From contig NZ_APNK01000020.1 in assembly GCF_000732535.1 (NCBI RefSeq), positions 1 through 64,000 on the forward strand: a stretch of DNA of 64,000 nucleotides, given 5' to 3'. Of the stretch, positions 1-64,000 are shown piece after piece (position 1 is the first letter of the stretch; every line of letters starts with the position of its first letter). The notes beneath the pieces were generated by a model. That model did no database searches and was not told the origin of the DNA. It saw only the letters and a list, made by a program, of their open reading frames with translations. The stretch comes from Salinisphaera hydrothermalis C41B8. Lineage in GTDB: Bacteria > Pseudomonadota > Gammaproteobacteria > Nevskiales > Salinisphaeraceae. A program made the translations under genes and the position numbers.

Positions 1-53
1 GCGCCTCTCCGTGAACCGGCGAAGCCGGCGCCGTGCCGGGTGCTCTTCTCTTG

Positions 54-100
54 GTTACTTCTCTTGAGCAAGCAAGAGAAGTGACTCGCGCTGCAGCGCG
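54..100. repeat. Extragenic double palindrome
   Basis: A 10-bp perfect inverted repeat (57-66 and 73-82, six-base loop), extendable to about 13 bp with one mismatch, is followed at 87-100 by a 14-bp perfect palindrome built on CTGCAG. No gene is visible in 1-304 apart from the terminator of the aldolase gene. The function is unknown; it looks like a repetitive extragenic element or the end of something to the left of the window. Confidence 0.5.
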
Positions 101-246
101 AAACCAAAGGTCGGCAAAAACGCGCAGGGAGGCCTTCCTAGTGCTTGTTCGGCATTGCCGACCCATTAAACTGCTTATTGGTATCTACCGTGCTTGAACC
201 CACGGAAATCGCAGAGTGCCATGGACCGGTAATCCGAGAAGAACCA

Positions 247-278
247 TAAAAAAGCCCGGGCCACCACGACCCGGGCTC
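247..278 (-). terminator. Rho-independent terminator of fba
   Basis: An 8-bp GC-rich stem (253-260 with 270-277, loop of nine) is followed on the minus strand by a run of T (248-252 as A on the plus strand). It lies 27 bases beyond the aldolase stop codon. Confidence 0.85.
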
Positions 279-304
279 TCGTACCGCTCAGGACGAAATC
301 GCGG

Positions 305-1324
305 TCAGGCAGCGCTTTCCATATCGGCGTTGTATTCGCCGCGCGCAGCCGCGCCGTTGTTGCGGGCGCGTTTGAGAAAAGCCTGCTGGGCCGCGGGCAC
401 GTTATCGGCCTGGCCGCGCCACGCCTGCAGCGCCGGCGCCTGCAACGCACGCCCGTAAGAAAACGACAGGGCCCAGGGTTGCGGCCCCATGCGGTTCATC
501 GCATCCAGATGCGCCGTGGCGAGCTCATCGCTCTGCCCGCCCGACAGGAACACGATGCCCGGCACCGCCGCCGGCACGCGGCGATTCAGACAACGCAGCG
601 TAGCCCGCGCAACCTCTTCGACGCCGGCCTGCTGCGGGCACTGCTTGCCCGAAATCACCATATTCGGCTTGAGCAGCATGCCCTCGAGCAGCACGTTCTG
701 GCGTTTCAACTCGGTGAACACGGCATCCAGCACGGCATCGGTGACCTGCTCGCAGCGTTCGATCGAGTTGGCGCCATCCATGAGCACTTCCGGCTCGACG
801 ATCGGCACGATGCCCGCTTCCTGGCAAAGCGCGGCATAACGCGCCAACGCATGCGCGTTGACGTGGATACAATAATCCGTCGGCCGATCCTCGGCGATGT
901 CGATCACACCGCGCCACTTGGCAAAGCGCGCACCGGCCGCCGCATAATCGGACAAGCGCTCGCGCAGCCCGTCCAGGCCTTCGGTGACTTTCTCCTCGGG
1001 GCTGCCAGCCAGCGGCTTGGCGCCCATATCAACCTTGATGCCCGGAATGATGCCCTTGTCGGTCAGCAGGTCGGGAAACGGCGTACCGTCATCGGCCTTC
1101 TGAAACAGCGTTTCCTGGAACAGAATCACGCCGCTGATGAACTCTTCCGCGCCCGCAGTCGTGAACAGCAGATTGCGATAGGCCTGACGGTTTTGTTCCG
1201 TCGATTCGACACCGATACTGTCGAGCCGCTTCTTGATGGTGCCAGTCGACTCGTCGGCGGCGAGAATCCCCTTGCCCGGCGCCATCAGAGATCGGGCCGT
1301 GTTGATCAAGACCTGGTGCTGCAT
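305..1324 (-). CDS. fba: Class I fructose-bisphosphate aldolase
   Basis: This is a Schiff-base, metal-independent aldolase that interconverts fructose 1,6-bisphosphate with dihydroxyacetone phosphate and glyceraldehyde 3-phosphate in cytosolic glycolysis and gluconeogenesis. The 339 residues fit the usual 340-360. Visible landmarks are ADEST near residues 23-27, KWR with a lysine at 136, the acidic EPE at 177-179 and the Schiff-base lysine in LLKPNMV (K219). A GGAGG ribosome site about ten bases before the ATG supports the start. The gene stands alone, with a terminator after it and tRNA-Ser upstream on the same strand. Many gammaproteobacteria rely on a class II enzyme; I cannot tell whether one exists elsewhere in this genome. 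Confidence 0.95.
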   Translation of the reverse strand: MQHQVLINTARSLMAPGKGILAADESTGTIKKRLDSIGVESTEQNRQAYRNLLFTTAGAEEFISGVILFQETLFQKADDGTPFPDLLTDKGIIPGIKVDMGAKPLAGSPEEKVTEGLDGLRERLSDYAAAGARFAKWRGVIDIAEDRPTDYCIHVNAHALARYAALCQEAGIVPIVEPEVLMDGANSIERCEQVTDAVLDAVFTELKRQNVLLEGMLLKPNMVISGKQCPQQAGVEEVARATLRCLNRRVPAAVPGIVFLSGGQSDELATAHLDAMNRMGPQPWALSFSYGRALQAPALQAWRGQADNVPAAQQAFLKRARNNGAAARGEYNADMESAA

Positions 1325-1406
1325 TGCGCTCTATCCTCCATAGTGATGATGACGGTAGCCGCGCGGCCTGCAGCGGCCGCGCGACGAATTCGCGCAATTT
1401 GTTGTA

Positions 1407-1496
1407 TGGCGGAGAGGGTGGGATTCGAACCCACGAGGGGCTCTCGCCCCTGCCGGTTTTCAAGACCGGTGCAATCAACCGCTCTGCCACCTCTCC
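1407..1496 (-). tRNA. tRNA-Ser (UGA)
   Basis: The 90-base cloverleaf on the minus strand has a 7-bp acceptor stem, a long variable arm typical of class II tRNAs, and the anticodon loop CTTGAAA, giving anticodon UGA. The discriminator base is G, as expected for serine, and the CCA end is encoded (1407-1409). Confidence 0.95.
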
Positions 1497-1661
1497 TGGA
1501 AATCTATGGCCCGTTGGCTGAATCGCCGGTGACCCGTCATCCCAAGGTCACCCGGCGCATCGTCGCGGTATTTTCGAGGCGCAGTATGCCGGCATGCAAC
1601 CCGTGCGGCCAGCGCTTTTCCCGTGGTCACGGTTCCATCGCCGCCCGTCCGAAACCAGGCG

Positions 1662-1690
1662 TTGTCCGATTCGCGCGCTTTCTTTATACT
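1662..1690 (+). promoter_or_regulatory. Sigma-70 promoter of tRNA-Thr
   Basis: The -35 box TTGTCC (1662-1667) and -10 box TATACT (1685-1690) are separated by exactly 17 bases and lie about 20 bases upstream of the tRNA. This is a strong housekeeping promoter. Confidence 0.8.
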
Positions 1691-1708
1691 CCGCGCCTCG
1701 CAAGTTTC

Positions 1709-1784
1709 GCCGGGATAGCTCAGTCGGTAGAGCAACTGATTCGTAATTAGTAGGTCGGAGGTTCGATTCCTCTTCCCGGCACCA
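1709..1784 (+). tRNA. tRNA-Thr (CGU)
   Basis: The 76-base cloverleaf has a perfect GCCGGGA/TCCCGGC acceptor stem, D and T arms, anticodon loop TTCGTAA (anticodon CGU), discriminator A and an encoded CCA. The anticodon stem contains one G-U pair. Confidence 0.95.
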
Positions 1785-1786
1785 GT

Positions 1787-1824
1787 AAAAAGCCCCCGAG
1801 TCTCTCGACTCGAGGGCTTTTTTA
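1787..1824. terminator. Terminator after tRNA-Thr
   Basis: An 11-bp stem with one mismatch (1791-1801 with 1808-1818) is followed by six T on the plus strand and preceded by A residues. It can therefore end tRNA-Thr transcription and also the oppositely oriented dehydrogenase gene. Confidence 0.8.
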
Positions 1825-1854
1825 TGCACGCTGCGGCCGGCGGCAAAGTTCCGA

Positions 1855-2913
1855 CTACCAGCGTTCCGGCTCGACACTCTGCCCCGTCGCGGCCGACTGG
1901 TAGGCGGCTTCGACAAGCGCGAGGGTATTGAAGTTGTCCGGCCCCGCGGTGGGCGCAGGCTCTCTCGCGCGACGGCGCTCGATCCAGTCGCCTTGCAGGG
2001 CGACCACGCTTTCCTGAATCACGTTCCAGGGCGCTTCGCTCCAGGCCGGCCAGGTCGGCGTCACGTCTTCGACCGTTGCGCTGCCGCCGGGCCCGTGGAT
2101 CGTGAGCTGGAAGTCGGCGGCCAGCCGGATGGAACCGCGATCGCCGTCGACCTCGATCAGGCTTTGCGGAAAAGGATCGTCGGCGAGCGTCGTGGCATAG
2201 CTGCAATCGACCACCGAAACGCAGCCCGCCTCGTGACGCAGCATCAGGGTGGCGTGGTCTTCGCCGGCAATGTCGGGATTGACGCGCCCGGTCTCGCAGG
2301 ACAGCCGCACGACATCGCCGAACAATGCGCGCGCCATGTCCAGCGTATGGATGCCCAGGTCCTGGATGATGAAGCGCTCAAGCGTTGCGAGGTACGGCTG
2401 GTTGGCGAACACGTCGAATCCGCTGCGATAGCTGATGCGGCCGAAGAACGGCCGGCCAATGCGGCCCTCGCCGATCAACTCGGCGACGCGGCGCACGGCG
2501 TGCTGCCAACGAAAATTCTCGTGCACCGTCAGCGAGACGCCGTGCTTGCGACAGATGTTGATCAGCCGGCGGGCGGTCGCCAGCGATCCGGCGAACGGCT
2601 TCTGACAGATGATGTCGACGCCGTAGTGCGCGGCCGCCGTGACCAATGTCTCGTGGGCCGGGGTGGGCGCGGCGATATCCACGAAATCCACCGCCATCTG
2701 GGTAAGCAGTGTTTCGATATCGTCGAAACGATGCTCGATGCCGAAGGTGTCGCCGAAGGCCGCCAGCCGTCCGGCATCGCGATCGCACAGCGCGGCAATC
2801 GCCACCCCGGGCAGTTCCTGCCAGGCCCGCATCTGGTTGGCCGCGAAGAAACCGCAGCCGACGAGCGCGCCGCGCAGCACGGTGGAGGCGTTGGAATGAT
2901 GAGCGTCGTCCAT
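1855..2913 (-). CDS. apsD: Gfo/Idh/MocA dehydrogenase, probable D-apiose dehydrogenase
   Basis: This NAD(P)-dependent sugar dehydrogenase probably oxidises D-apiose to D-apionolactone in the cytoplasm. With the start at 2913 it has 352 residues: an N-terminal Rossmann fold with GCGFFA near 19-24, a CQKPF motif with the family lysine at about 105, and DLGIHTLD (D185, H189) at the active site of the C-terminal alpha/beta domain. The substrate is inferred from the close resemblance of the N-terminus to apiose dehydrogenases as I remember them, and from the neighbouring apionate genes. It is divergent from the lactonase genes, with an operator-like site between them. An in-frame ATG at 2958 would add 15 residues but lies almost at the predicted transcription start. 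Confidence 0.7.
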   Translation of the reverse strand: MDDAHHSNASTVLRGALVGCGFFAANQMRAWQELPGVAIAALCDRDAGRLAAFGDTFGIEHRFDDIETLLTQMAVDFVDIAAPTPAHETLVTAAAHYGVDIICQKPFAGSLATARRLINICRKHGVSLTVHENFRWQHAVRRVAELIGEGRIGRPFFGRISYRSGFDVFANQPYLATLERFIIQDLGIHTLDMARALFGDVVRLSCETGRVNPDIAGEDHATLMLRHEAGCVSVVDCSYATTLADDPFPQSLIEVDGDRGSIRLAADFQLTIHGPGGSATVEDVTPTWPAWSEAPWNVIQESVVALQGDWIERRRAREPAPTAGPDNFNTLALVEAAYQSAATGQSVEPERW

Positions 2914-2967
2914 GGCGATGTCCGGCTGCCGATGATCGGTGGGGCGAATATACGGCATCGCGAAGAG

Positions 2968-2990
2968 ATTATGTCATCATACCAATGATG
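2968..2990 (-). promoter_or_regulatory. Operator-like palindrome at the apsD promoter
   Basis: CATCAT and ATGATG flank ACCA at 2975-2990, a 16-bp inverted repeat. It abuts a -10-like CATAAT read on the minus strand (2968-2973). The 12 bases at 2974-2985 recur exactly at 5000-5011, upstream of the second half of the cluster. Sites of the TNGT-N3-ACNA type are bound by FadR/FCD-type GntR proteins; TCAT-CAT-ACCA is a near match. Control by the GntR regulator encoded at 7135-7860 is inferred. Confidence 0.5.
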
Positions 2991-3052
2991 CAATGCCTGC
3001 GCGCACCGCGGCCCGTATCGTGAGTTTCACGAGCGATCAGCCAGAGCCTTCC

Positions 3053-3790
3053 ATGTCTGTTTCCGAAGCCGTGCGCATCCGGCGTGTCGGCACCCCAACC
3101 CCCGAAACTGTGCGTGAACGCCATGTCCTCGGCCCCGTGTGCTTCACGTGGCAGAGCGGCGCGATCCGCCATCTCTCGGTCGACGGCGTCGAAGTACTGC
3201 GCGGCATCGGCGCCGTGATCCGCGACGCCAACTGGGGCACGCATGCACTCCACACCGAAGCGGACGAGGCACATTCGAGCGACGGTGCGATCGCGTTCAC
3301 CTACTGCGCTCGGGTCGCGACCGACGGCGATGGCTCGGGCGAATCGCCGCTCGCGCTCGAACTACAGGCCCACATCGATGCTACGGAATTGGACGTGCGC
3401 CTCACCCTGACCGCGCGCGAACACTTCGTGACCTGTCGTAGTGGTCTGAGCGTGCTGCTGCCACTCGCCGGCGTGGTTGAGAGTGCCGTTGCGGTCGAAC
3501 ATTCCGACGGGCTCGTTGAGAAAGGGCATTTTCCGCGGCATATCAGCCCAAGCCAGCCGTTTTTCGACATTCGCGGGCTTTCGTTCGCGCCGACGCCGGA
3601 GCGGACCGTCGATCTGCACTTTGAAGGCGACGTATTCGAGATGGAGGACCAGCGCAACTGGTCGGATGCGTCATTCAAGATCTACAACCGCCCGCTGGCC
3701 CTGCCCTCGCCGTACCGCATCGAAGCCGGTGAAACGGTCACCCAAAGCGTGCGGCTGCGCTGGCGTGACACCACGGGAGCCGCGCAATGA
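3053..3790 (+). CDS. apnL: D-apionate lactonase, N-terminal domain as a separate protein
   Basis: The 245-residue, mostly beta protein carries features I associate with the N-terminal domain of D-apionate lactonase: a DGVEVLRGI...RDANWGT segment near 40-65, PSQPFFDIRGL near 165-175, and FEMEDQRNWSDASFK followed by RPLALPSPY near 197-225. ApnL, which hydrolyses D-apionolactone to D-apionate, is to my knowledge a single chain of about 600-640 residues. Here it stops after the first domain, and the middle and C-terminal domains follow in the next gene, overlapping by ATGA. The ATG at 3053 is preferred over upstream in-frame starts, which would run into the divergent promoter. No catalytic role is assigned to this half alone. 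Confidence 0.65.
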   Translation: MSVSEAVRIRRVGTPTPETVRERHVLGPVCFTWQSGAIRHLSVDGVEVLRGIGAVIRDANWGTHALHTEADEAHSSDGAIAFTYCARVATDGDGSGESPLALELQAHIDATELDVRLTLTAREHFVTCRSGLSVLLPLAGVVESAVAVEHSDGLVEKGHFPRHISPSQPFFDIRGLSFAPTPERTVDLHFEGDVFEMEDQRNWSDASFKIYNRPLALPSPYRIEAGETVTQSVRLRWRDTTGAAQ

Positions 3791-4971
3791 AGCCCATCGC
3801 CATCACGCCGCGGCCGCTCGAAACCCGGGTGCCGGATCTCGGCGTCGGGCTATGGGCCGCACACGCCCCCGCCAACGACATGCTCACGGCCCAGCTTGAT
3901 GCGCTCCGGCCCGGTCATGTCGATCTGCTCGTTGATCTGAGAGTCGACGACGAAATCGATACGCTCGAAAGCGTGCTCTCTCTCTTTCGCGGGCGTGAAT
4001 GTCAGTTATGGCTCTATCTGATCTGCGACGACGATGCGCCGCAGGCCGGGCTCGCCCGACTCGCCGAGATACTGGGGACCGAGGCCGAAGGCATCTCGGG
4101 CATGCTGCTCACACCGGCGGCCTATCTCAACAGCTATCAGCCGGACGGCGACTGGCCACGCACGACCACGCCGGCGGCACTCGTCTCGCAAGCCCGACGA
4201 TACTGGCCGAATCTTGCGATCGGCGGCGGCTTCCCCACGTATTTCACCGAGCTCAATCGTTGCCGGCCGGACCCGTCGACGATTGATTTTCTCACCCATG
4301 CCACGTCGCCGATCGTGCACGCGGCCGACGATGTCTCGGTGATGGAAACCCTGGAAAGCCTGCCGTTCATCTTTGAATCGGCGCGCGCAATCGCCCCGGG
4401 GCGACGCTACCGGATCACAACCAGCGCAATCGGCGCGTGGACCAACCCCTATGGAAAGACGATCACCCCGAACGCGACCCTGGAACGCGTGACGCTCAGC
4501 GACAACGACCCGCGCCAACGCGCCCTATTCGCGGCCGCTTGGTCGGTGGGTTATCTGGCCCAGGCGATCGGGCGTGTCGATTCGCTCACACTGTCTTCAA
4601 TCGGCCATCCGTTCCCGATCGCAGAACCCGCGGCGCGCTACCCGATCTTCGATGTGCTGCGGCGCCTGAACATCGGCACCGGCCGACCTGCCATGGGTGT
4701 GGCCGAACCCTTGAACTGTCTGGCGGCCCTCGGCTGGCAAACCGAAGACGAACGCGCCGAATTCTGGCTGGCTAATCTCACCGACGAAACGTGCGTGGTC
4801 ACCGTGGCCGGCACTCGCTACGCTGCCGTGCTGGACGAACAGACCAACCCGAGCGCGTCGGCGCTGCGCGACTGGCCGCTAGAGAGGCTCGCGCTCTGCA
4901 ACGAGTCGCCGCTGACGCTCGCCCCGTATGCCATCGCTCGCCTCGAGATCACGCTCGCACATTCGACTTAA
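3787..4971 (+). CDS. apnL: D-apionate lactonase, middle and C-terminal domains as a separate protein
   Basis: This 394-residue protein has a TIM-barrel-like core followed by a small beta domain. Recognisable segments are GGGFPTYFTELNRCRP near 138-153, a PIVHAADDVSVMETL stretch near 171-187 and SAIGAWTNPYGK near 215-226. I associate these with the catalytic part of D-apionate lactonase. The ATG overlaps the stop of the preceding gene (ATGA) and has its own GGGAG ribosome site at about 3775-3779. It therefore looks like a translationally coupled second subunit rather than a sequencing frameshift. The combined length of the two proteins (639) equals that of a normal fused ApnL. Confidence 0.65.
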   Translation: MKPIAITPRPLETRVPDLGVGLWAAHAPANDMLTAQLDALRPGHVDLLVDLRVDDEIDTLESVLSLFRGRECQLWLYLICDDDAPQAGLARLAEILGTEAEGISGMLLTPAAYLNSYQPDGDWPRTTTPAALVSQARRYWPNLAIGGGFPTYFTELNRCRPDPSTIDFLTHATSPIVHAADDVSVMETLESLPFIFESARAIAPGRRYRITTSAIGAWTNPYGKTITPNATLERVTLSDNDPRQRALFAAAWSVGYLAQAIGRVDSLTLSSIGHPFPIAEPAARYPIFDVLRRLNIGTGRPAMGVAEPLNCLAALGWQTEDERAEFWLANLTDETCVVTVAGTRYAAVLDEQTNPSASALRDWPLERLALCNESPLTLAPYAIARLEITLAHST

Positions 4972-5386
4972 GCCGCATTGTCCGAGCTTTATGGTGTACT
5001 CATCATACCAACGTAATTCACGGTTCATTCGAGCCAGGCAGCGCGGGTCGATAAGCCATGGCCGATGCAACCGACGCCCAGACACGGAAACAGCGCCCTG
5101 CTCGCCAGCGGATCGGGCGATCGGTGCCGTTCGACATCGCCGACCCGCTTGATCGCTTTCCGGCGTCCTTCGCCGCCCTGCGGAAATGCCGACCGGTGCC
5201 GATCGAGGATCGCCCGGGTCCCGCGACCCAGGCCGGGCTGAAACCGGCTTGGCGACTTCGCCAGGTTCGGGGCGGACCACATAACCGATGGGTTGCACGG
5301 CGTCAGCGACGGCTGCATGCGCCCGCGCGACGCCCGAACAAAGCATGCCGCGAGACCTGCCTCCTGATCATCTGCAACGAGCTGCC
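4972..5386. other. Intergenic region holding a second operator
   Basis: The 415 bases between the lactonase genes and oiaC contain no ORF with recognisable content; short ORFs on both strands look like chance translations. The only structure I can support is the operator-like repeat at 4992-5011, near a possible -35 box TTGTCC at 4978-4983. Confidence 0.4.
4992..5011 (+). promoter_or_regulatory. Operator-like site upstream of oiaC-apnO
   Basis: TCATCATACCAA at 5000-5011 is identical to 2974-2985. Here TGGTGT (4992-4997) and ATACCA (5005-5010) form an imperfect inverted repeat with a seven-base centre. It overlaps the probable -10 region served by TTGTCC at 4978-4983, as expected of a repressor site. 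Confidence 0.5.
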
Positions 5387-6187
5387 ATGAATATCGGATT
5401 GAGCACTTATGCCTTCACCTGGCGCGGATCGGAGCGCATGGCATCACCCATGACGCTGATCGACATGATGGACGAAACCGTCGACCTTGGCGGCGGCGTG
5501 TTCCAGATCTGCGACTATCCCGCCATCGAGGCCTACTCCGACGCCGAGCTCACCGAACTGGCCGTCCAGGCGGAACGGCGCAACCTCACGCTGGAACTCG
5601 GCACGCGTGGCATCGGCCCCACCCAACTCGCGCGTTATCTGGATATTGCAGCACGCTTGGACGTCCGGGTGCTGCGCTCCATGTTCAACGATGCCGAAAC
5701 CCGGCCGTCGCCGGATCAGGCTGAAGCCTGGCTGCGTGCCGTTATTCCCGGACTGGAGCGCCAGAACGTGACGCTGGCGCTGGAAACCTACGAACAGGTG
5801 CCGGTGGATACGCTGGTGGCAACCGTCGCTGGGCTCGACAGCCCATACGTCGGCATCTGTCTCGACCCGGGCAACTGCGTGGCGGCTCTGGAAATGCCGG
5901 CGTCGGTCATCGAACGCACCGCACCCTACGTGAAGAACCTGCATATCAAGGACTTCCAATTCACCCGCGCCGACGGTTGGGTGGGCTTTCGCCTGCTTGG
6001 CTGCCCGCTTGGCGAGGGGCTGCTCGATCTGGACGGCATGCTCACCCGCGTGGCGCCGCGTGAACGCGACATCAATTGCATCGTCGAGCACTGGCTTGAC
6101 TGGCAGAACGACGCCGAGACCACGGCCACCGTCGAGGCGGCCTGGACCCGGCACAGCATGGATATTCTCAGGAGTCTTCAATCATGA
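5387..6187 (+). CDS. oiaC: Xylose isomerase-like TIM barrel protein, probable 3-oxo-isoapionate decarboxylase
   Basis: This 266-residue AP-endonuclease-2/sugar isomerase-type TIM barrel probably decarboxylates 3-oxo-isoapionate to L-erythrulose and CO2. The family metal ligands are visible in order: glutamate in LALETYEQ, aspartate in CLDPGNC, histidine in LHIKDFQF, and a late glutamate in CIVEHWLDW. The assignment to the apionate pathway rests on the neighbouring apnL and apnO genes; sequence alone shows only the family. It overlaps apnO by ATGA, so the two are co-translated. The start at 5387 opens directly with NIGLSTYAF, the first barrel strand. Confidence 0.65.
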   Translation: MNIGLSTYAFTWRGSERMASPMTLIDMMDETVDLGGGVFQICDYPAIEAYSDAELTELAVQAERRNLTLELGTRGIGPTQLARYLDIAARLDVRVLRSMFNDAETRPSPDQAEAWLRAVIPGLERQNVTLALETYEQVPVDTLVATVAGLDSPYVGICLDPGNCVAALEMPASVIERTAPYVKNLHIKDFQFTRADGWVGFRLLGCPLGEGLLDLDGMLTRVAPRERDINCIVEHWLDWQNDAETTATVEAAWTRHSMDILRSLQS

Positions 6188-7050
6188 GCGATTATCGAAC
6201 CCTCGCGCTGGTCGGCGCCGGCGGCAAAATGGGTATGCGCATCGGCGCAAACCTGGCGCGCTCCGACTACACGGTGCACTACTGCGAGAACGCGCCAGCC
6301 GGGCGCGAACGTCTGGCCGCCGAGGGTCGCGAAGCCAGCGAGATCCACGACGTGATCGCCGCATGCGATCTGGTGATCCTGGCCGTGCCCGATATCGCCC
6401 TCGCGGACGTCAGCCGCGATCTGGTGCCGCGCATGCGCAGCGGTGCAACGTTGCTCACGCTCGATCCGGCCGCGGCCTATGCCAACGTTCTGCATCAGCG
6501 CGACGACATTCAGTACGCCGTGGCCCATCCCTGCCATCCGTCGGTATTTCTGGAGCGCCGCACCGATGCCGAATACGCCGACGCCTTCGGCGGCGCGGCG
6601 GCCACGCAGTCGGTGGCCGCCGCCTTCGACGATGGCAGCGAAGCCGACAAGGACGCGCTGGAGCCCGTGGTTCGCGTCATGTACGGCCCGGTCGACACCG
6701 TACACTGGGTCACCGTCACCCAGCTGGCTTATCTGGAACCAACGCTGGTCGAAACCGTGACCTGCATGCTCGGCACGTTCATGAAGGAAGCACTGGACGA
6801 GACGGTGGAACGCACCGGCATGCCCCGCCCGGCGGCCGAGGCCATGCTCTACGGCCATATCCAGATCGCCCTGGCCGTGGCTTTCAAGAGCACCAACCCG
6901 TTCTCGGATGCCTGCATGATCGCCATGGACTATGGCCGCGACGCGATCATCAAGGACGACTGGAAGAAGATCTTCGATCAGGGCGAGCTAGACAAGGTCA
7001 TTGCCCGCATGCTCAAGATCGGCCGCGTGAACCGGCCCCAAGCGGAATAG
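6184..7050 (+). CDS. apnO: Probable D-apionate oxidoisomerase
   Basis: This 288-residue NAD-dependent enzyme related to 6-phosphogluconate and beta-hydroxyacid dehydrogenases has a Rossmann fold with GAGGKMG at 11-17 and an all-helical C-terminal domain. Other clear segments are AHPCHPSVF near 117-125 and KSTNPFSDACMIAMDYG in the C-terminal third. Such proteins oxidise and isomerise D-apionate to 3-oxo-isoapionate, the substrate for the decarboxylase encoded just before it with an ATGA overlap. The substrate is inferred from this context. A bidirectional terminator follows, separating it from the convergent regulator gene. Confidence 0.7.
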   Translation: MSDYRTLALVGAGGKMGMRIGANLARSDYTVHYCENAPAGRERLAAEGREASEIHDVIAACDLVILAVPDIALADVSRDLVPRMRSGATLLTLDPAAAYANVLHQRDDIQYAVAHPCHPSVFLERRTDAEYADAFGGAAATQSVAAAFDDGSEADKDALEPVVRVMYGPVDTVHWVTVTQLAYLEPTLVETVTCMLGTFMKEALDETVERTGMPRPAAEAMLYGHIQIALAVAFKSTNPFSDACMIAMDYGRDAIIKDDWKKIFDQGELDKVIARMLKIGRVNRPQAE

Positions 7051-7065
7051 TCCACAAACGACAGA

Positions 7066-7101
7066 AAAGCCCGGCACGGTGTCCGCCGCACGGGCTTTTT
7101 A
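7066..7101. terminator. Bidirectional terminator between apnO and the GntR gene
   Basis: The stem AAGCCCG (7067-7073) pairs with CGGGCTT (7091-7097), with five T at 7096-7100 and A residues before the stem. It can terminate apnO on the plus strand and the GntR gene on the minus strand. Confidence 0.75.
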
Positions 7102-7134
7102 GCTTATGGCAGGAAACCGGGTCGGGCCGCCGAA

Positions 7135-7860
7135 TCAGGCGTCGCCTTCGTCCATGCGGGCCCGGTAGAGGTCGCTGGCTCGCGTGAGGTGATCGTGCAT
7201 GGCGGCGGCCGCGCCCTCGGCATCGCCCTCGGCCAGGCGCTCGGCGATCCGGCGATGTTCGCTCACCGATACATCCTCGGCGCCCTTCGCACTCACGATG
7301 CCGGTGTAGTAATCCTTGAGCCAGTGCAGCATGGCTCGCGTCGTTGCCGCGAATATCGGATTGCCGGACATATCGGCGATCGCGTTGTGAAACGCCATAT
7401 CCGCGTCGATGAATTCGGACGTGCCGGCATGCTCGACCATCTCGTCGATGATGGCCTCAAGCGAGGCGATATCCTCGGCCGTGGCTTTCTCGGCCGCGAT
7501 GCGCACCAGACCCGTTTCCAGAAACAGGCGGGCTTCCTTCAGATGGTCGACATTGTCGGCCGAATCCGACAGCAGAAAACGCGCGGTGCGATCGAACTGG
7601 TTGATCATCGAGTGCACCGTGACCTCGGTCACGCGGGCGCGTTCGCCGTGCGTGATCGCGATCATGCCCATCGCCGCGAGCTGTTGCATCGCTTCGCGCA
7701 CCGCCGGCCGGCCGACGTCGTACTCGCGCATCAGCTCGCGCTCGGGCGGCAACTGGTCGCCGGCCTTGAAATGGCCCGACCGGATGCGCGTCAGCAGTCG
7801 TTCCAGCACTTCGTCGGACAGTTTTCGACGACGAATCGGTGTGTTGCCGGGGTCGTTCAT
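7135..7860 (-). CDS. GntR-family regulator with FCD domain
   Basis: This 241-residue repressor-type regulator has an N-terminal winged helix-turn-helix (about 12-78, with DQLPPERELMREYDVGRPAVREA) and an all-alpha FCD ligand domain (about 100-230). The FCD domain shows an ADMAFHNAIADMSGNP segment and a later SEHRRI, whose aspartate and histidines normally bind a metal and a carboxylate effector. Its position, convergent with apnO at the end of the catabolic cluster, and the duplicated 12-bp site upstream of apsD and oiaC make it the likely regulator of the apiose genes. A sugar acid or lactone is the expected inducer; this is inference. Confidence 0.85.
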   Translation of the reverse strand: MNDPGNTPIRRRKLSDEVLERLLTRIRSGHFKAGDQLPPERELMREYDVGRPAVREAMQQLAAMGMIAITHGERARVTEVTVHSMINQFDRTARFLLSDSADNVDHLKEARLFLETGLVRIAAEKATAEDIASLEAIIDEMVEHAGTSEFIDADMAFHNAIADMSGNPIFAATTRAMLHWLKDYYTGIVSAKGAEDVSVSEHRRIAERLAEGDAEGAAAAMHDHLTRASDLYRARMDEGDA

Positions 7861-8284
7861 GGTGGTGTCGTCGATGCGATGACGCCGGCCAGTTTACATG
7901 ATCGCCTCGCGGCTCATTGCAGGCAACGCGACAGACAAGCCCCGGCTCGGAGCCAACCCGGCGAAAACGGCTCGCCGCTCGTCGGGGCTGGGTCGGCGTC
8001 TGTCATCCGGCGCGCGACAGCGCTACCGATTGGCGTTAACTTGGATGCACGCAGGCTGGGACGGCCTGCGCGGGGGTTTCGTCCGGGACAAACCGCAAGC
8101 GCCGCGGTCAAGCGACGACGCGTATTTCGGCCTCATCGTTCTTCGAGTCCGAACATCGACATGCGCGCACGCGGTTACTTCGGCCGGCGTCGTCATATCG
8201 ATTGGCGATTCGTGTAGCGGGCGAGACGATCGGGCAGCACTGGCGGCGCTGCACGACACCTTAAGAGGCTTTCGGGGGGACTGC
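7861..8284. other. Intergenic region upstream of the minor pilin operon
   Basis: The 424 bases contain no recognisable gene. An in-frame extension of fimT through this stretch lacks any pilin-like content, and the prepilin leader at 8285 has its own GGGGGGA ribosome site at about 8275-8280. The operon promoter must lie here, but I could not identify convincing boxes. Confidence 0.4.
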
Positions 8285-8787
8285 ATGGGAACCGCCAATG
8301 TCCGCGGCTTCACGCTGCTCGAGCTTATGGTCACCCTCGCGGTCGCGGTGGTGCTATTGACGATAGCCATTCCGTCGTATCGCAGTGTGGTCACACGCAA
8401 TAGTCTGGCAACCAACGTCAACGATCTTGTCGGTTCCCTGAACTATGCGCGCAGCGAGGCCGTGGGCCGCGGCACGACGGTCTATGTCTGTGCCAGCCGC
8501 AACCAGTCCTCGTGTCGGGACGACGGCGTCTGGAGCGATGGCTGGATCGTTTACGCGCCCGCACCGGACGCAACCGATACGTCCCCCGCGACGGACAATA
8601 TCTTGCGGGTTCACGGCGCAACCGGCTCCGGGTTTACGTTGACCGCGAACGGCGGCGCGCCCTTGAGTTTCAATGCCGATGGATTCGCGATCGTAGGGCG
8701 GACGTTCACCGCCACGACCGAAAACGGCGGCAACACCACGTCGGTCACCGTGGCGTCGACGGGACGCATCGATAGCAGCACTACGCC

Positions 8788-8791
<4 letters not shown>
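8285..8791 (+). CDS. fimT: Type IV minor pilin FimT/GspH family
   Basis: This 168-residue pseudopilin has a short prepilin leader ending in RG, followed by FTLLELMVTLAVAVVLL: cleavage between G8 and F9, with the conserved glutamate at +5 (E13). The hydrophobic helix is followed by a globular part with two cysteines near residues 73 and 78. GspH/FimT/FimU proteins prime pilus assembly, and FimT of some bacteria binds DNA during uptake. It is the first gene of the minor pilin operon and overlaps pilV by ATGA. Only one FimT/FimU-type gene is present, where P. aeruginosa has two. Confidence 0.85.
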
Positions 8792-9425
<634 letters not shown>

Positions 9426-9429
<4 letters not shown>

Positions 9430-10214
9430 GTCGCGCGCCTACGCCCTCGCCTCGCTCGCGCCAGGGTGGGTTCACGCTGGTCGAACTCATGATTGCGTTG
9501 GTAATCGGTTTGCTGCTGCTGGCGGGGGTACTCCAGATTCTTCTGAGCAACCGCACGAGCTTCGATGCCCAGCGCGCCACCGCGCATCTACAGGAAAACG
9601 CTCGTCTGGCCGAGTTCGTACTCGATCACGCGATTGCCCATGCCGGCTATCGCACCGCACTGGATGCGGCCGAAACAACCGTGTTCCCCGGGACGTCCAA
9701 TGCATCCCCCAATTATCCTGATGGCGCGTACGTCACAGGTACGGCAAACGCTGACGGGCCCAACGACGCGCTGCGCCTTCGTTTTCAGGCTCGCGGCGAT
9801 GTGCGGGACTGCCTCGGAGGCTCGGTCGGTACGGTGCAATCCAACGAGATCACCGACTTCCAGTTTTTCGTCAACGACAACGATACGCTGGAATGCACGA
9901 AATACAGCAGCACCGGCGCGACCACGCAACCGATCGTCGAAAACGTCGATCGGTTCAAGGTTCGCTATGGCCTGGATACCGATAACACCGCGGGCGTCGA
10001 TCGCTACGTCTCGACGTTGACCGGGAATGAGGCGCGAGAAGTACGCAGCGTTCGATTCCAGCTATTGCTCCATAGTGCGGATAACGACCCGGCGGTGCCT
10101 CAAGCAGTCGATCAGAAATACAGCTTCAGCGACGGCTCGACCTTCGAGACCACTGATCGCCGGGCTCGCGTGCTCATCGATCGCACTGTGGCCATCCGGA
10201 ACCCCAGCCCATGA
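9426..10214 (+). CDS. pilW: Type IV pilus minor pilin PilW
   Basis: This 262-residue minor pilin of the PilW/GspJ-like class has prepilin cleavage between G15 and F16 and glutamate +5 at E20, followed by a 20-residue hydrophobic helix. The rest is a large beta-rich globular domain, typical for PilW. The start at 9426 overlaps the pilV stop (ATGA), and the stop overlaps the pilX start in the same way. It is expected to form part of the pilus-tip minor pilin complex together with PilV, PilX and PilY1. Confidence 0.85.
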
Positions 10215-10807
10215 CCCCGTACAACATGCCCACGAGGCCACTCGCCCGACGTGAGGAGGGCTTTATTCTGGTCACGAGCCTGATCTTTCTCGTGATCATC
10301 ACCCTGCTGGCCGTGTCGGCCATCAACTCCTCGACGCTGCAACAACGCATGGCCAACAACCAGCGCGAGAAATCGCGAGCGCTGGACGCCGCGGATTCCG
10401 CGCTTCGCCATGTGGAAACCCTGCTGGCGTCGAACGATTTCCGCCAATGCAACGCGGTCATGAGTCCAGGTTCCGGCACGAACGCCGCTGCCAACAACGG
10501 CTGCGATGCGGGCGCCTCCGGGCTGACCGTCGTTCCCGCAAGCCCCGACGCCAACCAGTCGGCCACCTATTATCTTTCCGACGCTTTCTGGTCGCGATCG
10601 GGCGTGAGCACATACCAATTGCCCGGCGACTCCGGCAGCAGCGGGCTGAATATCCAGTATCTCGTCGAATATATTCGGGAACAGGCAGACGATCTCAATC
10701 CCGGCTCGGCAGGCACCGTGGTCCTGTTTCGCATCACCGCCCGGGCTCAGGGCCGCTCACCGGCCTCCCGGGCAGTCGTGCAAAGCGTTTATCAAATCAC
10801 CACTTAG
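10211..10807 (+). CDS. pilX: Type IV pilus minor pilin PilX
   Basis: This 198-residue protein has a prepilin leader ending RREEG, cleavage before F18, then ILVTSLIFLVIITLLAV. The +5 position is threonine rather than glutamate. PilX/GspK-type pilins, which cap the tip complex, commonly lack that glutamate. The segment NSSTLQQRMANNQREKSRALDAADSALR is characteristic of PilX N-terminal helices. It overlaps pilW by ATGA and is followed nine bases later by pilY1 with a GGGAG ribosome site. Confidence 0.85.
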   Translation: MTPYNMPTRPLARREEGFILVTSLIFLVIITLLAVSAINSSTLQQRMANNQREKSRALDAADSALRHVETLLASNDFRQCNAVMSPGSGTNAAANNGCDAGASGLTVVPASPDANQSATYYLSDAFWSRSGVSTYQLPGDSGSSGLNIQYLVEYIREQADDLNPGSAGTVVLFRITARAQGRSPASRAVVQSVYQITT

Positions 10808-10816
10808 GGAGCCGAG

Positions 10817-13800
10817 ATGCGCCGTCAGCACGCTCGAATCCGTATTGCCGCCCTGGCGTTGTTGGTCGCGCTCGCATTGGCTATCGCCACACCGCCCCAG
10901 GCTCGCGCCGCCAGCGGCTCGGCTATCGACCTCACCGATCAACCCGTGGTGACCGGCTCGAGCCTGGCGCCGAATATTTTGGTCGCGGTCGACAACTCGG
11001 GGTCGATGGACTTCGAGACACTGTTTCCCACCGACAACGGGTTGCTGTTTTGGGACGGCCGCACCGACTCAGCCTGGGAGAACGGCCACTATGTTCAAGA
11101 CAGCAATATCAGTTATGCATACCTCTTCCCGAATGGCTACAACAACTGCAGTGCCCGTGGCGGGTGTAACGCGACCGACCGAAGAATCTATAGCGGCTAT
11201 TATGCGGTGCCTCCGATACCGGTCATGGCTTTTGCACGGTCACCACAATATAACCATTCATATTTCAATCCCGCTGTCACTTATAAGCCTTGGATTAACA
11301 AGCCTGAAATAAGTGATTTCACACACGTTCCATCCAGCCCAGTTGTGGATGATAGCTATTTTGATCTAACTCAAGATATAAAAACCTATCAAGATGGATA
11401 TAACTTCGCCGTAATCGACGGAATGCCATTCGGAGACATCACTTACGCCGACAGCTATCACTGCACAAAACCCTCTCCTTACGGATGCTACTCGTACGAG
11501 CCTTACTGGCAAACCTCTTCCAAGAACTACGTGGCTCGCGGCAGCGAACTTGTTGGAATAGAATATTTTCCAGCAACTTTCTATCTTGATAAAGGCACCG
11601 ATCTACCCCCGAACTACGGCTACGTCGGTCGGACATTACAAGGATATGGACCGAACAAGGAAAACCTAACGGGCTACGAGATCAAACCGAACAATTTTGC
11701 AACGCAAGCGCAGTATCAGGCTGCAATGCAGAATTTCGCCAACTGGTTCACCTATTACAGAAAACGCAGCTTGGCAATCCGCGGCGGCATCACGTCCGCT
11801 TTCGACAAGATTGGGCGAGTTCGCGTGGGTAGCTGCACCATTACCGAGGCACAGGATCGCTTACAAGGCGCGATATCCGGCGCGCATTATCTGACCATGA
11901 CGAGCCTGCCGGAAGTGGGCGACAACAGCGACAATCGTCGTCGCGATTTCTACGAATCAATCTACGGAATGGATTTCAGTCGGGCGCTCGGCACCCCTAA
12001 CCGCCCCGCTCTTTATTATCTTGGGCGCGAACTGGAAAACAACCCAGACATCATCCAATCCCCCTGCCAGCGAAATTACGCTCTGCTGTTTACCGATGGC
12101 TACAACAACGGAGCGCTGCCATCCAACGCAAGCCTCGATCCGAGCAATGACGGCGATGTCGATGGGGATCACTACACCAACACGATCGCCGACATTGCAA
12201 TGCATTTTTACAAGGACCTGACGCCGCCCAAAGGTATCAGCGATTCGAATGCACTTCGGGCCCCCGAAGGCTGCCCCGAAGACAAGTCACTCGATTGCGT
12301 AACCAAACCGCATATGACGACGTTCGGCATAACGCTTGGGCAACAGGGGTATATCTTCGGCAATACGGACGCTTATCCCGCCGCGAATAGCGATCCGTAC
12401 AACAACCCGCCACCTTGGTATGCGTATTCCTCGAATCCGAACGCGAAATTCAACTATGGCAACCTACCGACCGGCGGCCCCCAAGAAATCGACGACCTCT
12501 GGCATGCAACCATCAATTCACGGGGCGCCCTGCTGAATGCCAACTCCCCGGAAAAACTGGCGGATAAATTCACCAATGTCCTAAACCAGATTCTCGGCCG
12601 GGGCGAGACACTGACGAACGCCACCGGCAACAGCACGTCGCTCACCACGAATTCAGAGGTGTTCCAGACGCAATACGAGACCACTCATTGGACGGGCGAT
12701 CTCATCGCCTTTAACGCGTTGAACGGGTCGACCGCCCAATCGGAGCGGCTCTGGAGTGCGGCGTCGCTTCTGACCGGCGTCACGGATCCGAACGCCAGCG
12801 ATGGACGTACGATCGTGACCGCGCTGCGCACCGACAATGCGTCCACCAGCGGCGCGGTGTCGGGGGTGCCCTTCACGTCTACCGGGTTGTCCTCGTCGGG
12901 CATCGCCAGCCTAACCCCGGCCGCTATCGCCTATCTGCGCGGCCATCGCGACAAAGAACAGACCGGCGCCAGCAGCGACGCCAGCAATGGCCGGATCTAT
13001 CGCCAGCGCGGGGATACCGTGCTCGGCGATATCATTAATTCCGTGCCGACCTATGTCGGCGCCCCGAATCCGTTGCGATACGCAGGCACATGGAAAGACC
13101 TGATCCACCCAAACAGCGACCCGACCCCCGAAAACCAGGCCAGCTATTACGATCCGGGCAATAGCACCAGTTTCGTATCGAAATACGCATCGCGGCCCCC
13201 CATGGTCTATGTCGGCGCCAACGATGGCATGCTGCACGGTTTTTATGCCGGGTCAGATAGCAGTGGCTGCAATCAACCCCTGAACAAGGATTGCCCCGGC
13301 CAAGAGTGGCTTGCTTATATTCCCAATACGCTGCTCGGCTCGCTCGCTGGTGGCAACGACCCGCTGACCAGCCCGTCATACGCGCATCGGTCGTTCGTCG
13401 ACGGCCAGATCGCGACCGCACCGGCGTTCTTCGATGGCCAATGGCACACCATGCTCGTGGGCGGCCTGCGCAACGGCGGCGATACGATCTACGGACTCGA
13501 CGTGACCGACCCGAGCACGTTCAGCCAATCGAATGCAGGCAACATTGTGCGCTGGGAGTTCAAAGCGCCCGGGCTTGGCAAAACCTTCGGCAAGCCATCG
13601 ATCGTGCGCTTGCACAACGGCGAATGGGCGGCAATTTTTGCCAACGGCTACAACAGCGACAACTATGGCGCCTCGCTGTATGTCGTCGATATCGCCGACG
13701 GCCATGAAATTGCTCATCTGACAACCGGGGCCACGCCTACCAGCGGCCAGCCGGGCAACGGGCTGGCGACGCCCTTTCCAGTCGATATCGACGGCGATCA

Positions 13801-14679
13801 CATCACCGACTACGTCTACGCGGGCGATCTATACGGCAACGTCTGGCGGTTCGATTTGACGTCGACTAACCCGGACGACTGGTCCGATCAAAAGATATTT
13901 CAGGCCACGGCCGCCAACGGCAGCGCCCAGCCCATTACCACGCAGGTCCAGGTCGCCGCTCATCCCAATGGTGTGGGCTATGGCGTGATGGTCTACTTCG
14001 GAACGGGGCAGGATATCCAGCCTCTCAACGACAATCAGAGCGCGATACCCAACAGTTTCTACGGTATTTGGGACCCGAACGTCATCGCCTACAACCCGGG
14101 CAACAATGCCCCGGCGCGGCCGACAAGCTGGTCGGTGAGCCGCGATCAACTGGTCGCGCAAAGCGTCGGCACGGTCAAACCCGACAATGCCGTCAATGGA
14201 CTCAGCTACCGTACCGTCACCGACAATCCCATCACCTATATCGACAATAACGGCAAATTCGCTGATCGCGGCTGGGTGATCGATTTGCCGACGGATAGCG
14301 GCGAGGCCGTACTCAACCCGCCGTCGATCGTCGGCGACAATGTTGAATTCACGACCACGGTCATCAATCGCCAGACCTGTTCCCTGACCAGCAGCGGTTA
14401 TTTCATGGCCGTGAGCCGCGTCAACGGCGGACCCGCCGCCAAGAATATCTTCGACGTCAACGGCGACGGTATCGTCAACGAACAGGATGCCAGCACGCCG
14501 CGCGTCGCCGGCATCGGCTTTGGGTCGGAGAGCGGCTCACCCGGTCAAGGCCCGAGCTTCAATGACCTGAATCACGGCACGCAGGTGATCAAGACTCCCT
14601 TGACCGGCGGCGGTACCGCGACCATTACCCTGGCCCGTGACTTTCTCAACGGCCGCCGCTCCTGGCACGAGATTCGACG

Positions 14680-14683
<4 letters not shown>
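10817..14683 (+). CDS. pilY1: Type IV pilus tip adhesin and biogenesis factor PilY1
   Basis: This 1288-residue exported protein has a signal peptide of about 31 residues ending ARA, then a von Willebrand A-like region whose MIDAS motif DNSGS starts at D59. The C-terminal half is a modified beta-propeller with the PilY1 calcium loop DIDGDHITD leading into YAGDLYGNVWRFDL at about 990-1010. A second calcium-binding-like loop, DVNGDGIVNEQD, lies near 1213-1224. PilY1 caps the pilus, mediates adhesion and controls retraction. The stretch encoding roughly residues 92-295 is distinctly AT-rich compared with the rest of the gene, suggesting exchange of the N-terminal domain. The stop overlaps pilE by ATGA. 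Confidence 0.95.
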
Positions 14684-15153
<470 letters not shown>

Positions 15154-15176
15154 TCGATCGCCCGCCGAAAGACGGT

Positions 15177-15683
15177 TCAGCCGCCGCGCTTGGGCAGCAG
15201 CATATCGACCGCGATCAGAAACGCGCCCGTGCAGATCGCACAATCGGCCAGGTTGAACGCCGGGTAGTGCCACGCCCCGATATGAAAATCGACGAAGTCG
15301 ACCACGAAGCCCCGCGTGGCTCGGTCGATCGCGTTGCCCAGTGCCCCGCCGGCCACCAGACTCAACGCCGCGGCCAACAGCCGGCTATCGTGCGGATGCC
15401 GTCGCATCCACACCAGAATACCGATGACCACCGCCACGCTCAGGCCAACGAACAACCAGGGCGTGGACCCACGCAATATGGAAAAGGCGGCGCCCGTGTT
15501 GTGCACCAGCGTCAAATTCAGCCACGGCAGCAGCGGCATCGACTCGTACAACGCAAAGTGGTTGACCATCAGCTGCTTGGTGACCTGATCGGCGGCAATC
15601 ACCAGCGCCGACAGCCAGAGCCAGTGCGCATTCTGTAGTTCGAAGCCGCGCTCGGCGCCGGCCTCGTCTCGAAATTGACTCAT
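15177..15683 (-). CDS. lspA: Lipoprotein signal peptidase (signal peptidase II)
   Basis: This 168-residue inner-membrane aspartyl protease with four transmembrane helices cleaves prolipoprotein signal peptides. Family boxes are ADQVTKQ (31-37), HNTGAAFS (61-68), GNAIDR followed by GFVVDF (116-130) and FNLAD (143-147); the last two contain the catalytic aspartates. The start overlaps the ribF stop by ATGA. In most gammaproteobacteria ileS lies between ribF and lspA; here the two genes are directly fused in one operon. Confidence 0.95.
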   Translation of the reverse strand: MSQFRDEAGAERGFELQNAHWLWLSALVIAADQVTKQLMVNHFALYESMPLLPWLNLTLVHNTGAAFSILRGSTPWLFVGLSVAVVIGILVWMRRHPHDSRLLAAALSLVAGGALGNAIDRATRGFVVDFVDFHIGAWHYPAFNLADCAICTGAFLIAVDMLLPKRGG

Positions 15684-16624
15684 CGTGAACTCGTGTTGTC
15701 CAAAAGCCGGCCGACCTCGGCCACATCGGCATGCATCTGACGGGTCAGCGCATCGAGGGAATCGTAATGCTCCTCGGCGCGCACGAAGTGTTTGAAGAAT
15801 ACGTCAATACGCTGGCCGTATAAATCGCCGGAAAAATCGAGCACGTAGATCTCCAGCAGCTCGTCGCGCCCGTTCACGGTCGGCCGTACACCGAAACTGG
15901 CCGCTCCGATGTGCCACGAATCATCGGCAAGCCGTACCCGCACCGCATAAACCCCGTAGCGAAGCGCTGACGGACGCTCGAGGCGCAGATTAGCGGTCGG
16001 AAACCCCAGCGTACGCCCCAGGCGCTCGCCGCCGACAACCCGGCCGGACACGCGATAAGCCCGACCGAGCAAGCGTGCTGCCTGTTCAACATCGCCCGCC
16101 TGCAACCGATGACGTACGCGAGTGGAACTGACGCGTTCTCCATCCACACAGACATCCGGAACCGGCAACAATTCCACGCCGCGTGCTTCAGCGAATCGCT
16201 CCAAGGTATGGATATCGCCGGATCGACGATGGCCGAAGCGAAAATCGCGGCCCACCAGAATCGCGCGCGCGCCCAACCGCCGCGCGATCAGATCATCGAG
16301 AAAGGCTTCCGGCGAGAGCTGCGCAAACGCGCGATCGAAACGTGCACGCACGAAGACATCGATACCCAGCGCGGCGGCATCCTCCATCTTCTCGCGTAAC
16401 GAAGACAGACGCGGCGGCGGATCGTCCGGCATAAAAAACGCACGTGGCGTCGGGTCGAACGTCATCAGCGCCGCCGGTCGCCCGAGCTCCGTCGCCCGCT
16501 CGCGTACGCGTTCGATCACGGCCTGATGCCCGCGGTGCAGACCATCGAAATTGCCGATCGTCAGCACACAGCCCTCGGGCAGTGCCGGCGCCGTACGTAT
16601 GGAACGGATGATGCGCATCAACAA
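15680..16624 (-). CDS. ribF: Bifunctional riboflavin kinase/FAD synthetase
   Basis: This 314-residue cytosolic enzyme makes FMN from riboflavin and then FAD. The N-terminal nucleotidyltransferase domain contains LTIGNFDGLHRGHQ near residues 21-34 and an FRFGHRRSGD segment. The C-terminal flavokinase domain contains VVGGERLGRTLGFPTANL. It lies 12 bases after murJ, so it is probably transcribed from the murJ promoter. I see no FMN riboswitch in front of it. An ATG two codons further in could be the real start. Confidence 0.93.
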   Translation of the reverse strand: MLMRIIRSIRTAPALPEGCVLTIGNFDGLHRGHQAVIERVRERATELGRPAALMTFDPTPRAFFMPDDPPPRLSSLREKMEDAAALGIDVFVRARFDRAFAQLSPEAFLDDLIARRLGARAILVGRDFRFGHRRSGDIHTLERFAEARGVELLPVPDVCVDGERVSSTRVRHRLQAGDVEQAARLLGRAYRVSGRVVGGERLGRTLGFPTANLRLERPSALRYGVYAVRVRLADDSWHIGAASFGVRPTVNGRDELLEIYVLDFSGDLYGQRIDVFFKHFVRAEEHYDSLDALTRQMHADVAEVGRLLDNTSSR

Positions 16625-16636
16625 CCCTACTCCCGG

Positions 16637-18208
16637 TTACTTCGTCGAGCCGTGGCCCAGTCGAAACTGATGCGGCCGTATGCCGAATAGCCCGAGCACG
16701 ATGAAATAAATGGCGATACCGGCGCCGATCCAGATCGACAGCCAGGCGACCCGCATGAGTGCGGTGCGCGACACCCAGACCGCGTTGGTCGCCGCGCCGA
16801 AGTGTAGTACCGCCGCCATCACGATGCATGCCAGAGCCACTCGCCACAACAGACCGGCCCAGCCGGCGCCCGGCGCATAGGCCCCGCTGGCCCGCAGGTT
16901 GCGGAACAGCAATCCGGCGTTGACGAACGCGCCGAGCGAACCCGCCAGCGCCAGCCCGGCGTGGGGCGCCGGCCAGTGCATGAACAGAAAGATACCGACG
17001 AAAATCAGATTCATGGCCATCGCGCTGATCATCGAAATCACGCCACAACGCACGGGCGTACGCGAGTCCTCGCGCGAGTAGAAACCGGTCACAAGCACCT
17101 TGACCAGCGAAAACCCCATGAATCCCAGCGAATACGCCATCAGCGCATACTGGCTCATGAGCGCATCGTGGGCGCCGAACGAGCGATAATTGAACAGCGT
17201 GGACACGAGCGGCCCCGACAGTACGAACAGGCCAACCATCGCCGGCAGGCCGAGCAGGGCCAGCAGCCGGAGCGCCCAGTCGAGCGTGGCCGAGAACTCG
17301 TCCTTCGATGCGCTCGCATGGCGCGCCGATAGCGTCGGCAGGATCACCGTCGCGATCGCGACCGAAAAGATGCCCAGCGGAAATTCCATCAGCCGATCGG
17401 CGTAATACAGCCAGCTGACACTGCCCGCGGCCAGAAACGACGCGACGATCGTATCCAGCAACAGCGTAATCTGAGCGACCGAAGAGCCGAACATGATCGG
17501 CAGCATCAGCCGCAGGATCCGGCGCACCTTGGCATTGGACCACCCCCAGCGCGGCCGCGGCAGGCGATCGATACGCAACAGGAACGGCACCTGGAACGCC
17601 AACTGCACCACACCGGCGATGAATACACCGATCGCCAGAGCGATCTGCGGCTGCGCGAAGAACGGCGACAGGCCGAGCGCGGCACCGATCATGCAGAAAT
17701 TGAGCAATACCGGCGTGACCGCGGGTACCGCGAACTGGCCGTAGGTGTTGAGAATGCCCCCTGCCAGCGCTGTCAGGGAGATGAACAACAGATAAGGAAA
17801 CGTAATGCGCAGCATATCGACGGCCAGCGAAAACTGGCCGGGCGATTCAGCGAAGCCGGGCGCGAAGGCATAAATCAACAGCGGCGCCGCGATCACGCCA
17901 ATGATGGTCAACCCGATCAGAATGACGCCTAGCGTGCCGGCGACCACCGACACCAGCTCCTTAACCTCGTCGCCACTTTCCTGATCGCGCGTGGCCGACA
18001 ACACTGGGACGAACGATTGCGCAAAAGCCCCCTCGGCGAACAGCCGGCGCAGGAAATTGGGGATTTTGAAGGCGACGAGGAACGCGTCCATCGCCGGCCC
18101 GGCGCCGAACATCACGGCCAGCACCACATCGCGGACAAAGCCCAGGATGCGCGAACAGAATGTCATCGCGCCGACCACGCTGGTCGACCGGGCCAGTGAT
18201 GAAGCCAT
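16637..18208 (-). CDS. murJ: Lipid II flippase MurJ
   Basis: This 523-residue polytopic MOP-superfamily inner-membrane protein, with about 14 transmembrane segments, flips lipid II for peptidoglycan synthesis. The N-terminus SRILGFVRDVVLAVMFGAG, followed by FLVAFKIPNFLRRLFAEGAF, is the MurJ signature and holds the conserved arginines of the central cavity. It is divergent from rpsT, the standard gammaproteobacterial arrangement, and is followed closely by ribF and lspA. Confidence 0.95.
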   Translation of the reverse strand: MASSLARSTSVVGAMTFCSRILGFVRDVVLAVMFGAGPAMDAFLVAFKIPNFLRRLFAEGAFAQSFVPVLSATRDQESGDEVKELVSVVAGTLGVILIGLTIIGVIAAPLLIYAFAPGFAESPGQFSLAVDMLRITFPYLLFISLTALAGGILNTYGQFAVPAVTPVLLNFCMIGAALGLSPFFAQPQIALAIGVFIAGVVQLAFQVPFLLRIDRLPRPRWGWSNAKVRRILRLMLPIMFGSSVAQITLLLDTIVASFLAAGSVSWLYYADRLMEFPLGIFSVAIATVILPTLSARHASASKDEFSATLDWALRLLALLGLPAMVGLFVLSGPLVSTLFNYRSFGAHDALMSQYALMAYSLGFMGFSLVKVLVTGFYSREDSRTPVRCGVISMISAMAMNLIFVGIFLFMHWPAPHAGLALAGSLGAFVNAGLLFRNLRASGAYAPGAGWAGLLWRVALACIVMAAVLHFGAATNAVWVSRTALMRVAWLSIWIGAGIAIYFIVLGLFGIRPHQFRLGHGSTK

Positions 18209-18237
18209 TACAATTGCAGGAAGCCGAAACGCAGCGC

Positions 18238-18267
18238 ACTATAGCCTTTAATGTCGGGCAATCGAAA
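18238..18267 (-). promoter_or_regulatory. Probable murJ promoter
   Basis: Read on the minus strand, TTTCGA (18262-18267) and TATAGT (18238-18243) are separated by 18 bases, about 30 bases upstream of the murJ ATG. The -35 box is weak. Confidence 0.45.
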
Positions 18268-18281
18268 CACGATCGTCAGAT

Positions 18282-18310
18282 TTGACATGAGTCGCGCTAT
18301 TAACGATAAT
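18282..18310 (+). promoter_or_regulatory. Strong rpsT promoter
   Basis: A consensus TTGACA (18282-18287) and GATAAT (18305-18310) are separated by 17 bases, about 45 bases upstream of the rpsT GTG. This is the best-looking sigma-70 promoter in the window. Confidence 0.85.
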
Positions 18311-18353
18311 CGCGCGCCTTTCCGGCATTCCAACCAAATTTCAGGAGCTGTCC

Positions 18354-18623
18354 GTGGCGAATACTGCCCAAGCCCGCAAACGCGTCCGCCAGGCGACCGA
18401 ACACCGTCAGCGCAACATGGCGCAGCGTTCGCTCGTGCGCACGCACATCAAGAAGGTGCAGAAAGCCATTGCGTCGAACGATCTGCCGGGCGCGCAGGAA
18501 GCTTTCAAGAACGCCGTCCCGGTCATTGACCGTATGGCCGGCAAGGGTCAGATCCATAGCAACAAGGCGGCCCGCCACAAATCGCGCCTGAACGCGCAGA
18601 TCAAGGCGATGGCTCAGGCCTGA
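18354..18623 (+). CDS. rpsT: 30S ribosomal protein S20
   Basis: This 89-residue basic helical protein binds 16S rRNA near the 5' domain. The sequence begins ANTAQARKRVRQ and carries the conserved NKAARHKSRLNAQIK near its end. Translation starts at GTG, with AGGAG a few bases upstream (about 18343-18347); a non-AUG start is also known for S20 in other bacteria, where it supports autoregulation. It is flanked by a strong promoter and an intrinsic terminator, so it is monocistronic. Confidence 0.97.
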   Translation: MANTAQARKRVRQATEHRQRNMAQRSLVRTHIKKVQKAIASNDLPGAQEAFKNAVPVIDRMAGKGQIHSNKAARHKSRLNAQIKAMAQA

Positions 18624-18644
18624 GCCCAGCGCCCGAATTGCTAG

Positions 18645-18674
18645 AAAAACCCGCCCGATACGGCGGGTTTTTTT
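18645..18674 (+). terminator. rpsT terminator
   Basis: An eight-base GC-rich stem (AACCCGCC with GGCGGGTT) with a five-base loop is followed by seven T, 22 bases after the rpsT stop codon. Confidence 0.9.
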
Positions 18675-18692
18675 ATGCCTGAAGCGCGCCTT

Positions 18693-18874
18693 AGGGCCTG
18701 TCGTCATGAGAGACGCCGCCGCATGAGGCCCGCCCATCGTGTCAGGCGAGGCGCATGCCGCCGAGCGTGGCGGGCTCCACAGTCAAGGCATGCAACGCCG
18801 CCTGGCGCGTTGGGCGGGCATCACCCCGCAGGGCCCTTGCCCGTGAGGCGGTATATCTCATGACGACACGCCCT
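18693..18874. mobile_element. 182-bp MITE-like element with terminal inverted repeats
   Basis: The ends AGGGCCTGTCGTCATGAGA (18693-18711) and its complement at 18856-18874 match at 18 of 19 positions. Inside, a second inverted repeat pairs the GCCCGCCCA region near 18731 with TGGGCGGGC near 18810, so the whole element can fold into a long hairpin. It has no coding capacity. It sits between the convergent rpsT and proB genes, directly beside the palindrome at 18876-18900. No obvious target duplication is seen. It could be a non-autonomous transposon or a structured repetitive element. Confidence 0.55.
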
Positions 18875-18875
18875 G

Positions 18876-18895
18876 GAGCCTATTCCAATAGGCTC

Positions 18896-18900
<5 letters not shown>
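18876..18900. repeat. Palindromic element overlapping the proB stop codon (copy 1)
   Basis: Nine-base arms GAGCCTATT and AATAGGCTC are separated by CC, followed by TTAGA. The 25 bases are identical to 53534-53558. The TAA stop of proB (18896-18898 on the minus strand) lies at the edge of the palindrome. There is no T run, so it is not a classical terminator. Confidence 0.8.
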
Positions 18901-21113
<2,213 letters not shown>

Positions 21114-21133
21114 TCATGCAGTACGAGCAAACA

Positions 21134-21161
21134 CAAAAAAGCCCCGCCGAAGCGAGGCTTT
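21134..21161 (-). terminator. Terminator after rpmA
   Basis: On the minus strand an imperfect GC-rich hairpin (GCCTCGCTTCGGCGGGGC) is followed by six T, about 25 bases past the rpmA stop. Readthrough would feed obgE. Confidence 0.65.
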
Positions 21162-21185
21162 CGCGATCGAGCGATCGATCGCGTG

Positions 21186-21449
21186 TCAGTCGGCGGCCGG
21201 GACCACCGAGACGAACTTACGGTTGTTCGGCCCCTTGACGGCGAAGTCAACCTTACCGTCGACGCTCGCGTAGAGCGTGTAGTCTTTGCCGGTGCCCACA
21301 TTCGAGCCGGCGTGGAAGCTGCTGCCACGCTGACGAACGATGATGTTGCCGGCCTTGACCTGCTGGCCGCCGAATTTCTTCACGCCGAGGCGTTTCGATT
21401 CGGAATCGCGACCGTTGCGGGTACTACCGCCTGCCTTTTTATGTGCCAT
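21186..21449 (-). CDS. rpmA: 50S ribosomal protein L27
   Basis: This 87-residue L27 begins [23 protein letters not shown], the conserved N-terminus that reaches the peptidyl transferase centre. No N-terminal extension of the cleaved Firmicutes type is present. It follows rplU by 40 bases. Confidence 0.97.
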
Positions 21450-21489
21450 GAGCTAGTGCCTCCCGTTCGAGGATTCGATGCCGCAGCGC

Positions 21490-21804
21490 TTAAGCGCCGG
21501 GGATCGAGGTGATCTTGAGCTGCGTATAATGCTGGCGGTGACCGTGCGTGCGACGATACTTCTTACGACGCTTGAACTTGATCACTTCCACTTTGTCGGC
21601 GCGACCGTGGCTCTGGACGTCGGCCGAAATGGCCTTGCCGTCGAGAACCGGCGTGCCGATCTGGACGTTATCGCCATCGGAGATCAACAACACGTCAGCC
21701 AGCTCGATCGTGCTGCCGGGCTCGGCATCGAGCTTCTCGACGCGCACCACGTCGCCTTCCGCGACCCTGTACTGTTTTCCGCCGGTACGGATTACCGCGT
21801 GCAT
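21490..21804 (-). CDS. rplU: 50S ribosomal protein L21
   Basis: This 104-residue L21 begins HAVIRTGGKQYRV and carries the conserved KFKRRKKYRRTHGHRQ near the C-terminus, which contacts 23S rRNA. The ATG at 21804 has a GGAG ribosome site seven bases upstream; a GTG two codons earlier is less likely. It is the first gene of rplU-rpmA-obgE-proB and is divergent from ispB. Confidence 0.96.
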   Translation of the reverse strand: MHAVIRTGGKQYRVAEGDVVRVEKLDAEPGSTIELADVLLISDGDNVQIGTPVLDGKAISADVQSHGRADKVEVIKFKRRKKYRRTHGHRQHYTQLKITSIPGA

Positions 21805-21856
21805 GTCCACTCCAAACGCAGGTTGCGGGCGTGTTCGGCCCGTTCAAAGAGCGCGA

Positions 21857-21885
21857 ATGATACGGCGTTGCACCGCGCGGGTCAA
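21857..21885 (-). promoter_or_regulatory. rplU operon promoter
   Basis: On the minus strand TTGACC (21880-21885) and TATCAT (21857-21862) are 17 bases apart, about 50 bases before the rplU ATG. Confidence 0.8.
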
Positions 21886-21909
21886 CGCCTGCGTTTACCG
21901 ACCCCGTTC

Positions 21910-21938
21910 TTGACAGATAGCGGCCGCAGCCCTAAGTT
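21910..21938 (+). promoter_or_regulatory. ispB promoter
   Basis: A consensus TTGACA (21910-21915) and a weaker TAAGTT (21933-21938) are separated by 17 bases, about 27 bases before the ispB ATG. It is back to back with the rplU promoter. Confidence 0.65.
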
Positions 21939-21965
21939 TGCCGCTGTTTTTGCGATCCCGGACAG

Positions 21966-22934
21966 ATGAATATCCAGCCGCTGTTTCAGCCGGTCGAAGA
22001 TGATATGCGCGCGGTCGACGCGCTGATCCGTAAGCGGCTGAGCTCCGACGTCGTCCTCATCAATACGCTGGGCGAATATATTATCGCCAGTGGCGGCAAG
22101 CGAATCCGCCCTGCCCTCGTCGTGCTCGCGGCGCGCGCGGCCGGTTATGAAGGCACCGCGCATCACTTGCTGGCGGTCATCATCGAATTCATTCATACCG
22201 CCACCCTGTTGCACGACGACGTCGTCGACGAGTCTACCCTGCGCCGCGGGCGCGAAACCGCGAACAGTGTCTGGGGTAACGACGCCAGCGTGCTGACCGG
22301 CGATTTCCTGTACTCGCGCGCGTTCCAATTGATGGTCGAACTGGATTCGTTCGAGGTCATGAAAGTTCTCGCCGACGCGACCAACCGGATCGCCGAGGGC
22401 GAAGTCATGCAGTTGATGCATGCGCACGACCCCAATCTGAGCGAGCGGGATTACCTGGAAGTCGTGGATCGCAAGACCGCCAGCCTGTTCGCCGCTGGCT
22501 GTCGCCTCGGCGCGCTACTCGCCGGGCGCTCGCCGGAACACTGTCAGGCGATGGCCGATTTCGGCCGCAACCTGGGTGTCGCGTTCCAGGTCGTCGACGA
22601 TGCGCTGGATTATGGTCACGGCGACGAAACCTACGGCAAGAACCTCGGCGACGATCTGGCCGAAGGCAAGACCACCCTGCCGCTGATCTGCGCGCTGGCG
22701 CGTACGCCGGAGGCCGAAGCGGCCCCGTTGCGCCAGGCAATTCGCGACGCTGACCTCGGTGCACTCAATTCTATTAAAAAAGCGATTGAATCCACCGATG
22801 CGATGACATACACTTTCGGCCGCGCCGACGAGGCAGCCGAGAAATCGATCGATTGTCTCGCTTCGTTCGAGTCGTCGCAGTTCAAGGACGCCTTGATTTC
22901 GCTGGCCCGTTTCTCGGTTCAGCGTCGGTCCTGA
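21966..22934 (+). CDS. ispB: Octaprenyl/polyprenyl diphosphate synthase
   Basis: This 322-residue all-helical trans-prenyltransferase builds the ubiquinone side chain from FPP and IPP. The first aspartate-rich motif is DDVVD at 84-88 (preceded by LLH) and the second is DDALD at 211-215. GGKRIRP at 43-49 binds IPP. Product length cannot be read directly; by family this gives octaprenyl or nonaprenyl diphosphate. tRNA-Pro starts seven bases after the stop and probably shares the transcript. Confidence 0.93.
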   Translation: MNIQPLFQPVEDDMRAVDALIRKRLSSDVVLINTLGEYIIASGGKRIRPALVVLAARAAGYEGTAHHLLAVIIEFIHTATLLHDDVVDESTLRRGRETANSVWGNDASVLTGDFLYSRAFQLMVELDSFEVMKVLADATNRIAEGEVMQLMHAHDPNLSERDYLEVVDRKTASLFAAGCRLGALLAGRSPEHCQAMADFGRNLGVAFQVVDDALDYGHGDETYGKNLGDDLAEGKTTLPLICALARTPEAEAAPLRQAIRDADLGALNSIKKAIESTDAMTYTFGRADEAAEKSIDCLASFESSQFKDALISLARFSVQRRS

Positions 22935-22941
22935 AATACAT

Positions 22942-23018
22942 CGGAGTATAGCTCAGCTTGGTAGAGCGCCACCTTCGGGAGGTGGAGGTCGTAGGTTCAA
23001 ATCCTGCTACTCCGACCA
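22942..23018 (+). tRNA. tRNA-Pro (CGG)
   Basis: The 77-base cloverleaf has a perfect CGGAGTA/TACTCCG acceptor stem, anticodon stem CCACC/GGTGG with loop TTCGGGA (anticodon CGG), discriminator A and an encoded CCA. It follows ispB by seven bases and shows no promoter of its own. Confidence 0.95.
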
Positions 23019-23145
23019 TTCTTATTCCCGCCTGATCGACCGACGATCATTCCCCTAAAGCGAGCCGCGTAGCCTTTTACAGGTCATCCTACGTTGCGCC
23101 CGGCGGGACACGGCGCCGTTACCGACGCCGCGCCGGCCCATGCCA

Positions 23146-23592
23146 CTACGGCGAACCGCTGGCCTGTTCTTCCATCATCTGATCGTAGTCGTGCGCCAGT
23201 TGCGTCTTCTCGTCGTCGCCCAGTACGCGACCGGCGATCTGGAAGACCTCCTGCTCTTCTTCATCCAGATGATGAGTCACAAGGTGCTCGAGCTTCTTGG
23301 CCGAATTCAGCCAGGCCGGCGAACTGTAGTCCGTCGCCTCCAGCTCCTCGACCAGCTCGTCGATCTCGTGATGCTCCGCGACGCTATGACGCGCTTTCTC
23401 CTGCGTCATATCGTGCTCCATCAGCGGATTATAGAAATAACGCTCTTCCGCGTTCTCGTGATGCACCAGTTCGGCCTTGACCGCGGCAAACAAGCCTTCG
23501 CGCTTGTCGGTATCGCCGTGCGTATCGCTCAGCGCCGCCAGTAGCCGCCGCTGTTTGTCATGGCTTTCACGCAACGCCTCGAAAATCGTTTT
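23146..23592 (-). CDS. Hemerythrin HHE domain protein
   Basis: This is a small four-helix bundle of about 148 residues with histidines and acidic residues of a di-iron site: SHDKQR, HHENAEERYFY, EHHEIDELV and HHLDEEEQEVF in order. Such proteins bind oxygen or act in iron and nitric-oxide homeostasis; the exact role is unknown. The open frame extends upstream to a GTG at 23646, but the domain and its usual start (KTIFEALRESHD) fit a TTG at 23592 preceded by GAGAGACCGAG. No operon partner is visible. Confidence 0.75.
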   Translation of the reverse strand, partial: KTIFEALRESHDKQRRLLAALSDTHGDTDKREGLFAAVKAELVHHENAEERYFYNPLMEHDMTQEKARHSVAEHHEIDELVEELEATDYSSPAWLNSAKKLEHLVTHHLDEEEQEVFQIAGRVLGDDEKTQLAHDYDQMMEEQASGSP

Positions 23593-23744
23593 CAACTCGG
23601 TCTCTCGACATGAATGACCCCTCGACGATAGTTCATGGCACCCCACAAGAAAACCGCCTACAATCGAGTGAGCGATTAATCAGGTGATGCGACGTACCGG
23701 GCGACCGTGCCATCATGCGGTCTCTTCCGGTACGCGCCGTAACT

Positions 23745-25475
23745 ATGCCGACGACTCAACGTCCGACGCGCCAGCCGTCCCTCGGGGGCCTGGCACGACA
23801 ACTCGTCGAAGACGGCCTCATCGAGTACGAGGAAGCGCTTCGTATCCAGGCCGAGGCGCAGCGCAACGACGAATCGTTCGTGGCGCGCGCGGTAGCCACC
23901 CGTGCCCTGAGCGCTGCCGTACTGGCCCGAGCGCTGGCGCGCGCCTTCTCCATGCCGTTGCTGGACCTGCGCGCGGTGAATCTCGATCATGCACCGATCG
24001 ACGCAGCGCCCGAGAGCCTGATTCGCAAACACGCCGCCCTACCGATCTTCCGGCGCGGACGCACGCTCTATCTGGCGGTTGCCGACCCCACGAATCTCCA
24101 GGCACTGGATGAATTCCGGTTCAATACCGGCCAGCAGATCGAAGCGGTTCTGGTCGAGCAGGACAAGCTCGAGCGCGCGATCGAGTCGAACTTCAACGCG
24201 CTCGACAGCGCGATGGCCGGCCTCGACGATGTCGCACTGGATAATCTTGCGGTCGAGCAGGACAGCGGCGATACCGGCAGTACCGACGCGCTGAAGGCGG
24301 ACGCGGACGATGCGCCGGTCGTGCGTTTCGTCAACAAAGTGTTGCTGGACGCGATCAACCGCGGCGCCTCCGATATTCATTTCGAGCCCTACGAACAGCG
24401 CTATCGCGTGCGTCTGCGCCAGGACGGTGTACTGCGCGAGGTGGCGTCGCCGCCGGCCGCCATTGGCATGCGCCTGTCTGCACGCCTGAAGGTGATGGCG
24501 CGCCTCGACCTGGCCGAGCGACGCATCCCGCAGGACGGCCGCATCAAGCTCAATCTGTCCAAAAATCGCGCGATCGACTTTCGTGTCTCGACTTGCCCGA
24601 CGCTGCACGGCGAAAAGATCGTGCTGCGTATTCTCGATCCGGCCAGCGCGCAGATGGGCATCGAGGCGCTCGGCTACGAGGACGCTCAGCGCGAGATATT
24701 CGAGTCCACCATCCACAAGCCCTATGGCATGGTGCTGGTCACCGGGCCGACGGGTAGCGGCAAGACGGTCTCGCTTTATACCGCGCTCAATATCCTGAAC
24801 ACGGCCGATCGCAATATTTCGACCGCCGAGGATCCGGCCGAGATCAACCTGCCCGGCGTGAACCAGGTCAATGTCCAGCCGCGCGTCGGCCTGACGTTCG
24901 CGACCTGCCTGCGCGCGTTCCTGCGCCAGGATCCGGACGTCATCATGGTGGGCGAGATCCGCGACCTGGAAACGGCCGAGATCGCGATCAAGGCGGCCCA
25001 GACCGGCCACATGGTGCTGTCCACGGTGCACACCAACGATGCGCCGCAGACGCTGACCCGCCTCATCAACATGGGCGTGCCGGCCTACAACATCGCGGCG
25101 TCGGTGACGCTGATCATCGCCCAGCGGCTCGCGCGCCGACTTTGCCCGCATTGCAAGAGCGCCGCCGAGATCCCGCGCGACGCCATGATCGAGGAAGGTT
25201 TCGGCGCCGACGAAATCGACCACCTCAAGATCTACGAAGCCGACCTCAAGGGCTGCGACCATTGCACCGGCGGCTATCGCGGGCGCGTGGGCATCTACCA
25301 GGTGATGCCGGTTACGGATGCCATCGGCCAGATCATCATGTCCGGCGGCAATGCCGACGATATCGAGCGACAGGCCGCATCGGAGGGCGTGCTCAATCTG
25401 CGCCAGGCCGGGCTCAACAAGGTGCGCACCGGCGTGATCAGTCTGGCCGAACTCAATCGCGTCACGGTGGAATAA
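23745..25475 (+). CDS. pilB: Type IV pilus extension ATPase PilB
   Basis: This 576-residue cytoplasmic hexameric ATPase powers pilus polymerisation. The N-terminal N1/MshEN-like domain (about 10-150) is followed by the catalytic domain with Walker A GPTGSGKT (lysine at about 340), an Asp box region around STAEDPAE, Walker B VGEIRDLETAEIA, and the His box TGHMVLSTVHTNDA. The zinc site is CPHC...CDHC near 466-510. I prefer the second methionine (MPTTQRPT) over 23715. PilC and PilD normally follow; here a 500-base gap and a convergent clpA follow instead, so pilB stands alone. Confidence 0.93.
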   Translation: MPTTQRPTRQPSLGGLARQLVEDGLIEYEEALRIQAEAQRNDESFVARAVATRALSAAVLARALARAFSMPLLDLRAVNLDHAPIDAAPESLIRKHAALPIFRRGRTLYLAVADPTNLQALDEFRFNTGQQIEAVLVEQDKLERAIESNFNALDSAMAGLDDVALDNLAVEQDSGDTGSTDALKADADDAPVVRFVNKVLLDAINRGASDIHFEPYEQRYRVRLRQDGVLREVASPPAAIGMRLSARLKVMARLDLAERRIPQDGRIKLNLSKNRAIDFRVSTCPTLHGEKIVLRILDPASAQMGIEALGYEDAQREIFESTIHKPYGMVLVTGPTGSGKTVSLYTALNILNTADRNISTAEDPAEINLPGVNQVNVQPRVGLTFATCLRAFLRQDPDVIMVGEIRDLETAEIAIKAAQTGHMVLSTVHTNDAPQTLTRLINMGVPAYNIAASVTLIIAQRLARRLCPHCKSAAEIPRDAMIEEGFGADEIDHLKIYEADLKGCDHCTGGYRGRVGIYQVMPVTDAIGQIIMSGGNADDIERQAASEGVLNLRQAGLNKVRTGVISLAELNRVTVE

Positions 25476-25895
25476 GACTCAAAAGCGCTTTCCGGCCTGG
25501 CCAACCCCGGGGTCAGCCCGGTAATCGCCTGCGCCGCAGATCCGACGGACCACGTCGCCGCGCACGCGCGACTGATAGCCGCGGTGCCGGCCTGCCAGCC
25601 GCTGTGTTGGTGAGTATGGCGTGAATCGCATCCATTGCGAGGGTTGGCGCGCCTTCATCAAGCGCGGCGTCCCAGCGCATCGAATGCGGGCTCACGAATC
25701 TCGGAATATGCCCAATCCGCGCGCGCCGTGCCTATATTCAAATCCCGCTTGTGCGGCGACGGTACTGGCGGGCGTTGGGGCGCCGCCAGAGCGGCGCGTC
25801 ATCGTTATTGACCGGGCGGGCCTTCCCTTCGCGAACACGATGCTTCTGAAGCGACAGGATGCGGAAGCCGGCATGACTTACTGATCCGCGACAAA
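25476..25895. other. Non-coding gap after pilB
   Basis: The 420 bases between pilB and the clpA terminator contain only short overlapping ORFs with no recognisable motif on either strand, and no RNA gene that I can identify. The place is where pilC and pilD would be expected. Confidence 0.35.
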
Positions 25896-25929
25896 CAAAA
25901 AAGCCCGAGCGCTCGAGGCTCGGGCTTAT
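25896..25929 (-). terminator. clpA terminator
   Basis: A ten-base stem (AAGCCCGAGC with GCTCGGGCTT) is followed on the minus strand by six T, about 55 bases after the clpA stop. The A-rich side would also allow some plus-strand function for pilB. Confidence 0.85.
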
Positions 25930-25979
25930 CCAGACTGGCGGCCGGCACGCAGGCTGACCCGCGTGCCGGCATACCGGTT

Positions 25980-28247
25980 TCAGGCGTTTTCCGGCGTCTT
26001 CTCGTTGGAGGACACGTCCAGATCGAGCTTGCCGTCTTCCACGCGGACGACCACCCGTCCGCCATTGGCGAGTTCGCCGAACAACAGCTCCTCGGCCAGC
26101 GGCTTCTTGATGTTGTCCTGAATGACGCGACCCATCGGGCGCGCGCCCATCTGCTCGTCGTAGCCCCGCTCGGCCAGCCATGCCCGAGCTTCGGGCTCGA
26201 CCACCAACTCCACGTGGCGCTCTTCGAGCTGGGCCTCGAGCTGCAGCACGAACTTGTCGACGACGCGCTCGATGACATCGCCCTTGAGCGGCGCAAACTG
26301 GATGATCGAATCCAGACGGTTGCGGAATTCCGGCGAAAATCCGCGGCGGATCGCCTCCATGCCGTCCGAGCTGTTGTCGGTCGGATTGAAGCCGATGCTG
26401 CGGCTCGCCATCGCCTCCGCGCCGGCGTTGGTCGTCATCACCAGAATCACGTTGCGGAAGTCCGCCTGGCGCCCGTTGTTGTCGGTCAACGTGCCGTGGT
26501 CCATCACCTGCAACAGCAGGTTATAGATGTCCGGATGCGCTTTTTCGATCTCGTCGAGCAGGATGACCGAATGCGGCTGCTTGTTCACCGCCTCGGTCAG
26601 CAAGCCGCCCTGATCGTAGCCAACATAACCCGGAGGCGCGCCGATCAGACGCGATACCGTATGCCGCTCCATGTACTCGGACATATCGAAGCGGATCAGA
26701 TCCACGCCGAGATGCAACGCCAGCTGACGCGTCACCTCGGTCTTGCCCACACCGGTCGGGCCGGCGAACAGGAAGGAACCGATCGGCTTGTCGCGATTGT
26801 CGAGCCCGGAACGCGACATCTTGATGGCGCTGGCGAGCGAGTCCACGGCCTCGTCCTGGCCGAAGATGACCAGTTTGAGATCGCGATCGAGCGTACTGAG
26901 CACGGCCCGGTCGTCGCGCGAGACGGTCTTAGACGGAATCCGCGCAATCCGGGACACCATTTCCTCAATGTCACGTACCTGCACCGTCTTGCGGCGTTTG
27001 GTCGACGGCCGCAGGCGCAGACGCGCGCCGGCTTCGTCGATCAGATCGATCGCCTTGTCGGGCAGATGCCGGTCATTGATATGACGCGCCGACAACTCCG
27101 CCGCCGCTTCCAGCGCCGGGTTGGTGAAGCGCACCTGATGGTGCTCCTCGAAGCGGGTCTTGAGCCCTTTGAGGATCTGCACCGTATCGGCCACGCTCGG
27201 CTCCGGCACGTCCACCTTCTGGAAGCGACGCGCGAGCGCCCGATCCTTCTCGAAGATATTGCGAAATTCCTGATACGTGGTCGCGCCCATGCAGCGCAGC
27301 TCGCCCGACGCCAGCTTGGGCTTGAGCAGATTCGAGGCATCCATGACGCCACCCGAAGCCGCGCCGGCGCCGATCACCGTATGGATTTCGTCGATGAACA
27401 GGACCGCGCCCTTCTGCTTGGCCAGTTCGGCCAGCACGCCTTTCAGACGCTTTTCGAAGTCGCCGCGATATTTGGTCCCGGCAATGAGCGCGCCCAGGTC
27501 AAGCGCATAGATGACGCTCTTGGAGAGGATGTCGGGCACCCGGCCTTCGATGATCATCCGGGCGAGACCTTCGGCGATCGCCGTCTTGCCGACGCCGGCC
27601 TCGCCGACCAGCAGCGGGTTGTTCTTGCGCCGCCGGCACAACGTCTGGATCACGCGTTCGAGCTCGTGCTCGCGCCCGATCAGCGGGTCGACATCCCCCT
27701 CGGCCGCCTTGCGGTTGAGGTTGGTCGCATACTGCTCGAGCGGCGACGCGTTCGACTCGCCGTTCTCGTCGGTCTGGGCCTGGCCTGCGCTGCCGGCGTC
27801 GCCGGACTCCTCGCCCGACTTGTTCACACCGTGCGATACGAAGTTGACCACGTCCAGGCGCGTGACGTCCTGCTCGCCGAGCAGATAGACGGCATGCGAC
27901 TCCTGCTCGGAGAAAATCGCGATCAACACGTTGACCGCCGTCACTTCCTTCTTGCCGGACGACTGCACGTGGTACACCGCGCGCTGCAGCACGCGCTGGA
28001 AACCCAGGGTCGGCTGAACCTCATGGTCCTCACCGGCCGGCACGACCGGCACATGCGTGTCGATGTAGTTTTTGAGTTCACGCTCGAGACGTTGGATGTC
28101 GGTGTTCACGGCCTCGAGCACTTCGATCACTGCCGGATTGTCCAGCAGCGACATCAGCAAATGCTCAACGGTGAGCATTTCGTGATGCTGACGACGCGCG
28201 ACCATGAAGGCGGCGTCGAGTGCAGTCTGCAGTTCTTGGCTGAGCAT
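25980..28247 (-). CDS. clpA: ATP-dependent Clp protease ATP-binding subunit ClpA
   Basis: This 755-residue AAA+ unfoldase feeds substrates to ClpP; with ClpS it degrades N-degron proteins. The N-terminal Clp repeat domain (about 1-145) includes a HHEMLTVEHLLMSLL segment. The first AAA module has GEAGVGKTAIAEGLA near 215 and the second GPTGVGKTEVTRQLA near 500. A C-terminal D2-small domain follows, and the tail ends in acidic residues. The clpS gene lies 60 bases upstream on the same strand, the usual gammaproteobacterial pair. ClpP is not in the window. Confidence 0.96.
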   Translation of the reverse strand: MLSQELQTALDAAFMVARRQHHEMLTVEHLLMSLLDNPAVIEVLEAVNTDIQRLERELKNYIDTHVPVVPAGEDHEVQPTLGFQRVLQRAVYHVQSSGKKEVTAVNVLIAIFSEQESHAVYLLGEQDVTRLDVVNFVSHGVNKSGEESGDAGSAGQAQTDENGESNASPLEQYATNLNRKAAEGDVDPLIGREHELERVIQTLCRRRKNNPLLVGEAGVGKTAIAEGLARMIIEGRVPDILSKSVIYALDLGALIAGTKYRGDFEKRLKGVLAELAKQKGAVLFIDEIHTVIGAGAASGGVMDASNLLKPKLASGELRCMGATTYQEFRNIFEKDRALARRFQKVDVPEPSVADTVQILKGLKTRFEEHHQVRFTNPALEAAAELSARHINDRHLPDKAIDLIDEAGARLRLRPSTKRRKTVQVRDIEEMVSRIARIPSKTVSRDDRAVLSTLDRDLKLVIFGQDEAVDSLASAIKMSRSGLDNRDKPIGSFLFAGPTGVGKTEVTRQLALHLGVDLIRFDMSEYMERHTVSRLIGAPPGYVGYDQGGLLTEAVNKQPHSVILLDEIEKAHPDIYNLLLQVMDHGTLTDNNGRQADFRNVILVMTTNAGAEAMASRSIGFNPTDNSSDGMEAIRRGFSPEFRNRLDSIIQFAPLKGDVIERVVDKFVLQLEAQLEERHVELVVEPEARAWLAERGYDEQMGARPMGRVIQDNIKKPLAEELLFGELANGGRVVVRVEDGKLDLDVSSNEKTPENA

Positions 28248-28307
28248 TTTGCGTCCCCGAACTTGGCGTTCGATTTAAACCTGCGGCGCGACGTATCGGC
28301 CGTCCTA

Positions 28308-28637
28308 TCAGGCCTCTTCCATAGTACACAACAGTGGGTGCTGGTGTGCGCGAGCGTGGTCGTTAACCATTTGCACCTTAGTCTCGGCAATCTGGGCGGT
28401 ATAAGTGCCGGCCACGGCTTTGCCCCGTGTATGAACGGTCAGCATGATCTGTACCGCTTTGTCGCGGTCGTGGGTGAAATAAGTCATCAACACTTCCACG
28501 ACGAACTCCATCGGCGTGTAGTCGTCGTTGTGCATCACCACTTTATATAGCGGTGGCTTCTTGGTCTTGGGCTTGTCGGGCGCGACCGCGGTACCGCCTT
28601 CGTCGCGCCCGATTTTCGGTCTGTCGGTATCAGTCAT
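28308..28637 (-). CDS. clpS: Clp protease adaptor ClpS
   Basis: This 109-residue adaptor recognises N-terminal Leu, Phe, Tyr and Trp and delivers proteins to ClpA. The core motif [20 protein letters not shown] is followed by a [16 protein letters not shown] segment, with the usual flexible basic/proline N-terminal tail. The start is taken at the ATG at 28637; longer in-frame starts add no conserved sequence. It is upstream of clpA and co-oriented with it. Confidence 0.95.
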
Positions 28638-28889
28638 GTCGACCCCTGGTTTCATCCGGCACGAGCGTGAGCTCACGGACACACGCGCGGCACCAGTTGA
28701 ACGATAGAGAGTTGGACGGCGGTACGACCACAGACGGCCGACGGCGAGAAGCGCCGGCCGAGCGACCCATGATCGGTACGATTATGCGATCCGCAACCAT
28801 CAACGGCTACAGATATAGGGGCAGGAAAGCGGCGAATCAATCGCCACACGGCGAATCGTCCATGGCACCCGATTCGAGCGCGATCGCGT

Positions 28890-29921
28890 CTATTCGCCGA
28901 GGTTATGCGCCAGTTGTTCGCGGATACGGCGCGGCACGCTCTGCGCCACTTCCAGGCGCGCCACACCGATGGCACTGGCAAAGGCAGTGGCGTCGGCATC
29001 GCCGTGGGACTTGACCACGGTACCCTGCAAGCCGACCAGCGTGGCACCGTTGTACTGGCGCGGGTCGACACGGTCGCGGAAGGCCCGTAGCACGGGCATG
29101 GCGAGCACTGCCGATGCCTTGGTCAGCCAGTTGCGCGCGAACTCCTCGCGCAGATATTGGGCGATGAGCTTGCCGAGCCCTTCGCTGGTCTTGAGTGCGA
29201 CGTTGCCGACGAAGCCATCGCAGACAACGACATCGACATCACCGATATAGATATCGTCGCCTTCGACGAAACCGATGTAATTCAACCCGCTGGCCGCGAG
29301 CAGACGACCGGCGTCCTTGATTTGCTGGTTGCCCTTGATCTCCTCGGCGCCAATGTTAAGCAAGCCGACCCGTGGCTGCTCGATACCGTGCACCGCCTGG
29401 GCCAGCACGGCGCCCATCACCGCGAACTGGAATAACTGCTCGGGCGTGCTCTCGGCGCTCGCACCGAGATCGAGCATCAGGGTATGCCCGTCGCGCGACG
29501 GAATCGGCGAGATGATGGCCGGGCGGTCGATGCCCGACAATGTCTTGAGCACGAAGCGGGCGGTCGCCATGAGCGCGCCGGTGTTGCCGGCCGAGACACA
29601 AGCATCGGCCTCGCCGCTCTGCACCAGATTGACCGCCACGCGCATGGACGAGTCTTTTTTCTGACGCAAGGCGCGCGCCGGCGATTCGCACATATCGACG
29701 ACCTCGCCGGCATGCACGACCTCCAGACGATCGAAAGCCCCGCTCGCGGTGGCACGTTTGCGGCGATCGGCAATCTGCGTTTCGAGCGAAGCCGAATCGC
29801 CCACCAATCGGAGCACGATATCTTCGTGCCGACGCAGGCTTTCGATGGCGGCATCGACGGCCACGGCACTACCGTGATCGCCGCTCATCGCATCGACGGC
29901 AATCCGGATCATGCCGGACAT
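28890..29921 (-). CDS. plsX: Phosphate acyltransferase PlsX
   Basis: This 343-residue enzyme makes acyl-phosphate from acyl-ACP for phospholipid synthesis at the inner membrane surface. The N-terminus IRIAVDAMSGDHG, the central SAGNTGALMA and the C-terminal NGATLVGLQGTVVKSHG are family signatures. It is the third gene of yceD-rpmF-plsX. The fabH or fabD genes that normally follow are absent: clpS comes next after a 250-base gap. Confidence 0.95.
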   Translation of the reverse strand: MSGMIRIAVDAMSGDHGSAVAVDAAIESLRRHEDIVLRLVGDSASLETQIADRRKRATASGAFDRLEVVHAGEVVDMCESPARALRQKKDSSMRVAVNLVQSGEADACVSAGNTGALMATARFVLKTLSGIDRPAIISPIPSRDGHTLMLDLGASAESTPEQLFQFAVMGAVLAQAVHGIEQPRVGLLNIGAEEIKGNQQIKDAGRLLAASGLNYIGFVEGDDIYIGDVDVVVCDGFVGNVALKTSEGLGKLIAQYLREEFARNWLTKASAVLAMPVLRAFRDRVDPRQYNGATLVGLQGTVVKSHGDADATAFASAIGVARLEVAQSVPRRIREQLAHNLGE

Positions 29922-29978
29922 GCGACCGTCTCACGTGGCTGCACTCGCTTCATCCCCTCGCCCCTTGCGCAAAGCAAT

Positions 29979-30013
29979 ACAGCGCAGCGCCCGTCACCCG
30001 GACGCTGCGCTGT
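29979..30013. other. Perfect hairpin between rpmF and plsX
   Basis: Eleven-base perfect arms (29979-29989 and 30003-30013) enclose a 13-base loop. On the minus strand it follows the rpmF stop by about 32 bases. There is no clear T run, so it may be an RNA-processing or stability element that uncouples rpmF from plsX expression. Confidence 0.6.
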
Positions 30014-30044
30014 CGGCTCGATATGACGACGATGCGCGTGAAGC

Positions 30045-30230
30045 TTAGGCGTCGTCGCCGGTCTCGACCACGCGCCGGCCACGGTAGAAACCGTCGCGAG
30101 TCACGTGGTGACGACGATGCGTCTCGCCGGTGGTCTGATCGATCGACAGCGTCGGACGATTCATGCTTGCGTGCGTATTACGACGCTTGTCGCGCTTCGA
30201 GCGGGATTTACGGTTCTGTTGAACGGCCAT
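30045..30230 (-). CDS. rpmF: 50S ribosomal protein L32
   Basis: This 61-residue basic protein begins [16 protein letters not shown] and continues [15 protein letters not shown], typical of L32 in the form without the zinc-binding cysteines. It lies between yceD and plsX, the conserved arrangement. Confidence 0.95.
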
Positions 30231-30259
30231 AGCAGTGCCTTCGGGTTATCCAGATCGGT

Positions 30260-30802
30260 TTATCGCGACGCGTCGTCATCGCTCTTGAGCGATTTCAGTG
30301 CCGCGAACGGATTCGGTTTTTTCTCGGCCGGCGTCTCTTCCGGCGCTTGTTGCTCGGTGTCGTAGGCCGCCCGGCATTCCGGGCGATCGCATTGTACGGT
30401 CATCGGCAGCGCAAGCAGCAGCTCATCATCGATCAGCGCATGCACATCGAGCATGTCACCGTCGGTAAGAATCGGCTCCCACTCACGCGGCACGGCGGCC
30501 GCGGCTTCGTCGCTCGCTACCACGATACCCGCCACCCCGACGTCCATCGTCTCTTCGGTCGGCTGCAGACAAAGCTGGCAAGCCAGCATCAGGGTCGTCT
30601 GAACCCGACCGGTCAGGACCACGCGCCGCTGAACATCCTCATCCAGCTGCAGCGATACCTTTACCGGCACGCCCGAATCGGCGACCACGACTTCCTTGGT
30701 TCGAGGCAACGCCGACAACGTCAGATGACCGCCCAGATTCGCCTTGTCCAGCGCCCGGCGGCGGTAATCGATCTGCCGCGTCAATTGCTGCCCCGATGAC
30801 AT
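30260..30802 (-). CDS. yceD: YceD family protein (DUF177)
   Basis: This 180-residue acidic protein is of the YceD/DUF177 family, implicated in 23S rRNA accumulation and always found near rpmF. Conserved features are the CQLCLQP cysteine pair near 76-79, the late CDRPEC pair, and the LLLALP segment. Upstream, a promoter places the transcription start only two or three bases before the ATG, so the message may be nearly leaderless. Otherwise a TTG six codons downstream, preceded by GGGGC, could be used. It is divergent from maf. Confidence 0.85.
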   Translation of the reverse strand: MSSGQQLTRQIDYRRRALDKANLGGHLTLSALPRTKEVVVADSGVPVKVSLQLDEDVQRRVVLTGRVQTTLMLACQLCLQPTEETMDVGVAGIVVASDEAAAAVPREWEPILTDGDMLDVHALIDDELLLALPMTVQCDRPECRAAYDTEQQAPEETPAEKKPNPFAALKSLKSDDDASR

Positions 30803-30810
30803 GGCGCGCG

Positions 30811-30839
30811 ATAATAGGCGCCGGGCCGCCTCAAGTCAA
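30811..30839 (-). promoter_or_regulatory. Promoter of yceD-rpmF-plsX
   Basis: On the minus strand TTGACT (30834-30839) and TATTAT (30811-30816) are exactly 17 bases apart. The -10 box ends only eight bases before the yceD ATG. Confidence 0.75.
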
Positions 30840-30867
30840 AGCATTTCGCCGATCGAATGCCATGAAA

Positions 30868-30896
30868 TTGGGCATCGCGCCGGCCTGGTTTAAGCT
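30868..30896 (+). promoter_or_regulatory. Possible maf promoter
   Basis: TTGGGC (30868-30873) and TAAGCT (30891-30896) are separated by 17 bases, about 30 bases before the maf ATG at 30928. The boxes are moderate. Confidence 0.45.
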
Positions 30897-30927
30897 CGGC
30901 CGCAACCTTTATCTGCCGCCCAAGCCC

Positions 30928-31518
30928 ATGACCACGCATCGCACGCCCGTGATTCTCGCTTCCAGCTCGGTCTGGCGCCGTCAACTACTGCGCCAGATCG
31001 GCCTGCACTTCGAAGCCACCTCGCCGGATATCGACGAAACCCCGCGGAACGGCGAAGCCAGCGATGCCCTGGCCTGCCGGCTGGCGCGCATGAAAGCCGA
31101 GAAAGTGGCCGCCGACTGGCCCGAGGCTGTGGTCATCGGCAGCGACCAGGTCGCCGATGTCGAAGGGCACATCCTGGGCAAACCCGGCACCGCCGCTCGC
31201 GCGCGCGAACAATTAAGGCTGCAGTCCGGCAAGAGCGTGGTCTTTCATACCGGCTTATGTGTCTGCGCCCCGGCTTTTGCCGAGCCGCGCATTCATCTGG
31301 AAACCGTAACCACCCGCTTTCGCGATCTGAATGACGACGAAATCGCCCGCTACGTGGCGGCCGAGGACGTCACGGGCACGGCCGGCAGCCTCAAGTCCGA
31401 AGGCTTGGGCATCACACTGGTCTCGGCGATCGAATCGAAGGATCCGAGCGCGCTGGTCGGTCTGCCGCTGATCGGGTTGCGCCGCCTGCTGGCCGACGCC
31501 GGCATCGCCCTGCCCTGA
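30928..31518 (+). CDS. maf: Maf-family nucleotide pyrophosphatase (YceF type)
   Basis: This 196-residue house-cleaning pyrophosphatase hydrolyses modified or non-canonical nucleoside triphosphates. The YceF subgroup, usually adjacent to yceD and rluC as here, prefers 7-methyl-GTP. Motifs are LASSSVWRRQLL near 10-21, IDETP, the catalytic aspartate in VIGSDQVAD, and the terminal GLPLIGLRRLL. The ATG at 30928 gives the standard N-terminus; upstream in-frame codons cross the promoter region. Confidence 0.93.
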   Translation: MTTHRTPVILASSSVWRRQLLRQIGLHFEATSPDIDETPRNGEASDALACRLARMKAEKVAADWPEAVVIGSDQVADVEGHILGKPGTAARAREQLRLQSGKSVVFHTGLCVCAPAFAEPRIHLETVTTRFRDLNDDEIARYVAAEDVTGTAGSLKSEGLGITLVSAIESKDPSALVGLPLIGLRRLLADAGIALP

Positions 31519-31552
31519 TGGTCGCCGGGCCCGCGGGCCGCTGCCGAGCGGG

Positions 31553-32206
31553 TCAACCGGCGGCCAGCCAGGCCGGCAGGGCACGGACGTCGTCGACGAC
31601 ATCGATCGCGCCTGCGCGACGCAGCCGGATTTCATCGTGTACGCCACAGCGCACCGCCAGAGCATCGACCCCGGCGGCGCGCGCCATGACCATATCGTAT
31701 TCGGTATCGCCGACCATGAGTGTCGCCCCCGGCTCGGTTGCCGTGCGCAACAGGATGTCGTCGATCATGTTCGGCGCCGGCTTGGGCACGGATTCGTCCG
31801 CGCAGCGCGTGATGCGGAACAATCCCTTGGAATCCGTCGCCCGCATGGCCCGATCCAGCCCGCGGCGGTTCTTGCCCGTCGCCACGGCCAGTTCGAAGCC
31901 CTGCTCACTGAGTTCCACGAGCGCATCACGCGCGCCCTCGAACAACCGCGGCGCGGCGCGCGGCCAGCCGCAGCGGCGCCGGTACCGGCTGATCCGATCG
32001 CGCACGCGCACCGGGTCCAGCTCGGGAAACAGGCGCGCGAGCACGTCCTGGATACCGAGGCCCACCAGTTCCCGCATCTGAGCCGGCGTGCGTTCGGGCA
32101 GCCCGGTATCCTGGATTGCCTGCTGGAGCGTACCGATCAGCTCGCCGGCGGAATCCATCAGCGTGCCGTCCCAATCAAAGATGATGAGCTCGTAATCGCG
32201 CGCCAT
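31553..32206 (-). CDS. HAD-family hydrolase (phosphoglycolate phosphatase-like)
   Basis: This 217-residue haloacid-dehalogenase phosphatase has motif I FDWDGTLMDS near 9-18, motif II in VATGKN, and motif III/IV lysine and acidic residues in KPAPNMI and VGDTEYDM. Its cap domain is of the small helical type. In pseudomonads the equivalent gene lies beside rluC and is called a Gph-like or phosphoglycolate phosphatase. The true substrate is unknown. The ATG overlaps the rluC stop (TAATG), so it is translationally coupled. Confidence 0.85.
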   Translation of the reverse strand: MARDYELIIFDWDGTLMDSAGELIGTLQQAIQDTGLPERTPAQMRELVGLGIQDVLARLFPELDPVRVRDRISRYRRRCGWPRAAPRLFEGARDALVELSEQGFELAVATGKNRRGLDRAMRATDSKGLFRITRCADESVPKPAPNMIDDILLRTATEPGATLMVGDTEYDMVMARAAGVDALAVRCGVHDEIRLRRAGAIDVVDDVRALPAWLAAG

Positions 32207-33231
32207 TACGCCCGCTCCAGACGGTCGAACACCGCTGCGAGATCGTCCGCCAGGGGCGCGTTGAAATGATGCCGCCGCCCCCGGAATTCGAGCTGGACGG
32301 AGGCCGCGTGCAGGGCCAGCCGCGACAGGCCGCGTTCGCGCCACACGCTGGCTCGTGTGTTGGGGCCGTATTTGTCGTCCGCGGCCACGGGGTGGCCGCA
32401 GTGGGCGGCGTGCACGCGAATCTGGTGCGTACGCCCGGTGCGGATTTCCACGTCCATGCGGGTGGCATCGGCATAGAAATCCACCGGGGCGAACAGCGAA
32501 AGGCTGGCGCGCCCACCCTCCCGGTCCACGGTCACGACCCGCTCGCCCGCGCGCTCCACATCCCGTGACAAGGGCGCGTCGACCTCGATCGCCCCATGCG
32601 GCCAACGGCCTTCAACCAGAGCAACATAGCGCTTGGTCGCGGACGCGTCGTTGAGCCCGGCGCGCAGATCATCAAGCGCGGCCCGCGAGCGCGCCACCAG
32701 CAAGCAGCCGCTGGTCTGGCGATCGAGCCGATGCACGAGTTCGAAGTATTCGTCCGGACGCGATGCGCGCAGCACCTCGATCAGACCAAAGCGCAGCCCG
32801 CTCCCCGCGTGCACCGCCAGCCCCGCCGGCTTCGCGAACACCAGATAATCGGCCGTCTCGTCCACGATCGCGGCGTTGACCTTGGCCATCAGCGCGTCGG
32901 GCGGGCGCCCCGGGTCGGTTTTTGCCGGTTGCCGCACTGGGGGGATGCGCACGTCGTCGGATGCGGCGAGCCGGGTGCCGGGCTTGGCCCGCCCCTTGTT
33001 CACGCGCACTTCGCCGCTGCGAATGATTTTGTAAACGCGCGATTTCGGCACGTTCTTGAATTCACGCAGCAAAAAATTATCCAGGCGCATGCCGTCATCG
33101 TTGGCATGCACACGCACATGTCGTACTTGAGGCCGCTGCGATGTCAGATTACACTCCCAAGGTCGCGCATACCGCGGCACATCAAAGCCTGATGTTGCCA
33201 GCGAGCGCTGACCGACAGTTATTTCGAACAC
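32206..33231 (-). CDS. rluC: 23S rRNA pseudouridine synthase RluC
   Basis: This RluA-family enzyme makes pseudouridines at positions 955, 2504 and 2580 of 23S rRNA. The N-terminal S4 domain (MRLDNFLLREFKNVPKSRVYKIIRSGEVRVN region) is followed by the catalytic domain with the aspartate in HRLDRQTSG and a later RTGRTHQIRVH motif. The open frame gives 341 residues; the first 35 or so are poorly conserved, and the true start may be downstream of 33231. It is divergent from rne, the classical arrangement. Confidence 0.93.
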   Translation of the reverse strand: MFEITVGQRSLATSGFDVPRYARPWECNLTSQRPQVRHVRVHANDDGMRLDNFLLREFKNVPKSRVYKIIRSGEVRVNKGRAKPGTRLAASDDVRIPPVRQPAKTDPGRPPDALMAKVNAAIVDETADYLVFAKPAGLAVHAGSGLRFGLIEVLRASRPDEYFELVHRLDRQTSGCLLVARSRAALDDLRAGLNDASATKRYVALVEGRWPHGAIEVDAPLSRDVERAGERVVTVDREGGRASLSLFAPVDFYADATRMDVEIRTGRTHQIRVHAAHCGHPVAADDKYGPNTRASVWRERGLSRLALHAASVQLEFRGRRHHFNAPLADDLAAVFDRLERA

Positions 33232-33461
33232 GCTGGTGCGTAACGTCTAAAAGCCTATCACGGCCCAGTCGCCCAGCGGTTCCCCAGTCTAGAGTTATCC
33301 ATTCATTATTATGCGCTCCTGTCTGACCGCCGTAGTCCCCCTACTGCTCGCCGCGATGCTTGGCGAGTGCGCGGGGCGCACGTCGCGGTCGGCCACGTGG
33401 CAACGCGTCCATACGCGGGTTGCCCGGGTCGCCAGTCGAGCGCGCCACTGGATCCCATTCC

Positions 33462-36400
33462 ATGAAACGTATTTTGGTCAATGCCACCCAGCCGGAAGAG
33501 CTGCGCGTGGCCATCGTCGATGGACAGAAACTGCATGACCTCGACATCGAGGTCGGCTCAAGAGAACAACGCAAGGCCAATGTCTATAAAGGGCGCGTAA
33601 CCCGCGTCGAGCCGAGCCTGGAGGCCGCCTTCATCGACTATGGCGGCAACCGTCACGGTTTCCTGCCGCTCAAGGAAGTGGCCAAGTCCTACTACGAGAA
33701 GTCCGACGGTAAAGGGCAGAGCAACGGCAAGGCCACGCTGTCCGAAGGCCAGGAAGTTATCGTCCAAGTCGAAAAAGAAGAACGCGGCAACAAGGGCGCC
33801 GCACTCACGACTTACATCAGCCTCGCCGGGCGCTACCTCGTATTGATGCCCAACAACCCGCGGGCCGGCGGCGTGTCGCGTCGGATCGAGGGCGAAGAGC
33901 GCAACGAACTGCGTGAAGCGCTCAACGAAGTCCAGGTGCCCGAGGGCATGGGCGTGATCGTGCGCACCGCGGGCGTCGGCCGTTGCGCCGAGGAACTGCA
34001 GTGGGACCTGGATTATCTGGCCCAGGTCTGGAAGGCGATCAACGACGCCGCCAACGAGCGCAAGGCGCCGTTCCTGATCTATCAGGAATCCAACGTCATC
34101 ATCCGCGCATTGCGCGACTACCTGCGCGACGACATCGGCGAAGTGCTGATCGACCAGCCCGAGGTCTATGACACCGGGCGCGAGTTCATGCAGCAGGTGA
34201 TGCCGCACGCACTCAACAAGCTCAAGAAATATACCGACGACACCCCGCTATTCTCGCGCTTCCAGGTCGAGTCGCAGATCGAGTCGGCCTTCGAGCGCGA
34301 AGTCACCCTGCCCTCCGGCGGCTCGATCGTGATCGACCATACCGAGGCCATGACCTCGGTCGACATCAACTCCGCGCGTGCCACGAAAGGCGCGGGCATC
34401 GAGGAAACGGCGTTCAACACCAACGTCGAAGCCGCCGAGGAAATCGCCCGCCAGCTGCGTATCCGCGATCTCGGTGGCCTGGTTGTGATCGACTTCATCG
34501 ACATGGAGAGCGCCAAGAACCAGCGCGAGGTGGAAAATCGCCTCAAGCAGGCGGCCAAGGCCGATCGCGCACGCGTTCAGATCGGCCGGATCTCGCGCTT
34601 TGGCCTGCTGGAAATGTCGCGCCAGCGGCTGAAGCCTTCCCTGTCCGAATATTCCAGCCAGGTCTGCCCGCGCTGCCTCGGACGCGGCTCGATCCGCAGC
34701 GTGGAATCGCTGTCGCTATCGATCCTGCGCCTGCTTGAAGAAGAAGCCATGAAGCCGGGCACGGGCCGCGTGATCGTGCAGCTGCCGATCCCGGTGGCGA
34801 GCTTCCTGCTCAACGAAAAACGCGCCGATCTCGCCGACGTGGAACAGCGCGCCAAGACGCGGATCACGCTCGTGCCCAACAACGAACTGGAAACGCCCCA
34901 CTACGAGATCAAGCGCGTCCGCGGTGATCAACTCACCGAGGACGACAACAACGCCGCCAGCTACAAGATCGACACCCAGGTCGAGATCGAAAAGCCGGCA
35001 GAGCCCGATCACAAGGCCAGCACGCAGAAAGCCCGCGAGGAACCCGCCGTCAAGCGCGTGGCACGCCCCGATGCGCCAGTAATCGACCGCAGCAGTCAGC
35101 CGGAAGCCGAGGCCGCAGCAGCGGCGGCAGCGGCGCCGCCCCACCCGTCCGTCACCATGACGCCCTGGCAGCAGCTGTGGGACGCCCTGCGGCGTATCTT
35201 CGGCGGCGAGGCGGATCTTGGCCTGCCCGGGTCCGGCCCGGCCAGTCGCGAGGCCACCACCCAGAAGACCAACAACGACAAGCGTCGCCGCGCCGAAGGC
35301 AACGGTTCGAAATCGACCGATGACGAATCGGCGCGCGCCGATTCCGCGGACGGCGGCTCGAAGACCGAGGCACGCGGCGATAAATCCGACGGCAGCGACA
35401 ACCGTGGCAACGGGCGCAACCGCAATCGCCGGCGCGGCGGGCGCAATCGCAATCGCGGCAGCCAGGCGAACGGCCAAACCAAGGCCCAAGCCGATAGCGA
35501 CGGCCAGAAGCAGAAAAAGGACTCGGACTCCACTACGGAACAATCGTCGGCCGCGGATAAGAAGTCGGCCGATAAACCCGCCACGGATACGGCGCAGAGC
35601 AACCGCGACAAAGCCGCCGCGGCACGCAAGAGCGCTGACGAAGCACGCAGCAAGTCCAAAGACGATCGCGCCGCGCAGGCGCCTTCGAGCGGCGAGCGTA
35701 CCGACGGCCCGGCGGCGCGCGCGCCGGAAGCCGCCGAGAACACGTCCGACGACGCGCAACGCAAGAACGACGAGTCATCGGCCAACGAAGACAACAGTGC
35801 CTCGGGCGAAGCCAAACGGGGGCGCCGTCGACGTCGCGGCGGCCGTGGACGGCGTGGCGGCCGCAAGCGCGGCGGCGCGGGCGAAAACGATGAGTCGCAA
35901 TCGGCGTCCGGAGAGGACAACAGTACCAACGACTCGTCAGCACAGACGTCCGAAGACGATCGCGCCTCGGGCGAAAACGCAGCCCCGAGTCAGGGCGGCG
36001 CCGAATCCTCGGGTCGCGGCGATGAGAAAACCCGGTCCCAACCGGCCACGTCGAAGACCGACTCCAAGCCGGATGAGCCCGAGGCCGCCGGTACCGCCGA
36101 GAACCGCGATGACGCGCGGGCCGACGAGTCGAACGCGCAGACGGGCCAGAGCCGCAGCGAAGACTCGGACGACAATAGCAAGCACGGTGACGACAACAAG
36201 AACACCTCCAAGCGCAAGTCCAAATCGGAGTTGCCCGAGGTCGAGGACAAGCCCTGGTCAGCGGTGACCGCCAGCGAAAACGCCCGTAGCGCCAGCCAGG
36301 GCGACGATGGCGACACGGAGGGCAGTCCGAAGAAAAAGTCGTCTACGTCGAAGACGAGCAAACGCTCGAAGCAGGACAACAGCGACCGCAGCACGGCAAA

Positions 36401-37244
36401 AGACGATTCGAAGTCGAAAGCCGCGCCCGACCAGGCCGCCGATAACGCCGATACGACGGAAGCCGCGGCCAGCGATACGGACGCCGGCGATTCGAGCGAG
36501 GCCTCGTCCAGCGACAAGCCGCGCAAGACCAAGCCCAAGCGTCGTCGTTCCAACAGCAAAGCCAAGTCGGCCGATAAAGACGACGACAAGACCGCGGACC
36601 CGGCCATCGGCGAAGACACGTCGAAAACGGCTGAAACCGCGGAATCGTCGTCAAACCCCGCCCATGCGACGGATACCGCGGCTGACACGGTAGAACCGGC
36701 GAGCGAACCGGCTCAACCCGAGTCGGAAAAACCGACGCAGGCCGAGCGCAAGGCCGGCAACGCGTCGGAGGCACCGGCGACATCGCAGGTCGATGACAAG
36801 CGCGCGGCACCCGCCGAAAATCCGTCGAAGCCCGCCGAGGCCGAGTCGAGCGAAGCATCGGCTGACCCGATGACCGAATCGGAGTCCGCCGAAGTGACGC
36901 GTCCGGCCGCCGAAGCCGACACCGAGCTGAAGCAGGTCGAGACACAGGCCGCCGAGGCCACGTCTCAGTCCGAGACCCAGGACACGGTCGCTCCGCGCGA
37001 CCCCGCGGCGGAGGAAACGGCGGCAGAAACCGAAGAACCGGTTGCCGAGGCGGTTCCGCGTGTCGAGGCGTCCGCAGTTCCCGTGGACGGCGCGGAGGCG
37101 CCCGCCGTGGAACACAAGCTCACGCAGGTCGAAACCCGGACCGACGATTCCGCCGCGGCGGAGACGAAAGGCGACGATGCGACGGCCGAGACGCAAGCCG
37201 CGGAAACCGAGACCGAAGCCGACCACCGCGACAAGTCGAGCTGA
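33462..37244 (+). CDS. rne: Ribonuclease E
   Basis: This 1260-residue endoribonuclease organises the RNA degradosome. The N-terminal catalytic half (about 1-510) has the S1 domain around [22 protein letters not shown], catalytic aspartates in the TSVDINSAR and VVIDFIDME segments, and the Zn-link CPRC at 402-405. From about residue 520 on, the protein is low-complexity, very rich in Asp, Ser, Lys, Ala and Glu, with two Arg-rich patches (near 650-667 and 785-805) that resemble RNA-binding segments. This tail, about 740 residues, is longer than in E. coli. The ATG at 33462 opens the standard [17 protein letters not shown]. The 230-base leader shared with rluC is where autoregulation would act. 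Confidence 0.95.
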
Positions 37245-37261
37245 TCGCGGCGTGTCCTACG

Positions 37262-37293
37262 CCCGGCCGGCCCTGAAACACGGGTCGGCCGGG
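37262..37293. terminator. Hairpin between convergent rne and the phosphatase gene
   Basis: Twelve-base arms (37262-37273 and 37282-37293), complementary at all but one position, enclose an eight-base loop. No T run follows. It probably blocks transcription from both sides or protects the rne 3' end. Confidence 0.5.
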
Positions 37294-37300
37294 GGCGGAA

Positions 37301-37807
37301 TCAGGCTCGATCGAGACGCGCGCTGATGTCGGCCACGAGTCCGTCGATGCAGGTCTCGATCATATCGAGCACGCGGTCGAAGCCGTCGGCACCGCCGTAA
37401 TACGGATCGCCCACAGGCTGGCCACGATGGGCCGGGCTGAAATCGCCGAGCAGGCAAATCTTGTTCAGTTGTTCGCGATCGCCCTCGGCCAGCGCCCGTA
37501 GATCGCCGAGATTGCCATCGTCCATGGCGATCACGTAATCGAAACGGGCGAGATCAGCCGCGCTCACCTGTCGCCCACGCAGGGCGCTCAAGTCGTAACC
37601 TCGTCCGGCCGCGGCCGCCAGCGCTCGCCGATCGGGCGGATCGCCGACATGCCACGGCCCGGTGCCGGCCGAATCCACAACCACCTGCCGAGCGATACCG
37701 GCTTGCTTCAGACGCTGGCGCATGATGCCTTCGGCCGTCGGCGAACGACAGATATTGCCGAGACAAACGAACAGCACCTGGATCGGAGCGTTAGCCGAGG
37801 TCGTCAT
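37301..37807 (-). CDS. Low-molecular-weight protein tyrosine phosphatase
   Basis: This 168-residue phosphatase has the P-loop CLGNICRS (nucleophilic cysteine about residue 15, arginine at about 20) and the late general-acid aspartate in GDPYYGG. Such enzymes often control tyrosine kinases of exopolysaccharide export. The gene is coupled to kdsB by an ATGA overlap, the same pair as in P. aeruginosa. The substrate is unknown. Confidence 0.92.
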   Translation of the reverse strand: MTTSANAPIQVLFVCLGNICRSPTAEGIMRQRLKQAGIARQVVVDSAGTGPWHVGDPPDRRALAAAAGRGYDLSALRGRQVSAADLARFDYVIAMDDGNLGDLRALAEGDREQLNKICLLGDFSPAHRGQPVGDPYYGGADGFDRVLDMIETCIDGLVADISARLDRA

Positions 37808-38547
37808 AGGCGTTGCATCCTCTGTTCGACGAGTGCGAGATCGGCTTCCGTATCCACCCCCGGCCCCGGCAGGGCCACGGCATCGACAAGCGCGATCGGC
37901 AGGCCGATCTCGAACGCCCGCAGCTGTTCCAGCGATTCATGCTGTTCGAGAACGCCCGGCGCGGCTGCGGCGAACCTGCGCAGCGCTTCGACGCGATAGG
38001 CATAGATCCCGAGATGACGCCGCGCCGCACCTGCGAATGCTGCGTTGCCACTGTCGCGGTGGAAGGGAATCGGCGCCCGGCTGAAATACAGGGCCCGGCC
38101 GTTGGCCGCCACTACTTTCACGACGTTCGGGTTCAGGAACTCTTCTGCCGTTTCGATCGGCGTAGCAGCGGTGGCCATGGCCGCCCCGCGATCGTCGGCC
38201 AACGCCTGTGCGACCTGATCGATCAGCGCCGGCGGCATCATCGGCTCGTCGGCCTGTACGTTGACCACAATGGCGTCGGACGGCCATTGCGCGCCGGCCA
38301 CGGCCTCCGCGATGCGATCGCTGCCACAGCTGTGATCGGCGCGCGTCATCACCGCACGAGCGCCGGCGCGCTCGACTGCCGCAGCGATCTCAGCCGAGTC
38401 CGTGGCCACGATAACCGAAGCCGCCGCACTCGCGGCGGCGGCCCGGCACACATGCTCGATCATCGGGCGGCCTGCGATCTCGCGCAGCACCTTGCCCGGC
38501 AAGCGTGTGCTGGCCAAGCGGGCGGGAATGACGACATGAAAACTCAT
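37804..38547 (-). CDS. kdsB: 3-deoxy-manno-octulosonate cytidylyltransferase
   Basis: This 247-residue enzyme activates KDO to CMP-KDO for lipopolysaccharide inner core synthesis. Family motifs are VIPARLASTRLPGK at the N-terminus, ATDSAEI, NVQADEP and HLGIYAYR. The ATG at 38547 follows an AGGAGAG ribosome site; the longer open frame upstream runs into the palindromic intergenic element and is rejected. It groups with lpxK and msbA in an LPS-assembly block. Confidence 0.95.
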   Translation of the reverse strand: MSFHVVIPARLASTRLPGKVLREIAGRPMIEHVCRAAAASAAASVIVATDSAEIAAAVERAGARAVMTRADHSCGSDRIAEAVAGAQWPSDAIVVNVQADEPMMPPALIDQVAQALADDRGAAMATAATPIETAEEFLNPNVVKVVAANGRALYFSRAPIPFHRDSGNAAFAGAARRHLGIYAYRVEALRRFAAAAPGVLEQHESLEQLRAFEIGLPIALVDAVALPGPGVDTEADLALVEQRMQRL

Positions 38548-38558
38548 TCGCTCTCCTG

Positions 38559-38740
38559 TTATTAATCCAGCATCAAAACAGCTGACTCCATCAGCTGTTT
38601 TAAACGCCATTGAAAACGCACGCCGGCGCATGTCCGTCGTTCATTTTCAATGGCTTCGCGGCCATCGGCCGCGGCGAGCATGCGTCCGCATACTCGCGTT
38701 ATTAACCCGAAAATCATCTATTTGTATGCCGGGTTAATAA
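38559..38740. repeat. 182-bp palindromic AT-rich island between lpxK and kdsB
   Basis: The outer ends TTATTAATCCAGC (38559-38571) and GCCGGGTTAATAA (38728-38740) are complementary at 11 of 13 positions. Inside are three perfect inverted repeats: AAAACAGCTG (38575-38584 with 38592-38601), GCCATTGAAAA (38606-38616 with 38644-38654) and TTATTAACCCG (38699-38709 with 38730-38740). The lpxK stop codon (38734-38736) lies inside the last arm. The small Trm112-type gene often found here is missing. Base composition is clearly more AT-rich than in the flanking genes. Confidence 0.6.
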
Positions 38741-39717
38741 TCAACGAGTCGCCGGAGCAGCGTGTCGAGCGCGTCTGCACAATTCGGCGACAAACAAGGG
38801 GTGACCGGAATCGCCCAGAGATTAAGTTGACGAAACGACAGACACTTCACGGCATCTTTTTCCGTCATCAGCACCGGGCGATCGTCGGCGAAGTCGAGAT
38901 CGTCGGCGGCGTAACGATAATGATCCGGCGCCGCGTGCCGGATCACATCCAGGCCGACCGCCTCGAGCATGTCGAAGAAGCGCGCCGGCTCGCCGATCCC
39001 CGCCACCGCATGCACGCGCTGGCCCCGAAAGCCGTCCAGCGAGACGGTTCGGCCATCCGCCAGGCAACGCGCTTCGCCCGGTTCGAGCCAGAAATCTTGG
39101 CCGGGCCCCTGGACACATTCGAGATCGACCCGAGCCAGTCTTGCGAGCGGCTCGCGCAGCGGTCCGGCCGGCAGCAATCGCCGATTGCCGTAGCCCCGGC
39201 GCGCATCCACGACCGCGATCTCGGCGTCACGTTGCAGGCGATAGTGCTGTAACCCATCGTCGGCGATGATCAAATCCACGTCATGGTGATCGATCAGATA
39301 CCGCGCCGCGGCCACACGATCCGGGGCAACAACCACGGCAACGCCGCTGCGTTGCGCGATCAGCACGGGCTCGTCGCCCGCCTGGGCGGCCGGGGTATCG
39401 GGTCGTACATCCAGCGGATAGGCCGCTGCCCGGCCGCCGTAGCCGCGCGAAACCACGCCGGGCCGCAGGCCAAGCGTACGCGCACGCTCGATCACGGCCA
39501 GCGTGAGTGGGGTCTTGCCGCTGCCGCCGACACTGATATTGCCGATCACCAGCACCGGGCGATCGACACGCTCGGACGACAGCCATCCGCGTCGATAGGC
39601 CCATCGACGCGCCGCGACGACGCCGCCATAAATTCCCGCTAGCGGCACGAGCGCCAGTATTGGACGACTGCCGTACCAGCGCCGCTGGATCGCGGCCGAC
39701 AGCCCGACAGCGCTCAC
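38734..39717 (-). CDS. lpxK: Tetraacyldisaccharide 4'-kinase
   Basis: This 327-residue inner-membrane-associated kinase phosphorylates the lipid A precursor at the 4' position. There is one N-terminal hydrophobic segment (about 18-36), then the P-loop ISVGGSGKTPL near 61-71, a GVVSRGYGG motif, GDEP, and IADDGLQH with the catalytic aspartates. It is coupled to msbA by an ATGA overlap, as in many gammaproteobacteria. Its stop codon lies within a palindromic element. Confidence 0.95.
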   Translation of the reverse strand: MSAVGLSAAIQRRWYGSRPILALVPLAGIYGGVVAARRWAYRRGWLSSERVDRPVLVIGNISVGGSGKTPLTLAVIERARTLGLRPGVVSRGYGGRAAAYPLDVRPDTPAAQAGDEPVLIAQRSGVAVVVAPDRVAAARYLIDHHDVDLIIADDGLQHYRLQRDAEIAVVDARRGYGNRRLLPAGPLREPLARLARVDLECVQGPGQDFWLEPGEARCLADGRTVSLDGFRGQRVHAVAGIGEPARFFDMLEAVGLDVIRHAAPDHYRYAADDLDFADDRPVLMTEKDAVKCLSFRQLNLWAIPVTPCLSPNCADALDTLLRRLVDY

Positions 39718-41558
39718 GCCCCGCCCGGGCTCGCGAACTGGATATCGTGCAGGCTGCGATAGTGGCCGCCGTGTGCCATCAACTCTGCATGGTTGCCCTG
39801 CTCGACGACCTGACCGTCATGCATCACCACAATGCGGTCGGCATCCTGGATGGTCGACAGACGGTGCGCGATCACCAGCGTCGTGCGATTGCGCATGAGA
39901 TTGTCCAGGCCTTTCTGGATCGCTTTTTCGGATTCGGTATCGAGCGCCGACGTGGCCTCGTCCAGAATCAGGATCGGTGCGTCCTTGAGCAGCGCACGGG
40001 CAATGGCCACGCGCTGGCGCTGGCCGCCGGAGAGCATCAAACCGTTCTGCCCGACCTGCGTATCGTAGCCCTCCGGTAGCGCCTCGATGAAATCGGCCGC
40101 ATAAGCGCGCCGTGCCGCGTCCTCGATCATTGGACGATCGGTATCGCCCAGTGCCCCGTAGGCAATGTTGCCGGCGATCGTGTCGTTGAACAGCACTACA
40201 TTCTGGTCAACCAAACTGATCTGCCGACGCAAATCCATCAGCCGGTAATCGGCGACCGGCACATCGTCTAAGGTGATGCGCCCTTCCTGGACGTCATAGA
40301 AACGCGGCAACAGCGACAGCAGCGTCGATTTGCCGCTGCCCGAGCGGCCGACGAAGGCCACGGTCTGGCCTGGCTGCACATGAAAACTGATATGACGCAG
40401 CACGTCGTGATCGCCGCCGGGATAACGGAAGGAGACATCCTCGACGTCGATCTTGCCCCGGGCGCGCACCAGTGTCCGGGTGCCGTGATCGGGCTCGCCC
40501 GGCTCGTCGATCAGCTCGAAGATGGCCCCGGCGGCGGCCATCCCGGCCTGAATGGTGGCGTTCACACCGGTCAGCCGCTTGATCGGGCCCATCATGCCCA
40601 TCATGGCACCGAAGAACGTTGCCAGATCGCCCGGCGTCATCACCCCGCCGCCGGTGTTGCGCACGGCCACCGAGACGACGAAGGCGATCGCGATCGCCGC
40701 GATGAACTGGATCACCGGCACGCTGGCCGCGCTGGTGGTGGCCTTGCGCATCGCCATGCGCCGGTTGAAGGCGTTGACGCGTTCGAAGGCATCCCGCTCA
40801 TGATCCTCGCCGCCGAACACCTTCACCACGCGCTGACCGGTCAGCACCTCCTCGCTGATGTGTGTGATATCACCCATCGACTGCTGGATGGTCGCGCTAT
40901 AGCGACGAAATCGCTTGGATACATGGTTCACGATCAGCGCGATGATCGGGCCGACCAGCAACGTAATCAGCGCCAGCGACCAGTTGACCCAGAACATCAG
41001 CAGCGTGAAGCCGACGATACGCAGCGTATCCTGGATCACGATCGTGATCGCGCTGGTGGCCGCGCCGGAGATCTGGCTCGTGTAGTAGGTGAGCATGGCC
41101 GTCGTGCGGCCGGTCGTATTGCGGTCGAAAAAACTGGCCGGCAGGCGCAGGAATTTTTCGAACACGTCGGAGCGCACGTTGTACACCACACGGTTGGCCA
41201 CCCAGGCCATGCCGTAGTTCGACACGAACCCGGCGATGCCGCGCCCGATGAACAGGCCCAGCATGAAGATCGGAATCCAGCGGATCATCCATGGATCGCG
41301 ATTCACGATGCTGCCGTCGAGCAGCGGCTTGAGAATATAGATCAGCGCCGTGTCGGCGCCGGCATAGATCGCCATCCCGAGACCCGCGAAGGTCAGCCAG
41401 TGCTTGTAGCGCCAGGTATAGCGCAGCAGCCGAGGATAGATTTCCCCGATCGGCATGTCGGTATGGATCTTCTTGCGCGGCAACTGGATTGCTCCCTGTC
41501 CCGGCGCCTCCGGCGACCGGCTGGCTCGGGCGAGCCGCACCGTAAGAGAGCTCGCCAT
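39714..41558 (-). CDS. msbA: Lipid A export ATP-binding/permease protein MsbA
   Basis: This homodimeric ABC exporter flips core-lipid A across the inner membrane. The transmembrane domain with six helices (about 45-320) is followed by an ATPase domain with Walker A GRSGSGKSTLL near 390, the signature LSGGQRQR near 495 and Walker B LILDEATSALD. I take the ATG at 41558 (MASSLTVRL); a GTG at 41570 and an ATG at 41456 are alternatives, the latter giving a shorter N-terminus like that of E. coli MsbA. lpxK follows, overlapping. Confidence 0.94.
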   Translation of the reverse strand: MASSLTVRLARASRSPEAPGQGAIQLPRKKIHTDMPIGEIYPRLLRYTWRYKHWLTFAGLGMAIYAGADTALIYILKPLLDGSIVNRDPWMIRWIPIFMLGLFIGRGIAGFVSNYGMAWVANRVVYNVRSDVFEKFLRLPASFFDRNTTGRTTAMLTYYTSQISGAATSAITIVIQDTLRIVGFTLLMFWVNWSLALITLLVGPIIALIVNHVSKRFRRYSATIQQSMGDITHISEEVLTGQRVVKVFGGEDHERDAFERVNAFNRRMAMRKATTSAASVPVIQFIAAIAIAFVVSVAVRNTGGGVMTPGDLATFFGAMMGMMGPIKRLTGVNATIQAGMAAAGAIFELIDEPGEPDHGTRTLVRARGKIDVEDVSFRYPGGDHDVLRHISFHVQPGQTVAFVGRSGSGKSTLLSLLPRFYDVQEGRITLDDVPVADYRLMDLRRQISLVDQNVVLFNDTIAGNIAYGALGDTDRPMIEDAARRAYAADFIEALPEGYDTQVGQNGLMLSGGQRQRVAIARALLKDAPILILDEATSALDTESEKAIQKGLDNLMRNRTTLVIAHRLSTIQDADRIVVMHDGQVVEQGNHAELMAHGGHYRSLHDIQFASPGGA

Positions 41559-41616
41559 GACCGTACACACGGCCCCTGCTGTGAAGACGCATGATAATCA
41601 CGCGGTTGCCACGGGG

Positions 41617-43884
41617 CTACCCGCCCGGGCGCGGCTGCTGCCAGAAGCGCCGGTGACGATCACGCCAGCGCGCCACTCGCGGCTGGTGCGGCGCGGGCCA
41701 ATCCACGAGCAACGCGCCCGCGGTCGCCGTATTGAACAACGGGATGTCTCGGGCGCGGTAACGTGCGACCACACTCGGACGCGGGAACCCCCAGCGGTTG
41801 TGCCAACCGGCCGAGACCAGCGCCACTTTGGGCGCCGCAGCCCCCAGCAATACGGCCGAGGACGAGGTCGCGCTACCGTGATGCGGCACCATCAGTACGT
41901 CGGACGCCAGCCGCCCGTTCGCATTGGCCACCAGCGCGCGCTCGCCGGGCGCCTCGATATCCCCCGTCAGAAGCGCGCTCGCCCCGGGCGCATGAATACG
42001 TAACACACAGGAATGCTCGTTGCTGTCGCCCGCCTGAGCGGCTTCGCCCGCGGTCGGATAAAGCACGTCGAAATCCACGCCGTCCCAGCGCCAGTGCTGA
42101 CCGGCCCGACACGGCGCGCCGCTTTTCGCGCCGGTGCGCCGCGCGACCTCCGCCTGCGCCATGATTGCGGGCGCGCCGCCGATATGGTCCATATCGCCGT
42201 GGCTGATCATCAGTCGGTCGACGTGCAGCCGGCCCATGCGGCGCAGATACGGCACCACGATCATCGCGCCCGCGTCGAACCCGGTGCGATACGCCGGCCC
42301 CGCATCGAACACGAGCGTGTGATGGGCGGTACGCACCACGCTGGCCAAGCCTTGTCCGACATCGAGCATGGTCACCCGAAAATGGGGGCGCGCGATGGTC
42401 GTCTCGCCCGGCCGCCAGCCCAGTACGGCCGGCAGAACGAGTACCACGCCCAGCGCCCGAATCCGGATCGGCACGGGCACGGCGAGCAGCAGCAGGCCGA
42501 CCATCGCGCAGCCGAGCGCGACCGCGCCCGGCAGCACATGATGAAACGAGGCCAGCGACCACTGCGCTGCCCATTCCAGACCGGGCCAGACGAGGGCCAG
42601 CCCGGCGGCGACCTTGGCCAGCAACCAACCGCCCGCCCCGGCCGGCCAGATCAATGCCGCCAACACCGCGGCCAGCACGCAGGGCACCACCACACCGGCA
42701 GCGGGAATCAGCACGGCGTTGATCAACGGCGCCACGAGCGAGGCCTGACCGAAGAACCAGAGCGTGAGCGGCATGAGTACGACGACCAGTCCGAGCTGGA
42801 AATACAGCGCCTTGCGCCACCACGCGCCATCCACGAGTGTAGCGATCCAGATCAGCCAGCCGACCGCGGCGAACGACAGCCAGAAGCCCGGCGCAATCAC
42901 GGAGGCCGGGTGCCACAGCACCACGGCCAGCGCGGCCCAGGCCAGCGAACGCCCGGCGCCGATATCACGCTCGACGACGATGGCAGCAAAGAACGCCGCC
43001 GCCATGATCACCGCACGCTGAGTCGGCAGCGCCCACCCAGCCAGCGCTGCATAACCGAGCGCCCCCGCCATCGCCGCGATCGCGGCCACACGCCGTGCCT
43101 GGCGTGCCGCCGGTGTACGCAGGGCGAGCCATTGCACCAGGGCGAACAGCAGCCCTGCGATCAAACCGATATGCAGTCCGGAAATCGCCACCAGATGTGT
43201 GGTTCCCGTGGCCCGCAAGGTCGCCCACTGCGCATCGGTGATGTGTTGTCGTACACCGAGTGACAGCGCCTCGACCAGGCCGCGCATCGGGCGCTGCGCC
43301 AGTATCGGCGCCAGACGCTGCAACGCCTGATAGCGCAGTCGATCGATGCTCCAGCGCGGCGGTGCACGGCAGGGCTGGGAATCGCGCACGTAGCCGGTCG
43401 CGTCGATGCCCTGGCGCCATAGCCAGCCGGTGTAATCGAAGCCGCCGGGATTGGCGGAACCGTGCGGCGTCGACAGCTTGGCCTTGAGCTGCACACAATC
43501 GCCGGGCGCCAGCGTCGGCGCATCGCCGTACCACGACAGTCGCAGTCGCCGGCCGGTGGCATCCGACATCATTTCGAAGCGCGTGCGGTAAGGCCCGGTC
43601 TCGGGCAACCCGACGACAGCTCCGGAGACCGGTACGATTTTGCCGTCGGCCGCGACCGGCAGTCGATTCGCCATTTCGATACGGGCCTGGACCAGCGTCG
43701 CGGCGGCGACCATGCATACCACCGCGATCAGTGTCCGGCCGGGAAAACGAAACAGGCAGAACGCCAGTGGCAACAGCACCCATGCCGGGCTGGGCAACGC
43801 GGGCAGCTGATAGATCAGAGTGACCGCCAACACGCTCGCCACGGCGATCAATCGAATATCGCTAAGCGCGTGGCGAGCGATCAT
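41617..43884 (-). CDS. comEC: DNA internalisation protein ComEC/Rec2
   Basis: This 755-residue polytopic membrane protein forms the inner-membrane channel for transforming DNA. The N-terminal OB-like domain (about 60-170) precedes the competence membrane domain, with THLVAISGLHIGLIAG near 230. The C-terminal metallo-beta-lactamase-like domain carries MLDVGQG, ISHGDMDHIGG and MVPHHGS, the likely nuclease metal sites. The position upstream of msbA matches both E. coli (ycaI) and pseudomonads. With the pilus genes it indicates the capacity for natural transformation. Confidence 0.93.
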   Translation of the reverse strand: MIARHALSDIRLIAVASVLAVTLIYQLPALPSPAWVLLPLAFCLFRFPGRTLIAVVCMVAAATLVQARIEMANRLPVAADGKIVPVSGAVVGLPETGPYRTRFEMMSDATGRRLRLSWYGDAPTLAPGDCVQLKAKLSTPHGSANPGGFDYTGWLWRQGIDATGYVRDSQPCRAPPRWSIDRLRYQALQRLAPILAQRPMRGLVEALSLGVRQHITDAQWATLRATGTTHLVAISGLHIGLIAGLLFALVQWLALRTPAARQARRVAAIAAMAGALGYAALAGWALPTQRAVIMAAAFFAAIVVERDIGAGRSLAWAALAVVLWHPASVIAPGFWLSFAAVGWLIWIATLVDGAWWRKALYFQLGLVVVLMPLTLWFFGQASLVAPLINAVLIPAAGVVVPCVLAAVLAALIWPAGAGGWLLAKVAAGLALVWPGLEWAAQWSLASFHHVLPGAVALGCAMVGLLLLAVPVPIRIRALGVVLVLPAVLGWRPGETTIARPHFRVTMLDVGQGLASVVRTAHHTLVFDAGPAYRTGFDAGAMIVVPYLRRMGRLHVDRLMISHGDMDHIGGAPAIMAQAEVARRTGAKSGAPCRAGQHWRWDGVDFDVLYPTAGEAAQAGDSNEHSCVLRIHAPGASALLTGDIEAPGERALVANANGRLASDVLMVPHHGSATSSSAVLLGAAAPKVALVSAGWHNRWGFPRPSVVARYRARDIPLFNTATAGALLVDWPAPHQPRVARWRDRHRRFWQQPRPGG

Positions 43885-44022
43885 CCGCGCCGTGTCCCGT
43901 GCACTGTACGACGCTGGCCAACGATCGACGGCACCGGTCGGCTCATATCTCCCCCAAATGCGGCCCGCTATCCCGCGGCGCCTCCGTTTCGAGACTAGCG
44001 GGAGACGACCACCGGCGCCAAA

Positions 44023-45294
44023 TCAGGGTTTTCCATGCGACTCGGCATCGTGTTCGCGCGCCTCGAACAATTCGAGTTGGCGCTCTGTGCCGAGCAGCGC
44101 CATGGCCTCGGCCCCGGACTGGACCATCGGCTCGAAATGGGCGGCTTCGCCGGCCGTCAGCGGCGAGACCCGACGGCGCCGGTACAGACTGTAGGCGCCC
44201 AGTGCAGCCAGAACGATCGCGATATACCACGGCAACCCCTGCGGCCCCAGCCACGACATCACGGCGGCGGCCATGAGTGGGCCGAGCGCTGAGCCCAGCC
44301 CCTGCACGACCAGCATATCGGCAGAACCGGCCACGATCTCCTCCGGGCGCAACTGATCGATGAGCTGCGCCACCGCCAGCGGATACAACGAAAACGCCGC
44401 CCCGCCCCACAGCCCGAACAGCACCATCACGAACATATGATTCGGCGCCCACGGCATCAGTGCCGCGAGCGCCGCAGCCGCAAAGGTCACCCACGTCATG
44501 ACGCGCCGGCGATCACCGTGATCCGAGAAGCGCCCGATCGGAATCTGCAACAACGCCCCGCCCGCAATCGTCGCGCTCATCATGACGCTGACGCCGGAGG
44601 TGTCGAACCCCAGCCGGTAGGCATAAACCGGCGCCAGCCCCCAGAACGCCCCCATGGCCAGGCCGGATAGCCCCGCCGACACCACCGCCAGCGGCGCGAA
44701 ACCGAGCCAGGTCCGCAGGCTGCTTTTCGGCCGGGCCACGACCGTCGGCTGTACGCGCCGCGTGCTGGTGATCGGCAACAGCGCCCAACTGATGAAAATG
44801 GCGACCACGGAAAACAGGACGAAGCCGTGGATCGGCGCGATCCGCAGCCCCTGCTGCGCCAGCGCCAGCGCGCCGAGATTGACCACCATGTACAAGGCGA
44901 AGGTCAGGCCGCGATTGCCGGCGCCGGCCTGGCTGTTGAGCCAGCTTTCGATCACGGTCATCAGCGCGATGAACACCAGACCGTAGATCACGCGCAGTAC
45001 GATCCATAACCACGGGTCGATCCAGATCGCATTGATCAGCGCGATCGAGGCCGCGATCGCGGCACAGAAGCCGAAGGTGCGGATATGACCCATTCGTGCG
45101 ATGAGTCGGCCGCTGGTCCATGTGCCGCCGACGAAACCGACGAAATAGCCCGACATGATCAAGCCGAGCACAAGTGTGGAGAAGCCTTCGCTCGCGCCGC
45201 GCAGCGTCAGCAGCGTGCTGTAGAGACCATTACCGAACTGCAGCAGTGCGACGCTCGCCAGCAGCGCCGCGATCGCCCGGAAGATACCGGTCAT
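44023..45294 (-). CDS. Major facilitator superfamily transporter (YcaD-like)
   Basis: This 423-residue protein has twelve predicted transmembrane helices, the MFS loop motif GRLIARMGHIR near 62-72 and a second-half GRFSDHGDRRR motif. It resembles the YcaD/UMF1-like group, whose substrates are unknown. It stands between comEC and lolD on the same strand but is spaced by more than 70 bases on each side, so I do not assume an operon. The C-terminus is a 50-residue soluble acidic tail. Confidence 0.85.
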   Translation of the reverse strand: MTGIFRAIAALLASVALLQFGNGLYSTLLTLRGASEGFSTLVLGLIMSGYFVGFVGGTWTSGRLIARMGHIRTFGFCAAIAASIALINAIWIDPWLWIVLRVIYGLVFIALMTVIESWLNSQAGAGNRGLTFALYMVVNLGALALAQQGLRIAPIHGFVLFSVVAIFISWALLPITSTRRVQPTVVARPKSSLRTWLGFAPLAVVSAGLSGLAMGAFWGLAPVYAYRLGFDTSGVSVMMSATIAGGALLQIPIGRFSDHGDRRRVMTWVTFAAAALAALMPWAPNHMFVMVLFGLWGGAAFSLYPLAVAQLIDQLRPEEIVAGSADMLVVQGLGSALGPLMAAAVMSWLGPQGLPWYIAIVLAALGAYSLYRRRRVSPLTAGEAAHFEPMVQSGAEAMALLGTERQLELFEAREHDAESHGKP

Positions 45295-45370
45295 GACGAC
45301 TTATCGTATTACGGCGGCATGCGTGTCCATACCGCAAGCATGCCGCCTCGCGCCTGCCCGGGCCAGTCGA

Positions 45371-46081
45371 TCAGGCCAGCTCGGACAGCTCCGCAGGCGC
45401 GAGATGGCCATCGGTGAGCGTCCAGATCTGGTCCATGCGCTGGGCCAGCTGGCGGTCGTGGGTGACCATCACCAGGCTGGTATCCAGATCGGCATTCAAC
45501 TCGAGCATGAGATCGAACACGCTCGCCGCCGTGCGGTGATCCAGATTGCCGGTCGGCTCGTCGGCCAGGATCGCCGCCGGCCGGGTCACCAGAGCGCGGG
45601 CCACGGCCGCACGCTGGCGCTCGCCGCCCGAGAGTTCGGTCGGCTTGTGCTCCAGCCGCGCGCCGAGCCCGACTTTCTCCAGCAACTCGCGCGCCTCTTG
45701 CAGCGCCGGTCCGTTCGGGCCGCGCCGGATCAAAAGCGGCATGGCCACGTTCTCGACGGTGGTCAGTTCCGGCAGCAGATGATGAAACTGGTAGATGAAA
45801 CCCAGCTTCTCGTTACGCAGGCGCCCACGGGCCGCATCGGACAGCTGCGTCATGTCCTGCCCGGCGATGTGCACCGTGCCCTGGGTGGGTACATCGAGCC
45901 CACCGAGCAAGTGCAGCAGCGTCGACTTACCCGAGCCCGAGGCGCCGATCACAGCGATGCGGGCGCCGGGCGCCACCTCGAGATCGACGCCGTCGAGCAC
46001 CGTGATCGGTTCGCGCACCTCGGTAAAGGTCTTGGTCAGCCCTTTGGCCGACAGCACCAGATGATCGGTGGCATCACTCAT
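45371..46081 (-). CDS. lolD: Lipoprotein-releasing system ATP-binding protein LolD
   Basis: This 236-residue ABC ATPase drives release of outer-membrane lipoproteins from the inner membrane to LolA. Landmarks are Walker A GASGSGKSTLL near 48-58, the LolD-typical FIYQFHHLLPELT, signature LSGGERQR, and Walker B ILADEPTGNLD. The ATG at 46081 overlaps the lolC stop by eight bases. No second permease gene follows. Confidence 0.95.
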   Translation of the reverse strand: MSDATDHLVLSAKGLTKTFTEVREPITVLDGVDLEVAPGARIAVIGASGSGKSTLLHLLGGLDVPTQGTVHIAGQDMTQLSDAARGRLRNEKLGFIYQFHHLLPELTTVENVAMPLLIRRGPNGPALQEARELLEKVGLGARLEHKPTELSGGERQRAAVARALVTRPAAILADEPTGNLDHRTAASVFDLMLELNADLDTSLVMVTHDRQLAQRMDQIWTLTDGHLAPAELSELA

Positions 46082-47324
46082 AGCGCAGCGCCTCCGCCGG
46101 CTGGACACGGGCCGCCCGCCAGGCGGGATACAGCGTCGAAAGGAACGACAGCACCAACGAAAGACCACAGATCCGGATCACATCGGATTCGTGCAGCTCG
46201 CCCTTGAGCTGGCTGATGTAGTACACGTCGGCCGACAGCAGATTGGTATGCAGTACCTTCTCCACGAACGGCACGATGGACTCCATGTTCACCGACAGCA
46301 GCACGCCGAGAATCACGCCGATCACGGTACCGATCACGCCGATCAGCATGCCCTGGATCATGAAGATCGCCATCACCGACCGCGGTTTCATACCGAGCGT
46401 GCGCAGAATCGCGATATCGCCCTGCTTGTCGGTGACCACCATCACCAGCATCGACACGATATTGAAGGCCGCCACCGCGATGATCAGCGACAGAATGATG
46501 AACATCATCGTCTTTTCGGTCGCCACGGCGTGGAAAAAATTGGCGTTCTGCTGGGTCCAGTCGGTCACGCGATAGCGATACGGCAGGATCTGTGACAGCT
46601 GATGCGACACCTGCGGCGCCTTGAACATGTCCTTGAGCCGCAACCGCAGCCCGGACACCCCGTCGCCCATGTGATAGAGCGTCTGGGCATCCTTCATCGA
46701 GATCAGGACCATGCCGCTGTCGTATTCGTACATGCCGACGGAGAAGATCCCCGTGACATGGAAACGCCGAAAGCGCGGCACGATCCCAGCCGGCGTAACG
46801 TTGGCCTCGGGGATCAGCAGGTCGACGTTGTCGCCGACGCCCACCCCGAGCTGATTGGCCAGGTCGACGCCCAGCACGATGTTGTAGGTGCCGCCCTTCA
46901 ACGAATCGAACGAGCCGGCGACCATATGGCTGGCCACATCCGACACATCTTTCTCGCGCGAGGGGACGACGCCGCGGATCAGCGTGCCCGAAATCGAGCG
47001 GCCGCTGCGCACCATACCCTGGCCCGAGACATACGGCGCCGAGGCCACCAGCTGCGGCGTCTTCTTGTCGACCTCCTTGCGCAAATCCTGCCAGCCCTGG
47101 AGCGCGCCGTCGGTCGACTGGATCTCGACGTGGGCGGCCATGCCGAGGATGCGGTTGCGCAGCTCCGACTCGAAGCCGTTCATCACCGACAACACCGTGA
47201 TCAGCAGCATCACGGCAAGCGCGATCCCGCCCATCGATATCGACGAGATGAACGATATAAAATGATTGCGCCGCTTGGCGCGCGTGTAGCGCAGGCCGAG
47301 CGCCAGTTCGAGCGGTCTAAACAT
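46074..47324 (-). CDS. lolC: Lipoprotein-releasing system permease LolC/LolE family
   Basis: This 416-residue inner-membrane MacB-like permease has one N-terminal transmembrane helix (about 25-45), a large periplasmic domain (about 46-265) and three C-terminal helices. The N-terminal FISFISSISMGGIALAVMLLITVLSVMNGFE region is typical. E. coli has lolC-lolD-lolE, but here only one permease flanks lolD. It may therefore function as a homodimeric LolF-type permease, unless a lolE lies elsewhere. Confidence 0.9.
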   Translation of the reverse strand: MFRPLELALGLRYTRAKRRNHFISFISSISMGGIALAVMLLITVLSVMNGFESELRNRILGMAAHVEIQSTDGALQGWQDLRKEVDKKTPQLVASAPYVSGQGMVRSGRSISGTLIRGVVPSREKDVSDVASHMVAGSFDSLKGGTYNIVLGVDLANQLGVGVGDNVDLLIPEANVTPAGIVPRFRRFHVTGIFSVGMYEYDSGMVLISMKDAQTLYHMGDGVSGLRLRLKDMFKAPQVSHQLSQILPYRYRVTDWTQQNANFFHAVATEKTMMFIILSLIIAVAAFNIVSMLVMVVTDKQGDIAILRTLGMKPRSVMAIFMIQGMLIGVIGTVIGVILGVLLSVNMESIVPFVEKVLHTNLLSADVYYISQLKGELHESDVIRICGLSLVLSFLSTLYPAWRAARVQPAEALRYE

Positions 47325-47395
47325 GGCCGCGCATTAAATCACACAGACGACGATCGGCACAGCTGCGCATCGCGTGCTCCGGTAGTGGATGGGTC

Positions 47396-47809
47396 ATGAT
47401 ACGAACATATCGACGGCGATTAGTTCACGTCGCCGCCCTCCTGTTGCTGAATATGGCGACGCCGCCCGCGTTGTACGCGGCGGACTATGCCAGCCATGAA
47501 TACGGAGCCGCGAACACCGCCGATGCGCCAACCGCCGCGCCCGCGGCCAGGGCGCCGGTGCGCGCCGCTCGGCACCACCCCATCCGGATCGGTGACACAC
47601 CGCAGCGCGGCGAAACCATGCGCCACGTCCGCGCGCGTTACGGTGCGCCACTGTCACGGCGGGGGCCGGTGGGCCGTCCGCCGATCACCCGCTGGAACTA
47701 TGCCGGCTACCATGTTTATTTCGAAGGCAACCGTGTAATCCATACCGTCGTGCCCGCCGACCCGGAACCGGTCGATCACGTCCGACAGCTCGAGAACGAC
47801 ACCCCATGA
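47396..47809 (+). CDS. Small exported protein of unknown function
   Basis: This 137-residue protein has an N-terminal signal peptide (RRR, a hydrophobic core, then ALYAADYA). An Ala/Pro-rich linker (about 35-60) precedes a conserved-looking C-terminal segment with GETMRHVRARYGAP and PPITRWNYAGYHVYFEGNRV. That segment resembles small periplasmic or lipoprotein-like domains with a BamE/SmpA-type flavour, but I do not recognise the family. The stop overlaps the start of aguA by ATGA, so it is translated with the agmatine genes. Confidence 0.7.
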   Translation: MIRTYRRRLVHVAALLLLNMATPPALYAADYASHEYGAANTADAPTAAPAARAPVRAARHHPIRIGDTPQRGETMRHVRARYGAPLSRRGPVGRPPITRWNYAGYHVYFEGNRVIHTVVPADPEPVDHVRQLENDTP

Positions 47810-48837
47810 GCGACCGCCTCCTGCCGCCTGAATGGGCGCCTCAGAGCGCCACTCTGCTTGTCTGGCCGCGCGCCGGCGGCGACTGGGGCAACGGCCTCGC
47901 CGCCGCCCGCAATGTGATCCAAGCCATGGCGGTAGTGCTCGCACCGCGTCAAGAGGTCCTGATCGTGGCCGCGGACGCCGAGGCCGCCGACGATATCGCC
48001 GCCCGGCAGCGCGCGGGCTCGCTGCCGACCGAACACACGCGGATCGCGCGCGTCCCCGCGGACGATATCTGGGCGCGCGATACCGGCCCCATCACGCTCG
48101 TCGAAGACAACCGGCGCACGTTCGTGGATTTCCGTTTCGACGGCTGGGGCGGGCGCTTCGATGCCGCAAACGACGATGCGCTGACGGCAGCCTTGTATGA
48201 CGCCGGCCACTTCGGCGACGGCGAATACGCCCACAGCCAGACCGTCCTCGAGGGCGGCAGCATCGAATCCGACGGCCGGGGCACGATCCTGACCACCGAG
48301 CGTTGTCTGGTCGGCGGCCGGCGCAATGCCGGGTTCACGCGTCAAGACGCCGAGGCCGTGCTAGCCGAAACGCTGGGCGCGACCCGGGTACACTGGCTCA
48401 CCCATGGCGATCTGATCGGTGACGATACCGACGGCCATATCGACACGCTCGCACGCTTCGTTGCGCCGGATACGATCATCCATCAGGGCTGTGCCGACCC
48501 GGGCGACGCCCATCACGCGGAACTCACGGCCATGGCCGGCGAACTGTCGGCACTGCGCGACGTGCATGGCGAGCCGTACACGCTGGTCGAACTGCCGCTG
48601 CCGGCGCCGCAATACGATCCGGCTGATGGCCATCGCCTGCCCGCCGGCTACGCCAATTTCCTGATCGCGAACGGCTGCGTGCTCGTGCCGGCCTTCGACG
48701 ACCCGGCCGATGCCGAGGCCGCGGCGATCATCGGCCACTGTTTTCCCGATCGCGAAATCATTCCCATCGACAGCCGCGCCCTCATCCGCCAGCACGGCGG
48801 CTTGCATTGCGCGGCCATGCAGATTCCCTATGCCTGA
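47806..48837 (+). CDS. aguA: Agmatine deiminase
   Basis: This 343-residue pentein-fold enzyme converts agmatine to N-carbamoylputrescine and ammonia. Expected motifs are DDIWARDTGP near 85-94, the GGSIESDGRGT loop, TDGHIDTLARF, and the nucleophilic cysteine in GGLHCAAMQIP close to the C-terminus. It is followed by aguB with an eight-base overlap; together they complete the route from agmatine to putrescine. A short exported protein gene precedes it with ATGA coupling. Confidence 0.95.
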   Translation: MSDRLLPPEWAPQSATLLVWPRAGGDWGNGLAAARNVIQAMAVVLAPRQEVLIVAADAEAADDIAARQRAGSLPTEHTRIARVPADDIWARDTGPITLVEDNRRTFVDFRFDGWGGRFDAANDDALTAALYDAGHFGDGEYAHSQTVLEGGSIESDGRGTILTTERCLVGGRRNAGFTRQDAEAVLAETLGATRVHWLTHGDLIGDDTDGHIDTLARFVAPDTIIHQGCADPGDAHHAELTAMAGELSALRDVHGEPYTLVELPLPAPQYDPADGHRLPAGYANFLIANGCVLVPAFDDPADAEAAAIIGHCFPDREIIPIDSRALIRQHGGLHCAAMQIPYA

Positions 48838-49714
48838 ATCCCGTAAATTGACCGTGGCGGTCGCGCAGTACGCCTGCGTGCCCGATGTCGAAACCAACGT
48901 GGCCCGCGCCGAGCAGGCCGTGGCCGAAGCCGGCGCGGCCGGTGCCGCCCTGGTGCTGCTGCCCGAACTGCACAACACACCGTATTTCTGCCAGCGCGAG
49001 GACCCGGCGATCTTCGACTACGCGGAAGCCATACCCGGCCCGACCAGCGACCGGCTCGCCGCGGCCGCCCGGGCCGCGGGCGTGGTCGTGGTGGCGTCGT
49101 TGTTCGAGCGGCGCGCGCCGGGGCTGTATCACAACACCGCCGTGGTACTGGATGCCGACGGTCGCCTCGCCGGGCGCTATCGCAAGATGCATATCCCGGA
49201 CGATCCGGAATACTACGAGAAATATTATTTCACCCCCGGCGATCTCGGTTTTACGCCGATCGATACCTCGATCGGCCGGCTCGGCGTATTGGTCTGCTGG
49301 GACCAGTGGTACCCGGAGGCCGCGCGCCTGATGGCCATGGCCGGCGCCGAGATGCTGATCTACCCCTCGGCCATCGGCTGGGACGACGTCACCGACGATG
49401 CGGATGAACAGACGCGCCAGCTCGGCGCCTGGCAAGGCGTGCAGCGTGGCCATGCCATCGCCAATCACCTGCCAGTGATCACCTCGAACCGGGTCGGCGT
49501 GGAAGGGGATGCGGGGACCGAAATCCGGTTCTGGGGCCACAGCTTCGTCTTCGGCCCGCAGGGCGAAACCCTGGCCGAAGCCGGCGACACGGCCGAGCTG
49601 CTCATTGCGGACATCGAGCCGCATCGCACCGAGACGCTGCGGCGTATATGGCCGTTCTTCCGGGACCGGCGCATCGATGCGTTCGGCGATCTCACGCGAC
49701 GCTATCGCGATTGA
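48830..49714 (+). CDS. aguB: N-carbamoylputrescine amidase
   Basis: This 294-residue nitrilase-superfamily amidohydrolase hydrolyses N-carbamoylputrescine to putrescine, CO2 and ammonia. The catalytic triad is visible: glutamate in LLPELHNTPYF, lysine in YRKMHIPDDP and cysteine in VLVCWDQWYPE. The start at 48830 overlaps the last codons of aguA. Polyamine supply is the expected role. Confidence 0.95.
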   Translation: MPESRKLTVAVAQYACVPDVETNVARAEQAVAEAGAAGAALVLLPELHNTPYFCQREDPAIFDYAEAIPGPTSDRLAAAARAAGVVVVASLFERRAPGLYHNTAVVLDADGRLAGRYRKMHIPDDPEYYEKYYFTPGDLGFTPIDTSIGRLGVLVCWDQWYPEAARLMAMAGAEMLIYPSAIGWDDVTDDADEQTRQLGAWQGVQRGHAIANHLPVITSNRVGVEGDAGTEIRFWGHSFVFGPQGETLAEAGDTAELLIADIEPHRTETLRRIWPFFRDRRIDAFGDLTRRYRD

Positions 49715-49774
49715 TCGCCCACCGCGCCCGCACTCGCCGCGGCCCGCCCGCTATGCAATAATCCGCGCCCTCTG

Positions 49775-52700
49775 ATGGCAGAAACCAAGCCCCAAACCGC
49801 ACTCCCGAGTCCGCTCGCGCCGCCGCCGCTCAACCCCGGCGAAGCCGCGCACTGGACCGGCCTCGCCGGCGCCGCCACGGCGCTGGCGTTAGCCTCGTGC
49901 GCGGCCGAGCGCGATGGCCTGACGGTCGCCGTCGTGGCCGACGAGCATCGCGCCTATCGCCTGGAAGAAGAACTGAAGTTCTTCGCCCCGGCCGATCTCG
50001 GCGTCTATCACTTCCCGGACTGGGAAACGCTGCCCTACGACGTCTTCTCGCCGCACGCGGATATCGTGTCGCAGCGGCTGTCGTTGTTGCTGGCCCTGCC
50101 GCGCATGGAGCGCGGTATTCTGATCGTCGCCGCCGACACCCTGCTCCAGCCGTTGCCGCCGCATGCCTTTGTGGACGGTCGCGCCATGGCGTTCGCGGTG
50201 GGCGAGCGGCTCGATTTCCATGCCCTGCGCGAGCGCCTGGAGGCCGCCGGCTATGCCGCGGTCTCGGAAGTCCGTACGCACGGCGAGTTCGCGATTCGCG
50301 GCGCGGTGATGGATCTGTATCCGACCGGCTCGGATCAGCCTTATCGGCTCGATCTGTTCGACGATGAGATCGAGACCATCCGCGCCTTCGATCCCGAAAC
50401 CCAGCGCTCGACCGAAAAGATCGATTCGATCCGGCTGTTGCCGGCGCGCGAGTTTCCGCTCGACGAAGACGCGATCAAGGCCTTCCGCCAGCGCTATCGA
50501 CAGCGCTTCGACGGCGATCCGGGTACGAGCGTGATTTATCGCGATATCTCGCGTGGTATCCCGCCGGGCGGCATCGAATCTTATCTGGCGTTGTTCTTCG
50601 ACGAGATCGCCTCGCTGACCGATTATCTGCCAGCCGGCGCTGGCGTGATCGAGCTCGGCGATGTCGCCGGCGCGCTCGACACCGCCTGGCGCGCGATCGT
50701 CGATCGCCACGAACAGCGCGGCGTGAATCCGGAGCGCCCGATCCTGCCCCCGGACGAAGCTTTCGTTACCCCGGCGCGGCTGAAATCGGCGTTCGACGAA
50801 TACACCGGTGCGCGCATCATCGACGGCGAGACTGGGGATACCCCGTTCGCGGCCGAGAGCGTGCCCAAGCTGGCGGGCGCGGACGTCGCCGCCACCGGGC
50901 GCGCCCTGCGCGATTTCTTCGACACCTTCGACGGCCGGGTGCTGATCACCGGCGACTCCGCCGGCCGCCGCGAAGCACTGCGCGACTGGCTGAGCCAGCT
51001 GGGCCTGGCACCGGCGCGCGTCGAGGGCTGGGCCGAATTCACTGGCCACAACAAGCGCATCGCGGTGACCGCCGCGCCGCTGGAAGCCGGCTGTGTGCTG
51101 GCGGCCGACGGTCTCGCTGTCATCGCCGAGAATCAGCTGACCGGCGCCCGGCCGCCGGCCAAGAAACGCCGCCGTGCGCCGGTCCGCGATCCGGAAACCG
51201 CGATTCGCGAGCTCACCGACCTGGCGCCCGGCGCGCCGGTGGTGCATCAGGACAATGGCGTCGGCCGCTATCAGGGACTGATCAAGCTGTCGGCCGGCGG
51301 TATCGAGAACGAATTCGTCACCATCGAGTATGCCGGCGGCGACCTGCTCTATGTGCCGGTGGCCTCGCTGCATCTGGTACATCGCTTCACCGGCGGCGAT
51401 GCCGATACCGCGCCGCTGCACCGTCTCGGCAACGATCGCTGGGCCAAAGCACGTAAAAAAGCGGCGCAACAAGCCCGCGACACCGCCGCCGATCTGCTCG
51501 AAATCCAGGCCAAGCGCGAGTCGGCGCCCGGCGTGGCGATGGCGCCCGACGAGGCCGATTACGCGAAGTTCGCCGCCCAGTTCCCATTCGAGGAAACGCC
51601 CGACCAGCAGCGCGCCATCGACGAGGTCATGGCCGATCTATCGCGCGCCACACCGATGGATCGCGTGGTCTGTGGCGATGTCGGTTTCGGCAAGACCGAA
51701 GTGGCACTGCGCTCGGCGTTCGTGGCCGTGTCGTCGGGCTACCAGGTTGCGGTCCTCGTGCCGACCACCCTGCTCGCCCAGCAGCATTACCAGAGCTTCG
51801 CCGATCGCTTTGCCGACTGGCCCGTGAAGATCGGCGCGCTCTCGCGCATGCGCACGGGCAAACAGCGCGACACGCTGCTCGAGGAAATGGCCGACGGCAA
51901 GCTGGATATCGTCATCGGCACGCATCGTCTGCTGGCCAAGGACATCCGTTTCAAGAAGCTGGGCCTGCTGATCGTCGACGAGGAGCACCGCTTCGGCGTG
52001 CGCCACAAGGAGCGCATCAAGAGCCTGCGCGCCCAGGTCGATCTGCTCACGCTCACCGCGACGCCGATTCCACGCACGCTCAACATGAGCCTGTCGGGAC
52101 TGCGCGATCTGTCGATTATCGCTACGGCACCGGAATCCCGCCTGGCAATCGAGACCTTCGTATCCAAATACGACGGCGTGCTGCTGCAGGAAGCCGCGCG
52201 CCGCGAGATGCGCCGCGGCGGCCAGATCTATTACGTGCACAACAAGGTCAAGGATATCGAGCGCAAGGCGCGCGATCTGGCCGAGCTGCTGCCCGAGGCC
52301 CGCATCCGCATCGCCCACGGCCAGATGCACGAACGGGAACTCGAAGAGGTGATGCTCGATTTCTATCACCGACGCTTCGATGTTCTGCTCTGCACCACGA
52401 TCGTGGAATCCGGCATCGACGTGCCGAGCGCCAATACCATCATCATCGATCGGGCCGATACCTTCGGCCTCGCCCAGCTGCATCAGCTGCGCGGCCGCGT
52501 CGGGCGTTCGCATCATCGGGCCTATGCCTATCTACTCACGCCCGATGAAGTATCGATGACCCCGGATGCCCAGAAGCGGCTCGACGCCCTGGCTTCGCTG
52601 CACGATCTGGGCGCCGGCTTCGCGCTCGCCACCCATGATCTGGAGATCCGCGGCGCGGGCGAGCTGCTGGGCGAAGGCCAGTCCGGCCAGATCCAGGAGA

Positions 52701-53266
52701 TCGGCTTCGATCTCTATCGCCAGATGCTCGACCGGGCCGTGGCCGCGTACAAGCGCGGCGAAGTACCGGAGGCCGATGCCGACGAACTCATGAGCGCGAC
52801 CGAGGTGGAACTCGGCGTACCGGCGCTACTGCCCGAGGACTATATTCCGGACGTGCATATCCGGCTCGTGCTGTACAAGCGCATCAGTGCGGCCAAGGAC
52901 GGCGCTGCCCTGCGCGCGCTGAAGGTGGAACTGATCGATCGCTTCGGCCTGTTGCCGGAACCGACCGAAAATCTGTTCGCGGCCACCAGCCTCAAGCTGC
53001 AATCGGCGCCGCTCGCGCTCGCCAAGCTGGAAGCCGGCCCGGACGTCGGCCGCCTGCATTTCGGTAAGGCCAGCCGGGTGGACCCGGCCACGCTGATCAC
53101 CCTCGTCCAGGCCGATCCAAGAGCCTATCGGCTGGAAGGCGATTCCAAGCTGGTGTTCTTCCGTGACATGCCCGACGTGGCCACCCGCATCGAACGCATC
53201 GCCGAGCTGCTCGACAAGCTGGGCGCACCGCGCCTCAACGAGGCCGAGGAAGCGGTCGCCGGTTAG
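49775..53266 (+). CDS. mfd: Transcription-repair coupling factor Mfd
   Basis: This 1163-residue ATPase removes stalled RNA polymerase from damaged DNA and recruits UvrA. The N-terminal UvrB-homology modules contain FPDWETLPYD. They are followed by the RNA polymerase-interacting domain near 480-560 (VHQDNGVGRYQGL), the translocase motor with Walker A GDVGFGKTEVA, DEEHRFGV and TATPIPRTL, a TRG motif region around GRVGRSHHRAYAYLL, and the C-terminal D7 domain. Its length equals that of known Mfd proteins. It lies 60 bases after aguB, with a possible own promoter (AATAAT near 49757). Confidence 0.97.
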   Translation: MAETKPQTALPSPLAPPPLNPGEAAHWTGLAGAATALALASCAAERDGLTVAVVADEHRAYRLEEELKFFAPADLGVYHFPDWETLPYDVFSPHADIVSQRLSLLLALPRMERGILIVAADTLLQPLPPHAFVDGRAMAFAVGERLDFHALRERLEAAGYAAVSEVRTHGEFAIRGAVMDLYPTGSDQPYRLDLFDDEIETIRAFDPETQRSTEKIDSIRLLPAREFPLDEDAIKAFRQRYRQRFDGDPGTSVIYRDISRGIPPGGIESYLALFFDEIASLTDYLPAGAGVIELGDVAGALDTAWRAIVDRHEQRGVNPERPILPPDEAFVTPARLKSAFDEYTGARIIDGETGDTPFAAESVPKLAGADVAATGRALRDFFDTFDGRVLITGDSAGRREALRDWLSQLGLAPARVEGWAEFTGHNKRIAVTAAPLEAGCVLAADGLAVIAENQLTGARPPAKKRRRAPVRDPETAIRELTDLAPGAPVVHQDNGVGRYQGLIKLSAGGIENEFVTIEYAGGDLLYVPVASLHLVHRFTGGDADTAPLHRLGNDRWAKARKKAAQQARDTAADLLEIQAKRESAPGVAMAPDEADYAKFAAQFPFEETPDQQRAIDEVMADLSRATPMDRVVCGDVGFGKTEVALRSAFVAVSSGYQVAVLVPTTLLAQQHYQSFADRFADWPVKIGALSRMRTGKQRDTLLEEMADGKLDIVIGTHRLLAKDIRFKKLGLLIVDEEHRFGVRHKERIKSLRAQVDLLTLTATPIPRTLNMSLSGLRDLSIIATAPESRLAIETFVSKYDGVLLQEAARREMRRGGQIYYVHNKVKDIERKARDLAELLPEARIRIAHGQMHERELEEVMLDFYHRRFDVLLCTTIVESGIDVPSANTIIIDRADTFGLAQLHQLRGRVGRSHHRAYAYLLTPDEVSMTPDAQKRLDALASLHDLGAGFALATHDLEIRGAGELLGEGQSGQIQEIGFDLYRQMLDRAVAAYKRGEVPEADADELMSATEVELGVPALLPEDYIPDVHIRLVLYKRISAAKDGAALRALKVELIDRFGLLPEPTENLFAATSLKLQSAPLALAKLEAGPDVGRLHFGKASRVDPATLITLVQADPRAYRLEGDSKLVFFRDMPDVATRIERIAELLDKLGAPRLNEAEEAVAG

Positions 53267-53533
53267 ACCGCTGTTCTCGTTCGACGAAAAAGTCCGCCAA
53301 TAAACGCGAACGAGCGCCAATCGTTGATATCGAGGCTTGGCGCACAATGAACGAACGTGCGACATCTCGTGACGCTCTGGCAGGCGCCTGCTGGCTGCAT
53401 CGAGCGCCGCCCCCCCCGCAAGTAAAACGAACGGCTGACTCGTTGCGCAACACAGCCGTCAAACGCATTTGCGCGCCCGTTTGCGTTTATTTGCGGACTG
53501 TCATTCCCGCGACAGCGGCGACCAAGCCGTTTA

Positions 53534-53558
53534 GAGCCTATTCCAATAGGCTCTTAGA
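53534..53558. repeat. Palindromic element overlapping a stop codon (copy 2)
   Basis: These 25 bases are identical to 18876-18900. Here the stem extends to AGAGCCTATT with AATAGGCTCT. The TAA stop of the thioinosine phosphorylase gene (53554-53556 on the minus strand) lies at its edge, exactly as for proB in copy 1. The 267 bases between it and mfd show no gene. Confidence 0.85.
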
Positions 53559-54303
53559 GGGTCGGCAGCACCGCTTCGAGCCATGCCTCAATGTTCGCCA
53601 TGGCCCGTGCCAGCGTGGCCTCGATCTCGGCATGAATCGCCAGCCCGCCGGTACGCCCGGCCGCCTTGTTCACGACCACACTCGCACAGGCATAATCCAG
53701 GCCGGCCTCGCGTGCCAGCCCGGCCTCCGGCATGCCGGTCATGCCGACGATATCGCAGCCGTCGCGCTCCATGCGATCGATCTCGGCGGCAGTTTCCAGG
53801 CGCGGGCCCTGGGTGACGCCGTAGACCGCGGCCTCCGCCGGGTCGAAGCCGAGCCCGCTTGCCGCGTTGATCAGCGCCTGGCGTAGTGCCGGTGCGTACG
53901 GGTCGGTGAAATCAATATGATCCAGCGCGCCGGCACTCGCATCGTCGTAGAACGTATGCGCTCGCCCCCAGCTGTAGTCGATGATCTGGTGCGGCACGAC
54001 GATCCGGCCCGGGGCCATGGCCTCGGTGATGCCGCCAACGGCCGCGATCGCGATCACCTGCCGGCAGCCGGCATCCGCGAGTGCGCGGATATTGGCGCGA
54101 TAATTGATGGCATGCGGCGCGAGCCGGTGGCCGGGGCCGTGGCGCATGACGAAGCAGACGTCGCGACCGGCAAAGGTGCCGTGTACCAGAGGCCCGGAGG
54201 CCGGCCCGTATGCGGTGTCCGGAATCGTGGCCGGGCCGTTGGTCTCGACGCCAGCCAGGCCGGCCAGCGCAGTGCCGCCGATGATACCGATGGGTTCGCT
54301 CAT
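53554..54303 (-). CDS. S-methyl-5'-thioinosine phosphorylase (MTAP family)
   Basis: This 249-residue purine nucleoside phosphorylase of the MTAP/PNP family has the phosphate-binding segment RHGPGHRLAPHAINYRANI near 53-71 and a substrate segment VGMTGMPEAGLARE. The latter resembles the P. aeruginosa S-methyl-5'-thioinosine phosphorylase rather than classical MTA phosphorylases. The product, hypoxanthine, would be used by the phosphoribosyltransferase encoded just upstream with an ATGA overlap. Substrate preference (MTI rather than MTA) is an inference from that resemblance and the partner gene. Confidence 0.8.
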   Translation of the reverse strand: MSEPIGIIGGTALAGLAGVETNGPATIPDTAYGPASGPLVHGTFAGRDVCFVMRHGPGHRLAPHAINYRANIRALADAGCRQVIAIAAVGGITEAMAPGRIVVPHQIIDYSWGRAHTFYDDASAGALDHIDFTDPYAPALRQALINAASGLGFDPAEAAVYGVTQGPRLETAAEIDRMERDGCDIVGMTGMPEAGLAREAGLDYACASVVVNKAAGRTGGLAIHAEIEATLARAMANIEAWLEAVLPTL

Positions 54304-54872
54304 GCGACGTCCTGGCCGATCGCCCAGACGCCGGGCAACTGGCGGAAATAGCCCTTGTAATCCATCCCCGAACCGAACACGTAGCGATCGGCGACGGTGC
54401 AGCCGACATAATCGGCCGACAAACCCGACGCGCGGCGGTCGTGGTCCTTCAACAACAGCATGGCGGTACGCACCGAGGCCGCGCCCTGACCGCGAATCGA
54501 CTCGAGAATCGCAGCCAGCGTATGGCCTTCATCGATGATGTCGTCGACGATCAGCACGTGCCGGCCGGCCAGCCGCAGCCCGGGGCTGACTTTCCAGACC
54601 AGCTCACCGCCGGCGGTCTCGCCGCGATAGCGCGTGGCATGCAGATAATCGAGTTCGAACGGAAAGTCCAGGCGCTTGCCGAGCTCCGCCGTGGCCTGCA
54701 GCCCACCCAGCATCACACACATCACCACCGGGTCGAGCTCGGCCAGATCCCGGGTGACCTCCGCGGCCATGCGATCGTAGGCGGCATTGATCTCGTCTTC
54801 CGTGATCAGACAGTCCGCGCTGTCGTACACGGCCTTGGCCTCTTCGTAACGCTGTCGGTCCAAACCGCTCAT
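54300..54872 (-). CDS. hpt: Hypoxanthine-guanine phosphoribosyltransferase
   Basis: This 190-residue purine salvage enzyme makes IMP or GMP from hypoxanthine or guanine and PRPP. The PRPP loop is VLIVDDIIDEGHT near 105-117, and the flexible loop region contains YLHATRYRGE. The C-terminal YVFGSGMDYKGYFRQLPGVWAI is typical of the Hpt proteins that neighbour nagZ in pseudomonads. It is co-translated with the thioinosine phosphorylase. Confidence 0.9.
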   Translation of the reverse strand: MSGLDRQRYEEAKAVYDSADCLITEDEINAAYDRMAAEVTRDLAELDPVVMCVMLGGLQATAELGKRLDFPFELDYLHATRYRGETAGGELVWKVSPGLRLAGRHVLIVDDIIDEGHTLAAILESIRGQGAASVRTAMLLLKDHDRRASGLSADYVGCTVADRYVFGSGMDYKGYFRQLPGVWAIGQDVA

Positions 54873-54881
54873 GGTTTTCCT

Positions 54882-56123
54882 TTACTGTTCGCCGGCATCG
54901 TCCGGTCCCACTTTGCCCTGATCGCTGGCACGTTCTCGGGCGACGTCCCGTTTTTCCTCGGATTGTACCTTTTCGCTGTCGATCTCTTCCTGATCGTCGT
55001 CGTCGCTTCCCTGCTGCTCGGCCCGCGCGACCACCAGTTCGCCGGGGATATGAATCGTGGTGGTCGGGAACGAGATGGCACCGCCGTGCTCACGAATCCG
55101 ATCCTGTACCCGTTGCAACACACCCTGCTTGATCGCGAGATACTCGGCCCAGTCAGTGGTATGGGTATAACAGTAGACCAGCAGATCGAGCGACGAAGCC
55201 GACAGCGAATCGAGATAGGTCAGGATGACCTGCTCCGAATCGATGTTTTCGTCCTCGTCGAGCATCGAGCGGATGTCTTCGACTAGATCGGGGACGATCG
55301 CAGCATCCTCGTAGCGGATGCCGATGGTTTCGTTGATCAGCCGATGACTCATGCGCGACGGGTTTTCCAGCGCGACGTTCGAGAACACGGCGTTGGGCAC
55401 ATATAACGGCCGCATGTCGAAGCGCCTCACCGTGGTCGCCCGCCAGCCAATGGCCTCGACCGTGCCCTCGATATCGCGATCCGGCGAGCGGATCCAGTCG
55501 CCGACTGAAAACGGCCGATTCAGATAGACCGTCACCCCGCCGAAAATATTGGCGAGCACGTCGCGGGCGGCAAAACCCACGGCAATGCCGCCTACACCCG
55601 AGAACGTCAGCAGCCCGGACGGGCTGACACCGAACTGATCCAGCAGCACGAGCCCGGCAATGATCAGCGTCACGGCACGGACCAGCTTGGCGATGGCATC
55701 GGCCGTGGTGGCGTCCAGTTTATCGTGGCGGCGCGCCGCCCGTGCCAGCGCATTCTTCTCGATCGTGCCGATCAGGCGGAATGCGAACCACACCATGGTC
55801 AGTGTGATCAGAATGCCGCGAACCTTGGGCACATAATCCCGCCAGGGATGATCCGGCGAGGTCGCGAGCACGATGGCGATCGAAACCCCGGCGATCCACA
55901 ACAGCACCTGTAGCGGCCCGTTGACGCTGCGATACAGCGCGTCGTCCCAGAGATTGCGGGTCTTGAGCACCCGGCGATGCAGACAGGCGAATATCCCGCG
56001 CGTGAGCAGGTCAAGCAACGCCGTGATGACCAGAATCCCGGCGACATCGATCACCGTGCCCCACTCGCTCTTCAGCGATAGATACTGCGACATGAAGTGC
56101 TGGTAGGTATCGACCAGATTCAT
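54882..56123 (-). CDS. Mechanosensitive ion channel, MscS family
   Basis: This 413-residue inner-membrane protein has four or five N-terminal transmembrane helices (to about residue 175). The pore-lining MscS helix follows, with SGVGGIAVGFAARDVLANIFGG, then the beta domain (FSVGDWIRSPDRDIEGTVEAIGWRATTVRRFD) and an alpha/beta vestibule. The last 45 residues are highly charged, rich in Glu, Asp and Lys. It resembles the YbdG/YnaI-type channels with extra helices, which release solutes on osmotic downshock. It starts in a one-base TGATG overlap with nagZ. Confidence 0.92.
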   Translation of the reverse strand: MNLVDTYQHFMSQYLSLKSEWGTVIDVAGILVITALLDLLTRGIFACLHRRVLKTRNLWDDALYRSVNGPLQVLLWIAGVSIAIVLATSPDHPWRDYVPKVRGILITLTMVWFAFRLIGTIEKNALARAARRHDKLDATTADAIAKLVRAVTLIIAGLVLLDQFGVSPSGLLTFSGVGGIAVGFAARDVLANIFGGVTVYLNRPFSVGDWIRSPDRDIEGTVEAIGWRATTVRRFDMRPLYVPNAVFSNVALENPSRMSHRLINETIGIRYEDAAIVPDLVEDIRSMLDEDENIDSEQVILTYLDSLSASSLDLLVYCYTHTTDWAEYLAIKQGVLQRVQDRIREHGGAISFPTTTIHIPGELVVARAEQQGSDDDDQEEIDSEKVQSEEKRDVARERASDQGKVGPDDAGEQ

Positions 56124-57160
56124 CAGGCAGCTCCCATCAGCCGGGCGGCGGTCTCGCGCGCGGCGGCCAGTCGGGTCGGATCGGTTTCGAATACGGTGTC
56201 CGCGGCGCGCAGGCGACGTGCCAGCGCCTCACGGCGCGCACGGCCACGATCCGCTGCCCCCTCGGCCACTGCATCCCGGGCGACAAGCGCGGCGTCACGA
56301 TCGTTGCAGACCGGCAGATAATCACAGCCGGCGGTCAACGCCAGGCGCGTGCGCTCGGCATAATCGCCGAGGGCCGCGGCCCCGCCCATGCTGAGATCGT
56401 CGCAGAACACGCAGCCGGCGAAGCCAAGCCGCCCGCGCAGGATATCCTCGATCCAGACGCGCGACAGGCTGGCCGGACGCTCGTCTACAGCGGTGTAGCG
56501 CACATGCGCCATCATCACCGACGCGATGTCCTGCTCGACGAGCCTCGCGAACGGCGTCCAATCTTTTTCCAACGCCGCCAGCGGACGCTCGTCGACCGGC
56601 AGCTCGTGGTGCGAATCGGCCGCGACATGGCCATGCCCGGGGAAGTGCTTGGCGGTGGCCGCACTGCCGGCGTCGGCTAAACTCTGCGCGAAAACAGCCG
56701 TCAGATCGGTCACGATATCCGCCGTATCGCCGAATGCACGGCTGCCGATAACGGCCGAGACGCCGTAATCGAGATCCGCCACCGGCGACAGCGGCATATC
56801 CACGCCCACGCCGCGCAGCTCGGTCGCTACCAGCCAGGCCAGCTCGCGCGTCGCGTCTCGCGCGGCGGCCGGATCGTCGCGATAGGCCCGGCCCAGCGCC
56901 CGCATCGGCGGGATCGGCGTCAACCCGTCGCGAAAGCGCTGGACCCGACCGCCCTCGTAATCGGCCACGATCAGCAGATTCGGGCGCGCGGCGCGCATCT
57001 CGGCGGTCAGTGCCGACAGCTGCTCCGGGCTGGAGAAATTACGGCTGAACAGAATCGCCCCGCCCACCGTCGCGTCCGCCAGCAGTTCGCGATCGGCTTC
57101 GGTGAGCGTGGTGCCTTCGACATCGACCAGCAGGGGCCCGGGCGGCAAGCCCGGACTCAT
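56123..57160 (-). CDS. nagZ: Beta-N-acetylhexosaminidase NagZ
   Basis: This 345-residue cytosolic family-3 glycosidase removes GlcNAc from anhydromuropeptides during peptidoglycan recycling. The key histidine and aspartate loop KHFPGHGHVAADSHHELP is intact, and the nucleophile aspartate is in CDDLSMGGA. Also visible are ILFSRNFSSPEQL and ADYEGGRVQRFRDGLTPIPP. The ATG at 57160 overlaps the CYTH stop codon by ATGA and is preferred over 57175. Confidence 0.95.
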   Translation of the reverse strand: MSPGLPPGPLLVDVEGTTLTEADRELLADATVGGAILFSRNFSSPEQLSALTAEMRAARPNLLIVADYEGGRVQRFRDGLTPIPPMRALGRAYRDDPAAARDATRELAWLVATELRGVGVDMPLSPVADLDYGVSAVIGSRAFGDTADIVTDLTAVFAQSLADAGSAATAKHFPGHGHVAADSHHELPVDERPLAALEKDWTPFARLVEQDIASVMMAHVRYTAVDERPASLSRVWIEDILRGRLGFAGCVFCDDLSMGGAAALGDYAERTRLALTAGCDYLPVCNDRDAALVARDAVAEGAADRGRARREALARRLRAADTVFETDPTRLAAARETAARLMGAA

Positions 57161-57636
57161 GCGTCGTTGCTCCACTGGCTGTAGGGCAAAAACGCCAGCG
57201 CATGGTTGTAGTAACGCACGTCGTCGGTAATCTCGGCGCCGAGCCAGTCGGGCCGCTCGAACGCTTCATCGGCGCTGTCGAGTTCGATTTCGGCGACGAT
57301 CAACGGCGCGTTGGCACCCACGAATTCGTCGATCTCCCAGACATGGCCGGCGTGCTTTACCCAGTAGCGCGTCTTTTCCACCGGCGGGGTGAGCGTCAGG
57401 TTGTCCAGGATCTCGCGGGCCTCGGCCAGCGGAATCGGATACTCGTATTCGGCCCGCGACGCGCCGACCTGCGCCGCCTTGAGGTTGAGATTGGCCTGCT
57501 CGCCCTCGATGCGCACGCGCACCGACGCCCGGCCGGAATCGTTGAGATACCCCTGGGCGAAGCGCTGGCTGGCATGGGCGGCCGCGCGCCAGGCGTCGCC
57601 GACGACGAGAAACTTGCGTTCGATTTCCAGTGCCAT
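57157..57636 (-). CDS. CYTH domain protein (triphosphate tunnel enzyme)
   Basis: This 159-residue protein consists of the CYTH fold only. The signature EIERKFLV opens the protein at residues 4-11, and alternating charged strands (RVRIEGEQANLNLK, KTRYWV, WEIDEF, IVAEIEL) would line the tunnel. Single-domain bacterial homologues hydrolyse inorganic triphosphate; the physiological role is unknown. It is co-translated with nagZ. Confidence 0.88.
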   Translation of the reverse strand: MALEIERKFLVVGDAWRAAAHASQRFAQGYLNDSGRASVRVRIEGEQANLNLKAAQVGASRAEYEYPIPLAEAREILDNLTLTPPVEKTRYWVKHAGHVWEIDEFVGANAPLIVAEIELDSADEAFERPDWLGAEITDDVRYYNHALAFLPYSQWSNDA

Positions 57637-57645
57637 GAATTGCTT

Positions 57646-58977
57646 TTATTGGGCCAAATCAAATACCGCCATCGATTCGATATGCGCGGTATGCGGGAAC
57701 ATGTCCATCACGCCGGCCGCGGTCAGCCGGTAGCCGTACTGCTCGACCAGGGTCGCGGCATCGCGCGCCAGCGTGGCCGGATGACAGGAGCAGTACACGA
57801 TGCGCTGCGCCCCGGTCGCGGCCACATGCCCGAGCACTTCGGCCGCGCCGGAGCGCGGTGGGTCGAGCAGCACTTTATCGGCGCGTTCCGGGCGCCAGGC
57901 CGGGCGCTCTGCCGGCTCGAACAGGTTGTCGACGTGGGCGCTGATATTGGTCGCCCCGTTGCGGGCGGCATTGGCGCGTGCCCGCTCGACCAGCCCGGCC
58001 TCGCCCTCGACCGTGATCACCTCGCGCGCGGCGCGCGACAGCGGCACGGAGAAATTGCCGAGCCCGGAAAACAGCTCCAGCACCGTGTCGTCGGCGCCGA
58101 CATCCAGCTGGGCCAATGCCGTATCGATCATGCGGCGATTGATATCGCCGTGGATCTGTACGAAATCGTTCGGCTGGAAATACAAGCGGGCGTCGTAGGC
58201 CGGCAAGTCGTAGTACAACGGCTCGGGTTCGCCCGATAACGGCGCAATCGTGGATTCGTTGCCCGGCTGCAAATAGATGACGAACCCGGTCGCGCGTTCG
58301 TAGTCGGCCAGGCGCTCGCGGTCCACGGTGGACGGCTCTTCCAGGACACGAAAGACCAGCGCGATGTGGTTATCGCCGGCCGCGACCTCGATCTGCGGGA
58401 TGGCGCTGCAGATGGACAGATCGTCGATCAGCCGGCCCAGTTCGGCCAGCCGGGTGCCGACCTCCGGCACCAGCACTTCGCAGCGCGAGAGCTGGGCGAT
58501 GAACGGCGCCCCACGCTCGCGAAAGCCGACCAGCGTGCCGCCTTTCTTGGGGACATGCTTGGCACCCAGCCGTGCGCGACGACGATAGCCCCAGCGCGCG
58601 CCGACCAGCGGTTCGAGCACGCGTTCGGGCGCGACGCCGCCGACGCGCGTGAGCGCATCCAGCAGTTGACGCTGCTTGAACTCGACCTGCGCTTCGGGCG
58701 AAGCATGCTGCAGGATGCAGCCGCCACAGACGCCGAAATGCGCACAACGTGGCGTGGCCCGATCTGGGGACGCCGAGAACAGCGTGGCCATTTCGGCCTG
58801 TTCGTAGTCGCGCTTGACCTTGATCGGCTGGTACAGCGCCTGCTCGCCGGGCAGCGTATCGGCCACGAAGATGGCCTTGCCGTCGACATGACCGACACCG
58901 CGGCCGTTGCTGGCCAGATCGGTGATATCGACGACGCCAAGCTCGGGGCGTTTTTTACGATTGCGACGCCGGCTCAT
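57646..58977 (-). CDS. rlmD: 23S rRNA (uracil-1939-C5)-methyltransferase RlmD
   Basis: This 443-residue enzyme has an N-terminal TRAM domain, an iron-sulfur cluster (CAHFGVCGGCILQH region near 87-100, plus an earlier or later cysteine) and a SAM methyltransferase domain with ELFSGLGNFSVPL. The catalytic motif is VLLDPPRSGA, followed by the nucleophilic cysteine in RIVYCSCHPATLARD. It overlaps by four bases with the degenerate exonuclease gene upstream. relA, which commonly follows rlmD in pseudomonads, is not present. Confidence 0.95.
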   Translation of the reverse strand: MSRRRNRKKRPELGVVDITDLASNGRGVGHVDGKAIFVADTLPGEQALYQPIKVKRDYEQAEMATLFSASPDRATPRCAHFGVCGGCILQHASPEAQVEFKQRQLLDALTRVGGVAPERVLEPLVGARWGYRRRARLGAKHVPKKGGTLVGFRERGAPFIAQLSRCEVLVPEVGTRLAELGRLIDDLSICSAIPQIEVAAGDNHIALVFRVLEEPSTVDRERLADYERATGFVIYLQPGNESTIAPLSGEPEPLYYDLPAYDARLYFQPNDFVQIHGDINRRMIDTALAQLDVGADDTVLELFSGLGNFSVPLSRAAREVITVEGEAGLVERARANAARNGATNISAHVDNLFEPAERPAWRPERADKVLLDPPRSGAAEVLGHVAATGAQRIVYCSCHPATLARDAATLVEQYGYRLTAAGVMDMFPHTAHIESMAVFDLAQ

Positions 58978-59612
58978 GCGCCATCCTTGAGCGGAATTTC
59001 AGCCAACCGCGCTTCACGCGCGGCACGGGTACGGGCATTCATGCGGCCATGGCAGGCCAGCCAGCGCAGCCAGAGCCGATAACGCGCCATTGCGCGCTCA
59101 GCCACGTCGGGCGCGGTGTCCCGGCTCTCCAGTCCGGCCATGAGCTGCAGACATTCGAGTTCGACCTGCTCGGCCGGCGCCGGATGATCGACCGGGGCCG
59201 GCGCGGCGCGCGCGTCCAGCGCACAAACACGGGCAGCGGCGAACTCGCCGGGCAGCCGCCGGTCATGCGCCAGCGCCCGGGCGGCCAGCAACGATCGCGC
59301 GCTGCCGTTCCAGTCGACCAGATCGACCGGCCCCAGTGGCCATTGCCGGAACAGCGCTTCCAGACATTCGGCTTCCGAGGTCTGGGTGGCGCGGATCAGG
59401 CGCGGCGTGACGCCGTCGTCGACCACGGCGGCGAGCGCGTCGATCCGGGTCAGATGACCGGGCAGATCGGCCCGCCCCCAGCGCTGGACGTGCACCTGTT
59501 CCAGGGCACGCGCCACACCGGCATCGTCCAGCTCGCCGTAGTCGGCCAGCCGGCGCGCGGCCGCAATATCCAGCCCGGTCTCGGCCACCAGTACGACCGT
59601 CGCGGTCGTCAC
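58974..59612 (-). CDS. Degenerate PolB-like 3'-5' exonuclease homologue
   Basis: This 212-residue protein is collinear with the predicted PolB-like exonuclease family that often lies between rlmD and cysM. The order of segments fits: a first strand VVLVAETGLD where the family has FDIET.PD, then ARRLADYGELDDAGVARAL, LPGHLTRIDALAAV, SEAECLEALFRQW, LVDWNGSA, and a C-terminal YRLWLRWLACHGRM. The first catalytic aspartate is replaced (V-A-E-T), and the aspartate expected after WNG is gone (WNGSARSLL). The protein is therefore probably inactive as a nuclease. The frame is intact and coupled to both neighbours by ATGA overlaps. The homology was judged by eye. Confidence 0.55.
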   Translation of the reverse strand: MTTATVVLVAETGLDIAAARRLADYGELDDAGVARALEQVHVQRWGRADLPGHLTRIDALAAVVDDGVTPRLIRATQTSEAECLEALFRQWPLGPVDLVDWNGSARSLLAARALAHDRRLPGEFAAARVCALDARAAPAPVDHPAPAEQVELECLQLMAGLESRDTAPDVAERAMARYRLWLRWLACHGRMNARTRAAREARLAEIPLKDGA

Positions 59613-60505
59613 GGTTTGTCGTAGACGCCGGTCGACAGATAGCGATCGCCGCGATCGCAGACGATCATCGCGATGGTGGCGTTCTCCACTTCGGCGGCCA
59701 CCGAGAGCGCGGCGAACACGCTGCCGCCCGAAGACGGCCCGGCAAAGATGCCTTCTTCCCGCGCCATGCGCTTCATCGTGGTCTCGGCATCGGCTTGTTC
59801 GACGTCGATGATCCGGTCCACGCGCTCGGGTTCGAAGATTTCCGGCAGATAGGCCTCGGGCCAGCGCCGGATGCCGGGAATCTTGGATTCGCCCGCCGGC
59901 TGTACGCCGATGATCTGGATATCCGGGTTCTGCTCTTTCAGATAACGCGAGCAGCCCATGATGGTGCCGGTCGTGCCCATGGTGGCCACGAAGTGCGTGA
60001 TCTGGCCGCCGGTGGCGTCCCAGATCTCGGGCCCGGTGGTTTCGTAATGCGCCCGCGGGTTATCGGGATTGGCGAACTGGTTGAGCAGATGGCCCTCGCC
60101 GTCGTCAGCCATTTGCTGCGCCAGATCGCGCGCCCCTTCCATGCCTTCGGCTTCAGACACCGAGACGATCTCGGCGCCATAGGCGCGCATCGAGGCCCGG
60201 CGTTCCTCGCTCATGTTCTCAGGCATGAGGAGGCGCATCTTGTAGCCCTCCATGGCCGCGACCATGGCCAGCGCGATGCCGGTGTTGCCGCTGGTGGCTT
60301 CGATCAGCGTATCGCCCGGCTTGATCTCGCCGCGCTCGGCGGCGCGCCGGATCATCGAGAACGCCGGCCGATCCTTGACCGATCCCGCCGGGTTATTCCC
60401 TTCGAGCTTGGCCAACAGCGTGTTGGAGGTATGACCGGGCAGCCGCTGCAATTGCACGAGCGGGCTGTTGCCGACGTAATTCTGGAGCGTGGGATAGCTT
60501 TTCAT
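59609..60505 (-). CDS. cysM: Cysteine synthase B
   Basis: This 298-residue PLP enzyme makes cysteine from O-acetylserine and sulfide or thiosulfate. The PLP lysine is in NNPAGSVKDRPAF near 39-51, and the ATSGNTGIALA loop and the phosphate-binding GTTGTIMG are present. The RRWPEAYLPEIFEPERVDR segment is characteristic of CysM rather than CysK. The ATG at 60505 (MKSYPTLQNYVGNSPL) is preferred. The stop overlaps the next gene by ATGA. Confidence 0.94.
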   Translation of the reverse strand: MKSYPTLQNYVGNSPLVQLQRLPGHTSNTLLAKLEGNNPAGSVKDRPAFSMIRRAAERGEIKPGDTLIEATSGNTGIALAMVAAMEGYKMRLLMPENMSEERRASMRAYGAEIVSVSEAEGMEGARDLAQQMADDGEGHLLNQFANPDNPRAHYETTGPEIWDATGGQITHFVATMGTTGTIMGCSRYLKEQNPDIQIIGVQPAGESKIPGIRRWPEAYLPEIFEPERVDRIIDVEQADAETTMKRMAREEGIFAGPSSGGSVFAALSVAAEVENATIAMIVCDRGDRYLSTGVYDKP

Positions 60506-60551
60506 GGGCAAAGTCTAGCAGTCGCGTGGGCTGAGTCAGAGCGGCGCGAAC

Positions 60552-61316
60552 TCAGTGCAGATTTCGTCGCGCGGTTTCCATCGCAGCGCGCATCTCGCGT
60601 ACCGCCTCGCCGAGACCGACGAACACCGCCCGCGCAATCAGCGCATGGCCGATATTGAGCTCGACGATGGACCCGATCTCCGCGATCGCGCCCACGTTGT
60701 CGACGTGCAGGCCATGCCCCGCATGCACCTCGATGCCGTGATCTGCGGCGCGCTTCGCGGCCGCCACGATGCGCTCGAGTTCGCGTTCGGCGGCGCCTTC
60801 GTCCGTCGCATCGGCATAAGCGCCGGTATGAATCTCGATGAAGCGCGCGCCGGCTTCGGCGGCAGCATCGATCTGGGCCTCGTCTGGATCGATGAACAAG
60901 GCCACGTTGATGCCCGCGCCGTGCAGCTTATCCAGGCCGTCACGCACGCGCTCCAGCTGACCGGCCACGTCGAGCCCGCCCTCGGTGGTCAGTTCCTCGC
61001 GCGATTCGGGCACGAGACAACAATCGCGCGGCTTGTTGGCCAGCGCGATATCGATCATCTCGTCGGTGAGCGCCATTTCCAGATTCACCGCCACGTCGCC
61101 CGACGCACACAGCGTTTCGACGTCGGCATCCTGGATATGACGCCGATCCTCGCGCAGGTGCACGGTGATGCTGTCGGCACCGGCGGCGATCGCCTGGCGG
61201 GCGGCATCGACCACGCTGGGGTAGCTCGTGCCACGGGCCTGGCGCAACGTGGCGACATGATCGACATTGACGCCGAGGCGCAGGTCGGACGGCTGGATTG
61301 CGGTGCTCGCATTCAT
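60552..61316 (-). CDS. pdxJ: Pyridoxine 5'-phosphate synthase
   Basis: This 254-residue TIM-barrel enzyme condenses deoxyxylulose 5-phosphate and 3-amino-2-oxopropyl phosphate in PLP synthesis. Signatures include [17 protein letters not shown] near 14-30, [26 protein letters not shown] and [16 protein letters not shown]. It overlaps recO by ATGA, continuing the rnc-era-recO-pdxJ operon. acpS, which usually comes next, is absent; cysM follows instead. Confidence 0.96.
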
Positions 61317-62059
61317 GGGTTATCTCCCGCATCGGGTTCGCCGCGGCGCCCGCCGCCAGCGAATTGTTGCATGGCTTGTAGCGTTGCGACGGATTTTAAC
61401 GGCTTGGGCCCGATGTGCGGGGCCAGTGCCGCCTGCATCAGATCGCGCGCCTGACGAATCGCTTCGCGATCGGGCAACCGTCCGTCCACCAAGCCGATCA
61501 ACGTCCGCCCGGCCACGGCCACCTCATCGCCGCGTGCGCGGCCCTGTCGCAGGCCGTGTTCGACGTGCCAGGCATAATCGGCCTCGCGCTCGATGCGCTC
61601 GCCGGCTTCGGTCATGCCCAGGGATAACCCGTAGCCCAGCTCATCGAGCAGGTCGCGCTCGAAGAACCGCAGCGCCACGATTGCGGGCGCGCCGTCAGCC
61701 ATGGCGGCCAGTGTGGCCGCGAAACTGTCGTGGACCGTCGCATGCGGGTCGTCGCGCGCGGTCAGCCGCATGATCAGTTCGGCCGCATACAGCCCGCCCA
61801 TCAGTGCATTGCCGGACAGCGCATGGCCCCGTACGTATTCCACGCCGGTCAGGGTGTACAGTTCGCCGCGCCCGCTCCAGGACAGCTCCACGAGCGATAG
61901 CGGCTCGAGCAACCCGCGCCAGCGCGACTTCGCGCGACGGGCCCCCTTGGCGATGGCGGCGATCCGGCCGTGCTCGCGGGTCATCGCCTCCACGATCATG
62001 CTGGTATCGCGCCAGGGGCGCCGGTGCAGCACGAGCGCGCGTTCGAGTTCGACCCGCAC
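61313..62059 (-). CDS. recO: DNA repair protein RecO
   Basis: This 248-residue recombination mediator acts with RecF and RecR. The N-terminal OB fold ([33 protein letters not shown]) and a central helical [17 protein letters not shown] segment identify it. The zinc cysteines of some RecO proteins are absent, as in other gammaproteobacteria. Translation appears to start at a GTG 15 bases after the era stop codon. Confidence 0.92.
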
Positions 62060-62074
62060 CGCGGCGAGGTCCGA

Positions 62075-62968
62075 TCAGTGACCCAGGTCGCGTACGCTGG
62101 CTTCGGAGTCGATCCAGTTGTCGCGTACCTTGACCCACAGCCGCAGATCCACGCGCTGGCCGAGCCGGTCGACCAGATCCAGCCGCGCCGCCCGTCCGAT
62201 CTTCTTGAGCATGGCGCCGCCGCGACCGATCACGATCGACTTGTGATTGTCGCGCGCGACCCAGATGCAGGCATGAATTTCGATCTGCTCGCCGGAGGTA
62301 TCGAAGCGCTCGATCTCGATCGCGACCGAATACGGCAGCTCCTGCTGCAGATGCATCATCAGCTTCTCACGCACCGCCTCGGCCGCAAGGAAGCGCATGT
62401 TGCGATCGGTATATTCATCCTCTGGGAAGAGATAAGGCCCTTCCGGCATGTAAGCCACACACTCTTGAATCAGCGCATCCAGGTTGTCGGCCTTCTGTGC
62501 CGACAGCGGCACGACGAAATCGAACGCGCGCCGTGCGGCAACGTCTTCGATGAAGGGCAGCAGCTCGGTCTTGTCGGCGACGCGATCGGTCTTGTTGACC
62601 ACCAGCCCCACCGGGGTGTTGAGTTTTTCCAGCCGCGCGAGTGCGGCGGCATCATCCGCACGCCACTGGCCGGCCTCGACCACGAACAGCACCAGATCGA
62701 TGCCGGCAAGACTGGCCACCGCGGTTTCGTTCATGACCCGATTGAGCGCGGTCTTCTGGCTCGTATGCAGGCCCGGCGTGTCGACCAGGGCGATCTGCAC
62801 ATCGTCGCGCGTGAGTACCCCGATGATGCGATGACGCGTGGTTTGGGGCTTGGGTGTGACGATCGAGACTTTTTCGCCCACCAGCGCGTTGACCAGCGTG
62901 GACTTGCCCACGTTGGGCCGGCCGACGAGGGCCACCATGCCGCTCTTGGGAGAGGAGGATTCGCTCAT
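62075..62968 (-). CDS. era: GTPase Era
   Basis: This 297-residue GTPase for 16S rRNA maturation has P-loop GRPNVGKSTLVNAL near 16-29, TTRHRIIGV switch I, DTPGLH, and NKTD. The C-terminal KH domain contains VIGRGGAMLKKIG. The start overlaps the end of rnc by ATGA. The order rnc-era-recO-pdxJ is conserved across gammaproteobacteria. Confidence 0.96.
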   Translation of the reverse strand: MSESSSPKSGMVALVGRPNVGKSTLVNALVGEKVSIVTPKPQTTRHRIIGVLTRDDVQIALVDTPGLHTSQKTALNRVMNETAVASLAGIDLVLFVVEAGQWRADDAAALARLEKLNTPVGLVVNKTDRVADKTELLPFIEDVAARRAFDFVVPLSAQKADNLDALIQECVAYMPEGPYLFPEDEYTDRNMRFLAAEAVREKLMMHLQQELPYSVAIEIERFDTSGEQIEIHACIWVARDNHKSIVIGRGGAMLKKIGRAARLDLVDRLGQRVDLRLWVKVRDNWIDSEASVRDLGH

Positions 62969-63672
62969 GTCTGTTTGCCTTCCAGGCGTTGCAGCATCCG
63001 CTGGGCCGCGTTCTGTTCGGCCTTGCGCCGACCGCCGCCCTCGCCTTCAACCGCATCGCCGGTATCGGCGAGACGACAGCGCGCGACGAAATGCTGGGCA
63101 TGGTCAGCGCCGGAGATGCTGACCACTTCGTATTCGGGACGGGATCGTGCTCGGGCCTGCAGCCATTCCTGCAGGCGGGTCTTGGCATCCTTGAGACTAT
63201 CGGCCGTCGGCAGCTCGGCCAGGCGCCGGCGATACAGCGCGAGGATGACGTCGCGCGTGGCATCGAACCCGGCATCGCAGTAGATCGCACCGAGTATGGC
63301 TTCCACACCGTCCGCCTTGACCGAGGCACGCCGCCGACTGCCGGCCTGGTTCTCGCCCGGACCGAGCACCAGCAGATCGGCGAGGTGCAGTTCGTCGGCG
63401 ATCTCGGCCAGGGTGCGCTCACGCACGAGCGCGGCGCGCAGGCGCGACAGATCGCCCTCGGACGCTTCCGGGTTCTGCTCGAACAAGGCCGCTGCGATCA
63501 CGAAATTCAGGACGCCATCGCCAAGAAATTCGAGCCGCTCGTTGTGATTGGGACCAGCGCTACGATGCGTGAGCGCCTGCGCGAGCAGCGAACGCGCACT
63601 AAAGACATGGCCGATCCGCTGCTGAAATTCATCGCGCGCCTGGGCGCGGTTGACCGATTCGCCCCCGCTCAT
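62965..63672 (-). CDS. rnc: Ribonuclease III
   Basis: This 235-residue double-strand-specific RNase processes rRNA and mRNA. The signature NERLEFLGDGVLNFVIAAALF is intact, with the family's Asp and Glu; the second metal site is in VEAILGAIYCDAGFD, and a C-terminal dsRBD follows (DAKTRLQEWLQARARSRPEYEV). I take the ATG at 63672 (MSGGESVN), which follows the DUF4845 stop closely. Confidence 0.95.
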   Translation of the reverse strand: MSGGESVNRAQARDEFQQRIGHVFSARSLLAQALTHRSAGPNHNERLEFLGDGVLNFVIAAALFEQNPEASEGDLSRLRAALVRERTLAEIADELHLADLLVLGPGENQAGSRRRASVKADGVEAILGAIYCDAGFDATRDVILALYRRRLAELPTADSLKDAKTRLQEWLQARARSRPEYEVVSISGADHAQHFVARCRLADTGDAVEGEGGGRRKAEQNAAQRMLQRLEGKQT

Positions 63673-63679
63673 GCCCGGC

Positions 63680-64000
63680 TTACCCGCCGCCACCGGTCAT
63701 GCGGGCGCGATCGTCGAAGGTATAAACCAGCGACATATTGAACGCCAAAGGACGGCGCACCTCGTAGTGCAGCGACAGCACGCGCGTCTCGCCTTCGTGA
63801 CCGACGGCGATGTCGCGCGGCGAGACATCCGCGGCATAGCCGGCTTCGAAATGACGCGCTACAGCCCGTTGAATCGCGATGGCATCGGCATGCTGCATCG
63901 AAGGATCCTGGGCGACTTCGCTCAAGGCCTTTTGGACCTCGCGGTTGTTGAGATAGACCGGCACGCTGCGAACGCCGACGAACACGATGATACCGAGCGT
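63680..64000 (-). CDS. DUF4845 domain protein (truncated by the window end)
   Basis: The visible 106 or so residues end at the DUF4845-typical C-terminus. The visible N-terminal part ends a hydrophobic segment followed by VRSVPVYLNNREVQKALSEVA. The frame stays open to the edge of the window, so the start and most of the transmembrane helix are outside. Such small membrane proteins lie between lepB and rnc in pseudomonads; their function is unknown. Confidence 0.8.
   Translation of the reverse strand, partial: TLGIIVFVGVRSVPVYLNNREVQKALSEVAQDPSMQHADAIAIQRAVARHFEAGYAADVSPRDIAVGHEGETRVLSLHYEVRRPLAFNMSLVYTFDDRARMTGGGG

Follow-up and report, generated by a model that had tools for sequence, protein, structure and literature searches.

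The window analysed here comprises 64,000 nucleotides of Salinisphaera hydrothermalis C41B8 (contig NZ_APNK01000020.1, positions 1 to 64,000), and its forward strand carries two consecutive open reading frames that together make up a homologue of D-apionate lactonase (ApnL). The first (3053..3790; ATG at 3053, TGA at 3788–3790) encodes the N-terminal half, of 245 residues, and the second (3787..4971; ATG at 3787, TAA at 4969–4971) encodes the middle plus C-terminal half, of 394 residues. The half genes lie in different frames and have the tetranucleotide ATGA in common (3787..3790, forward strand), with the start of the second gene placed over the stop of the first. A Shine-Dalgarno-like site of the second gene, GGGAG (3775..3779, forward strand), is separated from its ATG by 7 nt and has a duplex energy of −6.6, a value attained by 1.0% of 387 control positions within the two half genes. 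A first-pass annotation of this DNA had described the same coordinates, lengths (245 + 394 residues), overlap in different frames, and ribosome-binding site, and all of these are borne out by the sequence.

Searches with the NCBIfam model of D-apionate lactonase ApnL (NF049900) placed the N-terminal half at model positions 4–233 of 595 (E = 2.2e-60, 204.9 bits) and the second half at positions 248–593 (E = 8.1e-59, 199.7 bits), two stretches that are complementary and nearly adjacent. Homology along nearly the whole model is therefore supplied by the two frames together, and in a search of the whole genome nothing else matched. The ApnL likeness that the first-pass annotation had recognized is thus seen in both halves. 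However, its naming of the pair as D-apionate lactonase holds only in part: the pair is homologous to ApnL and sits in a gene cluster of the apiose type, but its scores of 205 and 200 bits compare with an equivalog cut-off of 750 bits, set for the whole protein, and two chains are found instead of the single chain of about 600–700 residues typical of ApnL. Because the halves score below this cut-off, the pair is filed here as an ApnL homologue rather than as ApnL itself (EC 3.1.1.115, as D-apionolactonase), and, with scores so far below 750 bits, we infer the exact substrate; the likely reaction of the split enzyme is the opening of a lactone of a plant cell-wall sugar. Other homologues also lie below the cut-off, namely the fused gene of G1006 (locus L007; 395.2 bits) and those at L049 (415), L055 (496), L029 (626), and L031 (670). 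In Pfam, neither half had a family match at E ≤ 0.1, and a canonical single-chain ApnL had none at E ≤ 0.01; a PDB sequence search with the second half gave no match at E ≤ 1. In the PDB search with the first half, a DARPin match (E = 0.18) was at chance level and was discarded.

The genes on either side are candidates for steps of D-apiose breakdown. Divergent from the half genes lies a Gfo/Idh/MocA oxidoreductase gene (1855..2958, reverse strand; PF01408, E = 4.1e-23), likely encoding a D-apiose dehydrogenase, and downstream on the forward strand are a xylose-isomerase-like TIM-barrel gene (5387..6187; PF01261, E = 2e-16) and a PGDH_C dehydrogenase gene (6184..7050; PF16896, E = 4.1e-60), the latter proposed to encode a D-apionate oxidoisomerase. 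Relatives of the Gfo/Idh and PGDH_C genes occur beside ApnL homologues elsewhere, including ApnL genes above the cut-off at L101, L102, and L103. A NanR-like, GntR-family (FCD) regulator follows (7135..7860, reverse strand; Pfam FCD and GntR; NF003011, 290 bits against a cut-off of 260). A 4-nt overlap is likewise found where the TIM-barrel gene meets the PGDH_C gene (6184–6187); short overlaps are therefore a habit of the split-lactonase operon. The 415 bases (4972–5386) that separate the second half gene from the TIM-barrel gene hold no confident gene; the corresponding interval is about 40 bases long in Salinisphaera Q1T1-3 and is occupied by an MFS transporter gene in Kushneria phyllosphaerae. 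Farther along, at 8788–9429, there is a pilin-like reading frame with a prepilin-type start and a long Gly-Asn repeat, lying, as judged by eye, beside other type IV pilus-like frames.

In the stretches fetched from the 14 other split genomes, relatives of the Gfo/Idh gene were found in 14, of the GntR gene in 14, of the PGDH gene in 12, and of the TIM-barrel gene in 11; the TIM-barrel and PGDH relatives were both absent from the 16 kb fetched for split genomes L087 and L088, and the TIM-barrel relative was absent from the stretch fetched for Pseudomonas japonica. Among 34 single-chain regions, the Gfo/Idh relative was present in 16, the PGDH relative in 16, and the TIM-barrel relative in one (L007). 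We propose the TIM-barrel protein as a putative 3-oxo-isoapionate decarboxylase, against which it counts that a relative accompanies a single-chain gene at L007 only; such a decarboxylase can come next in D-apiose breakdown and, set against canonical ApnL clusters, would stand in for what those clusters use. One of the known D-apiose routes includes a RuBisCO-like step, and the other would use the TIM-barrel decarboxylase. A search of the genome with PF00016 found no RuBisCO-like gene, a result that fits the decarboxylase route.

As regards the other members, we presume that D-apionolactonase corresponds to ApnL, D-apiose dehydrogenase to the Gfo/Idh protein, and D-apionate oxidoisomerase to the PGDH_C protein. 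Candidates for all three components of a D-apiose cluster—dehydrogenase, lactonase, and oxidoisomerase genes—are found in the window, at 1855–2958, 3053–4971, and 6184–7050, respectively. The same three activities are described as encoded in one cluster of a D-apiose-growing strain (PMC11747546, Front Microbiol), in an excerpt that names D-apionolactonase and makes no mention of a split of the enzyme. A candidate operator, TCATCATACCAA, lies in the divergent promoter region (2974..2985, forward strand), with a second copy downstream of the second half gene and ahead of the TIM-barrel gene (5000..5011, forward strand); allowing at most one mismatch, this 12-base form occurs three times in the window, compared with 0.14 expected. 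The exact form TCATCATACCA was found in all 15 split regions and in 8 of the 34 single-chain ones, the latter including L101 and L102, both of which hold an ApnL above the cut-off, and with one mismatch it was found in 15 of the 34. Split clusters and the L101 and L102 clusters thus have both gene neighbours and the operator-like motif in common, and the motif would tie the split operon to the same regulon as the single-chain ApnL clusters. Taken together, the neighbouring genes and the common motif fit D-apiose breakdown.

The same split, sought in relatives, was found in 15 distinct genomes after removal of repeats, the window's genome included, these belonging to Salinisphaera, Kushneria, Salinicola, Pseudomonas japonica, and others; the nearest is G013, in the same genus as the window. 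When genome contigs were scanned with the second half, 34 loci were obtained, with the halves in one frame at 30 and in separate frames at four (Salinisphaera sp. Q1T1-3, Kushneria phyllosphaerae, Pseudomonas japonica, and an uncultured Kushneria). The ApnL model matched 15 of 398 genomes in a phylum sample, where two were split (the window's and G324), one had the N part only, and 12 had one chain. It matched two of 369 in a class sample (the window's genome and a single-chain genome) and two of 85 in an order sample (both split). In the family of G324, which appears to be the Halomonadaceae, 13 of 275 genomes matched, 12 of them split and one fused; the family is placed by K. phyllosphaerae, whose sequence there equals that of G950, and the fused gene, of G1006, is identical to that of Salinicola rhizosphaerae.

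At all 15 split junctions, the first gene ends in TGA and is overlapped by the ATG of the second gene, this being the start chosen by us where starts farther upstream also exist (for example, at L065, L067, and L008). This conserved placement of the second start at the first stop is that of a translationally coupled pair. The overlap measures 4 nt in nine genomes, 8 nt in one, 11 nt in two, and 14 nt in three; the second gene lies in the −1 frame relative to the first in nine and in the +1 frame in six, with both relations seen inside Salinisphaera (the window versus Q1T1-3), the Kushneria-type group, and the Salinicola-type group. Around the stop, the linker varies, by insertions and deletions as well, and the two-gene state persists; a local base error is therefore excluded as a general cause, and programmed frameshifting is disfavoured. 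More specifically, a sequencing or assembly error, by which one chain would carry a false frameshift at the junction, could imitate a 4-nt overlap in another frame by a change of one base, and the first-pass annotation had named such an error as the observation that would undo its reading. A single-base error, however, cannot account for a break that recurs in 15 distinct genomes, with differing linkers, two frame relations, and an ATG over the stop in each, and purifying selection on both halves also speaks against it; the probability of this explanation is practically nil.

Programmed frameshifting at the overlap, yielding a fused chain alongside the short one, has in its favour that frameshift sites usually sit in overlapping frames. 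The required shift would nevertheless be −1 in nine genomes and +1 in six, differing between close relatives; by eye, no common slippery sequence is apparent at the 15 junctions; and each second gene has its own ATG, preceded in 14 of 15 cases by a Shine-Dalgarno-like site that ranks within the top 10%, which together make frameshifting very unlikely. This last figure refers to the anti-Shine-Dalgarno energy of the second-gene start among positions of the two genes (mean fraction, 0.048), the exception being L064 at 0.186. Because some single-chain linkers also score well (L050, −10.9; L012 and L028, −5.8), this test is weak alone and is used in a supporting role.

Both halves bear the marks of functional proteins. 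In simple estimates for 10 pairs of relatives, dN/dS was 0.27–0.40 for the first half in nine of 10 pairs and 0.20–0.32 for the second half in all 10, giving 0.20–0.40 in 19 of 20 comparisons; the exception (1.57; first half, L054/L068) is calculated on a dS of 0.01. These values point to purifying selection on both halves. Across the aligned rows, 41 columns in the first half and 34 in the second are conserved at ≥93%, those of the first half including the stretch 195–211 of the window protein; the window's N-terminal half deviates from the consensus at G143. A decaying pseudogene, in which the break inactivated the enzyme, would be in line with what is seen in an uncultured Kushneria (L009, L080), whose second half carries an additional break. 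Decay is nonetheless extremely improbable for the split form at large, given the dN/dS values, the conserved positions of ApnL retained by both halves in the split rows, and the operon retained in split genomes. In the Kushneria case, the second half is itself divided into two overlapping frames (L009, 6938–8147; 277 and 177 residues), by error or decay.

To place the split in the history of the gene, a tree of 58 rows was used, one per distinct gene (15 split and 43 single-chain), omitting genomes already represented, the lone N-type loci (L052 and L083–L086), and the second contig of G1009 (L061). The split label needs two changes on this tree, and the starred branches force two. The set of 16 rows formed by all split genes plus the fused gene of Salinicola rhizosphaerae is starred (100/99), and its neighbour is a single-chain gammaproteobacterial gene (G603). 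In a tree of 28 of the 58 rows, two changes were again obtained, and a clade of the 15 split rows without the fused Salinicola gene was rejected (p-AU = 3.8e-58); the N half alone and the second half alone also gave two changes each. The simplest reading of these trees is a single fission followed by an apparent re-fusion in S. rhizosphaerae. Because the count of changes is independent of the root, the direction of change is read from the single chains that lie outside and all round the split group. The contrary arrangement, in which Salinicola kept the ancestral chain, was set aside, since it would require several separate fissions at one place.

The fused gene is nested in the split clade and has the same neighbours, but consists of one open frame of 663 residues, counted from the ATG-side start used, with no overlap. 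Its linker has no in-frame ATG before the barrel and does have an in-frame TTG, and the gene is known from a single draft assembly, so that an assembly error keeps a small probability and the re-fusion is termed apparent. As judged from these sequences, the split reflects a genuine, ancient fission of the gene rather than faulty sequencing: the junctions of the 15 genomes, the tree, and the dN/dS values all support the real fission with coupled, overlapping genes that the first-pass annotation had proposed. The spread of the split over several genera, and its apparent reversal on one occasion, in S. rhizosphaerae, had not been foreseen there. Fissions that leave translationally coupled genes have been described before, and in them, as here, the downstream start lies close to the upstream stop across genomes (PMC3711429). 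The excerpted text of that survey does not mention the ApnL family; in the present case, the fission, its single origin, and its apparent reversal can be placed on a tree.

A structural model of the fused Salinicola chain (32 rows) reached a pLDDT of 89.5 and a pTM of 0.92, and its sole stretch of at least three residues below a pLDDT of 50, residues 249–259, is the linker where the split relatives end and start. Residues 260–657 of this chain align alone to whole glycosidases, the best match being a β-glucuronidase (8b0d; Z = 24.7, rmsd 3.5, 357 residues). The second half hence resembles a complete glycosidase-type barrel plus sandwich, as in 8b0d (GH79) and other enzymes of the clan GH-A type, such as GH30 xylanases and GH51 arabinofuranosidases. 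It differs from them in its low identity (15%), in the additional N-terminal domain, and in that a lactonase rather than a glycosidase is expected. The fission so leaves a sandwich domain at the N terminus on one chain and an entire barrel plus sandwich on the other; the NF049900 stretches, the fused model, and the structural alignment agree with the boundary given in the first-pass annotation, which puts the N-terminal domain on one side and the middle and C-terminal domains on the other. When the window's second half was modelled by itself (8 rows, pLDDT 64.6), the result was poor, is not fairly comparable with the 32-row fused model, and was not used.

These same alignments allow the halves to be read as separate enzymes, or one of them as regulatory, with an N half acting alone—its fold may be aldose-epimerase-like—and a second half that is a hydrolase by itself. 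That the second half alone covers whole glycosidases is consistent with such independence, as is the presence of aldose 1-epimerases in the Foldseek list (3nre, E = 1.8e-7), matches that may concern the N domain, and of lone N-type proteins in another genus. Against it, the structural alignment barely covered the N part, whose fold is left unclaimed; the half genes sit next to each other, with an overlap, in all 15 split genomes and form one chain elsewhere; and the lone N-type proteins are 22–25% identical to the window's and are devoid of its most conserved stretch. Independent halves are, on balance, unlikely. The lone N-domain homologues themselves (L052, L083, L084, L085, and L086; 111–118 bits to NF049900) occur in five of 53 genomes belonging to a different gammaproteobacterial genus, and were set aside because of a different neighbourhood where checked, with GGDEF genes in L099 and L100. 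The conserved pairing of the half genes and the confident packing in the fused relative's model suggest a two-subunit enzyme, and a complex of the two chains is proposed because a pTM this high would be expected if the two parts pack in a defined way.

Overall, the following explanation is considered quite probable. An ancestral single-chain ApnL-type lactonase would have been cut once, in the ancestor of a gammaproteobacterial gene lineage, within the disordered linker between the N-terminal β-sandwich domain and the barrel-plus-sandwich part. Both half genes would be carried on one transcript, on which the ribosome would terminate at the TGA of the first gene and start the second at the overlapping ATG with the help of the Shine-Dalgarno-like site, such re-initiation keeping the amounts of the two chains linked. 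The chains would most likely bind each other at the interface by which the two parts meet in a one-chain enzyme, and the pair would hydrolyse D-apionolactone, or a closely related branched-sugar lactone, to the acid as a step of D-apiose catabolism. Within this scheme, the two genes, their conserved split, the purifying selection on both, and the tree come from the data, and we infer the re-initiation, the complex, and the reaction.

A further proposal, which seems rather doubtful, is that the fission freed the N-terminal sandwich to serve as a second subunit open to exchange or as an independent helper enzyme, such as one turning over the sugar or lactone before hydrolysis, and that the lineage moved between the two-chain and one-chain states at least once each way. 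If this is true, the lineage would be a natural experiment on why a multidomain enzyme stays one chain. For annotation pipelines, split pairs of this kind are easily labelled as frameshifted or hypothetical, because they score below the equivalog cut-off. A fission that can be dated on a tree, has been retained in several genera, and appears to have been reversed in one nested species may be useful for testing domain linkage.
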